From the NCBI GenBank assembly GCA_007026445.1, contig VDMD01000018.1, forward strand, positions 186,001 through 250,000: a stretch of DNA of 64,000 bases, read 5' to 3'. This document shows, in pieces, positions 1 to 64,000 of the stretch. The notes beneath the pieces are model-generated. The model saw only the letters and a list, made by a program, of their open reading frames with translations, was not told where the DNA came from and made no database searches. Numbering within the stretch: the stretch's first letter is position 1; the number at the start of each line of letters is the position of its first letter. The DNA comes from Schizophyllum amplum. Taxonomy: Eukaryota; Basidiomycota; Agaricomycetes; Agaricales; Schizophyllaceae. The translations under genes were made by a program, and so were the position numbers.

Positions 1-3000
1 GAACCTGCGCGACTCGAGCCAGCGTCCTTCCGCCGGAAGTGAAGATTCTTCAGAGATGGCTTGGGCGGCTCTATAGTGGCGCGCCGCGCCTTGGGCATGG
101 GTACATCTTCGTCGATCTTCTTCTGCTCCTCCTCGCTGAAGCGATGCGAGACCTTCGCTTTCTTCGCGGGCGGTGCAGATACAGGGATTGGCGAAGGACG
201 AGCGAGCGGTTTTGAGAGCTTGGGTGCGGCTGTCGTGGAAGTCTTCGGTGCACGCGTAACAAAGCCAGAGAGGCGCGATTGCTTTTCTTGCTTGACCTCC
301 TGCTTGACGGGAAGTGGCTTGGGCGAGGGTGGCTTCGGGGGCTCGACAATCTCCACCTCCTCTTCGTCGAAGGCAGACAAGCTGTCCTGGAGCTGTTGCA
401 GGCGGACTGTGTTCAACCTTGTCTCCGCGTTGCGCAACTCCTTCTCCGACATTTTTGCCCGCTTGATGGGGTCGCGAGCATTCAGCGCATCTAGCACAAA
501 ACTATCCAGCTTCTTCCGCGTCTCCTCCTCCGGCTGCACGTCCGCGCCGTCAAACATAGACAGCAGCGATTGCAGGAACGAGAACGTCTGGTGAAGCAGC
601 TCCTCGTCCGTGAGCCGCAGCCACTTGGTGAGGTCGTGCAGCACGGGCTGCATGTCCTGCATCATCTTCTGCCCGATCTTCGTCTTCTTGTCGCCGTGCA
701 CCGCCGCGGCGCTTTGGAGGGTCTCGCGCTGCGCGATCATGTCCCGACCAAAGATGAGCACGTCCCGCATCCACTCCGTCATCGACTCGTTCTCGAACCA
801 GCGCGCCCACGTCGGCGTCCGCCGAAAGATGTACTTGAGCGCGCCCGCCATGCCCTCCCACATCTTCGGTATATCCTTCCGCAAAGTGTAGTCCGATGGC
901 GGCGCGTACGTGGTAGAGCGCAACAGCCCGCCGGGCGACTCGCAGAGAACCTCGATGATGTCGGTGAAGCAGCGGACGAGCATCTTCGCCAGGCTGCAGG
1001 CCTCGGGCGGCTTGTTGACGAACGCCATGAACATCTCCAGGTGTTGCAGCGCGCCGGTAAAAGCCGCATCCGGATCTCCTTGAAGAGCGCGCGGAAGCAT
1101 TCCGACCGCACATCGACATCGAACGCGACACCGACGAGGTCCTTCACGCCGGTATGCAGCTGCTCCACGGGAGACATCATGAGCGCGACAACGCGCTGCG
1201 TCATACACTCACGACGTAGCAGGGCAAGCGCCGCTGGAGCCCCGTTGTCCTCGACATAGCGAGCCAGCGCGCCCGAAAGACAGTCGTGCATAACGCGCAA
1301 CGAAGCGGTCACATCGTCGAGAGCTGCTTTCGGCGACGCGGAGTTGGCGGAGGGCTGGCGGAGAAAGCTTCCTGATACGCCTTCTTCGTCGGGATATCGA
1401 CATGGGCTATGTCGTACGCGATGGAGAGCAGCTCCGCAAACCCATCCTGATCTCGACTGTCGAGAGTCTGGCATACTGTCTTCCATAGTACCTCGCGGGC
1501 CGAGTGCTTGGGGATGACCGTCTTCATGGGCGTCTTCCTGCTGACCTCGGACAGGGCGCCATAGACGCCGTCGAACGCCGCCATGACGACCTTTGCGTCC
1601 GCCCGGATCGCGTTGAACAGAAGCGACCGCGCTGTCTTGCGCGCCAGAGCCCATTTAGGGTTGTCAAAACTAGACGCAAACGCCACGGTGGAGATCTTAG
1701 TGACATGGATGTCGATCGTGGATGCTACAGTTGCTGAAGGATGCTTCCGTACTTGTCTTTCCAGTATCTGAAAATTCATCTTAATCACTGCAGCGCCTGA
1801 TATAACTTCGAGACTCACTTGGGCTGCCATGGCGATGGCCGCGGGAGCGGCGTCTTGAAATCTCGGATGCTGCAGCTCTTCGCAGAGCAAACCGGCCATC
1901 TTCGCAATGACCTCGCCGTAGACAGGGCTCGTCTCAACGTGACCAGAAACGGCTGATACCACTTATAAACGGACCAGCAGCCTCCCGCGAGGTTGCCAAC
2001 GCCTTAGACATTCCTCGACATAGGCAGGATTATCCTTGATCGAGTCGAAGATAACCTGCGGATACTCCGGGCCCTCGCCCTGCCATATCCGTTCCTTTAG
2101 TCGACTCAGGAGAAATATGAAGGTGTTCAGACGAGGGAAGATCTGGATAATGTGAGAAGCGGCGAAGGCAACGAGGGTAATGAATACCAACGTGGTCCAT
2201 TGTCCGGCAGGTGGGCGAGAACGGTGCGCCGGATGTCCACCCGGAGCCGTTGGTTGTGGAGGAGCAGATCTGCATCCATGAGAGCAACGATCTTGAGAAT
2301 GCCGCTCCAGTATGCTTCAATGTCCGACCGAACGGGAGAAGGCGCCGCGCTGCTGAGCCGGCGCTGTCATCTGCCAGCGCCTTGAATATGGTCTCGGCCG
2401 AAGCAGTATGAGAGAACGTGAGGTTATCCGCGAGGATGGGCTTCTGCTTCAGTGCCGAATACCGTTCCTCCGCCCACTCGCGCAGCGCGGGGTTCTCGTC
2501 GACAAGCAGCGCGAGCATGCCCGCTGGTAGTGGATCTGTCGGCCATTTGTCGAGATGCATGGACGTGTAGGATTTCTGGAGGACGGCGCGTATCCTGCGG
2601 TCGCGAAACACGCATATATTCGCGAGCATCCTGTACGTGAGGCCGACAGGGACGCCGAACAGGCTGGCTTTCGGCGCCACATCTTCACCGTCGATCACAC
2701 TGTGGCGAGAGAGTTCCGCGACGACGTCCGAGAGCTCCCATTGCTCGAGGAGGTTGAAGAAGCCTGTCAGCGTATCCGGGGGGAAGCTCGACATGTACCT
2801 GCAGCAGCTCAGTCAGATCCATGAACGTAACGATCGAGACATGGCACGCACGTTGAACGAGCCCGCGTCTTCGCCACTTCGACTCCTAGTGCACAGTGCA
2901 CGCATTTGTTGACGCAGGAGCTGTACTGCGACTTCCAAGTTTCGACCAGCGGGCTATTGTACGCGAACAGCCTGATCAGGAACGTCGCGGCCTCTCTCAG

Positions 3001-3168
3001 GGTCTCCGACGCGTTCGCGCAGAACCAGTGGACCTGGGAGAGCTCGGAGGGACCGGTCTTGACGACATAGCCGTATATTGTGCCCAGGATTGACTCGCTC
3101 GGTTTATTGTACTTCGCGGGGTCGCCTCGGATGTCTGCCAGAAGACCTGCTATCTCGCCATCGGCCAT
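1..3168 (-). CDS. SEN1: Sen1 helicase, N-terminal region (partial)
   Basis: The minus-strand exons translate to the long alpha-helical N-terminal region of Sen1, the superfamily 1 RNA/DNA helicase that ends transcription of non-coding RNAs and resolves R-loops in the nucleus. The start chosen is the ATG at 3168 (MADGEIAGLLADI), followed by a helical-repeat region with 'VHWFCANASETLREAATFL' and later 'GPEYPQVIFDSIKDNPAYV'. A clear intron at about 2796-2858 joins 'ARST' to 'YMSSFPPDTL', and another at about 2140-2190 precedes 'IFPRLNTFIF'. The last part before the left edge is a Lys/Pro-rich linker. The helicase core must lie beyond base 1. The frame jumps near 2360, 1350 and 1070, each consistent with one missing base. 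Identification is by remembered resemblance to basidiomycete Sen1 N-termini; another large armadillo-like protein is less likely. Confidence 0.72.
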
Positions 3169-3727
3169 GTAGCAGCGCAGAACAGTCTGGTGTTGCTTAT
3201 AACGAGTGACTTGTGGTCTGCTGGAGTGAAAGGAAGAGACGAACAGCGAGCGCCGGCCCAGGTCACCGTCTAATGTTGGTCTAATGACCGTCGCGGACGC
3301 GTCTGATGCGCGTTGAGTCCAAAAAGGAGTAAATTTCCCACGACGTCCTGAGAACAAAGGATCAGCCCAGGATTAGTCTTGTCCTCCTACTACATGCCTC
3401 ATCTTATGTTCTGGATTTCTTGTCCTGGTTCAGCCACGTACTTATGCTATATGCAGTGGTACTTGAGAAGGGACGGCCTTACAATGAGTCACAACGCTAG
3501 GGATGTCCAACTCTCCCACGGCCACGTGCATTTGAACCATCTATATTACTTCGAATTTTCGGTCACAAAATTCAGCACCAGACACAGGCCGCCTTGAAGC
3601 TCGATTTAGAGGATTGACGACAACCCGGCGCATGTATTCACATGTCACTTTACATCATATGAGCAAATACGTACTACTTGGATATACCACACCAAATCGC
3701 TACTTAAGTAGTAGACGGACCAGCCGT
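3169..3727. other. Intergenic, upstream of SEN1
   Basis: No supported gene. This stretch should hold the 5' UTR and promoter of the minus-strand SEN1 gene. The upstream open frame that continues past the SEN1 ATG shows no conserved sequence. Confidence 0.5.
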
Positions 3728-4360
3728 ACTATGCGTAAAGGTCAAAAAATTCGAGCTGATTCGGCAGCCCAGAACCGCGAATCAGGCATGATGTACAGCA
3801 TCGGGACGGCGGCTTATCCTTCGCATTCGACCACCTCAATTTGTGGAGAGATTGCGCTCCCAAGGGAGCGCAATCTCTCCACAGCGATTTCAGAATGACC
3901 ACAGCGCCGATGTTCTGCGTCGCGAGACGCAAGACAGCAGTGACAACCACCCGCCCTTGACCGCGCACGCTGCCTATCCGACGCCGAGCACAGAATGTGC
4001 CGACGGTATGCCCCTCGTGCGGACCCCGATGACGATGGAGAGCCAAACTGGCTCAATACACCGTTACCAGTGTAGACACCTCAGAGGTGTGCGAGTGCGC
4101 AACGCGCAATAGGACAAGGATACTTGTCCTGCGGCATCGGAGGGTCTGCAGTGCACCCGAAGGTGCCCGCAGTCCACGACGCGAGGACGTCGTGGTTAGG
4201 GAAGAAGAGCAAGTCCCGGCTGACCTGTGCTTTTATAGAGCGGCGGCCAGCGCCGGGCGGACTTCCAAAGCGACAGCGAGGCCGCCTAGCGGTGGACTTT
4301 GAGAGCTTGTTGAATGTATGCGAAGATCGCAAGAAGAATGCCCGGTGCGAATCGAAGTTA
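3728..4360 (+). repeat. Duplicated intergenic module, copy 1
   Basis: This segment is repeated, diverged, at about 5268-5950 in the same orientation. Shared blocks keep their order: 'ATTCGAGCTG', 'CGCGAATCAGGCATGAT', 'GACGTCGTGGTTAGGGAAG', 'GCTGACCTGTGCTTTTATAG', 'GGCGGACTTCCAAAG' and 'GGTGCGAATCGAAG'. The middle is more variable, and here it carries a perfect palindrome that copy 2 lacks. No long open frame is shared, so it is non-coding or a decayed mobile element. No terminal inverted repeats or target duplications were found by eye. Confidence 0.7.
3842..3883. repeat. Perfect 20-bp-arm palindrome with AA loop
   Basis: Bases 3842-3861 are exactly reverse-complemented at 3864-3883, separated only by AA. 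The arm is TGTGGAGAGATTGCGCTCCC. It could extrude a cruciform or fold into a strong RNA hairpin. It lies inside copy 1 of the duplicated module and is missing from copy 2. Confidence 0.9.
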
Positions 4361-5267
4361 AATCGAAGCCTCAAGGGAGGCTGAGCGGCAGAGGCCAGTT
4401 CGTCTTGTCGGCTGCAATGGTCAATGCAGGAGACGAGTCAGCGGATAACTGGGACATTGGAGAGCACAAGAGGTACTGAAGGAAAGGAGAGTCGACGACG
4501 GTGGGTGTCAACTTCTGACTTCAAGCCGAAAAAGAAATGCGAGTGTCATGTGACATGGACCCATCGGAAATCCGGGCCGGCACCGTACCACAACTTCACC
4601 ACCACCGCCACTTGCCACCCGTCACCACCCCACCACCAGAGCCGACTAGGCACAGCAACTGACGATGAAAGGACCAGCATATTTACAAACGTAGGGGACA
4701 TCTCCGAGGTCTATGGTCTCCTCGTCAAGCTATGCGACGAGGAAGTACTTCTAACATAGCGATTCGGAGTCGGACGCAGAGTCCAGCACACGTCCGATCC
4801 AGCGTCATCACTGCACGCATGGCGGCGTGGCGTTGTTGACCCGCCATCGCTTGCTTCGGTCTCATCCACCACTTCCGTGCGCGAAATCAATACGCCCCGC
4901 AATACCCAACCTTCTAGGCATGCACTACGAGTCTACGACGCGATCTCCCTGCTCATGTCTTTGTCGAAGCGTCTCGACTACGATATGCCGGAACGGCACG
5001 GGATCATTTGTGCTGCGAGGAACTTCGCATCTCTTCACGAGCTAGCTGCGCATCCTGGCTTTTTCGCCTCTGGAGTGGAAAGTGGCGACGTGCGCTCGCC
5101 TTTGGTCTCGTGAGCTGCGCACGACTTCGATGCCCTCGGCCTCGCCTGTGTCCTTGTCCCGCGAGCTGCCGGTGGCTCGCTCCGCCTGGATGAGCACGGC
5201 TGACCTCCCCTCCTCAAAGGATCAACAGACATTTCTTCATATACGACAATCTGCAGCGTACGTCTCA
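4361..5267. other. Gene-free spacer between the two module copies
   Basis: No open frame here shows recognisable protein features. It separates the two direct copies of the 0.65 kb module. Confidence 0.5.
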
Positions 5268-5950
5268 AGTATGTACGAAATGATGAAAAATTCGAGCTGT
5301 GTCGGAGCCCAGTACCGCGAATCAGGCATGATATACAGAGTCAGGTCAGCAACTTGTCTTTCGTATTCGACCTCTTCCACGCAGAACACCAGCCGGCGGC
5401 GGCACCCACCACCAGCTGGCTACCCGAGCGTAAGCGCGGGCAGCCGCGCGTCCAGAGAGGGGCGCCGCCGCCGGCTAGTCTGTGCTTCATGATGGCCACA
5501 ACACCGATGGCCTGCGTCGTAAGACGCGAGACACCAGCGACAATCGCCCGCCTATAACAATGCATGACGCCAATCCGACGCCGAGCGCACATAAAACATG
5601 CGCCGACGGTGTGCGCTTGGTGCAGATCCCGATTGAGGGCCCGTTCGCCCTCTCTACGCGGCAATCGGTGACGGTGCCACCAACGCCGCGTATGCCAATT
5701 GGCATTGCGCGATGCGCAGGGTGACGAGGATCTCGTCTATCGGAGGATCTGCCCTGCACCCCGAAGGTGCGCGCACTCCACGACGCGGGACGTCGTGGTT
5801 AGGGAAGAAGAGCAGTTCCAGCTGACCTGTGCTTTTATAGAGAGTCGGCCGTCGCCGGCGGACTTCCAAAGTAGCAGCGAGCCCGCTTATGGTGGACCTG
5901 GTGTGCATGAGGACCGCATGAGGAGTGGTGCGAATCGAAGGGAAGTTGAG
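5268..5950 (+). repeat. Duplicated intergenic module, copy 2
   Basis: Second, diverged direct copy of the module at 3728-4360. The same blocks appear in the same order, including 'GCTGACCTGTGCTTTTATAG' with its TATA-like core near 5829. The central part is replaced by a GC-rich insertion at about 5390-5480. No coding capacity is conserved between the copies. Confidence 0.7.
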
Positions 5951-6254
5951 GTTCGTCTCGTAATCGTATCGTCAACTGCACCTCTTTTGAGCGGCGTAGT
6001 GAGAAAAATTATGGGAAGCCACAAGGCAGACGGAGAAGAGCGAGGATGAACCCAGAGATCTCGAAGAAAGGCTGTTAGAAAGTCAGTCTGAGTTGGAAGC
6101 TGGTTGGAAGTCAGTGGAAAGTTGAACATGACGGATCAATCGGAGGACCGGGCCGACTGATGCAATGATTGACCACGTTAGCACACGTTCATCCTCATCC
6201 GTGCCGCCACCACAGTCGTCGCCGTCCTCGTCTAAAGTTCTCCTCAGCGTCGCC

Positions 6255-7166
6255 ATGCCCGTCGGCATCGAAGCATGGTTCTTGCAGATACCCCCCATCA
6301 CGCGATGCTGGGTCGCCTTGGCCGTGCTGACCAGTATAGCCGTGGTGCGTCCCCAGACGCCCCGTCCTTGCAATCCGCTAACATCTCACTTAGCAATCAC
6401 AAATGGTCACTCCTTTGTCGCTGTACTTCAGCCCCCGTAGCGCGTTTGTGAACGGACAGGTGCGGTTACCCAATCCCGCCACATGTTCTTGCGGCTGACC
6501 CGCGTCGCAGCCCTGGCGCGCCGTCACGAACTTCTTCTACTTCGGCTCGCTCTCTCTGGACTTTGTCTTCCACTTATTCTTCTTGTGCGCTTCACCGAAC
6601 TCTATGTCTTGCACGCCCATTGCTGACAACCCCTCGCAGCATGCGATACAGCCGTATGCTCGAAGAATCGTCCTTCGCGAACCGCAAGGCAGACTACTTT
6701 TGGCTCCTTCTCTGCTCCTCCGCAATGCTCCTCGTGCGCCTCTTCCTTTACTTTTACCCACTAATGCGCTGAACACCATCCAGGCCCTCTCCCCGCTCTT
6801 CAACCTCCCTTTCCTCTCCGCCTCCCTCGCTTTCGTGCCCATATACGTGTGGTCCCGCCGCCACCCGCTCCTCCCGATCTCGCTCTTCGGCCTGGTCACC
6901 ATAACCGCGCCGTACCTCCCCGTCGCCCTCGTCGCGATCTCCTGGATCCTCAACGGTTCCTTCAAGGCCGTCATCGGGGACTTTGTCGGCTGCGCCGTCG
7001 GCCATGTCGCGTGGTTCCTCAGGGATGTGTGGGCGAGGGAGATGATCGGCGGGACGACGTTCCTCACGGACGCACCAGCGCCTTTGTACGCTACTTCTCC
7101 CTTACTGTTTAGGCTGCGTTGGCTGACTGAAGCTATAGGAAACGTCTATTCGGCGATGCCTTCTAA
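6255..7166 (+). CDS. DER1: Derlin (Der1/Dfm1 family) ER protein
   Basis: Derlins are multi-pass ER membrane proteins that help move misfolded proteins to the cytosol in ER-associated degradation. They are inactive relatives of rhomboid proteases. Six exons starting at the ATG at 6255 give 'IEAWFLQIPPITRCW', the signature 'LYFSPRSAF', 'PWRAVTNFFYFG' and, after an intron, 'MRYSRMLEE'. Several hydrophobic segments follow, and the protein ends 'LKRLFGDAF'. The first exon is 6255-6344 and the second 6394-6459; introns of about 50 bp begin GTGCG and end AG. The final exon joins at 7139 and stops at 7164-7166. The length is typical of the family. Choosing between Der1 and Dfm1 needs a tree. It is convergent with TAM41 downstream. 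Confidence 0.88.
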
Positions 7167-7858
7167 ATTTTGGGTTTCCTGCGTGGGGCATGTACTAACA
7201 CTGTATCAATATAATGATAATGCTGTCTACCTTAACCTCTCGTCCTGTCGAATCCGGATGAGTAAGTGGAGGCCCAGATGTCGCCCTAACAAGGGGAAGG
7301 TATGATGGATGAACGTACTGCAGTGTATAAAGGCCACTAATGACGGAAGCGCACATTTACGTCCATTTCCTCCAACCTCTTTACTCGAGCACTGTAGAGG
7401 ACACGAGCGGCCTCCCTAGATCTCATCAACCGCTCGAGAAGTCGACGGGCAGACCTTCTACTGCAGCACCCAGGACTGCGATACTTTCACCCCACTGCAG
7501 GCCGCACGATCAAGCACAACTCAGGAGTCTCTTCAAGTAGGGCTCTCGCAAGCTTGCCATTAACTTTACCCATAAGCTACTATATTTTATGTACATGCCC
7601 AATAATTGCTACATTAGAACGTTGTGATGCGGGTTTCGTCCTTGATCTATGCTATGGTCGACGCGGGCATGTACATCCCGCTGCTGCTACAATTCATCTT
7701 CGCCTTCTACAGAAGGCCTCCTCGTCGATCGAAGGCAGACCCCTTGACGGTCTGCGCGAAGATACCCCACGACCGGCTGCGAATAGATCAACGTCAACAT
7801 CGTGGACAAAGGGCGACCTCGGTCAAAGTACGCACCTCTCTTCATATCGCCATTCTGT
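7167..7858. other. Intergenic between convergent Derlin and TAM41
   Basis: This region should contain the 3' UTRs of both flanking genes. Short open frames exist on the plus strand (7340-7540, 7624-7908), but none shows a recognisable domain or codon pattern. Confidence 0.5.
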
Positions 7859-9313
7859 TCATGATGACTTGCTGCCGCTCGTACCCTTCCAGTACTTGGA
7901 CACCTTAGCTGCGCCGTAACGGATGCTCTTGGCCAAGCCTGCGCTCAGAATACCTTTCATGCTCTGTATCGTGGCTGGGCCCTTGACAATCGAGACCGTT
8001 TCTGTTGTTTCGTCAGCACATAAAGCACACAGATGCAGAGATTAACCCCATAGTTCTGTCTCTGACGGGGGCCAAGGACTGCACAGGAAAGGAGAGAGGG
8101 ATAGAAGAGGGAGGTAAAGCCGCGGTCGAAAGAGATGAGACTTACGTTGACGGATGACCTCCGGCAGCCGCTCATCGCCAGCCATACGCACCCATGCAGC
8201 GCTGTCGTCGAACTCAGTGAGATCCAGTGCGCGTGTGTAGTGCCCCTTGACGCCCGTGAGCAGATGCGACGGCAGCTTGCGCAGATGCGCCGACCGCGCA
8301 TGCGGCGACACATCCTGCTGGATGTTGGAGGAGAACGACGGCCAGTGCACTCCGGGAAGCCCGACCACAAGCCGGTGGTAGAGCTCCTTGAACTGTGGCG
8401 CCTGCTTCGAGACAATGTTCTGCACCTTCGCGCGGTTTTCGGCGGGGAGGACCATACGCGGATCGCCTGTGTAGCTGATCGCAGCAATGCGCTCGAAGAG
8501 CTCCGCCTCCGTGAACGACTCTGGGAGCGTGAGCAGCGCGTGGCGCACGGCGGAGGTCAGGTTGACCTGCTGTGTCAGCCGCACGCGTGCGTCGTCCTTG
8601 ATGATGCGAAGCGGCTTGTGCATGCGTCCGGCGAGGTAGAGCGTCCGCCAGTTCAGCAGGTCGGAGCAGAGGTTGTCGACCGTGGTGACGCCGTACTTGA
8701 TGGTCTACATGTCGCGTGAGCGGGGAAGCAGTCATACAAGCCAACTACGCACCACTCCATTCATCTGCGCGTACGCGTTGAACCAGACGCCGGGGCCGAA
8801 GTTCTGCACGCGCTGAACGTAGTCCGAGCCCAGCACGCGCGCAGAGAGCGGATAGTGGCTGGGGTGCTGATTCATGTTGATCGAGTGGAAGTGATCCGCG
8901 TGCGTCACAGCGAAGAGGAAGTCCAGCATGGGCTTCTCGCCATCGGGCGCCTCCACAGTGCGGTATCCGTCCTGCTCAAAGACGCCAGAGCCGTACGCGA
9001 AGGCGTACCGGATGGGAGCATTGAACTGCGCAACGATGGACTCCAGCAGCTCGCGTGTGGTGTTTGACACGGGGAGAAGCTGGTTCCGCCCGAAGCCAGG
9101 CGGCAATCGCGGGTTCGCTGACCGGTACGAGGGCGCCTGGCGAGGCTGCGGGCCAAGTGACGCCCTTTGCTTTGGGGTGTTCGGGGGTTTGGGCGGAATG
9201 TAAGGCGGTAGGTCTGATCCGCCCGCCTGCGCAGTTTCCGTAGCCAATGTGCGAATTAAGAGTGCGGGTAAAGAGCGTGCGTGAGGCTTGGTAGCAGCAA
9301 GGATGAGACTCAT
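7859..9313 (-). CDS. TAM41: Mitochondrial phosphatidate cytidylyltransferase Tam41
   Basis: Tam41 makes CDP-diacylglycerol from phosphatidic acid and CTP at the matrix side of the inner mitochondrial membrane, the first step to cardiolipin. The protein starts at 9313 with a basic, Ser/Leu-rich presequence (MSLILAATKPHARSLPALL), then the nucleotidyltransferase motif 'FAYGSGVF' and 'MLDFLFAVTHADHFHSINM', the family's metal/nucleotide site. The later 'TIKYGVTTVDNLCSDLLNW' and 'GRMHKPLRII' are also family hallmarks. Two introns were placed: about 8706-8752 (joining 'MNGV' to 'TIKYG') and 8002-8145. The last exon ends 'RYGAAKVSKYWKG...' with the stop at 7859-7861. Length and order are normal. Confidence 0.93.
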
Positions 9314-9662
9314 GATGGGATAGTGTGTGGGTTCTTGAACGTTGAGATGGTGGTCGAGAGGATCGAGGAGGTGAAGTGTGACTGCATGTCACGTCAGAGA
9401 CGCGTGCGTGCCGGCGTGCCATTGACGCGCCACCTTCTTCCCACGGTTCCTTCTCTGAACACAGCGAAACGAGCGCTCAAAATCTCATATTCCTGAAGGG
9501 CACGTTGTACGTGGATGTAGACTTTCATAGGTGTAGCATGATAAACATTGCGTCTCTACGTTACAGAGAACACAAGTTCGCCATCTTCCCCTCAGTGGTT
9601 TCGGCCCGCGTCATCTTCCATAAACTGCCAAGTCTGCAAGAGCATCGGTGACGGCCGTAAGG
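9314..9662. other. TAM41 upstream region and 3' remnant of the DEAH gene
   Basis: Bases nearest 9314 are the TAM41 promoter side. Bases of about 9590-9655 are the severed 3' flank of the helicase gene that lies on the other side of the transposon. When flanks are joined across the duplicated CGTAAGG, the minus strand stays open in more than one frame and meets a stop within 90 bases. Confidence 0.5.
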
Positions 9663-12154
9663 CCCAGAGAGAAGTCCGTCTTGTCCTGTCCGACGAGGGC
9701 GAGCCAGGACGAAAGTATTTCAAATGATGAAAACAGTATCTGCTGAGGTCGAGCGAGATCTTGTTTGAAGTTAGTCTCCCCAGGCAGACGTTCGTAGAAC
9801 GTCTGCTGCTTGTCGCGCCCGGATCATAGGACTGCCCGCATTTGATGTCACATGACATTTTCCGCGCTTTAACCTTCCCTTTTTGTCCTGATATCCGGTC
9901 GGATCTCCGGTGCGAGTGCTTGCACTGGCAGTGTCCGGCACAGCACCGCGGCGCGCTGGGGAGACGTTGACCTTCTCCTCTGCTCGTTTGCCATGTCTTC
10001 GACAGCTGCAAATATTTTCCAGAAGCTCGTATCTGCTAAATCGACACTCCTAGCTGTATTCCACCTCATGCATATCTTTCGATCTAAGTATATGCCCACC
10101 CGTACCCACCGAAGGCGCGGCATGGCTCACACAAGTATAAAGGAAATCGAAGCTGACTGCATCGTAAATATGACGATCCCTCGGCCTCAGCACCGCTCAG
10201 CCTGAAGTTGTGTGGTGACCGCAGGTCAAGGGACGAACCGTATAATAGATAAATTGATGCCATCCTAACATAAACTTAACAACTTTAAGGAAATGCAAGT
10301 CCACCGCATCACCAACAGTCTGAGAACGTCGAGTAGCCGAACAATGTGGTCGAGGAGTCTGTAAGAGAAGCTCATGCTGCAGGTGCGCTATGTAGCGACG
10401 ACGAATTTGAAGCACGCCACATATCTCTTAAGGTGTTGGTGGTGCGTATCTCAACCTTTTAATTTTAACCCCCCTCTCGAGTCCTGAAGGCCTGACCTCA
10501 AAGATGCTGAGCTATAGCAGCACTAACACACCCTGATTTCTGTCTAGGATGCTATCAGTCCATCATACGCATTTTCGCCACTCCTCAGTCCTGACTGCCG
10601 GACGTCGCCGATGCTCGACACGGTGAGGTAGATTTCACTTTAGCAACGACGAACGAAGAGGTTATAAAGCACGGTGCATGAGCACGAACGAGGGGGATGA
10701 GGCAGACGAGCATGCAGAAAGCAGACGCAGCCGCTTGCCGCGTCGCGTCGCGCACCGGGGCACCGGGGCGTTGGCATTCGCACCGATGATCCGTCGGATA
10801 TGACTACATATAAGGGAAGTTAAAGCGCGGGAAACGTCAGGTGACTTCAAATGCGGGCACTCCGGTTATCGGGGCGCGACATGAAGCAGACTAGTTTGAA
10901 GTTGGATTTTGGTCAGAAAATGAATCACGGCCATGAATTCATGTGTGAAGACACTGTGGGAACGTTGAAGGGACTTGTAAATGTCGCGACTTTTCTGAAG
11001 GTCGTCCACGTGTTCATAAAAGGAAGGCTTCGACTTGCGGACGCGCTCTGTCCTGTTCTCTCACCATCGACGCCATGAACCGCAAGTATGCGGAGTCGAC
11101 ACCGTCTGACGCAGTGCTCCTCTCCCCCGTCCCGGATGCTACTCGCTAGCGTCCACCAATGACCACGATCATGGCCGCCGTCGAGGAAGGGCCAGCTGCT
11201 CCGAGGCCGAGCGATGGGCTGACCGGCCGTGTTGGGGTCTTTCATGTGCGTGTTCTGTGCTACAAACTTGCTTCTTGCTTAGGATGATCTCGTAGCTGAG
11301 TAACACGTCGGCAGAAGTCGAGATGACGCCAGGTCAGTCGTCTTTGTCTGCCAGGGCCCAGCACTGGCGTCGATGCGAGACGCAGCCCCAGCAGGACATA
11401 TGAATGCACCCCGCGAACGACCTACCAGAAACGCTGTTCATCCCACTTCCTACGCCTGTCGTCGCGTTAACGTATCCCAGACCCTGCGCTTCCGCGCGAC
11501 CACCCATGATCCCGATCGCGACGGTGCCGCCCAACGGTGCGGTGAGCTCTACGAACAGCTGTCTTGCGTGATACTCATGCATCTGCAGCTCGAGGAGGCG
11601 CGCTCGCCTGACGCTGAGAATGTTGTGGATGTGGTGCGTTGTCTTTGTATCTGTGGAACTCCGCTCACGCGCATCTGCCAGGTTGCCGCATAGTAAGTAT
11701 GTAAGTGAGTAAGTATATTCCAGGCTTATAGCGACGCTCGGGCCCTTCCCGGCCCATGTGGTCGCTCGCTCGCCGTGCACTGTCAGTGCATAGCTACCAT
11801 TTGGCTACCATTGCCTCTTGGAGTTCTCGTCTAGCTTATACATGTTGCATACGTGATATCCTTAGATACTGTATATATTGATTCCTGCCAATATACACTG
11901 TTGCCTGCATCTCTTCGCGTGCGTGCAGGCTCGACCTGCCCATATTTCATCAGGAGTAAAACAAAGAAGCTGTCTACCGAGGTATTGGCAGGACGAGCGT
12001 GACCGTATGCCAATTTAAGTTTCCATCAGGTTTCGACTACGCTCGCTGAGGCTCGAAATCACAATCGACGGAGATCGGATGGGGCATTGCCTGCACGAAA
12101 CCTCTCGCAGAGAGTCGTTCAAGCCCGTTCTGGGTAGACGGACTTCTCTCTGGG
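9663..12154 (-). mobile_element. 2,492-bp TIR transposon, copy L
   Basis: The ends are a perfect 19-bp terminal inverted repeat, CCCAGAGAGAAGTCCGTCT. It is flanked by a 7-bp target-site duplication CGTAAGG (9656-9662 and 12155-12161). The same element lies inverted at 15592-18083 with exactly the same length, and every stretch compared by eye was identical. Open frames inside are short (longest about 148 codons, 11334-11780) and show no DDE/D transposase, hAT or MULE motif, so it is probably non-autonomous. A 7-bp duplication is unusual: hAT and KDZ elements give 8 bp, MULEs about 9, Dada and P-like elements about 6-8. The superfamily is left open. Orientation here is arbitrary, set opposite to copy R. 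Confidence 0.9.
9784..9806. repeat. Hairpin inside the TIR element
   Basis: GCAGACGTTC at 9784-9793 is followed by GTA and its exact reverse complement to 9806. The same hairpin occurs in copy R (17940-17962). It lies in the outer subterminal part of the element, beside a GTCGCGCCCGGAT block. Confidence 0.85.
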
Positions 12155-14794
12155 CGTAAGGTCTGCACCATCGACCTGACCGTTCTGCCTTCTTGGATGG
12201 GGACCAGTCATGGACCACTTCGAAGGGAAGCGCCCAAAGCGTATTTTGACTGTGTTTCCGGCAGAAGCGGAAGTCGAAGTATTCGGGGGCCATTCGAACA
12301 GCCTCATAGAACGTCAGAGCTTGTATACTCGCGCAGTGAATTTATACGCACCATGCTGGGTCAATGGCGGTCACGGTGCGCAGGGTGAGATGGGGCGAGA
12401 GGTCGAGTTGATGATAGACCACCCAGTCTGGCGCTGCTTCGATGCCACTATCAACGTGCAGAATCGACGGTATGTCGTTTTGGAAGGTCATGTACGTGCC
12501 CTCGTCTCGGTGGGCGACCTGCGTGAAAAAACCGCACACGAGGCTTCGGCCTATCCCGCGGTGCAACTCAGCAGGTGTTCTTGACTGGGAAGGCGAGGAA
12601 AGTGAAGGATCGATCCGAAGCATGATCTTCTCCAGGCGATCGCGAACCAGGATGGCTTCCTCGAGCGCGTCTTGTGAGAGGTACATCTTGTCGGACCAAT
12701 CTCGGCCGTGGCGGTCTGCGAAAGGAGCTTGAGAACGGTTCCGTGCGCCCACGACCGCGCCGCGTACCCTTAACACGGGTATAGGTGTCATAGATATTGA
12801 GAAGCGTTAGATGATCGCTCGTCTGGGATGTTGCCAAGAGGCGATGCGCTATTTGGGCTTCCTCTTCGCAATCGGGTGGTCTACGAAATATTTCTTGCTG
12901 TGTCTGTACTATAGAATGCGCCCAAGTCAGCAACAGACATGAAGATGGAGCTCGTCGACTCACCATGTAGCATTGCGGATATTTTGAGCATTTCCGAGAA
13001 GCAGTGAAAAGTTGGAGATGCCCTGAGCGCCTTTGCAAGCTGATAGGCATAGTGAGTACCGGTGTATCATTTCTGTACCAACAATATGCTTACCTGAGGC
13101 GCGACCGGGATCTGAGCCATCACCTCACCCAGATGAGTGAGCTTGCCGGCGCTATCCACAGCCTTCAGATGTGTTAGAAGCTCTATTGCGCCCTCTAGAG
13201 CGCCTGGACATGGCGGGTCAAGGAAGTCAAATCTCAGAACGTTCTGCTAAGCTTCAGGACGATTACAGCCAATGATAACAGCACATTCTGACCTCGACTC
13301 CAAGATTTATCAGAAGCAAGACAGCGGTAATGACATTAGTTGTGGCAATCTCCGGCATAACCTCTTCCTCCAGGTTCTCGTGGTAGTCCTCGCGGCTGAG
13401 CAGTCGAAAACATTTACCAGGGCGAGTATGGCAAGCAGCGTATTTCCGCAAAGAACCAGAGGCCTTGTCGATGGGCATGACGCGCGACGAGTACGCTCGT
13501 GACTGTGGGTCAAAGATCTGTCGCTTGTGGAGGCCGGGATCAATCACATAGGCGACGCTAGGGATGCATAGCGCGGATTCGGCCGCATCTGTGGACACGA
13601 AGACTCGCCGGCGAGCAGGTCCATGTGTTGTAGCGTAAATTCTTGCATGTATATCCGAAGGGGTCATGGTGTCGTGAAGGGGTATCGCGGCGAGAGGGGG
13701 AAGACCCGGATCGGTGGCATCGTGAATGAGCTCGCAAACGTGCTGGATCTCCTCCTTCTCGGTCAGGTATAGCAGGATGTCGCCTGGCTGCTGTGTTATA
13801 TGGATATCCATGATGAGGCCGAGGGCTTCTTCTACAAGGTTGGGGCTAGGCTCCCGTGCGTAGTGAGTGTGGACGGTATACGTCGAGCTAGTTAGATGAA
13901 GCTTGCCCAGGGATATTCTGTTGCCGTAGTAGTTTTCGTACAGTGAAGTGTCGTCCAGTGCGGACAAAAGCACGAGCTTGACGTCCGACCGTTGCCGAAC
14001 GACATCTCGGAGAAGACAGACCAGGAGATCAGAGTAGAGAGACCGCTCGTGGATGTCGTCCAGGATGATGACCGAATATCTGGTGAGATAGCGATCGGAG
14101 AGCATCTCTCGGACGAGCGCCTCAGCGGTGATGCACACCAGCGCTGTCTGACGACTGGTTTTGTGCTCGAAGACGGATGAATAGCCCACATGTTCGCCGA
14201 TGGAGACTAACGGGGTGTTAATCATGTTTATCTGCAGCGAGCCGGGACGCTGAAACGACGGCGCTTACCTTCGAGCTCCTGAGCCACACGATGAGCTTGA
14301 ATTGCAGTCATAAGTTTTCGGGGTTGTACGCAAGCTATGGTCTTGCTCTTTTTATGAGGCATGTCCGCGTAGAGCACGAGTTGAGGGACCCTTGAAGTTC
14401 ATTCGCTTCAGCATGAGATAAATCGAAGATGATGAAGAACGTACTGGGTCGTCTTGCCGGAGCCCACGGCGCCTGTAATGAGTGTCACCTGTTGCATATT
14501 AATCTGCGAAAATCTCAGTATCGTGTATCAATACGGACGGGCCATTCAACGTGGTCTTACCTGGTGGAGGATCTCGTCCATCTGTTGGTAGGCGGGCAGC
14601 GCCTTGCGCTGAGAGTGCAGCTCCTTGTAGCGTGGTGTGTATCTCCGTTGAGTGAAAGGGCTGATGGTGTGGTCTTGCGCGCGTCGGACCTGGTCGCCAG
14701 TGACATGAGAGGGCACAAAGCCATAAAGCGCATCGTCGAGAGGAGCGTCCCCGGCGGATACCTTGCGACGTTGTGGGAAGAAGCGACGGTACAT
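12155..14794 (-). CDS. Degenerate PRP43-like DEAH helicase, 3' end hit by transposon
   Basis: The order of a Prp43/DHX15-type DEAH-box RNA helicase is complete: N-terminal 'FTQRRYTPRYKELHSQRK', motif I 'GAVGSGKTTQ' (intact), motif Ia-like 'ACVQPRKL', winged-helix/ratchet segments 'FDFLDPPCPGALEGAIELL' and 'HLTLLNIYDTYTRV', and the OB-fold signature 'SLVCGFFTQVAH...GTYMTF'. Catalytic motifs are eroded: motif II reads DDIH instead of DEAH, motif III SAL instead of SAT, and motif VI lacks QRxGRxGR, reading 'GSLRKYAACHTRPGKCF'. The start is taken at 14794 (MYRRFFPQRRKV). About six introns were recognised. The frame slips near 12288, where one extra A would restore 'WLFEMAPEYFDF'. Copy L of the transposon begins right after 12155, so the native last codons lie near 9592-9655. 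It may be a pseudoenzyme or a dying paralogue. Confidence 0.75.
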
Positions 14795-15318
14795 GGTTGC
14801 ATGACGAGAGATGGAGAGCGCAGCCAACGTAATGCATGCTGGATGTTATTTGGGCGCATCACGGTCGCTTGCCGGAGGGCAGTCAGCCGACCTGCCATAC
14901 CCCATTCATTCGGGACCTCAGGTACAGGTGTGTATAGGTTGAGGGACGGTTGTGCTACACTTGCACGACTGCAGTTGAAGTGTGGCGCTCTGTGGGCGGC
15001 GCCAGACCCAGAGCAGCCGAAGTGACGGCCGACTTGGTGGGGTCCAACACATCGAAGTTCGGAACACGGCGTGACGCGGGGCAAACTGGGGCAACGCGGG
15101 GGGTCACACTCACAATGATATGATCACGTCACCAGAAGCAGCGGCAACTGCCGAAGTGGACCCACAACTGCGCGCAATGACCATCTCTGTTCGAATCCGA
15201 TGCCGCATGAACTCTGTGACACATCATCCCTGCCTTGCCGTATGACTTCAGCTGATAGTGCATACATAGCATATTGGACCTGCACCGTCGCCGTAGGTCA
15301 ATAATTGAATACATCGCT
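14795..15318. other. Upstream region of the DEAH gene
   Basis: No supported gene. It holds the helicase promoter and the 3' flank of the F-box relic. A minus-strand open frame (14557-15084) is mostly out of frame with the helicase and shows no domain. Confidence 0.45.
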
Positions 15319-15591
15319 CTAGAGACGCTCGGAGTCGACGGCTTCGGCATCCGAGTCGTGGATGCTGAGATCCTCTAGCTTCACCCCGTCACCACCTCAA
15401 TGACCCTATTCCATTCTCGCATCCTCCGGTTGATATCTCCGTGCTCGCGGTAGAAAGTGTAATCCAGGAAGCGCAAGGTGGTCTTCATTCGCGTCGAGCG
15501 GTGATTGAAGCCTTGCGAGGTGCGGACAGCGACTCGCCAAATCCAGAAGTCCACGCAGCGTACACTTCGGATCGCCCTCCGGGCACTCATA
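15319..15591 (-). pseudogene. F-box/LRR-like gene relic, 3' part
   Basis: On the minus strand, the sequence after the transposon's second target-site duplication reads 'CPEGDPKCTLRGLLDLASR' then 'CPHLARLQSPLDANEDHL'. This is the leucine-rich style of basidiomycete F-box-associated proteins. A later segment 'MREWNRVIEVV' and the last frame, ending at the TAG 15319-15321 ('KLEDLSIHDSDAEAVDSERL'), look like the usual C-terminus of this group. It continues directly from the fragment at 18084-18485 once one copy of the duplicated ACTCATA is removed. Reading frames change several times, so this part is decayed or poorly sequenced. Confidence 0.55.
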
Positions 15592-18083
15592 CCCAGAGAG
15601 AAGTCCGTCTACCCAGAACGGGCTTGAACGACTCTCTGCGAGAGGTTTCGTGCAGGCAATGCCCCATCCGATCTCCGTCGATTGTGATTTCGAGCCTCAG
15701 CGAGCGTAGTCGAAACCTGATGGAAACTTAAATTGGCATACGGTCACGCTCGTCCTGCCAATACCTCGGTAGACAGCTTCTTTGTTTTACTCCTGATGAA
15801 ATATGGGCAGGTCGAGCCTGCACGCACGCGAAGAGATGCAGGCAACAGTGTATATTGGCAGGAATCAATATATACAGTATCTAAGGATATCACGTATGCA
15901 ACATGTATAAGCTAGACGAGAACTCCAAGAGGCAATGGTAGCCAAATGGTAGCTATGCACTGACAGTGCACGGCGAGCGAGCGACCACATGGGCCGGGAA
16001 GGGCCCGAGCGTCGCTATAAGCCTGGAATATACTTACTCACTTACATACTTACTATGCGGCAACCTGGCAGATGCGCGTGAGCGGAGTTCCACAGATACA
16101 AAGACAACGCACCACATCCACAACATTCTCAGCGTCAGGCGAGCGCGCCTCCTCGAGCTGCAGATGCATGAGTATCACGCAAGACAGCTGTTCGTAGAGC
16201 TCACCGCACCGTTGGGCGGCACCGTCGCGATCGGGATCATGGGTGGTCGCGCGGAAGCGCAGGGTCTGGGATACGTTAACGCGACGACAGGCGTAGGAAG
16301 TGGGATGAACAGCGTTTCTGGTAGGTCGTTCGCGGGGTGCATTCATATGTCCTGCTGGGGCTGCGTCTCGCATCGACGCCAGTGCTGGGCCCTGGCAGAC
16401 AAAGACGACTGACCTGGCGTCATCTCGACTTCTGCCGACGTGTTACTCAGCTACGAGATCATCCTAAGCAAGAAGCAAGTTTGTAGCACAGAACACGCAC
16501 ATGAAAGACCCCAACACGGCCGGTCAGCCCATCGCTCGGCCTCGGAGCAGCTGGCCCTTCCTCGACGGCGGCCATGATCGTGGTCATTGGTGGACGCTAG
16601 CGAGTAGCATCCGGGACGGGGGAGAGGAGCACTGCGTCAGACGGTGTCGACTCCGCATACTTGCGGTTCATGGCGTCGATGGTGAGAGAACAGGACAGAG
16701 CGCGTCCGCAAGTCGAAGCCTTCCTTTTATGAACACGTGGACGACCTTCAGAAAAGTCGCGACATTTACAAGTCCCTTCAACGTTCCCACAGTGTCTTCA
16801 CACATGAATTCATGGCCGTGATTCATTTTCTGACCAAAATCCAACTTCAAACTAGTCTGCTTCATGTCGCGCCCCGATAACCGGAGTGCCCGCATTTGAA
16901 GTCACCTGACGTTTCCCGCGCTTTAACTTCCCTTATATGTAGTCATATCCGACGGATCATCGGTGCGAATGCCAACGCCCCGGTGCCCCGGTGCGCGACG
17001 CGACGCGGCAAGCGGCTGCGTCTGCTTTCTGCATGCTCGTCTGCCTCATCCCCCTCGTTCGTGCTCATGCACCGTGCTTTATAACCTCTTCGTTCGTCGT
17101 TGCTAAAGTGAAATCTACCTCACCGTGTCGAGCATCGGCGACGTCCGGCAGTCAGGACTGAGGAGTGGCGAAAATGCGTATGATGGACTGATAGCATCCT
17201 AGACAGAAATCAGGGTGTGTTAGTGCTGCTATAGCTCAGCATCTTTGAGGTCAGGCCTTCAGGACTCGAGAGGGGGGTTAAAATTAAAAGGTTGAGATAC
17301 GCACCACCAACACCTTAAGAGATATGTGGCGTGCTTCAAATTCGTCGTCGCTACATAGCGCACCTGCAGCATGAGCTTCTCTTACAGACTCCTCGACCAC
17401 ATTGTTCGGCTACTCGACGTTCTCAGACTGTTGGTGATGCGGTGGACTTGCATTTCCTTAAAGTTGTTAAGTTTATGTTAGGATGGCATCAATTTATCTA
17501 TTATACGGTTCGTCCCTTGACCTGCGGTCACCACACAACTTCAGGCTGAGCGGTGCTGAGGCCGAGGGATCGTCATATTTACGATGCAGTCAGCTTCGAT
17601 TTCCTTTATACTTGTGTGAGCCATGCCGCGCCTTCGGTGGGTACGGGTGGGCATATACTTAGATCGAAAGATATGCATGAGGTGGAATACAGCTAGGAGT
17701 GTCGATTTAGCAGATACGAGCTTCTGGAAAATATTTGCAGCTGTCGAAGACATGGCAAACGAGCAGAGGAGAAGGTCAACGTCTCCCCAGCGCGCCGCGG
17801 TGCTGTGCCGGACACTGCCAGTGCAAGCACTCGCACCGGAGATCCGACCGGATATCAGGACAAAAAGGGAAGGTTAAAGCGCGGAAAATGTCATGTGACA
17901 TCAAATGCGGGCAGTCCTATGATCCGGGCGCGACAAGCAGCAGACGTTCTACGAACGTCTGCCTGGGGAGACTAACTTCAAACAAGATCTCGCTCGACCT
18001 CAGCAGATACTGTTTTCATCATTTGAAATACTTTCGTCCTGGCTCGCCCTCGTCGGACAGGACAAGACGGACTTCTCTCTGGG
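15592..18083 (+). mobile_element. 2,492-bp TIR transposon, copy R
   Basis: Inverted partner of copy L; coordinates x and 27746-x correspond base for base. The 19-bp TIRs CCCAGAGAGAAGTCCGTCT are intact. The flanking 7-bp duplication here is ACTCATA (15585-15591 and 18084-18090), different from that of copy L, which proves an independent insertion. It splits the F-box-like relic within its coding region. Equal length without a single indel points to very recent movement, gene conversion or an assembly duplicate. Confidence 0.9.
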
Positions 18084-18485
18084 ACTCATAGCCGAACGTG
18101 ATGACTTCCAAGCTTGGCCACCAGTCGGCCATCTGCTCGCAGTCTGCGTCGACCAACACGGTGTCGTGCTTGATTGAGATGGTGATTTGCGCATATTGGA
18201 GAATGCAGAGAGGCGGCGGATATCTCCCAGCGTGAGGGAGAATCTGCGATCTGAAGGCCCCTGGAGGTGAAGAGCGCGGAGGGAGTGATATGACTCAAGT
18301 TGAGAGCATATGAGGTCCAATGTACAGTGAGCAGCACGCCTTTCGCTGGACCAAAGCGCTCGTCATCATCGAACTGCGCGTCGTACAGATCGTCGATGAT
18401 GCGTATGTCTTCCAGCGGCGTGGGTGCTCGCGAAGTGAGAAGACGAGAGGCGTCTCTGAGGGAAAGACCCTTGATCTCCTGACAT
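18084..18485 (-). pseudogene. F-box/LRR-like gene relic, 5' part
   Basis: The minus strand reads 'EIKGLSLRDASRLLTSR', then 'YHSLRALHLQG...LTLGDIRRLSAFSN', and 'DADCEQMADWWPSLEVITF' up to 'GYE' at the transposon edge. These are the leucine-rich repeats and 'WWPSLEVITFG' pattern seen in the large basidiomycete F-box-associated family. An F-box itself is not present: the fragment begins about 45 bp past the end of the lyase gene. The frame shifts near 18320 and 18200. It is therefore a 5'-truncated relic later split by copy R. Confidence 0.55.
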
Positions 18486-18526
18486 CAGAGAGAAGGGAAA
18501 GCTGGAAATGAATACATGTACACGCT

Positions 18527-20061
18527 TTACACGTAATAAGCTCCAATTGCTGTACCACTGGAAGGTAGCAAAAAGGTCGACGCTACGATACTGCCATTTG
18601 CAGCTCTGGCACTCGTCAGAACGGACGAGTCCAAGCTCATGAACGAGGAATTACTCCACGAGCCAGAGTCCCATGAGTTTGAGGATGAATCGACCTGAGG
18701 GGCAAATCAGTTATGCCTCCGCGATCTGACATGCTACCCAACTCACTTCGCTCCCAAGGGTTGTGTCGTCGCCGTTTGAGACGGCGAGGTTACCAGTCAA
18801 AGTGACGGTATAGCCGGCCTCGTCAAATTGCACGCCGGTGCCCTCGTTGTTCCAGGCTGTGTTGCGCGTGAGCTTCATGTCTCCGGGCTGACTGTTGTCG
18901 ACGAAGCCGCCCGCCGAGTTGGAGAACGCGATGCAGTTCGTGACAACGTGCGCAGCGGGCCCCTTCTCCCTTGCGTCGCCGCCGCCGCCAAGCTTGAAGC
19001 CATTGCCGTCTCCCTCGAATGGTTCGAAGTCCCAACGATTATAGCCGTTACCCCACGAGTAGGTCTCCTCGATGGTCACGGGCGACTTGAACTCCCTGTG
19101 TATGGTTAGATCTATGGCACGGCTATAGAAGATGAGGCTCCCCACCAAAGGTCTAAGCCGTCGTCGACGTTGTTCCACAGACGAGTGCCGCGTACTACGT
19201 TGCCCGTACCCGAGCCCTCCTTGATCCCGATACCGTCGGCGCTCTCGCCGTTCTTTCGGGGGTCATGGTTGCCGTAGCTGCGCAATAATTGTTAGATATT
19301 GACCGTAAAAGACTACAGTGATGGCTGAGCGCTGAGGACTCACCTGTCCACATTCTCCACTAGATTGTTACTGGACTCGCCCTGAATCTGTAGACCTGAC
19401 AGGGCAAATACGTCAACTGGACCGCGACTACGAAAGTCGCTAGACTATACCCGTCTCGTAGTTGTCCCGGACGATGAGATTGCTGTACACATTATTGTTC
19501 GAGTTGTCGGCATAAATGGCGTATGGGCCGTGTGCGATCTCAAATCCAGTGAACACCCAGTAGTCAGCCTCGATGTGGAAGATGCCGCGGTCGGAGCTGG
19601 GGATGCTGGAGTCCAGCTCGCCGGGGGTGCTGCAGAGCGTCATCTCGTTGACCTGACTATGCATGAATGGCAGCGCGTACTATGGCAGCTCTTCCCCGTC
19701 GATGAGCACGCTCTCTCCTTCATAGTTGGATATGGTATACGGCGCACTCGACTTGCCGCTCTTCGTGATCTGGATGTTCTCCGTCGGGGTATAGGTACCT
19801 TCGCGCAGGTAGATGGTGTCCCCAGCTTCCGCCTGGTCGACGGCAACCTGAATTGACGCGAGCGGCGCGTCAAGGGTACCAGCGTTGCTGTCTGAACCGT
19901 CCGGAGAGACGAAGATATCCGTAGCGCGCTTCGCCTTCACCTAAATCGGAGATGTATTCAGAAACCCAGCGCATCAGTGTATACGCAAAGACTAAAGGAC
20001 TCACCGAGCGTTTCGCCCTCGATACCGGCTGACGGCCAAGCAGGCTTGCGAGGGATACCAT
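18527..20061 (-). CDS. PL9-type right-handed beta-helix polysaccharide lyase
   Basis: The protein resembles polysaccharide lyase family 9 enzymes, which cleave pectate or related uronans by beta-elimination in a right-handed parallel beta-helix. Conserved stretches are 'DIFVSPDGSDSNAGTLDAP', 'AEAGDTIYLREGTY', 'DRGIFHIEADYWVFTGFEI', 'DSYGNHDPRKNGESADGI', 'WGNGYN...GDGNGFKLGGGG' and 'NCIAFSNSAGGFVDN'. The stop is at 18527-18529 after 'GTAIGAYYV'. The start used is the ATG at 20061; exon 1 encodes only 'MVSLASLLGRQPVSRAKRS', which lacks the hydrophobic core of a normal signal peptide. Either a short upstream exon is missed or export is unconventional. Seven or so introns. PL9 is mostly bacterial, so origin by transfer is possible but not shown. 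Confidence 0.8.
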
Positions 20062-20839
20062 GTTAGTTCAGGGGGCGCGTGAACAGAAGATGGACTGTAG
20101 CGACAGTTTTCTTGCCGTCCTCTTATATGAGCGTCGCGGCCCTGTGATACGCAGTTTGTCCCGCATGGTAGAACGACATCCAACAACCGAAGCTTTTCCC
20201 TGGTCGCAAGGCGGCCCGCTCTCTGTCCCGCGGTTGCAGACAAAGTCCATGTCGGCCCGGAAGTACACTTCTAGCTTGAGCACGGCCATGGCAAGGCCAT
20301 GTATGAAGCGTGGGTGTGGCATCTGAGTATCAGCATGTACTGTCCCTTTGCACCAGTCGAAGCAGCTTCAATGCCAGCTCAAGGCAGCCCTGGGAATTGA
20401 GCAGTTTCAGAAGCCTCCGGGCTTTCCAGTGCCAAGAGGTTCGCAGGCCGCCGAAGGGCTCCAAGTTCACGACCGATCTGGATTGAACATCGTGAGCCTC
20501 TGGGTTATCCATGCGGTTTTGGGAACGTACACATGAAAGGCTAAATGGACGTGGGAGATGCAGGGGCGTATGACGTCCGAAGTTAGCGCGAAGGGTCAGG
20601 CGACGAGGAGCCAGCGAGGAGCGCACCATGGAGTTTGCTCAACATACTGGAGGAGTACACAAAACCAAACAAAACGAGTAATAGGAAATACGAAAGACAA
20701 TGCCGCAGTCCTGCCAACGGTGCGCATTGTCTATTCAGCCACGACCTATCATGTTATGCGTGCCATGCACCACACCAAGTTATTGAAAACTGTACCTCTC
20801 ATCGCGGTCACTCACTCTGCGCTTCACTCACCCTGCGCT
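20062..20839. other. Intergenic between MUS81 and the PL9 gene
   Basis: No supported gene. This stretch should hold the lyase promoter and the MUS81 3' end. A short tandem 'CTTCACTCACCCTGCG'-like repeat lies near 20822-20850. Confidence 0.45.
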
Positions 20840-23243
20840 TCACTCACTCTCCTCCGACCCCGCGTATGTCTTCGCCATCATCAAGTCGTACACCTTTTCG
20901 CTGAGCGACTCGCCCACAAACCTGATCCCCTGCCCCACATCCTTCAACAGATGCTTCGCCAGCTGCACCTCACTCTTTTTCTTCCGCCCTCCCCCCTGCG
21001 CCGCCCTCGCGGCCTCCTCCAGCGCCCTATCCTCCTTCTCTTCCTTCTCCGCCTGCCTGAACGCGTCCCGCAACGTGCGGGAGCACGGATACACCTGAAC
21101 GATCGCGCCGGCCTTCTCCGCGCTCATCTTGTTGATGCGCAGCAGCTGCTTCGCCCACGTCTCGCGTGCGGTCATGAAGCCCGACTTGGAGTTGAGCTCC
21201 TGGAACTTGGCGAAGGTGGTAAGGTACTCGCGGTGCGGCTGGTTGCGCCGGAGCGTCTTCTGGAACTTCAGGTAGCTCTCCCGGCGGATAATTTCGGAGG
21301 GAATGATGTGGAGGGGTTTGCCCTGCGGATGAATGTTAGTGAAATGCGATGGAGATGGCATTGATACTGAGGGATGGAGGCCAACCTTGTAGCGGTCTTT
21401 GACCATCTCATGGAGGGCTGCGTAATAGGCGATGGTGTCGTTGATGTGGTTGGTCTCTTTGACTCGGAAACGGTCGATTATCTGCGTCGAGCTGATAGCG
21501 GTATCGAAGGATTTGCCCTTTGAAGACTTCATTGCATCTTCTCGTCGCTTGGCGTCTACACTTGCCGCTCAATACGTGGAATGATTGGGCAAGTCATTGA
21601 TACGAACCGTACGACTCCACGACGTAGAAGACCTTCGTCAAGGCCGAGTTGTGTAGTCGGAACTGAGTGCGAGATTAGATGAAGTGCCTTCAGAAAGCGA
21701 AGCTTAGTCTCCGCACCTTCTGCTCATGGAACCGATTATCCTTGATGCTTATCCACAAATCATCGAAACGCTTGCGTTCCAAAATCACATCCAGTGCCAC
21801 CTCGTCGTAAGCGTCGCCTCGCTTGCTTCGCCGGACAGCCTTCCACGCGACGTCGCCGATCTCCAGCGCCTCTCGCACGACAGGAACACCCTTGCGTTCG
21901 AGCCGCTCGGCGAGCCCATCCCGATCCTTCTTCGTCCGGATCTCTCGAATGTCGAGGACCAGCTTGATGTCGTACCCTTCCGCAGGATTACGATTGGGTC
22001 GAAATGCTGGAAGACGACAGCTTCGGCGGACGCGTATGGGTCGTCGAGGTCAACCTCAATCTCCATGGTGGGGAGCGCAGACGAGAGACGACCGCGATTG
22101 CGCTGCGAGTGGGCAGCGATGGGCATGGACGTGGTTCTTGACATCGTCGGCACGGGCGGAGGAGGCATACTGTTGTTCAAGGAGGGCATGGTGACTGAAC
22201 GGCCAACAGGTTTGCGTGAGGTCGCGAAAGAAGTCGAAGCGAGGCCTGGAGGCTGTACAGGTAACTGGCGAGCAGGGTTGAGCGATCCAGTGCAGCGGCG
22301 CTTCTGCGATTCGTCTCTCGTCTCATCGTGTAACAAGTCAGACAACTTGCGCTTCTCGACCTGACTTGCAGGTTTGGCGTTTGGCGCAGATGCAAGAGGA
22401 TGGCCTGCGTTGACACTCCATGTCAAGAGCTGTGTCGACAGGAAGGTATGCATTGATCTTGGCGCCAACCGGAAAGCGTTCGAGAAGTTTGTGGGCCAAA
22501 GGATGACTTCGCTTGACTTAGGGTACTGGATCAAGTAGCATGCCGGGAACATATTTTCGCGGAAGTGGGCATCGTCGCGCTTGCGGACAGGCTTGAAGTC
22601 TACATCTGAGAAGATAAGTTCAACTGATATGTACTTTTTATGACAAGGATGACAACACACCAAGGTATGTGAACAAGAAGGAGTCTGCGTTGGCGAGTAT
22701 CGGTTCGGCTTGCGACGTCAAGGATGCGGGAGCGGGCTCATTGATACCTGAGGATGTCGACGGCGGCGGGAGAGGAGGGAGCTCGCAGGGCCGCCACGCA
22801 TCATGGAAGGTGCAGAAGCTTGGCGAGATAGTGATGCGGTTCTGGATGATGAGGTACTGTTGGTGTCTGCTTTTCTGGGTCTACCGCGCTTCTTCGGCTC
22901 GACAGCAGTCGATGGACCCGCAACAGGGCAGGCTCAAGGTGGGCGCTCATGTAGCCATTATTTGCTTCTGCTTCTCCTTGAGCTTGCTAACGATCTTGGG
23001 GCCTATGCCCTTCAGACGTGCAGCATCTTCGATGCGGGCGAGAACGTCTGGGCATTCCTTCATGCTCTTCCAAGCCCTGCGGAATACCATCTGGTAGTTG
23101 GACCCTGGGCTACTTAGTTATAGACTGTGATTTAGAATTTAGGCGTACCATCCTCTTGTTCGTCGCATAACTCTTGAAGCCAAGATAGGAGCTGCGGGTT
23201 CGCGCATGTCGTCCGCGACTTGGAACCACTAGTACGTGCCATG
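20840..23243 (-). CDS. MUS81: Mus81 crossover junction endonuclease catalytic subunit
   Basis: Mus81 pairs with Eme1/Mms4 to cut branched DNA (3' flaps, nicked Holliday junctions, stalled forks) in the nucleus. The ATG at 23243 starts 'MARTSGSKSRTTCANPQLL', the N-terminal helix-hairpin-helix region ('DAARLKGIGPKIVSKLKEK'). A long disordered linker follows, then the XPF/ERCC4 nuclease: 'LVLDIREIRTKKDRDGLAE', 'ALEIGDVAWKAV' and the intact catalytic motif 'ILERKRFDDL' with 'IKDNRFHEQK'. The C-terminal half has 'IDRFRVKETNHINDTIAYY', 'LHIIPSEIIRRESY' and the HhH2 region 'NKMSAEKAGAIVQVYP'. It ends 'LSEKVYDLMMAKTYAGSEESE'. One missing base near 21985 is needed to join 'ILRKG' to 'YDIKLVLDI'. It lies 384 bp downstream of EME1. 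Confidence 0.93.
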
Positions 23244-23627
23244 GCAGCGCGCCAAAACAATAAGGAAAAGCTCGATGCCGCGTAGGGTTTCACAAGGCCC
23301 TCTCGAGGTGATGCTGGTTGAGTTCAAGTTGCGATTCGTTCTCAACGCGACCTGTCACAGTGTGACATGTCGCGTCCTGGTCGCCCGTCAAGCGGCGAAA
23401 TGCAGTGTATGAACAGTCCAAGATTGATGTCATTATACCAAAAGATGAAGCGAGATATGCTAGGGCAAGAATAAAGGAGTATAGAATATAATAGGGGTGA
23501 CGGATCCGTATGTTTAGCGAGAGCGAGAAGATAAAAAGGTATATGTTAGAATACATAGTACGAGCCAGAGTGAAGCTCAGCAGCATCCTTAGATGATCTC
23601 GACGTTCACAAAGCCTCGGAAAGCCTA
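23244..23627. promoter_or_regulatory. Spacer between EME1 and MUS81
   Basis: This 384-bp AT-richer spacer must contain the EME1 terminator and the MUS81 promoter. No further gene is visible. Confidence 0.45.
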
Positions 23628-25287
23628 TCAGTCGTTATCTTTGAATACCAGCTTCAAGGGGTCTTCGCCGTATAGCACGTCGTGAACACGCTTCGAAAGC
23701 GCAGGACCGAAGCTCTCTCTCGTGCGTTTTCTTCCATCGGCCGTAAACTCGACCTATGGACATAGTCAGTTGAACGTTAATCATCATAGTCATCCCGGCA
23801 CACACTTGGAGACGCGCCAACAAATGCGGCCCATGCTGCGGCTCAGCCTCGTACGCCCGGTACAGACTGTCCATTGTCGGATACGCCTGCACCACCGCCC
23901 GCGCGTGGTCCTTCGTCAGCCGGTGCACGCTCGCCAGCGCGCCCGCCCACGTCTCCGCCGATCCTTGCCCTTCGGTAGACGCGTTTCGCTGCAGAACGGC
24001 AGGTGCGACCGCTCGAGGTACTTGTGGATCCGGTGGCCAACGTCGCATGCCATGTCGTATAGCCGCTGCACCACCTCCGCGGGCCGCTCGGCGTACATGT
24101 GGTAAGCGTCGTGCGCCATCTCGACGGCAAGGAGCGCGCGGTCGGCAGCGCCGCGCGTGGCGGAAGGCAGCCTGACCATGCCGTGCACGAGGATGACGGC
24201 TTGGCGGCGGATGCCGCGCAACTTGAGGCTCTCGCAGAATTTGTCGACGAGGACGACGAGGGTGCCGTTAGATGCGTGCTCCGCGAGCTTCGGTGCACTG
24301 AGCCAGAGAACCGCAGTTTGGTCCCATTCGTCCCGCTCATCGCAAGGCTTCCAAATGGATTCCTTGACGTTGTACTCCTTGGTGATGTGTCTCCGGAAGC
24401 GGACAGTGTCGTAGCCGGACATGGGATCGTCCTCAACATCTACCTTGCCGCCGTGCTCGCCGACCCTCTCGCTGAGTTCGGTGACAACGTTGAACCAAGC
24501 CTTCTGCAGGGATTTAGAGACGACGATGGTAGTTTCGGCGAGTGTCTGCTTGCGGTCCAGCACGAGCTTGTTGGCGGATTTGAATTCGCTTTGGATTCGC
24601 TTCTCGGTCGCAGCAGCTGCTTTCTTGCGAGCCCGCTCTTCCTCTCGTTCTCTTTTGGCGGCTTCTTTCTCGAGCTTAGTGGTCTCTCTCTCAAGGCGTT
24701 TGGCTTCCTGCGGACGATGAGACGGACGAGCGCGCTCATAAGCGCGTTTCTACTCACCTTCTTCGTTTCGTTCTCCCTCCTCTGTTCCTCGGTCACCTTG
24801 GGCACGCGGCGGGGCTTTTTCACTGGCGTTGGCGGGTCCGTCTATTTGTGATCAATCATTGAGGGCTGGACGATACCCAGCTCGTTGCACGGACCTCGGA
24901 CCCACTGTCATCTGCAAAATCACGAGTGCGCTTGCTACCTGCCGAGGAGCCGCTGTCTCTCGTCTTGAGATCATCGCCGCGCCGCCCGGAGGTCCTCCTG
25001 GACCCAGACGGTCGCGTGGTTAGAGCAGTGAATTGCTGCGATCCGGGTACAGGGAACTCGTCGTCAGAGATGGCGCCGTCGCTATCGCTCTCAACATCGA
25101 GCACGTCTTGAGGAAGACTCGGAGACCGAGCCAGTGGCGGACTGGACGACGCGGGCACTTCGTCCGAGTCGGACAGGTCGATGACATCGCCGGCTGACAG
25201 TTGCGACGAAGGAGGGGCTGTTGCTTGGCTCAAACTGAGGTCCTCTTCATCGCTATCTGAGATGTCAATGACATGAAGGGCGGGCAT
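23628..25287 (-). CDS. EME1: Eme1/Mms4 non-catalytic partner of Mus81
   Basis: Eme1 is the catalytically dead XPF-family partner that Mus81 needs to bind and cut branched DNA. From the ATG at 25287 the protein opens with two acidic hydrophobic motifs, 'HVIDISDSDEED' and 'DVIDLSDSDE', and a disordered Ser/Asp-rich tail. A Lys/Glu-rich coiled coil follows ('KRLERETTKLEKEAAKRER'), then the family signature 'ANKLVLDRKQTLAETTIVV', 'YDTVRFRRHITKEYN', 'VLWLSAPKLAEH' and 'YLERSHLPFCSETR'. The C-terminal HhH2 reads 'SVHRLTKDHARAVVQAYPT', and the end is 'LYGEDPLKLVFKDND'. No ERKxxxD nuclease motif is present, as expected. The intron near 24845-24905 uses donor GTCCGT. A base seems missing near 23975, before 'AETWAGALAS'. 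Confidence 0.9.
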
Positions 25288-25589
25288 TGTCACTGTGCTC
25301 AACGGCGGCGGGAACAAGGTGAACACAGCAACAAAACAACAATTGACGCGACGACGCGGTCCCGTGATCGATGTCAATGGCGCGCATGGTATTTGTGGCG
25401 CATTCATGCCCTGGCAGGCAACTGTGACCTGTTGTTAAGAATCACTATTTACAGCGGTGTAGTTGACCGGCTCCCAATAGATAGCAACCAATGGTGTACG
25501 AGTCATAGCTCGTACTTACTGTACATGTCCAACAAGGACCCAACTCAACTAATAAGAAGTTGGACCTTCCACCGCTCTGAAATCCATCC

Positions 25590-28583
25590 CTAACGCCTCT
25601 GGCGTGTTTGTGGGCCCGGCGTTCGCGCACGCATCGATGCCGCGCGACCTCTCGGCGGCTCCTCCACTATCTCGACCTCGCCCTCGCTCGACAGATCATC
25701 CTCGGGCAAAGCACCTTTCCGTCGCCCAGAGCTCTTGCCCACGTCGACCTTGCCACATCGACCTGCCGTCCCTCGTCCGCGTCACTATCGCTGCTCGCAT
25801 TCCCTCCGCGATCGTCCGATCTGCCCGCAAAGGACACGCGCCGGCCGCGTGAGCGGCTGCGCGCGACGAGCGACGGACGACACCGCTCGCCCTCCGCCGC
25901 GCTACTATCGTCCGCAGCGTACGGGTCGTCGGCAGCGTACTGTCCACGCGTCGATGTATGCGATGAAGAGCGTGCCCTTGAGTACCCCGCACCGGGGGAC
26001 TGGTACGTCGACCCCTGAGCAGGAGAGGGGTATGTACCAGCAGCAGAGTACGCCGCTGCCGGCGCGGCGTAGCCCCCGACCGGCGGATAAGACAGGCCAG
26101 GCAGCGGAGGATACGCCACACCTGCCGGGTACGACGGCTGCTGTCCGGGTGGACAGGTTGGTTGCTGCCCTGGCGGATACGCCGGCTGCTGTCCAAAAAG
26201 CGACGCCAAGTGGTGCATGAGCTGCCCGACGACGTACTGCGCGTGCGCGGGGTCGACGGCGAGTGGCGGGTACGGGATTGGCGGAGGCGGGTCGGCCGGT
26301 CCCGCGTACGGCTCCTGAACAGCGTACGGCGGCGGTTCTGGCATGACAGATGGTGTGCGAGGGATGGTAGATCGCGCACGAGGCACGGCGGACTGTTTAC
26401 GAGGAGAGGCGGATTGTTTACGAGAAGCCGTTAACGGAGCGCGAGGAGCACGGCTGGCGCTTCTGCCCCGCTCTGATTTCTCCCGGCACTCACCGTCCGA
26501 GCCCGGCTTCTCGGGGGCAGCCGCACGAAGTGGGACGCGCGCACTGGTTGGTTCCGGTCCCGCCGAGCACCGCGTACTGTCGTGGGATTCGTTGGCCGGT
26601 GATGCAGGGCGCGGAGACGCGGGACGCGCACGAGATGCAGAACGCGCTCGCGATGAGAACGCGCTCGCGATGACGAACGTGCTCGGGATCCTGTATCTGG
26701 TTGACATGGCGATGGAGGCCGTGTCTGAGATGCAGGTCCTGGTCGAGACGCGGCACGCGACTTGGGCCGCCCACGCGACGGTGTCTTTGCACCTTCACGC
26801 GACGCTTGCTTCGCACCTTCTGTCGATGGCATGAGAGACAGTCTTCACGATCATCAATGGCTTGCGTACCATGCCTGAGGTGGGCGGGCGGGACAGGAAT
26901 TTCTACGTAGGCGATGGGACGCGAGGCTTTGTTTGCGCCTGGCAATCGCCGGGCCTTGTTCGCGCCGGATGGTTGCGGGACTTTGCTCGTGCTTGGTGAT
27001 TGTGGGGCTTTGCTCGCGTTTGGCGGTTGTGGGGCTTTGCTCTCACCTGGCGGTTGCGAAATTTTGCTTGCACCTGGCGGTTGCGACGCCTTGTCGGGGC
27101 CTGGTGGCTGCGAGGCTCTGCCGGCCACTGGTAGTGGCGAGGCCCTGCCAGCCTCTCGTGGTCTCGCAGACCCCGTAGCATTGTGAGAAGGCGTGTTGGG
27201 GCCGACGCCCTCAGATTTGTCTGCAGAGGCGGAGGGAGGGGCGTCTGTCGGTTCGTCGACGTCCATATCGGACGCCGAAGATCGTCGTTTGCGTTTCTTC
27301 GTGAGGGCAGGCTGAGGTGCGGAGACGTCCGTGGCGCGCTGCTTGCCTCTTGCCTTCACAGACATCTGTGGCGCGGATGGCGCGCGTTCTGGAGCAGGCG
27401 TCCTGGTGGGCGAATGGTCTTCGGGAGGGGTGTTCTCGAAATCAAAGGGGTTGCGCGTGACGCCGGTGGGCGTACCGACCGTCGAGGTCCACTTCCTCGG
27501 CTTGCGCTTTGAAGATAGCATTTTTGATAAATCGAGTCGGGGTATGGGGGTGGATTGGGGCGTGTGCAATTTCGATGAGGAGGGCGTTTGTTCGTCATCG
27601 GGGGCAGGTGAAGAGGAACGGCGTGAGGGCTTTATGGGACTGGACTGGGTTCTCGAAAATCGCGCTCGGGCTTTCACTGGAGAGGATGGGGCGAGTGGAG
27701 AAGAAGACGTTGGGGGTGAGGAGGGTGGTAGGGGGGACGAGGGAGGGGCGTATGCAGGGCTTTCCTGGGTATATGACCGTTGTTCTGAGCATGGTGTGGG
27801 CGGTGGCGGCAGGGAGGAGGATGTCTGAGATCGCGGGGGCGTGTAGAGCTGGAACGGATACGGACGCGCCGGCGGTGGCGAGGGCAGGGCGTCAAAGTCG
27901 CTCTCGGACTCCTCCTTCGGCACGCGGTAGATGATGCTCGCCTCGGAGCCCATCCCCCAGTCGTCCAGCTCGTCGTCCGACTCGAGTTCGATGATGGTGC
28001 GTGGTGGCGGCATGCCTTCGTCGTCGTCGCAGGCGTCGGATGTGGCGTCTACTTCCTCTCCTTGAATCAATCGCCGCATCTTCTCGGCCTCCATGAACTC
28101 GGTGATCTCCTCTTCTGTGAGGGGCTGGCCGAGCGAGGGCTGGTGCGCCGCTTGTTCCGCCGCGAGCTTGGGCGCGAACGCATCGAGCTCGTCGTCCGAT
28201 TCGTCCGGACCGTGCTCCTCCTCCTCCTCCTCTGGTTGCTCGTCCGGCGTCTCGCTCTCCTCATCGTCGTCCACGGACGGCTGATGCACACCGAACTGCT
28301 TGACGGGGGAAGACGCGAGGATGCCACGGTCCTTGATGAAGCTCATTTCGCGCAGGTCGATAATGTCATCCTCGTCGAGGGTCCGGCTGTATCGTTCCTC
28401 GAGACTTGCCCAGCTGTCGAAGAGGCGCGATAAGGACGCGGCCTTTTCGCGCTGGATTTCGTCGGGCGGCAGAAAGCGAGCAGGCGTGACGGTGCGCAGG
28501 CGCTTCCTGGGCGGCGGCGCGCAGTCCAAGTCCGTGCGCAACGTCGGCGGCGTCGCAGAGGGTGTGAAGAGTGGCGGATTCAT
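25590..28583 (-). CDS. Large disordered protein, candidate Scm3/HJURP CENP-A chaperone
   Basis: Near its N-terminus (residues about 45-90) the protein reads 'SLSRLFDSWASLEERYSR', 'EDDIIDL' and 'FIKDRGIL'. This resembles the conserved Scm3 block (a helix, then D-E-I-D-L and a D-R/N-G-H-L turn) that binds the centromeric histone CENP-A/Cse4. The rest is acidic, Pro/Ser-rich and disordered, with 'KARGKQRATD', a basic 'KKRKRR', seven tandem 9-residue repeats, an RS-rich zone and a Gln/Pro/Tyr-rich tail 'QQPAYPPGQQPTCPPGQQ'. The most protein-like frame changes three times (near 26845, 26650 and 25740), each time as if one base were missing, before ending at 25590-25592. The reading from 26490 to 28583 is uninterrupted. 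The function is inferred from one short motif. Confidence 0.5.
26925..27113 (-). repeat. Seven tandem 27-bp (9-residue) repeats
   Basis: Bases 27113 down to 26925 encode exactly seven 9-residue units of the form SQPPGxxKA: SQPPGPDKA, SQPPGASKI, SQPPGESKA, PQPPNASKA, PQSPSTSKV, PQPSGANKA, RRLPGANKA. They lie inside the candidate Scm3-like gene. Each unit carries one Lys, so the tract is a regularly charged, flexible spacer. Copy number is likely to vary between strains. Confidence 0.9.
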
Positions 28584-28750
28584 CGTTCGCCGCGATGTAC
28601 TCGTCGTCGAGCGCGACGAACGCGAACTTGGAACGCGATCTCAATCGACCGCCAAATCACGTGGACTCTGCGCTGAGCAACACGACCAAATAAGGACTTT
28701 GACGCGTTCTGAGCATTGTGGGCGCTTGTGTTCACCGTCCAGCGTCAAAA
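28584..28750. promoter_or_regulatory. 167-bp divergent promoter, Scm3-like gene / CCT3
   Basis: The two start codons face away from each other across only 167 bp, so the genes must share promoter sequence. No TATA box was identified. Confidence 0.6.
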
Positions 28751-30719
28751 ATGTCCGGACAAACGCCCATTTTTGTGATGAGTGAGCAGCACAATGAAGC
28801 AGTCCTTCTTGTTGCTCACATTGGATTAGACTCGGCGCCCGAGAGGCAGTCGGGTAGGAAAGCGCAGACGTCGAATATCACCGCGGCAAAGGTGCGTGTA
28901 AAGTCAAGATGAAGTCCTTTCACTCACCGTATCTATAGACCGTTGCGGATGTCATCCGAACATGTCTTGGGCCTAAAGCCATGCTCAAGATGATTCTGGA
29001 TCCTATGGGGGGTATCCTGTGCGTTTTCCGTCCCTGGCTGCCTCTTCCTCCGATTGACGTCCTTGGCCAGGCTGACCAACGATGGAAACGCTATTCTGCG
29101 CGAGATTGACGTCGCGCATCCTGCCGCCAAGAACATGATCGAGCTGAGTCGCACGCAGGACGAGGAATGCGGAGACGGCACGACAAGCGTGATCATCTGG
29201 GTGCGTCGCTCTTCCCTTCCTCGTGCATCAAGCTCTGAGCGCACTGCAGCGGGAGAGATCCTAGCTCAGTCCTTGTCGCAGCTAGAGCGCGACATCCACC
29301 CCGTTGTCATCATCTCCGCGTACAACAAGGCCCTGCAAGAGGCGCTCAACATCATCAAGCGGATATCCGTCCCGATCGACATCAACTCCGACGAGCAGAT
29401 GCTCTCCCTCATCAAAACATCCATCGGCACCAAGTTCGTTGTGCGATGGTCCGAGCTCATGTGCAACCTCGCCTTGCAGGCCATCCGTATCGTCGCAGAG
29501 GACCCGGAGGTCGCGAGCTCGAACGTTCACTCGCTCACCGGCGTGAAGACCGTCGACATTAAGCGCTACGCGCGCGTCGAAAAGGTCCCCGGCGGCGAGA
29601 TTGAGGAGAGCCGCGTCCTGAACGGCATCATGCTAAACAAGGACATCACCCACCCCAGCATGCGCCGGCGCATCCACAACCCGCGCATCATCCTGCTCGA
29701 CTGCCCGCTCGAGTACAAGAAGGGCGAGAGCCAGACGAACATGGAGTTTTCGAAGGAGGGCGACTGGGAGCGCGCGCAGGAGATCGAGGAGGAGCAGGTG
29801 AAGGCGATGGTGAACAAGCTCGTCGAGTTTAAGCCGGATCTGGTCATCACGGAGAAGGGCGTATCCGACCTGGCGCAGCACGTATTCGTGAAGCACGGCA
29901 TCAGCGCGATCCGCCGCGTGCGCAAGTCGGACAACAACCGTATCGCGCTCGCGGTCGGTGCGACCATCGTGAACCGCATCGAAGATCTCCGCGAGTCCGA
30001 CATCGGCGCGCAATGCGGGCTCTTCAACATCGAGAAGATTGGTGACGAGTACGTCGTTGGCCGCACTTCGGTATCCCTCTTCACTGACAATCGCATCTTT
30101 CAGATACTTCACCTTCCTCACCGAGTGCAAGACGCCGAAAGCCTGCACAATTCTGCTCCGCGGGCCGTCGAAGGATATCCTGAACGAGATCGACCGCAAC
30201 CTCGCTGACGCCATGTCCGTCGCCCGCAACGTCGTCTTCTTCCCGTACCTCTGCCCCGGCGGTGGCGCGACGGAGATGGCCGTCAGCGTCGGGCTACAGC
30301 AGGCGAGCAAGTCGCTTGCGGGCGGTGTCGAGGCGTGGCCATTCCGCGCTGTTGCTGACGCGGTGGAGGTCATTCCGCGCACGCTCGTGCAGAACGCGGG
30401 TGGGAACGCGATCCGGTTGTTGACGGAGCTTAGGGTGCGTTGTCGCATGCTGGACTAGTTGTTCACCGGTCTGACATTCCCCTTACAGGCAAAGCACGCG
30501 AACGGCGAGCACCAGTGGGGTGTGGACGGCAACACCGCGAAGATTGTCGACATGAAGGAATACGGGCTGTACGAGTCGGCGAGCGTGAAGATCCAGACGT
30601 TCAAGACGGCGATTGAGGCCGCGAGGATGCTGCTGCGCGTCGACGATGTGGTGCAGGCAGTAAGGAAGGACAGGGAGGGTGGCGGCGGAGGCGGGCCGCC
30701 GCAGGAGATGGAGGGGTAG
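28751..30719 (+). CDS. CCT3: CCT3, gamma subunit of the cytosolic chaperonin TRiC
   Basis: This is one of eight subunits of the TRiC/CCT ring that folds actin, tubulin and other cytosolic proteins with ATP. Exon 1 is tiny ('MSGQTPIFVM'), then 'SGRKAQTSNITAAKTVADV' and the nucleotide-site motifs 'CLGPKAMLKMILDPMGG', 'GDGTTSV' and 'PGGGATEMA'. Gamma-type features include 'KVPGGEIEESRVLNGIMLN', 'LLDCPLEYKKGESQTN' and 'DMKEYGLYE'. The C-terminus is Gly-rich ('GGGGGGPPQEMEG'). Six introns were placed, e.g. between 'GGIL' and 'TNDGNAILRE', and a GTACGT intron near 30048. The 39-bp stretch at 29200-29240 is in frame and may be a very short or retained intron. Length and order are normal. Confidence 0.96.
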
Positions 30720-31013
30720 AGAACACTAGACTGAAGGTGCAAGCGTGAACCTTTGTTGACTGTATAAAACGAGTATTGCACATCTACTGTAATATAGATT
30801 TTTGCAAGAGCATACTGACGGCTCATACTTACGGCGTAGAGTTGCGGGCTTGTGCGAGTGAGCGTCGAGTGAGCGCCTCATAAGGCCTCCCGCGGCACGT
30901 AGCGGAGTTACACCTGTCACACTGTTGGATGTCGCACAAGACTTTGTCACCTTGCTCGATACCTGCTCGATATTGACCTTGCCTCTTACTATCTTGACAA
31001 CCTTCACATTGCT

Positions 31014-32313
31014 ATGGACGACGCAGTTCGGAAGCGCAAAGAGCTACGGGAACAGCTGCTCGGTCATTCGCGAGGCAGCCTCGGCCAGTTGACGGAGGAC
31101 GAAGAATGGTGGGCTGCCCACCAGCCTTGGCTCGAGAGCTGTGGCTACATCCTTCGGCAACGTTATCGTCCTGGCTGGGAAGCGTCCTGGCATGAATCTC
31201 GCAAGGAATTGCTGGACTGCGAAGATCATCTAGCAATATCTGTACGTCGGCTTGCTTTACGTTCGGTCTCCTCTGATTCTGTTCATAGTATTGGTTTCTA
31301 CTCGACGCCACCCGAGCGTCCGATGGACAACCTGTCATATTCAAGCGCATCAACGTCATGCAGTTTCCCGACGAGGTTGAAGTAACTTCCATGCTGTCCT
31401 CGCCTCATTTGGCAGCCGACCCGCGTAACCGATGTGTGCCCTGCCTAGAGGTGCTGCGTGTTCCCAACGAGGACAACCTTTCAATCATCGTATTGCCTTT
31501 GCTCAGAGACTATGCCGACCCCAGGTTTGACACGGTCGGGGAGGTTGTCGATTGTTTGGGCCAAATCTTGGAGGTGTGCCACATATCATCTGCCTTACGC
31601 AACTGCCCGTCATGATCATACAGTGTGTGCAGTTCTTGCACGACCATCATATCGCGCATAGGCAAGTCTAACAGTCAAGAGAGCGTCTAAACTAACTTGC
31701 ATCGTAGGGATATCAAAAGCGGAAATATCATGGTGGACGCTTCCAACATGTATCCTCGACCTTTCCATCCACTTGATCAGACCATGCGTGCGGACTGGAG
31801 AGGCAGGGCACGTCATTTTTCGCGTACCGAACGACCTGTGAGATATCATCTGATTGATTTCGGATTGTCTACCGATTTCGAGGCGACGGAACCGCCGTAC
31901 CTCGACTACCCTGTCTGGGGAGGCTACAAGACCGTGCCCGAATTCCAGGGAGACGGCTACTACAAGCAGTACGACCCGTTCCCTACCGATGTCTACTATC
32001 TCGGCACTTGGATCCGCCAGGACTTCCTTGATGTACGTAACACGCAGCGGACCCCTGCAAAGCTGATCTATAGCGATAGGGTATATTTGGCGGGGAGAAC
32101 AACAATCTGGTCGTCACCTCGAAGCGCCTTGGGCTGGAATTTCTACGGCCCCTGGTTAACGAAATGACGCGCGAGGATCCAGCTGCGCGGCCGTCCATCG
32201 ACGAGGTGATGGACAAGTTCAACGCGCTTGTCTCTGACCTCTCAGCTGGAAGCTCCGCTCTCGCGTGGCGAAAGAGAATGATCACCCACTATACAGTATG
32301 TACCTCTCTGTGA
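31014..32313 (+). CDS. Basidiomycete-type protein kinase, tandem copy 1
   Basis: A eukaryotic protein kinase fold with canonical catalytic residues: Lys in 'GQPVIFKRIN', the loop 'HRDIKSGNIMVD' and 'LIDFGLSTDF', then 'REDPAARPSIDEVMDKF'. The N-terminal 'EEWWAAHQPWLESCGYILR' is shared with copy 2 and seems particular to this family, which I recognise only as a group expanded in mushroom-forming fungi. Five exons; the start is the ATG at 31014. Near 32243 one A is missing relative to copy 2 (CTCAGCTGG versus CTCAAGCTGG). The last residues are therefore out of frame and a stop appears at 32311-32313. The sequence matching copy 2's C-terminus continues to about 32386 in the other frame. Substrate unknown. 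Confidence 0.82.
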
Positions 32314-32386
32314 CGCATTGGTGTCGGCGTCTGAAGTTGGTCGCCACGCGGCGGCCTGCTATACCGTGTCCGGACGGCACCCGCTA

Positions 32387-32895
32387 ACCCTCAATGTCGA
32401 GCCCGATTATGTTGCTGGCGACATTGTGGCGCGCGGTCTTGCCCTTCCGTACTGTTTGTTTGTGAGGATAATGTACCTTGCGTACTGTGACTCGCTATTA
32501 TATATATGTAATGCTGCGAACGACGTTTGACCACGAAGTGTAGTACCAACAAAAGGCCAACAAACCGCTGTCCCCCAGGTAAACACCGACAAATAAAGGG
32601 CTTCGCCGGTCGGACTTGAATGCGGCGAATGCTCCTCACCCACTTTGTTTCAAGTCTCAAGCGGTTCCATCCCAAGCTCTTATGTGATTACACAAGGAAA
32701 GGGATGCAAATGTGACTGTGAGAACGTCGGGACTCAGCACGAACCTAACCAGAACCTAACCAGCCGACACAATCCAGTAGCGGCGCGGGCCGGTACAATG
32801 GTTCATGAGCGGAGTACGCCGGCCGCCGCCCTGCAGTATCTTTTCGCACGCGACCTTACATCTTGCTTACATCTTCTTTACCAGTTCACCTTGCC
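32387..32895. other. Spacer between tandem kinase genes
   Basis: No gene. It probably contains the terminator of copy 1 and the promoter of copy 2; the last 20 bp before each kinase ATG are similar. Confidence 0.5.
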
Positions 32896-34282
32896 ATGGA
32901 CGACGCAGAGCGCAAGCGCAAAGTGCTGCGCGAGCAGCTACGTGCAGGTGGTTCGCGTCTGAGTTTCAGCCGATTGACCGAGGGCGAAGAGTGGTGGGCT
33001 TCCCGCCAACCTTGGCTCGAAAGTTGTGGCTACATCCTTCGACAACGCTACCGTCCTGGTTGGGAAGCGTCTTGGCACGGCACTCAAAAGGACAGCTTGG
33101 AATGCGAAGACCATATGATGATATTCGTACGTGAATATACTTATTTCGTGGCAATCGGTCTTTTTTGATCAGCTTATCAGCATTGGTTCCTGCTCGATGC
33201 TACGCGAGCGTCCGATGGAAAACCTGTTATACTCAAGCGCATCAACACCGTGCAATTCCCCGATGAGGTTGAGATAACTTCAATGTTGTCCGCATCTCCC
33301 TTCGCTTCCGATCATCGTAACCGCTGCGTTCCCTGCCTAGACGTGCTGCGTGTTCCCGACGAGGACAGTTTGTCTATCATCGTACTTCCTCTACTAAGAC
33401 GTTACGATGATCCGCGATTTGACACAGTCGGGGAGGTTGTCGATTGTTTGGGGCAGATCTTGGAGGTGTGCCACATATTGTCTGCTTATGGACTGCTCTT
33501 CCTGATTATGCAGTGCGTACAATTCTTGCACGACCATCAGATTGCGCATAGGTGATCCACATGCCGTCGTAAGTATTTCCTGAGCTGAATTGCATTACAG
33601 GGATATCAAGAGCAACAACATCATGATGGACGCTTCCAACATGTATCCTCACGCATTTCATCCACGCGACCAAACCATGCGTGCGGACTGGGAAGGTAGG
33701 GCGCATCATTATTCGCGCACCGAACGACTTGTCAGATACCACTTGATCGACTTCGGCTTGTCCACCGATTTTGGGGTGACGAGACCGCCATATCTCGACT
33801 ACCCTGCATTGGGAGGCTATAAAACCGTACCCGAATTCCAGGGAGACGGGTACGACAAGATGCACGACCCATTCCCCACCGATGTATACTACCTTGGTAC
33901 TTGGATCCGCCAGGATTTCCTTGAAGTACGTAACTCTCAACGAACCTCTGCGTAGCTCATATGGCGCTTGTAGGGCAGATTTGGCGGCAGGAACAACGAC
34001 AGGGTTGCCTTCTCGAAGCGCCTCGGGCTGGAATTTCTACGACCTCTTGTCGATGAGATGATGCGCGAGGATCCGGCTGCGCGACCATCCATCGACGAGG
34101 TCATGGACAAGTTCAATGCGCTTGCCTCCGGCCTCTCAAGCTGGAAGCTCCGCTCTCGCGTGGCGAAAGAGAATGACCACCCGCTGTACAGTATGTACCT
34201 CTCTGTGACGCATTGGTGTCGCCGTTTGAAGCTGGTCGCTACGAGGCGGCCAGCTATACCCTGCCCAGACGGCACTTGCTAA
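32896..34282 (+). CDS. Basidiomycete-type protein kinase, tandem copy 2
   Basis: Close duplicate of the gene at 31014. It keeps 'EEWWASRQPWLESCGYILR', Lys in 'GKPVILKRIN', 'HRDIKSNNIMMD', 'LIDFGLSTDFG', 'TDVYYLGTWIRQDFLE' and 'REDPAARPSIDEVMDKF', with introns at the same places. The C-terminal basic tail 'HWCRRLKLVATRRPAIPCP' is intact. All catalytic residues (K, HRD, DFG) are present, so an active Ser/Thr or dual-specificity kinase is likely. No transmembrane or targeting segment is seen. Function is unknown; the pair arose by a tandem duplication of a unit of about 1.9 kb. Confidence 0.85.
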
Positions 34283-34773
34283 CCATTGAATGTCACGCCC
34301 CATCATGTTGCTGGCGACATTGTGGCGCGCGGTCTTGCCGCTCTTTTGTGCTTTTTTTTTTTTTTTTTGGGGGGGGGGGGGGGCGGATGCCGTGCTTATG
34401 TTGACTTGTTATTATATACCTATGCAGTACTGCCGAACGTTGCTGCCACGGAGTACACTTGCGAAAAATGGACAACTTACGTCTGTTCGCCAGGGAAAAC
34501 ACCTGCCGCATTGACCCTCCTGGAAATCCCTCTGAGTAGGCGTATTCGCCATCAAAAGCATATCAAAAAAAATACGGTTTGTTCAGCAAGAAAGGAACAT
34601 ATGCACGAAATTGATTTGTTACTTACGAGTGATACAGGACGTCGAGCAGGCCGTTGACGTTCCCCTGACAGCCGTCAGGATTCGGTTCGACGCAGGCTCT
34701 GCAGGAGGTCACATACTCTGCCGCTTTGGCGTGTTTCGCGTTTTGTTGGCTTCTGAAGCGCTGCAAATCCACC

Positions 34774-34811
<38 letters not shown>

Positions 34812-35081
34812 CGTATTGTTTACCCGTCTAAGCTCTTGTATTACACCCAAGACAAGGAAATAATCCTGCGTTATGGTTCGCGATTGTGTATCCGGCTTAC
34901 AGTCCAAGGATGAGTTAGCGACGAGTTGAGTAGCTTCAGCAGTCGTTGAAAACACGAACAAACTATGTCCGCTTCGGGCCACACAATACCTTCCTGTTTG
35001 GTCTCTACCTTCATCTTATCATTTGCACCGACCCCATACCTACTGCATCTCCGCTCAGAACCGGCTTAGCAGGCTTGTCGT
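34283..35081. other. Intergenic with long homopolymer tracts
   Basis: No supported gene. It contains a T17 tract followed directly by G15 (34352-34383) and a T tract of about 35 bases near 34777-34811. These may be real low-complexity DNA or assembly trouble spots. The 3' end of kinase copy 2 and the promoter of the YEATS gene lie here. Confidence 0.7.
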
Positions 35082-38000
35082 ATGAAGTCTGAAGAGCGGG
35101 ATAACACAATAAGATGGGACGAGCAAGAAAATACGTCAGCCACACATATTCACCCTCATAAACGTCGCCGGGTCGACTCAACTGCGACGGCGACAGCGCT
35201 AGGCCTCGTCTCCGACATCAATCTGGAAATTGGACTCCGCCAACGACTTGCAGAGACCTTACAGTCGCGCTTGACATGGGCCTTGTTGCTGAAGGAGACG
35301 CTTGAGCGAGGTGCGTGATCGTCCTGTTTGCGCCACCACGAAAACTCAGGCTCCCTAGAGGCATCCAACTCCGCTGCTGTCCCGGACTCTTATGAGGAGG
35401 CTGCGTTCGAAGCACTCTCTGCCATAGATGGCCCCGCGCAAATACTTTTCGACCGCGAACCGTCGCCGCCACCGCTCGTCGACCTCGACGCGAGAAATTC
35501 CGGACGCGGTCGCCCACCCAACGCCCGTGCGCGGCAAGCCAGCGCCGTAGACAAGCCAGAATTTCTATATCTGCGCGCTACCACCGCCTCGGGCGAGCCG
35601 CGAACCTTCGTCATGTCATGTCCCGCATGCAATCGGACGACATTTACCAATCTGCAAGGACTGTATAATCATGCTCGGCTCGCACATCAGCTGGCGTGGG
35701 GGACCCACGAAGAATGCATACGCTCCGCGGCGCGCCTCGTACCGGAGGACGAATACGTACGTTGGGACTTCGCACGCGGCATCCAAGTCGGCAATGGCTC
35801 TGGGAGCGGAATGCTTCCTGGCCTACGCACGCTCTTCCAAATGGCTGTCGGGGAGCTGGAGGAGCATCGCGCTGCGGAGGAGAAGAGGCACACCGAGAGC
35901 GTACTTCTCACTCAAACCCTTGGTTTGCATGGCGACTCGCCGGCGCTGGCGCCCTTCCTGGGTCGCCAGGTGAAGAAGCGAGAGATCAAGGCCCCTGATC
36001 AAGATGCTGAGGTCGACATTGATGGAGTGGATGAAGGCATGCGCCGTCTCAGGGTGCGCGTCCCAAAACCTAGGAGAGGCACGGTCCCAGAATCCGAGCA
36101 AATCGTACATACGCAGTCGGTCGCGCCCGATGCTGGCTACAACGCTATGCAGGGCGAGGGCAGCCGGTTCCACATCTCCTCGCGGATAGCCATGGCCGAC
36201 CGCAGTCTGTGGATTCCCGAGGATCGACGGGTGGGCATGCCCCGGGGTCATACGCACAAATGGATGGTATCTGTGGACGCGCCTGCATATAGTCAGCACA
36301 TTACCACAATTCTGCGCTCGATGAAGGTGACGCAAACGAACGCCTCTCTCGAATACGCGCCTCACTCCAATGGCATGACCGGCGTGCCCGGTGCGGCAAC
36401 GTCAAAGACAGCCTCCGCCAACACCATCAGCGCGGCTTCACCTGTATTGACGGTCACTGGTCCGCCGTTTGTAGTACGTGGTACGGCTGCGACGGCTTTC
36501 CTCGCAAGGATTGAGCTTGTATTCGGCGCCGCAATACCAGGACGGGATGATCAGCGGGAAGTATATGAGCACTGGGTCAACGTGCGTATCTTAGCTGTTG
36601 TGTGCAAGGGTTTTGTTCATCCAGTGTCCTTAGCTCGATCCCCTTCGGCGCGGTGCGCCCGTGCTTGGCGACGAACAAATAGTCGACGTGGATCTCGATC
36701 GTGGAACAGTGTTCTTGCCCAAGCGTGACGATTATACGCCGGTCGGCAGTCGAACACTGTGGGATGGCGAACTGGGCACGGTCACAGAGGGAAACGAAAG
36801 CACTGAGAAAAAGGGCAAGCAACGACGCGTCGACGGACGGGAAGGTAGGTATATTTTTCATCTGGCTGTTGTATTTTGCTAATGAGCCTGTTAGACTACG
36901 AGATCGCGCTGGAGGGACTTGTACAGCGCTTCCCGCTCGTCATGCCGCAGGTCAAGCAGACAGGTGGGGCACGGGCTCGCAATCCAACATATCCATACAC
37001 GGTCATGGCAACGGCATCGCAGTTCTGCGGGCTTTTGATAGGCAAGCGGAAAGCTATCGAAGTATGTTCAACCATCCTATTTGCGCTAGTTTTATCGAGG
37101 TGCTGACTGACCGCCAGTGGGCTCGTGCATGTGCTATACGCGACGCGTACGCGGAGTCCTGCGGGGCGGACGACACGGTGCTCAGTACAGCGGACGTCTT
37201 TAGTTGGCTACAGGACAACGGACACAGTATCCGCCCCTCGACATCCGGCATAGAGCATAGTGCTATAGCGGACAAGTGGATGACAAGTTGACCGGCAAGC
37301 GCAGCCAACAATTACAGCATTGCAATGTCTGCGGTTTCTACGTGCGGCTACACCCGGACCCGGAGGACACGGACAGAGGGAGTACGCGCAGTGCTTCGGT
37401 CGTGTCACGGGTGGAGGGCGACGTCGTGAAGATGGAGGAGACCGCTATAAGCCTGCAGGCATCGGCGAGTATGCCTGTGGTGCCCTCCGAACCACCACCC
37501 AAGAGAAAGCCTGGGCGTCCGAAGAAAGCATCCGCGCCTAAAGTGAAGGGTGGATATGTGCGCGCCGGCAGTGTTAGTACCCGTGCGGGGAGCGCTAGCG
37601 TGCGCGGAGCCAGCGTCGCTCGGGAGGGCAGCGTCAGCACTGTCAAGCGCGAGGACAAGCCAGACGAACAGTCCTTCGAGTGCAACCTGGTCCCGAAGCG
37701 AGAGCACTTGCGTGCCCCGCCTATAGTGGACGTTGAGGAGTGGCTACGGCGCCGTCCGAATGTCATCGACACGCTCACCCTGCCGCGATACACAACCTGG
37801 ATGGGGCCTGCAGACTTCCGCCAGCTGCCGCAGCTAGTAGACCCCGCGTTGATTCGCGCCGTCTGGAGAATCGCACGTGCGCAGCAGCTACCAACGCTTT
37901 CTAGCTTTCCGCGCACGGCACCACCCGCCCCCTGTCCCCCGCCCACGGAGCTTGCCGATCGCCTGGCCCCCCATGCACTGCTGGCTTTGGCGACGCGTGC

Positions 38001-38463
38001 TTTTGCGCGAGCGGTCTTGCACACTGCGTTGGAAACTGCAGCAAGCGACCTCCGGTCGCTCAAGCGTTCGCTCACGGGTGCGCCGGCAAGGAAGAAGAAG
38101 AATCTGGCAGCCGACGTGCGCGCGCGGATACTCACGCCGACGCATGTTCTGCGCGGACTCGTTGCAAGAGGCGCGGTGCCGCCGGACGTGCTTGGGTCGG
38201 CGCTGTTCATGACAATTGCGCGCGTGGGCGTGCCGCATGAGACCAGCGCAGAGGAGGGGCGGAACCGGCTGCTAGCGCAGGTCGGGGACAGTGCAAAATC
38301 ATCGACTGCTGTAGCGACTGGGAGTGGGAGTGGGAGTCGGGACTCGCAAGACATGGCCCCAACCCTGACATGGCCCGCGTATACCCCTGCTAACTCGAGT
38401 ACGGTCCTTCAACTTCGACAAGACTCACTGGCGGCCGGACCCTCGACTAGCGCACCCCGCTGA
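35082..38463 (+). CDS. YEATS-domain protein with Zn-finger-like N-terminus and possible histone fold
   Basis: YEATS domains bind acylated lysines on histone H3 in chromatin complexes. After a coiled N-terminus there is a Cys/His cluster 'CPACNRTTFTNLQGLYNHA' with 'RLAHQLAWGTHEECIR'. The YEATS region begins 'HTHKWMVSVDAPAYSQHIT', runs through 'TGPPFVVRGTAATAFLARI' and ends with 'LGDEQIVDVDLDRGTVFLP'. A second Cys pair, 'HCNVCGFYVRLH', follows, then an AT-hook-like 'KRKPGRPKKA'. Near the C-terminus, a long helix-forming stretch (about 37970-38080) and 'RILTPTHVLRGLVARG' look like helices 2 and 3 of a histone fold. This order recalls metazoan YEATS2 of the ATAC acetyltransferase, but the assignment is inference. 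Starts at the ATG at 35082; about six introns. Confidence 0.8.
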
Positions 38464-38945
38464 GCACAATGGAGGTACAGACACGCCTCTGTGGTCATCT
38501 ATTGCTCTAACAGATTCTGCAGTGTGTGTACTTAAAGTCGAAATTCAACATGCGGTCACGTGCGCCGATTCGGGCATGTGCCGGTCGGCGGTGGAGCGAC
38601 CTCGGGCTTGCTCAATGCTGTTTCTCGATCTCAGCACCAGCTCTGCACCTCCCTTCCAAGGATCCATCGGTTGCATCAGCTCGTCGGTCCTCGCTGGGTC
38701 CTCACGTCGTGCTAGCACCGGCGGTCCGCTGTTCGAAAGCACGAGAATCATCCATGCTTTGTCAGAACGTGGCGTTGACCGGTGTATGACACAACCTTCA
38801 CCTTCGCGTAGTCCCACGTCGACGTCACTATCGAGTCCTCACTATACCTAATAAGACACGGTAGATCTCGAGTCGTCTTGCATCCCTTCTGCTCTCTACC
38901 GTCGACTCAGGCGGTGATTTTCCAGCGGCGATCGTGTCTGCCAAC
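38464..38945. other. Intergenic upstream of MFS gene 1
   Basis: No supported gene; the short open frames have no recognisable domain. It should carry the promoter of the plus-strand transporter. Confidence 0.5.
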
Positions 38946-41157
38946 ATGTCGAGGTCCGATACTTCCTCTACCCTATCAGCAGAGTCGCAGAGGGTATCCC
39001 AGGTAGATGCAGAACTGGAGCGCGCACAATCGCGAGAGTATGAGTCCCAACGCCCGGGATCTAAGGAACATCTGGATGAGAAGCCAGATCCATACCTTGT
39101 GCTTTTCGAGGAGAATGACCCGGCGCATCCACAAGTACGTGTCTAGCGACTGCGGCCACCCGTATCAACTGATATGTGGCCTTGTCAGAACTGGTCAAAA
39201 GTGAAGAAGTGGTACCTGACGATGGCTGGTGGGTTGCTCGTATTGAACGCTACATTCGCAAGTTCTGCGCGTGAGTGAGCATAGCCGCACCGTGCTGCCA
39301 CTTCTGAACAATGTGCTAGCTTCTGGAGTGATACAGCAGATGATGGAAGAGTTCACCTTTTCGCGCGAAGTCGGCGTACTGAGTAAGTGTTTAGTGTACC
39401 AGGATGGTCGAAGAGACTGATCGCTCTTTCAGCCATCTCGTTATTCGTTGCGGGCTATTGCATCGGTAGTTTGACCTGCTACTCCGCCTCTGCACTCATC
39501 TAAACGTTGCGCAGGACCTTTGTTATGGGGACCGCTGTCCGAGCAGTACGGTCGACGCATAGTCTTTTTGGTCGCCTTTTTTGTCTACACTGTATGTTCC
39601 CTACGCTCGCTTGGCGCTTTCTGTGTCGCTGAAGGTTCATCGTAGGGCTTCCAAGTGGGATGTGCCCTGTCACCCAACACAGGCTCCATCATCGTATTCC
39701 GCTTGCTTGGCGGTTTTTTCGCGTCTGCTCCTCTCACTAACTCCGGGTAAGCAACAAACAAATTTGCAGCGAAGAAGGTCCACTCATTCGCTTCAACAGC
39801 GCCCTCATCTCTGATCTCTGGAACGCCAAGATTCGAGGGAAGGCTCTGGCTATGTTTACGCTTGCTCCGTTTGCTGGCCCTGCTTTAGGTGAGTTAATTG
39901 CTCGCGAAGAAGTTTGGCTCGTATGTTGACCGACGCGCCATAGGTCCTACTGTCGCTGGGTACATGAACGTAGCCGGAGTGTCATGGCGATGGCTCTTCT
40001 GGGTACTGACAATATTCGTACGTTGGCTGTCCGTCCGTTGGTTCCTCAAAGCCGTTGACATCATCTCAAGGCTGGCTCCTGCTGGTTTCTTATCCTTTTC
40101 ACGATACCCGAGACATACGCCCCTCTTCTCCTCGTCGAGAAGGCGAAACGCATCCGCAAAAGCACGGGTGATGACCGATACTACGCCGCACTGGAAGGGC
40201 AAGGGAAGACATCTTTTCGGGCACGTGCTGAGCACATCCTCGCGCGTCCGTTCAAGATCTTGTTTTGCGAGCCGATGCTCATGGCTGTGACAATGTACAT
40301 GAGCGTGAGTGCTTTGAATGTCGTCAGAACCAGCGCTGATCCTTTGCCTAGTTCATATATGGGTGCTTGTACTTGCTCTTTGAGTCATATCCCATCGTCT
40401 TCCAGCAAGGGCATGGTCTGAACACTGGCGCAACTGGCCTCATGTATCTGCCCATAGCCATCGGCGGCGCGATTGCCGTTTGCATTGTGAGCTGTATGCT
40501 TCCTCCAGTACCGACTGATGCTGACCGACACGCAAGAATATCTTCTATTTCAATGCACGCTATGAGGACTCGCTCAAGCGCCGTGCTCCGGAGCCTGTGC
40601 CTCCTGAGAAACGACTCGAGATGGCTGTCCTTGCAGCACCTCTGTATGCGATCTCCTTTTTCTGGTTTGGGTGAGTATCATGCGAGAAGGTACGAGCGGA
40701 AACTCATCTGGCTGCAGATGGACGTCGTATCCCAGTATCTCGTATTGGTCGCCTATGATTGCGGGCGGGCTGATGGGATGTTCCATCTGCTTTCTCTTCG
40801 TGCGTACTCATGGATGCACATCGCGGCCCTTTCTTACGCCTTTGCACGATGATAGATGAGCCTGTTCAACTATATCATCGATGCTTATCTTCACGCTGCT
40901 GCATCTGCGCTTGCAGCGAACACCGTCTGTCGTTCCATCTTTGGAGCTGCATTTCCGGTACGTCCAAGGACTAGGCAAAGAGTGCCCTTTGCTGAGCGTC
41001 GAACTAGCTTTTCGCAACGCAGATGTACGACGCGCTCAACCCGAGATGGGCTACGACGCTCCTGGGCTTCATCGCGCTAGTGATGGTCCCCATTCCATTG
41101 GTGTTGAAGAAGTTTGGCCCGACTCTGCGTGCGCGCTCTAGGTATGCGCCTCATTAG
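38946..41157 (+). CDS. MFS transporter, DHA1 drug/polyamine type
   Basis: Twelve-helix major facilitator, probably a proton antiporter at the plasma membrane. The cytosolic N-terminus ends in 'DPAHPQNWSKVKKWY', followed by the DHA1 marker 'GPLLWGPLSEQYGRRIVFL' (motif A, G-x4-G-R-R), 'TGSIIVFRLLGGFFASAPL', 'LGPTVAGYMNVAGVSWRWL' and 'YGCLYLLFESYPIVF'. The last helix and loop end 'PLVLKKFGPTLRARSRYAP'. At least ten introns of about 50 bp. The start used is the ATG at 38946; the stop is at 41155-41157. Substrate cannot be told from sequence. It is convergent with a transporter of a different family, 177 bp away. Confidence 0.88.
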
Positions 41158-41334
41158 AAGGGAGATCCAAAACACAGTTTACCGGGACAATTCAACCCCA
41201 ACAATGCTATATCATGCACCATGTATCATAGAACCTAGCACAATGGATAGCAACGACTGTGATATACTATCGGGCACATGTCCGATTGCAGAAATACAAC
41301 CTTCCTAATGTACACGACGCCTCAGGCAAGGACC

Positions 41335-44114
41335 TCACAGCGTGAAACGAAAATCCGGGTGCCGGTCACTAATGGGTGCTTGCGTCTTGCCGGCCGCGCG
41401 CAGCTCGAGATAGAGGCGTATGTTGTCCTGGCGCTTACCATCTCTCCGCGCTTTGTTCTCCCACAGGCAATAACATCTGCGTTAACATGAGCGGACCATT
41501 ATCTCGCGAAAGTAGCTGGTACTTACACGTTTGCGGCAATCAAGACCCAAGCAAGAACGACAAAAGACAAGGCGATTGTATGCCCTTTTATGTACTGAGG
41601 CGCTTGGTCTGTGGCAAGTCAGGAATCGAGGCTCGAAGGTCTGCTGGTTGTGTACCCTCTGTATATGCGAACGTGGCTAGGAAGCCTCTAAATACGACGA
41701 GTCGCGTGAGACGTGTGCAGGCAAGACAAATAAATCACTGACGCAGCGTTGGCGACAGCAAGCTGCATGGCGGTAGTAGTCGCCTTCTTATAATGACCAC
41801 TAGTATTGTTTGGCAGAATTGATCTGTGTGAAGGGAGTTACTTAGAAGGCGGGCAAGGAACTGGTCGACAAACGTACAGGATACAGGGACCAGATGGATA
41901 TCTGTATAGACGGGTCAGCCAACAGCGCAGGTTACGCGAAGGAACTGCGTACATTCCAGCAGCCATCAGAAATACGGCCGCATAGCGCGCATAATCATTG
42001 GTAGCACGAATCGCCAGAATGTATCCTGTGTAATTTCAGCGGGTTTCAGGCCGTAAATTGTGGCGCAAACGCACCAGCAATAGGTAAGGGTAGACACATC
42101 AATATGCAAGGGCCCCTCCACTTCAGGCGATCGCTCAAGTAGGCGACCACAACTGACAACAAAGGCGTGAGTTGTACCTCGGCACCAAGGGAGGCTACGA
42201 ACCTGTTAAGACGGCAGCAGGAACATAAGGAGGAACTGTTGCAAATTATTGTTGTGTCAGGGAACTTCTGTTGAGAACAAAACGAAGAGAGCCGCGCTGA
42301 CCTGTGTGCAGCTGTGCGGCTTCACCGGAATAGCCGAGGCCGGCTATAATCGTCGGTCTAGAGGTGGCCTGATCAAACAAGAAGTCAAGACAGCGGAGAC
42401 GAACTCACAAGAATAGCGAGTAGCTGTACAACACGGTGTTGAAGCCTTATACTATTCAGCCTCCAGATACTTGACCGAAGTAACGACTCTCAACTTACCG
42501 AAGTACGCAAAGCCTGCCCGGTATCGTTTCAGCGGCAAGTTCCAGATACCATGTAGACGACAGCTTACCTGTCAACCAGGTCTGCACGTCTGTGAGCCCT
42601 GCGGACATGTCAGACATCGCTAAGCGGGAATAGGTCTGTATACCTCGTAGGACTTCCCGCCACTCGAATGGCTCATCTGCATCGTTACTATCCCAATCTC
42701 CGATAGACCGAACTTCCTCCTTGATTTCATCCTTGTCCTTGGCTGGCTCCGAGCCCTCAGGCCCCATATCCGGAACGGCAGTCGTAAACCCGGTGTCCGC
42801 CCTTATACGCTGCACTGGAGGGGGATAGAATGAGCATCACGATAGCATCGCAGTTGCCCAATAGAGTGTACTTACAAGCATGGCTCGCTCTTCGTCCGTG
42901 AAGAATTTGGCCGTTTGTAGGTCGGCAGGCAGGACGCAGGCCGCGCCCGCCGCAAATATGACGGTTACAATGCCCTCAAGAACTATCGACCTCTGTCAAA
43001 GATGTCATGCTTATTGGCGCTCATCCACGTACTGAAGATCCATCGCCATCCGGCTACAGATCGTTTTTAGCGCGAAGAGAAGTGGCAGAGGTGAGGGAAT
43101 AACTCACCAAGTCCGCCGACGCCGTCCATTTTTATGATTGCAGTAGCCAACAATCCTAGAACAGTCAATGAGCCATAGCGGCATCGTCAGCGGCTACACC
43201 TACGTACCTCCAAACGCTCCGGCAAGAGCAGCTGACATGGAAGTCTTCGTTAACGACCATGTTGCAGAGAGAAAGAGCCTCAGCTACCAAAAGAATAAAA
43301 ATTCCGATCCTGTGATTGTCGACTCAGTCAGGCCATGACTTTACTGCGAGGTAAAATGGCTCACCGCAGCTGCAGCTCATGTCGCTTATATAGAGTACTC
43401 AAATAAAGCACCTGCAAACCAGTCAGGAAGCACACCATTGAACGACGAGGGAAATTTCGCACCATTCCAGGTAGAATGCCACCCTCGCAGAACCCAATCG
43501 CCAGCCGGATAGCAACGAGTCCAGGGAAATTTTGCACGAGGCAGGTGAGCACGGTCACTACGCCCCACGCAGCGACAAGGAAAGGGAGCCATCTCTGCGG
43601 CGGAAAGGTCAATGACGAAGGCAAGCGCACGTGGGGACGTCCTCACGTTGGGTTTGAACTTCTTCATGACCCAGTTGGACGGCAGCTCGACGAGAAGATA
43701 TCTAGCAGAGTGTAGCAATTGCGTCAAGCCGTAGTAGAGACGAGCAACAAGCGGCGTACGTCAAGAAGAACACTGCGACATGGTATCAGTTCCCGTATTG
43801 AGCGCATTCGCGTGATGATGGCTTACCTGCAAGTATGATGTTGAACTGCGTATCCTTGAGATGCGTGTCTGCCTCGAGACCAGCAATCCTACAACATCCT
43901 CAGTCTGCGAGATGCCTAACAGTCTAAGGTGACGAACCTTGCATTCCCGATATTGCTTCGGTCAATGAAGTTGGCGAGCCAGAGCTTAACACTGTCATCA
44001 ACCACTGGCGCTAGACAAGCAGGACGACGCTACACACACCAAAGACAGCGGGGGCAAGACATGCATATCCAGCTTCCAGAGCACTCGTTTTGTCAGTACA
44101 TCGTTCGGAGCCAT
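41335..44114 (-). CDS. MFS transporter, Dal5/allantoate (ACS) type
   Basis: Belongs by pattern to the fungal anion:cation symporter group that imports small organic acids, vitamins or allantoate. From the ATG at 44114 ('MAPNDVLTKRVLWKLDMHV') the segments are 'LLWLANFIDRSNIGNAR', 'YLLVELPSNWVMKKFKPN', 'RWLPFLVAAWGVVTVLTCL', 'AIRLAIGFCEGGILPGMV', 'GGLLATAIIKMDGVGGL', 'WRWIFILEGIVTV' and 'KFFTDEERAMLVQRI'. A long acidic central loop (42500-42790) follows. Near the C-terminus are 'APQYIKGHTIALSF' and 'CLWENKARRDGKRQDN', and it ends 'SDRHPDFRFTL' with the stop at 41335-41337. It is cut by about fifteen small introns. All expected family blocks are present in order. Confidence 0.85.
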
Positions 44115-44772
44115 GGTCAAGCAGGGGCACAGCAAGCGAGTAGCCTGCGGGCCAGCTACACGCGCGGAGCCGGCTTTATAGCGCTTCGTAGGCGCATGAC
44201 CGCTGTTGACCCGACTCCAATGTCCATCGTGTCCTTCTCAACTCCGTTAGATCGTGGAAGAGAGTGACGAAAGTGCATTGAAAGAAGTTACTGCGAAGGC
44301 TATGTAGACAGGAACTGCTGACCACTTGCTGACCGTTGCGTCTGGGGCATGCAACTTCCTTCCAATTCTGGAAAGGCCGTCCTTGCAGACGGGTCCTGGA
44401 GATGTCGGGCTTCCCGACGCTTATAGCACGCACGGCACTTATAGCACACAGAAGCTCAGATGCAACGTTAGTTTCATTCTTTGAGGGCACACCCACATGC
44501 CGCGACATGCGCAGTCTCTGACCCAACCTCGTCAGCCTTATCGTTGTCCACACTGATCTCACACACCTTGCACTTATAACGGTCGACTGAGAGAGGCTCG
44601 GCGCAAAGAAGGAGCCCTCGATGGGAAGCACGATGCAATTGTCATTCCAAAAACAACAGGGAACAATACTTAGGATAGCTTCAAGTACAATAAGTGCGAA
44701 AATCCGGGAAACAATAACGCGTGCGAGGCCGGCGGGAGAACGTCGCACGCCTGACACGTTCGCCAACGAGGT
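44115..44772. other. Intergenic between the MFS gene and KGD1
   Basis: Holds the promoter of the minus-strand transporter and the KGD1 3' flank. Open frames on both strands (44176-44766, 44336-44521) show no recognisable domain. Confidence 0.5.
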
Positions 44773-47700
44773 TTATGCGAATGCCTCCGCAAGGAACGAC
44801 TCGATCTCCTTCTTGTGCTGGAGCTGCAAAAGATAGAAAGACCAGGTCAGCTTCCGCATTTCTTCGTCGCAGACGCTCGCTGCTTACCTTCGACCCCGTG
44901 GCAACCGAGCTCGTGGGCTCGCGGCCAGCGTACTTCGGGTACTTGCCCTTGTGGTGCTCCGTCTGGCCGGCAGCCGTGTAAATGCGCGGCCCGACGTAGC
45001 TCCACGCGCCGTTGTTCAGCGGCTCCTCCTGCAAGAAAAGGTCAGACGGGGTTCTACGGCACGACAAGCAATGCTTACCTGGCACCATATGAGACCAGCG
45101 TTGGGGTACTTGTCGAGGTGCGGCGTGATCTGAAGGCGCGGTCAGCAGGAGCGCGTTGACGGTCAGGCTGAACGTACCAAGTCGTAGGGGAACGGCGAGA
45201 GCTGCTCGACGCGGCTGATGGCAACGTCCTTGATGCCCTTCGCCTCGCGCTCCGCCAGAAGTGTCTGGTAGACCTGTCCCGAGCAGAGAACGTGTTTCCT
45301 GATCTCCTCCGGGGCAACGAGCTCCTCGGGGTGCGCATCCGGCAGGTAGCGCTGGAAGTTCGTCTCCCCGGTCATCTCAGACAAGTCCGACCGCGCTTTG
45401 GGGTGGCGCAGGAGAGACTTGGAGAAGAAGACGATGAGCGGTTTCCGGAAGTCACGGTGGATCTGGCGACGGAGGACATGGAACTAACAAGGCCTATCAG
45501 TATGAGGAACACGTATACATAAAAGTGGCGCTCACGTAGTTAGCCGGCGTCGTCGGGTAAACGACCTGCATGTTGCAGTCCTGGTGCTGGCGCTCGATCT
45601 TCTCCGGCGTCGGGAACACATTCGGGTGGTCATCGCACAGCTGCAAGAACCGCTCGATGCGCGCACTCGAGTGCTCCGGCCCCTGCCCATCGTACCCATG
45701 CGGCAAGCTCATCACCAGCCCCGTGCGCTGCAGCCACTTGCGCTCGCCCGCCGCAATGAACTGGTCGATGATGCACTGCGCGTTGTTCGCAAAGTCGCCG
45801 AATTGCGCCTCCCACATCGTCAGCGAGTCCGGCGACACGAGCGAGTAGCCGAGCTCGAAGCCGAGACAGCCGAACTCGGAGAGGGACGAGTTGCACACGG
45901 TCACGGTGGCGGAGTTGCTGCCGAGGTCGTTGAGCGGGACGTACTGCCGCTCGTTCTCCTGGTCGTGGACCACGGCGTGGCGCTGCGAGAACGTACCGCG
46001 CTCGACATCCTGACCGGAGATGCGCACGTGTACGCCCTCGATCGCGAGCGAGCCGACCGCGAGGGCCTCGCCGTGGACCAGTCGATGTTGGTGCCCTCGT
46101 CGACGGTCTTGCCGCGACCGGTGAGGATACGCGTAAGGTTGCGATGCGGGTGGAAGCCGTTCGGGAAGGTCGCGATCGCCTTGCCGATACGCTTGAGCGT
46201 CTCCTCGTCGGCGCCAGTAACGCGAGTCGGGAGCGTCTCCTCCGCAAGCTGCTTGGGCGATGGGAAGCCCTGCCATGCAGACGAGAGCCACTCCTTGCTC
46301 GTCGGGACGTAGTCCTTCGCACCCCCGGCGGCCTTCTCCAACATGCCCCAGACCCACTTCTTGTGCTCCTCGATGTCCTTCTCTGTGAAGGTACCACGCT
46401 CGACGAGGAACTTCGAGTACTTGGTGAGGGTCGTCGGCTGCTTAGCGATAGCCTGGTACATGCGCGGCTGCGTGAACGCCGGCTGGTCGGTCTCGTTGTG
46501 GCCGTAGCGGCGGTAGCACACAATGTCGATGACGACATCGCGCTTGTACTTCGCGCGGTAGTCGGCCGCGAGCTGGCACACAAAGTTGACAGCCTCGACG
46601 TTGTCGCCGTTAACGTGGAAGATGGGCGCATCAATGGACTTGGCGATGTCGGACGGGTAAGGTGTGGAGCGGGCGAAGCGCGGGTCGGTGGTGAAGCCGA
46701 TCTGGTTGTTCACGATGAGGTGGATGGTACCGCCCACACCGTAGTTCGGGAGGTCGTGCATGCCCATGGTCTCGTAGACGACACCCTGGCCAGCGAAGGC
46801 CGCGTCACCGTGCAGGAGGACGGACATAGCAGAGCTGTGGTTGTGGTCGTCCTTCTCGAAGTGCTGGATGGCGCGCGTCTTGCCAACGACAAGAGGATCC
46901 TCCGCCTCGAGATGCGATGGGTTTGCCACGAGTGACAGCGCGACCTTCTTGCCAGAGGGCGTGGGGCGCACGTAGTTGGCGCCGAGATGATACTTGACAT
47001 CGCCAGCAGGCTCGTCGCCCTCGGACCCAGAGAACTCGTTCAGGATGGCCTCGATAGGTTTGCGGATGACGTTGGCGAGCACATTGAGACGGCCACGATG
47101 CGGCATGCCGATATTGACGTGCTTGACGCCGTGGTCGACAGAACGGTCGATGAGGGCTTTCATACCCGGGATGAGGGCTTCGCATCCCTCAAGACCGAAC
47201 CGCTTCTCAGTGGGGTACTTGCTGGCGATGAACTTCTCGAACGACTCGGACCAGATGAGACGGTCAAGGATCATCCGCTTCTCGTCAACGCTGTAGTTCC
47301 ATGGCTTCGGGATCTCACGCGTTCCCGGATCCATCGCACTGCTCCCGGTCGGGAATGTGAACGTACTGCACGCCGACGTGACCACCTACGATGCGTTAGA
47401 CTATGCGACGGGAGAGCAAATGGTTACGCACAGTATATCCGTTTGCACAGCTTGATAATCTCGCCCAGCTTCATCGTCTTCCTGTCTTCGGTAGCGAAAT
47501 GCGGGAGGATACCGGGACCCAAGGTGATGTCCTTGTCCATGTCCCGATCCGTGAACCCATAACGGTGGAGCTCGAGCTCAGGTGGCCGGACGTCAGCCAG
47601 TCCGCGTCAAGGATGCCGAGCGGGTCCAAGTCAGCGATATGGTGACCGCGAACTTGATACGCGCGAACGAGCAGTTGGACCTGTTCGACGTGTCAGCAAG

Positions 47701-48081
47701 GTCACCGCACTGGGTCGGTTGGCTTACCTTCAAGTGATCATCCAGCTCGCCCTGTCCAGCCTGGAGAGCGGGAGCGCCATCCGGAGGCAGCAGACGAGGT
47801 GGGGGCGTGAAGGCTTGCTGACTGGGCAGGCCCTTGGCCATGCCAGAGAAGTAAACGTTCCAGGACGCATGCACCGAGTTGGGGTCCTGCTTCCAGAGCC
47901 GGTACATCTCCTCTGCGTAGTAGGCGTTGGTGCCATTTGCGAACGGGTCGTTCGGGGATGGCGGCTGCGCGGAGGGCGTCGCGAGCTCGCGGCGGATGGC
48001 GGTGACCGGGAAACGCGCCCGCGGTGCGCCTGCATTACGCGCGACGGCGGCGGAACCCTTTGCAAGCTGCCTTGTCAACAT
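44773..48081 (-). CDS. KGD1: 2-oxoglutarate dehydrogenase E1, mitochondrial
   Basis: E1 of the TCA-cycle oxoglutarate dehydrogenase complex; it decarboxylates 2-oxoglutarate using thiamine diphosphate in the matrix. The presequence is '[19 protein letters not shown]'. The E1 N-terminal tail '[19 protein letters not shown]' is followed by '[14 protein letters not shown]', '[19 protein letters not shown]', '[17 protein letters not shown]', the ThDP motif '[15 protein letters not shown]' to 'LIVNNQIGF', '[17 protein letters not shown]' and '[19 protein letters not shown]'. It ends 'SFLAEAFA' at 44773-44775. The coding frame breaks once, near 46072, where 'WSTA' should continue '[16 protein letters not shown]' but one base is missing. 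A real null in a central enzyme is unlikely; a consensus error is more probable. Confidence 0.96.
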
Positions 48082-49337
48082 GCTGTACGACGGCTAGCCC
48101 ACCTTCCTAGGTGTTCGTGGTGGTAGAAGACAAGAAGAGTTTTCGGGCGTGAGTGCGCGCGCGGTACACTAAAACGGAACAACGTCATTGGCTGCCGGTG
48201 CCGTTTTGCGCCGACGCCGTTCCCTCCAGCCGCCTCATCTTTCTTCTCGCCGTCGTCGGGCACAACGTCCCCGCCAGTCGCATCTACACTCTGGCTGTAT
48301 TGCATTTCTCGATCCCTTTCTATACTCGACCAACAGCTTCCGGAGGACTCCGCTGGCTCATCAGTGCAAGATCAACTCGGCGACTTCCGCATACCAAGCC
48401 AGCGTCACAGGACTTCACTTCAACTTCGACGTCACTGGTGTCGACAGTATGGTTCTGTACGTCGACGAGGAGCCCTTGCTAGACCGGAGTCCTCCCATGA
48501 ATTGTTCGCTATGTTCTTCGACGCAAAGTTGAACTTTTGCGGAATCACATGTCATGCTCAATCGCTCTCTCACCTTCTTCGAGGTTTCTGCGAGGAGCTT
48601 CTGCCTTCCTTTCAGTCGCTTACACGAAGTCTTTGGTAACTGTATGGACTCGAACCTCGCTTGTTCGAGGCGTGCTCGCATCTTACAACCAATGTGCAGT
48701 CTCAGTCTTCTGAAGAACAATCGTGGAGTTCAGAATCGGGTCTTCCCTTGTCCCTTCCGCAATCTTTTCAGAGACCGCCAGGAGACACTCCCGCCATCCC
48801 TATTCTGTCATGCAAGACCAAAGCTGCTTGACGCTCTGCGCAGTGCGCCCTGCGTCGGAAGTCGGATCACACCTCGGACGAACACAATGCACGTGACAAG
48901 CACGTGCATGAAGCTTAACACCGTGGATTCAGCCCAGTCAACTGTCTTGCTCTCCGTCCATAGACGCCACCAGCGCACGGTTAGGTCTAGCAGTGACTCT
49001 AGCGGGGGGCGTTGGTGGTATGGACCCATACGCACTTCTCGCTACTGGATATATGACGAAGTCCTTTTCACATGGCTGAATCGTACCAGTCGCCTCCTTG
49101 ATCTTGGCTTCGGTTCTGTTCATGGGTTGTTCGATACGGACACGTATGTAGGTCGATTCAAACATGCTACATCAAGGCATACTACAGCCATGATACCTAG
49201 AATACAGTGGAGCGCTCATAATCAATCGCAATAGCGGGTGGTGTCAGTGACCCCGCGATGGTGCCACCAAACGAGCGAACAGGACAACTCCCTCAGCCAT
49301 GATCGAAACAGCCACGAGTCTCGAGCAAGATAGCCCC
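48082..49337. other. Intergenic, KGD1 upstream region
   Basis: Over 1.2 kb without a supported gene. A 226-codon plus-strand open frame (48554-49234) has no recognisable domain, an odd composition and no visible intron-exon logic, so it was not called. The KGD1 promoter lies at the left end. Confidence 0.5.
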
Positions 49338-52300
49338 TCACGCCTTGCGGCGCTTGCTGTGCCGCCCCCCTTCGGAGTCCGCCTCCCGCTTGCTCTTTTG
49401 CCCCGCCACCCTCATATACTCCTTCCTCTTCTCCTTCTCCTTCTCCCCCTTCCGCGCCTCCTCCTTCGCCATCCTCTTCTCCCTCTCGTCCCGCTTCTCC
49501 GCCTTCTTCTCCCGCCGCCGAGCCACCGCGTCGCCCCGCAGCGCGCGCATCTGCTGCAGCAGCGCGATCGCGCGCTTCTCCTCGGGCTCCATCACCACCG
49601 CGCGCTTCTGCAGGTACGTCGCGCGCTTCTGCGGCGCGGTGAGCTTGGGCTTGGACGCGTAGGGGAGCGCGGATTGTAGCTTTTGCGGGACACGAAGGGG
49701 GTTGAAGCGCCGGGGGGCGCGCTCGAGTTTCTTGTAGGTGGAGTTGACGGCGAGGGGGGTTTTGAGGCCTTCTTCGTGGCGAACGCGGCCGGTGAGGCGC
49801 ATGCCGGTCCAGTGGGCCTTGTCTTCGAGGAGTAGGGAGGTGACAGGGGCGTAGAATCGGCGTGGCTGGATCGTGTACCAGGCGCGGAGGAAGATGAGAT
49901 CTATAAAATGAGTTTAGTGCACTGAGAGACGATTCATATTCCAGCAAGACGTACCGCTCTTCAAGATCTTGTCTTCGAACGTCGCACGGTAGGCACCATC
50001 AGGCTTGGAAAGGGCTTTCTTGATCTGACCGCGGATCCCACTGACCGTCCTAACGTTGGCACCCTCGAATTTCGCGACCTCCAATGCGCTGCTGAACATG
50101 TCCTTCACGAATGCCGTGTTCTTGTAGATCTTGTACGGCGCGCCCGTCAATTTCAGCTTCTTCACAATCTTCACGCTGCGGTCGATATCGAGCACGACGC
50201 CGGTCGCGCTGACCCGGAAGCCCGCTCTTCCATCCGTCTCCACCGAGTTGAACGCGCAAAAGCCCGTGTTCGGCACCGCCGCCGGCGCATAGAAGGTCGC
50301 ATAGCAGTGCATATGCTCCGGTGTGTACTTCAGCATGCGCATCCGGATGGAGTGGTCGTCGAGCGAGTAGATCGGCGTCGCCTGGAACCGCCGCCACCCC
50401 AGCGAAAACACAAGCGGGTCGTTCGTCTTGAGCGTCTTGGCGAACCACCGATGCCGCTTCAGCCGCACCTGCACGAAGCCCATCTGCGTCTCCGCCGCGA
50501 GCAGCCCACCCAGGATGAGCGGGTACGCCGGATTGAAGTGCTCTACGAGCTCTGCGGGCGCGGCACGGAGGAGCACCCGCACGTACGCACCGGGCAGGAA
50601 GCCCTCGATGAGCGCGCGCGACTCGGCGTCGACGCCGGCGAATTCGGCGCGGTTGAGCGCGAGCTGCGCGGCCATCTCCTCCTTCTTCTCGTCGTAGAAG
50701 TCGAGCTTGGAGGCAGAGGGGTCGTCGTATTGCTCGTCGAACTTGCGCTTAAGGAGCTCCTTCTTGGCGGCGAGGGTGGAGGCGGATTTGGCTTCGGGGG
50801 CGTTGGTGTCCTGCTCGGCGTCGGAGCCGTCGGCCTCGAGGTCCTCGAAGGCAGCGCCACCCTCGTCGCCGTCCTCGCCTGCCTCGGCGCCGGTGATGAA
50901 GAGGTTTCGTATGGACTCGAGCATCTCCTCGTCTTCCCACTTGCTGAGGTCTTCGTGGATAACACCCTCCACGTCATCTGCGGTCTCTTGCGACGCCTTC
51001 TGCTTGACAGTGAAGAAATCATCCTCATCCGCGCCATCGTCCGCGTCGTCGTCGCTCTCCCCGTTCACCTCCCGCAATACGGCTTCAGGATCGAGATCGG
51101 AGCGATAGATGAGTTTCGTCCAATCTCGCTTCTTCCGCCTTAATGACGCCAAGTTGTCCGCCATGTTCCGCTTCCATCGTGCACCCACATCGTCGTCCTC
51201 GCCGTCGTCCACATCCATCTCCTCATCCTCCTCATCACTTTCAACATCGACGTCGTCCTCGAACCGCACACGGTTGCCAAACTCCTCTTCGTCTTCGCCG
51301 AGTTCGGAGTCGCTTTCTGCGTAAGCGATGTCCGTCTTCTGCTTTTGTGATGAAGAGGCGAGACCGCGAGCAGGATTTCGTCGTGATGTCCGACCCGTGT
51401 TGGGCCCTTGATGTCGGTCGGCGTCAGGTAGCGCGGCGTCCTCGTCATCATCAACATCCTCGTCGTCTTCGTCCTCGGACGAATCGTCGTTTGCGTCCTC
51501 GTCCTCGTCCGACTCGTCTTCATTGTCCTCCCTCTCCTGGACTTCCAACCCCTTCGATGAAGACCCGAACAACCGGATTTGACTGCGCGCCACCGCATCC
51601 TCGAGCGTCGAGTTGACATCTTGCAGGTCCATCACCATCTGCTCTCCCTCGCCCTTCGGCATATCGTCCTGCCCGCGTGTGAAGCTGCCCGGCACGTTAA
51701 TGTACACCGCGTCCTTGTCATAAGACACGCCGCCGACGTCACTCATAGGCGCATGTATAATCAAACGCTTCTTCTCGCTCAGCTTGCGCCGCTTCTCCGA
51801 GTCCGCGTCTGGCATCGGACACGGGTCGCCCAGCTTCTCGATCGCGTCGACGTCGCAGTCGCCGACGCCGGGGATGTGCACACGCGTGCCATGGCGCAGG
51901 TTCGTGCCGCGGACGTAGCCGTACAGCGTGACTGTGCGATCGCACTTGCCCTTGCTCTGGCGGACCTCCTCGCGCGGGGTCATGTCCTCGAGGCGGTCGA
52001 CGAGCACGTATGGGTGGGTGTTGCGGAAGACGAGGGGGCGGAACTTCATGACGCCGATGAAGCGGGAGAGGTTCATGATCTCGGAGTCGGGGTAGCGACC
52101 GTTGAGCACACCAGAGAGGTAGAAGAGCTTTGCGCCCTGGTAGATCTCTGTCCAGAAGCGCTTCTTGAGCATCTTCTTTGTGGTGCGCAGTGTCGCGGCC
52201 TTCTTGATGAGGTCGAGGTGAGTGAGGATGCCGATGACTTTAGGGAAGCCATGGGACTGCAGGATATTGAGGAACTCGAAGGTTTCCTAAGCGTCGAGTT

Positions 52301-52826
52301 AGTAGCTTCGCAGGTGAAGGGCGTATGTGCGCACCATCTCGAACCCGAAGGACCCATCAATCATGAGTAGGACAAGGTCAGCGACCTTGCCAATGTCGAT
52401 CATGCTGTTCAGGTCATTGTTGCACTCGACGAAGGTCAGCCGCTTCTTCTTCCCACTGACCACAGTGATCGGGCCCTTAGGATCGCTCAGCGTCTGCTTC
52501 GTGTAGCGTCGCACGAGCGACTTAAGTAAAGTCGTCTTGCCGACCCCTGGAGGGCCGACAATTGCAACAACAACAGGGGGAGGCTCGTCATCGGGCGTGC
52601 GGTTGACGAGGGGGACATGGAGGCGCGTCTGATCGCGCTCGACATTGCGGCGGCCCTGGCGCTCCGCACGACGCCCAGATCTGGGGGCGAACGCCTACCT
52701 GATGTGAGCACAAATCCAGGTTTATCGCAGGGCACACACCTTTTCGTTGAAACCTTTCTGTTTCTCCACTCCCTTCCCCTTGTCCTTCTTCGACACCCTA
52801 TGCGCCTTGTGCGCTTGTTCGTCCAT
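49338..52826 (-). CDS. BMS1: Bms1 ribosome biogenesis GTPase
   Basis: Bms1 is the nucleolar GTPase of the 90S pre-ribosome needed for 18S rRNA processing, delivering Rcl1. The ATG at 52826 starts 'MDEQAHKAHRVSKKDKGKG'. The P-loop is 'VAIVGPPGVGKTTLLKSLV', and switch-like sequence 'MIDGSFGFEMETFEFLNIL' and the G4 variant 'THLDLIKK' are typical of Bms1. Then come 'KFRPLVFRNTHPYVLVDR' and 'VGGVSYDKDAVYINVPGS', a very acidic central linker (about 51000-51530), and the C-terminal domain 'LGWRRFQATPIYSLDD', 'CYATFYAPAAVPNTGFCAF' and 'GIRGQIKKALSKP...YRATFEDKIL'. The last exon ends in a Lys/Arg-rich tail, 'HSKRRKA'. Most of the protein is a single uninterrupted frame. Confidence 0.95.
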
Positions 52827-53401
52827 CGTGGAAGGATATATGTGTTGAGGCCTGTAGTGACTTCCTTTGCACTAGCTCGCGGTGCGTTGCTTTTGAATGT
52901 TTGAGTCGAGGGAGGGGGCGTTGAGGCAGAGGCGTTGAAGGGAGTTGTGGGGAGTCGAAGGCTTAGGGAGGCGCCAAATGTCAATAATCTCGATCGCTCA
53001 CGTGGCAAGTTCATTGTCCCACGGTTCAACTTCCAATCTGCTATTTTATCTTTAGGCCGCCCAAGCATAGAGAATCTTCACGTAGGACTTGTACATATGT
53101 AGGACCTGGATGGACCGTTAAGATCCCCATTGAGGCATGGCGTCCGCTCTCAATATCGCCAGTAACTTGCTTTGGGGACTGAGCTGCTCAATCCAAGAAG
53201 ACTCGCGCACAATCAATCAACTAGTATTCGACGCAGATAGCGCGCGACGAGATGGAAGGGTTTGGTAGTGATATGGTACATGTAGATGCCTCTGAAGCTG
53301 ATAAGATATTCGCAAGTACCGCTTCGCCAAGAAATGCGTAAGATAGAGGAGTATACTCAGTGTCCAATTGATGTTCAACGTAACGACTGCCCGATACGCT
53401 C
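52827..53401. other. Intergenic between BMS1 and the Cep57-like gene
   Basis: No supported gene; it carries the BMS1 promoter and the 3' flank of the upstream minus-strand gene. Confidence 0.5.
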
Positions 53402-56400
53402 TCATGACATGCGCCTTCGCAGACCAGACGCGCGACCGGCGGACCCTGTGGACGTAGGTGTCGGACGCCGGGTCTCCTTCGGCGGGACAACGCTTTCCTC
53501 CACGGGCTTGTCCTTGTAGTTGAGCAAGTCGTACAGAGACGCAATTTGATCGCCCTGTAATCCGCGTCAGCCATGATCTTGCAGACAACCACATGCGCCG
53601 CTCACCTTCTGCTCGAGCACGTCGACAACCTCCCGCAGGTGCTGCGCCAAAATATTCCGCTTGCGCACATTCGACGCCGCGTCCATGTCCTTGTACTGGT
53701 CCGCCAGCTCGACGTAGATGCTGCACATACAGCGTCAGTGGGGACTAACATCAGCGGTCGCACGAAACGTACCCCTTATAATGCGTAAAGTCATCCTCAA
53801 GCTCGCGAATGACGCGCGCAAGCACAGTTTGCGGAGGGAGACCCTTCTTCTTGCCCTCCTTAGCCCAGTCGAACGCTTGCCGTTGCCGGTCAAGGTCATC
53901 GCCTGCCGATGGCCCGGCCTCCTCAGAGCCTTCCGCAAAGCCCTCGTCGTCGGAGCTGGCCTCCGCTTGGTGGTCCTCCTCCTCGTCAGCTGCGTGCTGT
54001 GGCTCATGATCATGATCGTGGTCGTGCGGGCCTTGCGAGCGACGCCTCCGGTCACACACGGTACATGTGCGCTGGTTGTGGTCCGGCGCCGAGAAGAACA
54101 GGCGCTCAAGGCGCGCGCCACGGATTTGCGGGAATGGCGCCTCGCGCACCTCGTCGTCGTCCATGTCCGAGCACCGCGACGCAGGCCGCGTGCGCGCGGG
54201 CTTCAGAATCGGTACCGGCATGGGCCGCGTTGCTCGCCCGGGCGTAGGGGCAGACGGTCGGGCCTCGCTAGCGACGGGTACTATAGATATATTGGCAGGC
54301 GCGACGCTCGAGTCATCCTCCGTGACTTCTTCCAAACGAGATAGGCGTCCGGACATCATCTGTGACCGCGACAAAGAAGAGCGGCGCTCTTCCACCTCCT
54401 GCTCGATGCGGCGAATTTCTTCGCTGTTGAGGAAAGGCGCGCTGGTCTCGCCGACACCGGAGGCATTGGCGCGCTGATTATGGTCTGGCGTGTCCGTCGT
54501 CGACGCTGTAGCGCGGTCGGTGCGTATCGTACGGTCAGCACCGGTACCAATGTTCTGTCGCGACGACCCAGGGATAGAAACAGGGTCGAAAGGAAGCTGG
54601 TCTTCCTCGTCCTCGTCGCTATCCTCGATGGTCTGACGATGAGATGGCGTGGTATCTTCCTCTTCCTCCTCGTCATCTTCGTCGACGGACATGCCCATAT
54701 CCGGGTTGCTGACTTCCACTGATTGTTGAGGCAGCATGCTGAGATCGTCTCCGCGCGACTGTTGGGAGGCATTCGCGGTTGGTTGGCGTTGACGGGAGCG
54801 TTCTACGCGGACAGTCCGGCGGCCGTAATCTCGGGAGATGTCCTGTGCATCTTGCGTGAACGAGACTTGCACACTCGCCTCCCGACTTGACGCGGAATGA
54901 CGGCTGCGGTCTTTCAGCCCCTCCTCGACTACGCCGCGCAAGACCTCAACCTCGCCGCCGAGACGCTCAACTTCCTCGCGGAGGTTGTCGACCTCTTGCC
55001 AGCGCTCTTCCCACTTGACCTCCTTCTTTTGGTGATCAAGACGGATCTGGCTCAACATCTCCTTGTGTTGCTCGAGCTCGTCGGTGAGGCGGGCGAGATG
55101 AGTGCGCAACGTGGTGATCAGAGACTCAAGAGCTGCACCCTGCAGTCAGCTACAGCGCATGAAAACATTTCCCAACCACGCACCTTTCTTCTCTTCAACA
55201 ACCTCCTTGTAGCGCTGAGACGTCTCCTCGTCATCCATCTCGCGCTGCTTCCCCTTCTGGCGGCGCCGCCAGTCTTCCTCCCGCTGCAACATCTCCTCAC
55301 GCTGTTGCAGCCTGTCGCGCTCCATCTTCGACTCCCACTCCAGCATGCGCGTGCGCTCTTTCCGCACCTCCCTCTTGCACTCCTCCAACTCCAGCTCCAG
55401 CTCGCGTACCCTACGGCGCGAGACCATGTTCTCTTCCTCTAGGTGTTGTAGCTTCGACTGAACAGTCGTGATGGTGTTCAATAGTCGGACTGCGGGTATG
55501 GGTTCATTCGCAGTTGTGCGATAAGGATAGCACACGCACCTTCAACCTCTCTTGGGCGCATGTCGTCGAAATACTCTAGATGTGATAGCAGACCCTTGCC
55601 CGGGGACTCGACCGCGCTCGTAAGGCCGGTGACGTCTGGCAAGTATATCCGACCTTTGAGAGGCGTAGCATGCCGCCGGCTCATTTGCGGCGCCTCAGCA
55701 GGCGCGGACGCCGGCCGCCGAATGCTACCGTCCTCCTTCGCGCGGTTTACACGTTCTTCAGCCGCCCGTCCAATCCTGTTGCGGTCCACCCGCGAGCGAT
55801 CGCCTTCGTGCTGTATCTCTTTGCTAATCCCCGAGCAGCCTTGGTGAATGCAGAGGACGGCGTAGGCGGTTGCACCTTCATCGACGGTTGCTGCCGGCGC
55901 CCGGGTCGTGGAGTCGTGTTCATGTCCACGCTGATATTGCGTTGGGAGACCTGCGGGCTGCGTGGCCGCCTGGGCGAGAACGAGACCCGCCTTAGCGCGT
56001 CGGCGAGCTTCGGGCGGGCGGTCATGCTGGTATCCGACTCGGACGTGGAGGAAGAGCTGACGGAGGGCGAGCGGAGGCGCACGGAGCGCTGCGCCTGGGG
56101 GTTGTTCTGCGCATGGCCGGACTGGAGAAGGCGATCGAGCTCGACGGTGTTGTCCACGGCGATGGGGTCAGCGGACATGCCATGCGGGTGGTACTTGGAG
56201 CGGGACGGGTCGAGGTCGTATGCGCTGAGGCGGGCGTCGACGCCGGCGATCATGTCCTGGAGGGGGCGTTCCGGGTCGTATTCGGCACCGCTGATGCTGA
56301 CCTCCCGCCGGCCGTTTTGTCGCCTCCCGCCGAGGCCCGCGCTGAGGGTGAGCACGCTGGCGTGATGGGCGGCCGTGGAGAGCGTTCCGTGCCCATACGG

Positions 56401-56646
56401 ATCGATGCCCTCGTCGTCGTTCGTCCTGTACGACCAGCCGTGCATGGGGTCCGCATCAAAGTGTGAGCGGTTCTCGAACGAGTTGAACTGGTCTAGGTGG
56501 TTGCTGCTATGGCGAGGGTACTCCACGTCGGAGTCTGAAAGATGGAAAGAGAGGTCGGTTTGTTGTAGATTGTGTTCCAATTGGCGCCTATTGCGCTCAA
56601 GGCCATCGTCGGGCAGGATGCTCACGTCTAAAGAGGTCGAGCTCAT
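53402..56646 (-). CDS. Cep57/Ppc89-like spindle pole body coiled-coil protein
   Basis: The C-terminal block 'TVLARVIRELEDDFTHYKG', 'IYVELADQYKDMD', 'VRKRNILAQHLREVVDVLE' and 'KGDQIASLYDLLNY' matches the Cep57 microtubule-binding domain. In fungi this is found in spindle-pole-body proteins such as Ppc89. The N-terminal third is disordered and Ser-rich ('MSSTSLDVSILPDDGLERN'). The middle is a long coiled coil (about 54900-55440) rich in Arg/Glu/Leu. An acidic stretch and a Cys/His-rich motif 'CTVCDRRRRSQGPHDHDHDH' precede the C-terminal domain. The ATG at 56646 is used. One base seems missing near 55823 (AAAG before AGATACAG). It probably anchors or organises spindle-pole microtubules; the exact orthologue is not settled. 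Confidence 0.8.
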
Positions 56647-56887
56647 CGTGGGCAACGACGACGGCGAGGACAGTTAGAGGGTGAAGCAGGGTCTCGCGGT
56701 GGCAAAAGCCAAGAGTGGTTGCAAAAATCAACAGACGTCAACGGCGCGCGACGTCACGTGTACGCGTCATTGCCGTTTGGAGATGTTTACCACGCGGCCG
56801 GCGACGCCCGGGCGACTCGAACGTACGTCCATACCCATCGTATTCCGATGTCATCCTACTCTATCATGTATACCTACGTTTAACCCC

Positions 56888-58630
56888 TTATACGACACCG
56901 CCGATATCACCATTACGCCTGAGCTCAGTCACCTCTTCTGGCGAAAAATCAAGTTCTTGCACCAAGACCTCGTCCGTGTGCTGCCCAAGCCATGGCGGTG
57001 GCATCCTCACTGGCATGCGCTTCCCGTTATAATGAACGGCAGGAGCGACCACCTTCAACGGTCCGTCTATGCGAGGGTGCTAAAACGAATGTCAGGATGT
57101 AGAAGATTGCGGGAAGATGAAGACATACCTCGACGTCCACAGTGATCTTCCTAGCCTTTGCCTGTAAAACAATGGGGTCAAAACGACGTGCGCAGCTGAT
57201 ATAAAAACACTTACCTGCGGATGCTGGAAAGTCTCGCCAATATTGTTGATTGGCCCATGCGGTACACCAATGCCCTTGAACCGCTCAAGCCAGACATCCC
57301 TCGGCTCCTCCATGAGCCTGTTCTCAATCATCGCGACCAGGTCGGAGCGGTTCTTCACCCGCTGCTGATTGTTGCAGAACATGGGATCCTCAGGCAGGTC
57401 GCTCAATGCCAGCACCTTCGCCAGGGATGCGAACTGCAAGCGACATCGTAAATAGGAGTCCAGCCGAGCGCATATGCAGCAAAGCAGCGTGTGCGAAAAT
57501 GCAGACTCACCTGCTTATCGTTGCCTGCGCCGATCATGAGGAAGCCGTCCTTGCATCTGAAGACCTGGTATGGAACGATACTGGGATGGGCCGTGCCATG
57601 CCGCGACGCCTCTTGACCGGCAACAAGGTAGTTGGATGCGATGTTGGCGAGGCCAGCGATCTGGGACAGCGTTAGGTATCCGTTTACGAGTTCATCAGCG
57701 TCCCAACTTGCCTGCGATTCGAAGAGGTTGCAGTCAATCCAGCAGCCCTTCCCGGTCTTCTGTCTCGACAACAAAGCTGCCATTATGGCACCATGCGTAT
57801 ATAGCCCGGTCGCGATGTCCGTCGCGGCCACGCCGACCTTGGACGGAGGGCGATCAGGCTCGCCCGTTCTGCGTGTTACTGTCAGTCTCCAGAAGCCAAC
57901 CAGAAATTGGACGACTGACATATGCATCAAGCCCGCCTCTCCCTCAATGACCACATCATAGCCAGCGTTCTTCCGGAACGGTCCCGTCTGCCCGTATCCT
58001 TCAACGTCGTCCAGCTACGCGGCGAGAGCACCGGCACCCGACTCACCGGATATACTGGCGTAGATGAGGCCCGGGTTCCACTCCGCGCAGTGCGCGTACC
58101 CTAAGCCCATCTCCGCGAGCTTCCCACTGATGTAGTTCTCGACGAGGATATCGCTCTTCTGCACTAGGCGCTTCATGACCTCCATGCCGCCCGGCGACTT
58201 TAGGTTGACGGTGATGGAGCGCTTGTTGCGGTTGCAGGCGAGGAAGTAGGCGGACTCTGGGGGAAGGTGCTCAGAGCCCTTGGGGAGGGAGGCGGGCAAG
58301 GGGGCAGCGGGTGGGTGCCAGGAGCCTGAGGAGGGAGAAGTGGGTGAGAGGATGCAGGGCAGGCTGCGTCGCGCACTCACGAGTATCGTCCCCGCGCTTG
58401 ATCTCTTCGACCTTAATCACGTCTGCGCCGAGGTCTCCCAGAAGCATGGTCGCGGTGGGGCCAGCAAGCACGCGCGTCAAGTCCAGGATTTTGATACCAG
58501 CCAGCGGGGGAGGGATGCCATTAAGCGGCGTAGCAGCAGCTTGTGGCGGCTGCGTCTCGTAGTTTCGCACAGTAGTTTGTACTCGACGCGCGCCGGCGCG
58601 TAGCACCCTCCGGTGCACTGTCCGCAACAT
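56888..58630 (-). CDS. Family III CoA-transferase, probably mitochondrial
   Basis: Family III (CaiB/Frc/SUGCT-like) enzymes move CoA between dicarboxylic or fatty acids. The N-terminus '[19 protein letters not shown]' is a plausible mitochondrial presequence. The fold markers are '[19 protein letters not shown]', '[18 protein letters not shown]', '[18 protein letters not shown]', '[19 protein letters not shown]', 'LIYASISG', '[13 protein letters not shown]' and '[19 protein letters not shown]', which includes the position of the family's catalytic Asp. '[18 protein letters not shown]' and '[10 protein letters not shown]' complete it. The stop is at 56888-56890. About seven introns. The closest animal relative by pattern is SUGCT (glutarate/succinyl-CoA), but substrate is not determinable. 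Confidence 0.9.
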
Positions 58631-58837
58631 AGTGGCAGTAAGCAAGGACGCTGTTTACTTCGCGACTGGGAGGGGACCGCGGCGCGGAAGGGCGCGGGCC
58701 GCCTCGGTCACGTCACGACCTGCACTGTCACAGGGAGATTTCACTGGCGCGAGTCAGTCCCTTGTCCCGATCTTGCCATCCTCGCATAAATCTTGCTTCA
58801 TAAGCCCACGCAGGCCCCGCAAAAACAGGCAGCCAGG
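58631..58837. promoter_or_regulatory. 207-bp divergent promoter, CoA-transferase / eIF2-alpha
   Basis: The two ATGs point away from each other with 207 bp between them, so both promoters are in this interval. It is GC-rich on the left and less so towards eIF2-alpha. Confidence 0.6.
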
Positions 58838-60146
58838 ATGCGCTACTACGAGCAGAAGTATCCCGAGGTGGATGAGCTGGTGATGGTCCAGGTCCGCCAG
58901 ATAGCAGAGATGGGCGCGTACGTGAAGCTGGTGCGTTGGTACACGATGCAAACTCGGATGTGTGTAGGCTGATGGTTGTGTATGTAGCTGGAGTACGACA
59001 ACACGGAGGGAATGATCTTGCTGTCCGAGTTGTCGCGTAGACGTATCCGATCAGTGCAGAAACTCATCCGTGTCGGGCGTAATGAGGTCGTCGTCGTTCT
59101 GCGTGTGGACAAGGAGAAGGGGCGTTCTTCTCCAACAAGATGCGGGACATCACTCACACTACTACAGGCTACATCGATCTCTCCAAGCGCCGAGTGTCGC
59201 CCGAGGACATCACGAAATGTGAGGAGCGGTTCATGAAGTCGAAGGCTGTCGCCTCCATCCTCCGCCACGTCGCCTCTAAGCTCCCCTCCGCCGACGTCAA
59301 CGACGCCGCGCCTGTCGAGACTGCCGAGAAGGAGACGAAGCGTTCACGGAAAGCACGGCACGCCGCAAACGATGACGAGTTGCCCGACACCGAGCACATC
59401 CCCGGTACCAGCGCCAACGAGGAGGAGAAGCTCGAGATGCTCTACGAGACGATCGGCTGGCCGCTAGGCCGCAAATTTGGCCACCCATACGATGCCTTCA
59501 AGAAGGCCTTGACGTACGTCGGCGTCGTGTGCTGTACGCTTACCATTACAGTATGCTGACCAAATGCACAGGGAGCAGGACGCCGTGTTCAGCCAGCTGG
59601 AGACAACCATCCCCCCATCGACGATCGCGATCCTCATGAGCACCATCGCGCGGCGGTTGACGCCTCAGCCCATCAAAATCCGCGCCGACATCGAGCTGAC
59701 GTGCTACACGCCCGCCGGCATCGACGCGATCAAAAAGGCGCTCCGGGCTGGTGAGAAGGAGAGCACTGACGCCGTGCCAATCAAGGCTCGGCTGGTCGCA
59801 CCACCACTATATGTCCTCAGCACGAACGCCACGGATAAGGTAAGGACTGCATTAAGGGCCTGTCACTCCTGATTTGCTGACTGTACGTCGCAGTACGCTG
59901 CTGTCGACCGGTTGGAACGAGCCCTCGAGTCGATCCAGGGCAGCATCGAGACCCAGGGTGGCTCGCTGCTTGTGAAGATGAAGGTAGCCGTCCACTGACT
60001 CCTCTTCCCGGTCTCAAAACTCATGTCTTCTCTAGCCCAAAGCCATCTCCGAAGCGGAGGAGAAGGACCTGGAGGCACGCATGGAGAACGCCGAGCGCGA
60101 GAACGCAGAGGTTTCTGGAGACGAGTCGGAAGAGGAAGCCGAGTGA
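58838..60146 (+). CDS. SUI2: Translation initiation factor eIF2 alpha
   Basis: eIF2-alpha is the regulatory subunit of the ternary complex that brings Met-tRNAi to the 40S ribosome. Its phosphorylation by Gcn2-type kinases slows initiation under stress. The protein starts '[19 protein letters not shown]', with the S1 domain and the phosphosite loop '[19 protein letters not shown]'; the Ser corresponding to Ser51 follows 'SEL' and is intact. '[18 protein letters not shown]' and '[14 protein letters not shown]' are split by an intron whose GT donor leaves one extra Arg. The C-terminal domain has '[19 protein letters not shown]' and '[17 protein letters not shown]', and an acidic end '[10 protein letters not shown]'. 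About 300 residues, as usual. Confidence 0.96.
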
Positions 60147-60486
60147 TTCTGTACATTAGCCTTTGTCCTCTGTGAAGCACCCCGATGTACGATCAGTTCA
60201 TGTACAGTTAGCATTCAAGCTCGTCGCTCTGCCATCTTCATCGGCCAGTAGTTGGCTGTCGTTGCGAGCTTTTTGCAGGGCTTCCTCGCATATGTCGAAC
60301 TCTGAAATATGCCGCCCCCGTGGGAAAGCATGTCAAGGACGCCTTGAGCGTTGACTCCGCCGTATAGCGCGCCCTCCCCAAAGTCTCCTACGCCGCTCAT
60401 TTGCACTCTCACGAAGATAACTGTAACGAAGTCATTCCCCTCTTTTAAACTTACTGCTGGACGGAATACCTCCACGGCATGAACCT
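60147..60486. other. Intergenic, eIF2-alpha 3' region and next promoter
   Basis: No supported gene in this 340-bp stretch. Confidence 0.5.
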
Positions 60487-62332
60487 ATGGGCTTCTTCTC
60501 AACCCGCCGAGAAGATGCCATCGACAGCGAGCGCGCCAGCTCCGTCGTGCAAACCATACGGTCCCGCTTCGTGCGTACCTCCCCTCTGCTCCACCACCCC
60601 GTATCTAACCGCGCGAAATTCAGTACGGAAAGGGCAAGGGCAAGGAGCGCGAGCACGAGCCTAACGCCTCGGAGTCGTATATCCCCAGCGCACCGCTGCG
60701 GAGACGCTATCTGGCGCACCGACGACCCCCTCGCGGCTGCATCATGCGCGCAGCGTGCCTACAAAAGCGCTCTTCTCGGGCTCGCAGTCTGCCCCCAGCA
60801 GCCCCGCACCGATGCGCAAGCCGTCACGCTCAGAGATGCCGCCCCCTCCGGTGCCCCCTTCAGCGCGATCGGGCGCTGGCAAGGAGAATGGTACCAGTCC
60901 ACGCAAGCATACAGATACAGCCACGTACGTTCTACGAATGCGGCCGACGCTGTATACTGACCGTATGATAGCCTGACACTCGCACAACGCCTGGACGAGC
61001 TGCGGGTCGCGAACGCGGAGGGCTTGCTAAAGTGCGTACCCAGTCGTGTCGTATAGCACTCGCTAAATAATCGGCAGTGACGACGAGTACCGCCTATTGC
61101 GCCAGAACCTCTTTGAGCGGTTCTCTAGCAATGCCACCGTACCGACAGAGGCGCCAGTTGTGCCGGTCGCTCGACCTACGGTGCCCGGGCAGCCCGTCTC
61201 TCCTCGCCCCAAGTCGAATTTTGTCGTGGACAGGGACATGACGCGCACGCCGTCCATTCGGTCGCCCTCCAAACGCTCGTCCCTATCGACGAATATGTCT
61301 AACATGATGAAGTTCCGCCGCTCGCCCTCGACTTCCCGCGACTACAGCGAGACGTCGAGCGTCCGTTCTTTCACATCGAACGCTTCCACCACCGCCTGGC
61401 CTCGGCTGAAGAAGAAGACGAGCAACTCGTCCATCGCCACCACCTCGTCCTTGCAGCCCGATACGGCATCTATCGCCTCTTCCCACGTCACCGCCGCCCA
61501 CCGCAAGGGCTCTTCTACCCACGTCCCGCACCACCTCTCGCACTTCTCACGCGACACCACGCGCTCGACCGGCAGCATCCGCCGACTCGCGAACCCACCC
61601 TCGTCCTTTAACGCCTCACGCGTCGCGTCGACGGACAAACTGCCCTCTGCGTCTTTCGAGGACGTCTTCGATGAGTCCAATCTGCAGACTGCGTCGGACA
61701 TCCGCGCAGCGATCACCTCGGTCGAGGCTGAGGGGCGGCGCCTTATGGATGCGTTCAATGGCCTGGAGCTCACCGCGCTCACGCGAGCGCAGGCGCGCGG
61801 ATCCGCCGTCACGCTCACGTCTGCGCCGCCTATGCCTCCTACGCCTGTGGACATTGACAGCGTATCCGTGCGCTCGGGCGCATCCGCGGGCACTGCCGCA
61901 TCGCGCTCGACGCGCCGCGTCGCACGCTCGAACCTCTCCACGGGTGCTTCTCGCCCCGTCACGCTCCATCGCAAGGCCAGCGTCAGCAGTACGGGTACCA
62001 GCGGCACTGGCGGCACGGGTGGCACGGGGCGCCTGGCGCCGCCTCCTATGCCGAGCTTCCCTATTGGAATCGGGCAGCTAAGCGGGGCGAGCACGTCGAG
62101 TGTCAACTTGGTCCGTACGCCTATGCGTACGGTGCCGGAAGACGGCGGGGGCTCGGCAAGGCCGTCGATGGAGTGGAGCGCGACCCAAGACCCTACTGCC
62201 TCAGCGCACTCGGAGATGGAGGACATCCGCCGGCGGCGGGAGGAGGTGAGCGCGCGGTACGAGGCGCGACTGGAGTACCTGCGAGCTAAGCTCAAGGGTG
62301 CCGTGCTGCACGAGAAGTTGCTGAAGAAGTAG
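60487..62332 (+). CDS. Unknown disordered protein with SHOCT-like helix pair
   Basis: Not recognised as a named family. The start 'MGFFSTRREDAIDSERASS' is followed by Ser/Pro-rich disorder. A compact segment near 60975-61120 reads 'LTLAQRLDELRVANAEGLL' then 'DDEYRLLRQNLFERF', the pattern of a SHOCT domain (short helix pair 'L..L..L...G.lt.eEf..lK..l'). The remainder is low-complexity and basic Ser/Thr-rich, with 'GTSGTGGTGGTGRLAPPP', and ends in a coiled coil 'EMEDIRRRREEVSARYEAR' to 'LHEKLLKK'. The frame slips near 60690, consistent with one missing base between 'SYIPSA' and 'TAAETLSG'. A scaffold or membrane-associated role is conceivable, but no function can be assigned. Confidence 0.7.
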
Positions 62333-63147
62333 CTGTTGGGCGCTCCCTTGCTGCTGGGCTTCTCTGCTCTTGGGCTGCTTTGCTGTTGGGTTCCCTTTAA
62401 CATACTACCGTTATACGTCGTTAATGCGACCCCCTTTCGTCGGCTACTTGCGACCATTTATGTCTGCCGCGTTTCTTCTTCCTCTACTGATCTTTTTCTT
62501 GACTTCTTTCACGCATCGCTATACTACCCGTGTACATTTACTGATACCTCTCGGGCTTCGTGCATTTGTACATCCGCTTTAGGCTCATAGACACGACTAT
62601 TTTTCTGGGACGAGCGGCTGGTGACACTGATATGGCGCTTTTTTGGTTCAAAGGTCGTCCTCAGGCCTGAGGCCCGGTCCTTGCAGCTGGTCAGTTGAGC
62701 ATCGAGATGGAGACCTCACGCTGCGCGCAATGCATGGTCTGCATGATAAAGGTATATCAGGCGGTAAGGAGCGGTAGGGAGTGCGTCCGTGTCAGTGCTT
62801 GCAAGAGGCGGGCATCAGTGATGTATCGGATGGATAGGCTTGTACAAATCTGCAAGGCGACAGCATGATAGCGAGTATGTTACATAAGTGTAGGAGGAGA
62901 CATAGAGAGATAGAAAAGAAAAGATTGGGGGAAGATGGAGCAGGAGCAGTGGATATACAAGTACCTGGTCCTATGCCAGTACAGATGTCCTTCTGTCATC
63001 GCGGGTGAGGGCAGCGCCTGAGGCTCGCACATCTCTATGTACCTTTAACGGTAGCTGACGCGGGCTCCAACGACGGACGGTCAGGTCCCGATGCCGGGGG
63101 ACCGTCAGACTCCAACGTCGATGTGATGAACTCGCAGCCGGCGCGCC
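62333..63147. other. Intergenic between convergent genes
   Basis: The 3' regions of the SHOCT-like gene and YPD1 meet here. No open frame is convincing. A purine-rich stretch lies near 62890-62945. Confidence 0.5.
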
Positions 63148-63834
63148 TCAGTCCTCCTCCTCTTCGACTGAATTGTCCTCGTACCACTTTTGCAGCCACT
63201 CCTCGGCGGTGCGAAAGTCGACCTTGACCTTGCCGAGCAGTTCGCCGATGCGCGACAGTGCTCCGTGTCCGAAAGATCTTTGCCCTCGTTCTTCTTCTCG
63301 CCATAGTGCTGGATCTTTTGACAAGACTGCTCGACGCGTGAGACGCCGAGGGTAGCGGAGGAGCCTTTGAGGAAGTGGCCGAGGGAGGAGAGCTTGGGCA
63401 GGTCGGATGACTTGCTGAAGGGCTCCGGTCAGCGCTGGTGTCGGCGGGGAAGAGGTGGTGGCGGCTCACAGGGCCTGGTCCATGTCATCGAAGGTAGATT
63501 CTGCCTGCGAAAAATATGCGTCGACCATGCCACGGCTGAAGTCGTGCGTGTCATCCTCATCCAGCTCGAGGAGCTGCTGGAACGTGTCCATGTTGATCAT
63601 CGCCTGCGCACGACGTCAGGTCGCGCGGGCAGAGCGGACTTGGTGACCACGCACCTCTGGGGTCTCTGGCTCGGGCGTGTCTGCATCTGGCTTTGCTGCG
63701 GGCTTCGCCACTGTTGCCCCGACCTTGGCTGCTGCCACGGGGGACTTTGTGGGCGTTCGCAGGGCATCGTCTGTGTTCTTGTGGGCCGAGGCTGGTGTCG
63801 ATAAGATGGTTGTCGTCGCTACTGCGGCGGCCAT
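63148..63834 (-). CDS. YPD1: Ypd1-type histidine phosphotransfer protein
   Basis: HPt proteins relay phosphate from hybrid histidine kinases to response regulators (Ssk1, Skn7) in the HOG osmotic and oxidative stress pathway. The ATG at 63834 starts an Ala/Thr/Lys-rich tail. Then 'MINMDTFQQLLELDEDDTH' and 'DFSRGMVDAYFSQAESTFD' lead to the phosphorylation helix 'LSSLGHFLKGSSATLGVSR', whose His is the phosphosite, and 'CQKIQHYGEKKN'. The end is 'KVDFRTAEEWLQKWYEDNS' and an acidic tail; the stop is at 63148-63150. The frame slips near 63261, where GAGCACTG should probably be GAGGCACTG. Single-copy HPt genes are usual in fungi, so loss is improbable. Confidence 0.92.
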
Positions 63835-64000
63835 CGTCTGCTGGCAGGCGTGCGAAGAGCAAGCGATGAGCAAGATCCGTGCTGGGTGAGCGCAAGAAAG
63901 CAACGCTGATTATCAACTCGGCAAACGACCAAGTGCATGATCAACACGCGTGCTACCATTATTATTTACGTCATCGCGCGCCTAAAACCATTGTCCCCCC

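What the first reader, a model, noticed from the sequence alone, without database searches (positions are those of the whole stretch)
20840..25287. Both subunits of the Mus81-Eme1 nuclease are neighbours in tandem
MUS81 (20840-23243) and EME1 (23628-25287) lie head to tail on the minus strand, 384 bp apart. They act only as a heterodimer. Seen: catalytic ERKRFDDL in Mus81 and none in Eme1, with both helix-hairpin-helix ends present. I am not aware of this linkage in yeasts or animals. It could reflect origin of the Mus81/Eme1 pair by tandem duplication, or selection for co-regulation or co-inheritance.
Basis: partly seen in the sequence, partly recalled or inferred. Interest (0 to 1): 0.75.

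Follow-up and report, generated by a model that had tools for sequence, protein, structure and literature searches.

The report
Neighbouring MUS81 and EME1 genes
In the mushroom Schizophyllum amplum the genes for the two halves of a DNA-repair enzyme lie next to each other; the genes are ordinary, their being neighbours may be chance, and the less expected point is that the mushroom MUS81 proteins compared here lack a DNA-binding domain seen in the other relatives compared.

Summary
MUS81 (23242-20840) and EME1 (25287-23628) lie head to tail on the minus strand, 385 bp apart, one place each in a 49.65 Mb assembly that matches Schizophyllum amplum. Orthology holds: MUS81 has HHH_8, ERCC4 with ERKRFDD and the shared C-terminal domain; a mushroom EME1 profile ranks EME1 structures above EME2 and MUS81. 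Correction: neither reading frame is intact here (four breaks in MUS81, one in EME1), though 86 of 86 comparable invariant MUS81 residues are kept. Linkage: S. fasciatum lists both proteins on contigs of one length; S. commune is inconclusive; Rhodotorula taiwanensis tags are far apart. Local tandem duplication is refuted as origin: the two proteins are alike only in the C-terminal region, and each has its own orthologue in animals. Co-regulation is untested; the spacing resembles gene pairs co-transcribed in Ganoderma. Chance adjacency kept within the genus is the default. Unasked-for: 0 of 17 sampled mushroom MUS81 proteins match the MUS81 winged-helix domain, against 29 of 29 other hits; 10 of the 14 that reach the linker carry an AT-hook-like RGRP motif there.

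The parts
20840..23242 (-). MUS81 gene (ATG 23242, TGA 20842-20840). Exons by splice sites and homology: 23242-23149, 23104-22661, 22605-21717, 21662-21608, 21555-21386, 21322-20840. Reading frame broken three times between about 22965 and 22779 and once near 21985.
   Evidence: Pfam; homologues
22965..23242 (-). MUS81 N-terminal helix-hairpin-helix region (HHH_8), two exons
   Evidence: (residues 13-78 of the model, E 6.8e-16)
22662..22964 (-). MUS81 linker with KKRGRPRK (AT-hook-like, about 22894-22871); the non-mushroom hits have the winged-helix domain between HHH_8 and ERCC4. No YVPxYRSG-like stretch seen in the three frames of 22960-22661.
   Evidence: (three frames, by eye)
21386..21986 (-). 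MUS81 ERCC4 nuclease domain (approximate ends) with ERKRFDD at about 21779-21759
23628..25287 (-). EME1 gene. Exons 25287-24895, 24841-24758, 24707-23806, 23753-23628; reading frame broken once near 23963.
   Evidence: genome search; profile match to EME1 chains
23243..23627 (-). 385 bp between EME1 stop and MUS81 start, 47.5% GC, one TATAA at 23437; would hold the EME1 3' end and any MUS81 promoter
25590..28583 (-). next gene upstream on the same strand: open frame 28640-26493 with an Scm3 domain (CENP-A chaperone, recalled); protein-like stretches continue in other frames to about 25590, some 300 bp before EME1 (continuation judged by eye)
   Evidence: (PF10384 1.7e-09)

Best explanation
These are the ordinary single-copy MUS81 (catalytic) and EME1 (non-catalytic) genes of Schizophyllum amplum. 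Their products should form the Mus81-Eme1 heterodimer that cuts branched DNA such as nicked Holliday junctions, D-loops and stalled forks (inferred from orthology). They came to lie next to each other by rearrangement in or before the ancestor of S. amplum and S. fasciatum, not by duplication of one from the other (order of events inferred). The neighbourhood has so far no shown function. Each gene probably has its own promoter, with occasional read-through from EME1 into MUS81 possible, as reported for close same-strand pairs in other mushrooms.
For: Domain content; all 5 distinct solved sequences matching MUS81 at E <= 0.001 are MUS81; the mushroom EME1 profile ranks EME1 above EME2 and MUS81; single places; same listed contig length, 308227, for both S. 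fasciatum proteins, and 557239 for both S. amplum proteins, equal to contig C90; little mutual similarity. The window's MUS81 model keeps 86 of 86 comparable columns invariant in the seven other mushroom rows, 2 more being X or gap; the seven others, taken out in turn, depart at 1 to 19 columns. Intergenic 385 bp with a TATAA at 23437.
Against: Frame breaks in both genes would mean loss of function if real, and long conserved frames nearby are open. The complex, its activity and expression were not measured. S. commune representatives lie on contigs of different listed length (262437 and 241161), which neither supports nor excludes linkage there. Same contig in S. fasciatum is not shown to be adjacency.
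Confidence: 0.72

Rival explanations
1. The pair is kept together because co-expression matters: EME1 and MUS81 are co-transcribed, at least partly as a read-through dicistronic RNA, matching the supply of two subunits that work only together.
For: Same strand, 385 bp gap. In Ganoderma lingzhi pairs on one transcript are on average 434 bp apart against 1356 bp for other neighbours (PMC11590231, passage). Polycistronic transcripts involve up to 8% of transcribed genes in Agaricomycetes (PMC4503453, abstract passage). Linkage is also indicated in S. fasciatum. Dothideomycetes are reported to lack both proteins (PMC7230313, passage).
Against: The gap to the unrelated Scm3 gene upstream is about as short (some 300 bp). 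Rhodotorula taiwanensis has MUS81 at tag 5222 and the EME1 line at tag 4418 (PMC5766836). In Plicaturopsis polycistronic transcription may interfere with the downstream gene (PMC4503453). A TATAA at 23437 may mark a separate MUS81 promoter.
Confidence: 0.22
2. The two genes arose from each other by a tandem duplication at this place.
For: Adjacent, same strand; both carry the EME1-MUS81_C domain, and profile comparison joins their C-terminal regions (E 1.4e-08).
Against: BLASTP between them finds only 28 residues at E 0.017; each has its own orthologue among solved animal structures.
Confidence: 0.01
3. The locus is decaying: both genes are pseudogenes in this strain.
For: Four frame breaks in MUS81 and one in EME1, while nearby long conserved frames are open (789 aa with the Tsr1/BMS1 C-terminal domain, 404 aa chaperonin, 494 aa E1 dehydrogenase).
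Against: 86 of 86 comparable invariant MUS81 positions kept; protein-like sequence resembling relatives continues on both sides of the breaks; the Scm3 gene next to them also seems to change frame (by eye). An error in the assembly is the simpler reading.
Confidence: 0.08
4. The neighbourhood is an assembly misjoin.
For: The assembly holds a near-identical stretch on two contigs elsewhere (C90 and C287, 3540 nt with 4 mismatches).
Against: S. fasciatum, presumably assembled separately, also lists both proteins on contigs of one length.
Confidence: 0.02

Closest known systems
MUS81-EME1 of solved structures (PDB 2ziv, 4p0p, 9f98; human by recall)
   Same: Same two subunits, catalytic ERK motif in MUS81 only, C-terminal EME1/MUS81 domain in both
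   Different: Human genes lie on different chromosomes (recalled); Pfam finds no MUS81 winged-helix domain in the 17 mushroom proteins, whereas human MUS81 has one (recalled)
Schizosaccharomyces pombe Mus81-Eme1 and budding yeast Mus81-Mms4
   Same: Orthologous complex (recalled)
   Different: Genes unlinked in both yeasts (recalled)
MUS81 and EME1 of Rhodotorula taiwanensis (PMC5766836, table passage)
   Same: Both listed in another basidiomycete
   Different: Locus tags 5222 and 4418, not neighbours; the table gives 0 as the number of EME1 homologues beside the tag, so its EME1 is doubtful
Polycistronic gene pairs of mushrooms (PMC4503453, PMC11590231; passages seen)
   Same: Close same-strand neighbours, similar spacing
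   Different: No transcript evidence here

Membership tests
MUS81 | ERCC4 nuclease domain with ERKxxxD motif | tested here: met
   PF02732 7.4e-27, ERKRFDD
MUS81 | N-terminal helix-hairpin-helix domain (HHH_8) | tested here: met
   PF14716 6.8e-16
MUS81 | C-terminal EME1/MUS81 (HhH)2 domain | tested here: met
   PF21292 5e-08
MUS81 | Best solved relative is MUS81 | tested here: met
   All 5 distinct sequences at E <= 0.001 are MUS81
MUS81 | Winged-helix domain between HHH_8 and ERCC4 (usual in the other hits; not treated here as defining) | tested here: not met
   No PF21136 at E <= 1 in 17 of 17 mushroom hits, among them the deposited S. amplum model, which skips part of the linker; present in 29 of 29 other hits; none seen in the three frames of the window's linker DNA (by eye). 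The typed window model left the linker out, so that call does not test it.
EME1 | C-terminal EME1/MUS81 domain | tested here: met
   PF21292 1.3e-08
EME1 | No catalytic motif of the nuclease domain | tested here: met
   No ERCC4 match, no ERK motif seen in the sequence (by eye)
EME1 | Closer to EME1 than to MUS81 | tested here: met
   Profile of 21 homologues: EME1 1.3e-11, EME2 3.1e-08, MUS81 3.1e-05
EME1 | ERCC4-like fold of the middle region | tested here: inconclusive
   S. commune homologue modelled (mean pLDDT 68.1, pTM 0.42, core blocks mostly 75-95); the fold search was not accepted
Mus81-Eme1 complex | Obligate heterodimer with structure-specific nuclease activity | not testable with these tools
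   -
Polycistronic mushroom gene pair | Both genes on one RNA molecule | not testable with these tools
   Only spacing compared

The most novel reading that the evidence does not exclude
The mushroom Mus81-Eme1 is a remodelled nuclease: MUS81 lost its winged-helix DNA-binding domain early in Agaricomycetes and uses an AT-hook-like linker in its place, and in Schizophyllum the two subunits are made from neighbouring, partly co-transcribed genes. That the domain is not found in the sampled proteins is shown; the time of loss, replacement of its role by the AT-hook-like motif, and co-transcription are guesses.
Probability: 0.12. Interest if true: 0.6.

Novelty: new variant of a known kind. Interest (0 to 1): 0.38.

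Why it matters
If the linkage were found across mushrooms, it would be a natural test of whether eukaryotes gain from keeping genes of obligate protein pairs together. The missing winged helix gives a natural deletion of a DNA-binding domain in a conserved nuclease, which bears on what that domain is needed for in choosing between flaps, forks and Holliday junctions. As it stands, the neighbourhood itself is a modest curiosity.

Tried and rejected
Instead I compared contig lengths in the protein lists. Only three named species occur on both sides: S. amplum and S. fasciatum (same length for both genes) and S. commune (different lengths, clusters of 11 and 12 members whose representatives may come from different strains: inconclusive). 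The other 12 named mushroom species on the MUS81 list (Ramaria included) do not occur on the EME1 lists; unnamed entries could not be assigned.

Papers: the 7 papers were opened for passages; only PMC5766836 gave locus tags for the two genes. Passages of PMC2944786, PMC8196990 and PMC8893723 gave no locus for either gene. Searches listed 1, 3, 15 and 1 papers; beyond those just named I saw only the listings. One search was too loose: 1,242 papers, none of the 15 listed holds Mus81. I saw no report of this linkage in these six searches, which cover one library of open papers and mostly titles and abstracts. The other four paper searches had other aims: looked for the genome paper and did not find it, one search found PMC2944786, another the polycistronic-transcript papers. 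No search was left to ask whether the missing winged helix is in print.

A genome search for the winged-helix family in this assembly gave nothing, but no control rang either, so it shows nothing.

Pseudogene and misjoin readings were considered and set low, see rivals. For the chaperonin gene at 28.75-30.72 kb I read the DNA by eye and saw no frame break; this was not computed.
Full report
What is there. The window is bases 186001-250000 of contig C90 in an assembly of 49,653,570 bases in 309 contigs. C90 is 557,239 bp long, the very contig length listed for the Schizophyllum amplum proteins P0001 (EME1) and P0005 (MUS81), so the window is taken to be from S. amplum. On the minus strand EME1 runs from ATG 25287 to stop 23630-23628 and MUS81 from ATG 23242 to stop 20842-20840, with 385 bp between them. 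Splice sites (GT...AG) and homology give four EME1 exons and six MUS81 exons. Each gene has one place in the assembly.

Identity. MUS81 carries HHH_8, ERCC4 and the EME1/MUS81 C-terminal domain, with the motif ERKRFDD; EME1 carries only the C-terminal domain in Pfam. Against solved structures MUS81 matches only MUS81 chains at E <= 0.001 (5 distinct sequences, best 3.4e-27). The single EME1 sequence matches EME1 chains weakly (best 4.4e-04); a profile of 21 homologues ranks EME1 (1.3e-11) over EME2 (3.1e-08) and MUS81 (3.1e-05). A model of the S. commune homologue was made (mean pLDDT 68.1, pTM 0.42) but the fold search was not accepted, so the fold adds nothing.

Frames. They are not in this assembly: judged by homology, the MUS81 protein changes frame three times in the linker between about 22965 and 22779 and once near 21985, EME1 once near 23963. 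The deposited S. amplum models skip these places as if they were introns: P0005 lacks the linker stretch with KKRGRPRK and the conserved LVLDxRE stretch, and P0001 lacks the stretch around the EME1 break. S. fasciatum and S. commune keep the counterparts of these stretches, which is why I prefer breaks. The window's MUS81 model keeps 86 of 86 comparable columns invariant in seven other mushroom rows, two more being X or gap; the seven others, each taken out in turn, depart at 1 to 19 columns. This speaks against long decay. Some conserved frames nearby are long and open, which goes against a uniformly poor assembly, while the Scm3 gene next door seems to change frame too (by eye). Assembly error is the likeliest cause; it is not proven.

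Linkage. Of the three named species on both sides, S. amplum and S. fasciatum have both proteins on contigs of identical listed length (557,239 and 308,227); S. commune representatives lie on contigs of 262,437 and 241,161 bp and tell nothing. Same contig is not the same as adjacent. In Rhodotorula taiwanensis the tags are 5222 and 4418 (PMC5766836, passages; the same table gives 0 homologues for EME1). Yeast, human and plant genes are unlinked as far as I recall. With an assumed 15,000 genes, adjacency of one named pair has a chance of about 1.3e-4, but many pairs could have been remarked on.

Origin. MUS81 and EME1 of S. amplum are alike by BLASTP over 28 residues only (E 0.017), and profile comparison aligns only the C-terminal region (78 columns, probability 95.5%, E 1.4e-08), while each finds its own orthologue among solved animal structures (human by recall). 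Tandem duplication at this locus is excluded as the origin of the pair.

How it works. By orthology the products form the Mus81-Eme1 nuclease. Whether the neighbourhood does anything is open. Mushrooms do make polycistronic RNAs, up to 8% of transcribed genes (PMC4503453, abstract passage), and in Ganoderma lingzhi such pairs lie 434 bp apart on average against 1356 bp for others (PMC11590231, passage). The 385 bp here fits, but the gap to the unrelated Scm3 gene is about as short, and a TATAA at 23437 could serve MUS81 alone. Default: chance neighbours kept within the genus.

A second finding. None of the 17 mushroom MUS81 hits (P0005-P0021; P0008 has no name and was put there by its 64% identity to the query) matches the MUS81 winged-helix family PF21136 at E <= 1, while all 29 other hits do. 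The groups were drawn after I had seen this column, but they coincide with the named taxa; that the named ones are mushrooms and the named others are not is recalled, not looked up. Three of the 17 (P0012, P0018, P0019) do not reach the linker. Of the other 14, ten hold RGRP within basic residues ahead of the ERCC4 domain; P0005 lacks it because its model skips the stretch that the window's DNA encodes; P0009, P0010 and P0011 lack it. In the other group RGRP occurs in 3 of 29, after LVYE. Pfam's AT-hook model is only weakly matched (3 of 17 members, best E 0.24, under its cut-off), so AT-hook-like is as far as I go. No winged-helix-like stretch is seen in the three frames of the linker DNA (by eye). 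No named basidiomycete outside the mushrooms is in the sample, so the time of loss is unknown, and I had no search left to see whether this is published.

Verdict. Real genes, real adjacency, evidence of linkage in one more species of the genus, duplication origin excluded, co-regulation untested. Modest interest, raised a little by the missing winged helix.

Noticed in passing
window 22964-22662 and P0005-P0021: Mushroom MUS81 proteins lack a match to the MUS81-like winged-helix domain (0 of 17 at E <= 1; 29 of 29 others have it); 10 of the 14 that reach the linker carry an RGRP motif ahead of the ERCC4 domain.
   Followed up: partly
window 9652-12154 and 15592-18094: Perfect inverted repeat, arms 2503 nt, 100% complementary, 3437 nt apart. 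Parts recur on other contigs; copies on C266 and C288 match about 7-121 and 1240-2503 of the arm but not the stretch between, and copies on C223 and C168 match about 121-1248, so one repeat element seems inserted in another.
   Followed up: partly
window 28640-26493 (minus), continuing to about 25590: Open frame with an Scm3 centromere-protein domain (PF10384, 1.7e-09), the next gene upstream of EME1; seems to change frame twice (by eye).
   Followed up: partly
G000:C90:15056-15595 and G000:C287:98385-98924 (L001, L002): A further ERCC4 gene, XPF-like by eye, lies on the same contig about 190 kb away; the C90 and C287 stretches differ at 4 of 3540 positions, suggesting unmerged haplotypes or overlapping contigs.
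   Followed up: partly
P0004, P0051, P0052; P0055, P0056; P0062, P0067: Roridomyces roridus lists three EME1-like proteins, Mycena epipterygia and Mycena pura two each.
   Followed up: no
window 25287-25150 (EME1 N-terminus): VIDISDSD and VIDLSDSD stretches, like SUMO-interaction motifs (recalled), are conserved in part in the four EME1 proteins compared.
   Followed up: no
window 31263-32389 and 33155-34284: Three direct repeats of 78-90% identity at a spacing near 1893 bp, looking like a tandem gene duplication.
   Followed up: no
window 18714-19940 (minus): Frames with Pel9A-like beta-helix (pectate-lyase-like) matches downstream of MUS81.
   Followed up: no
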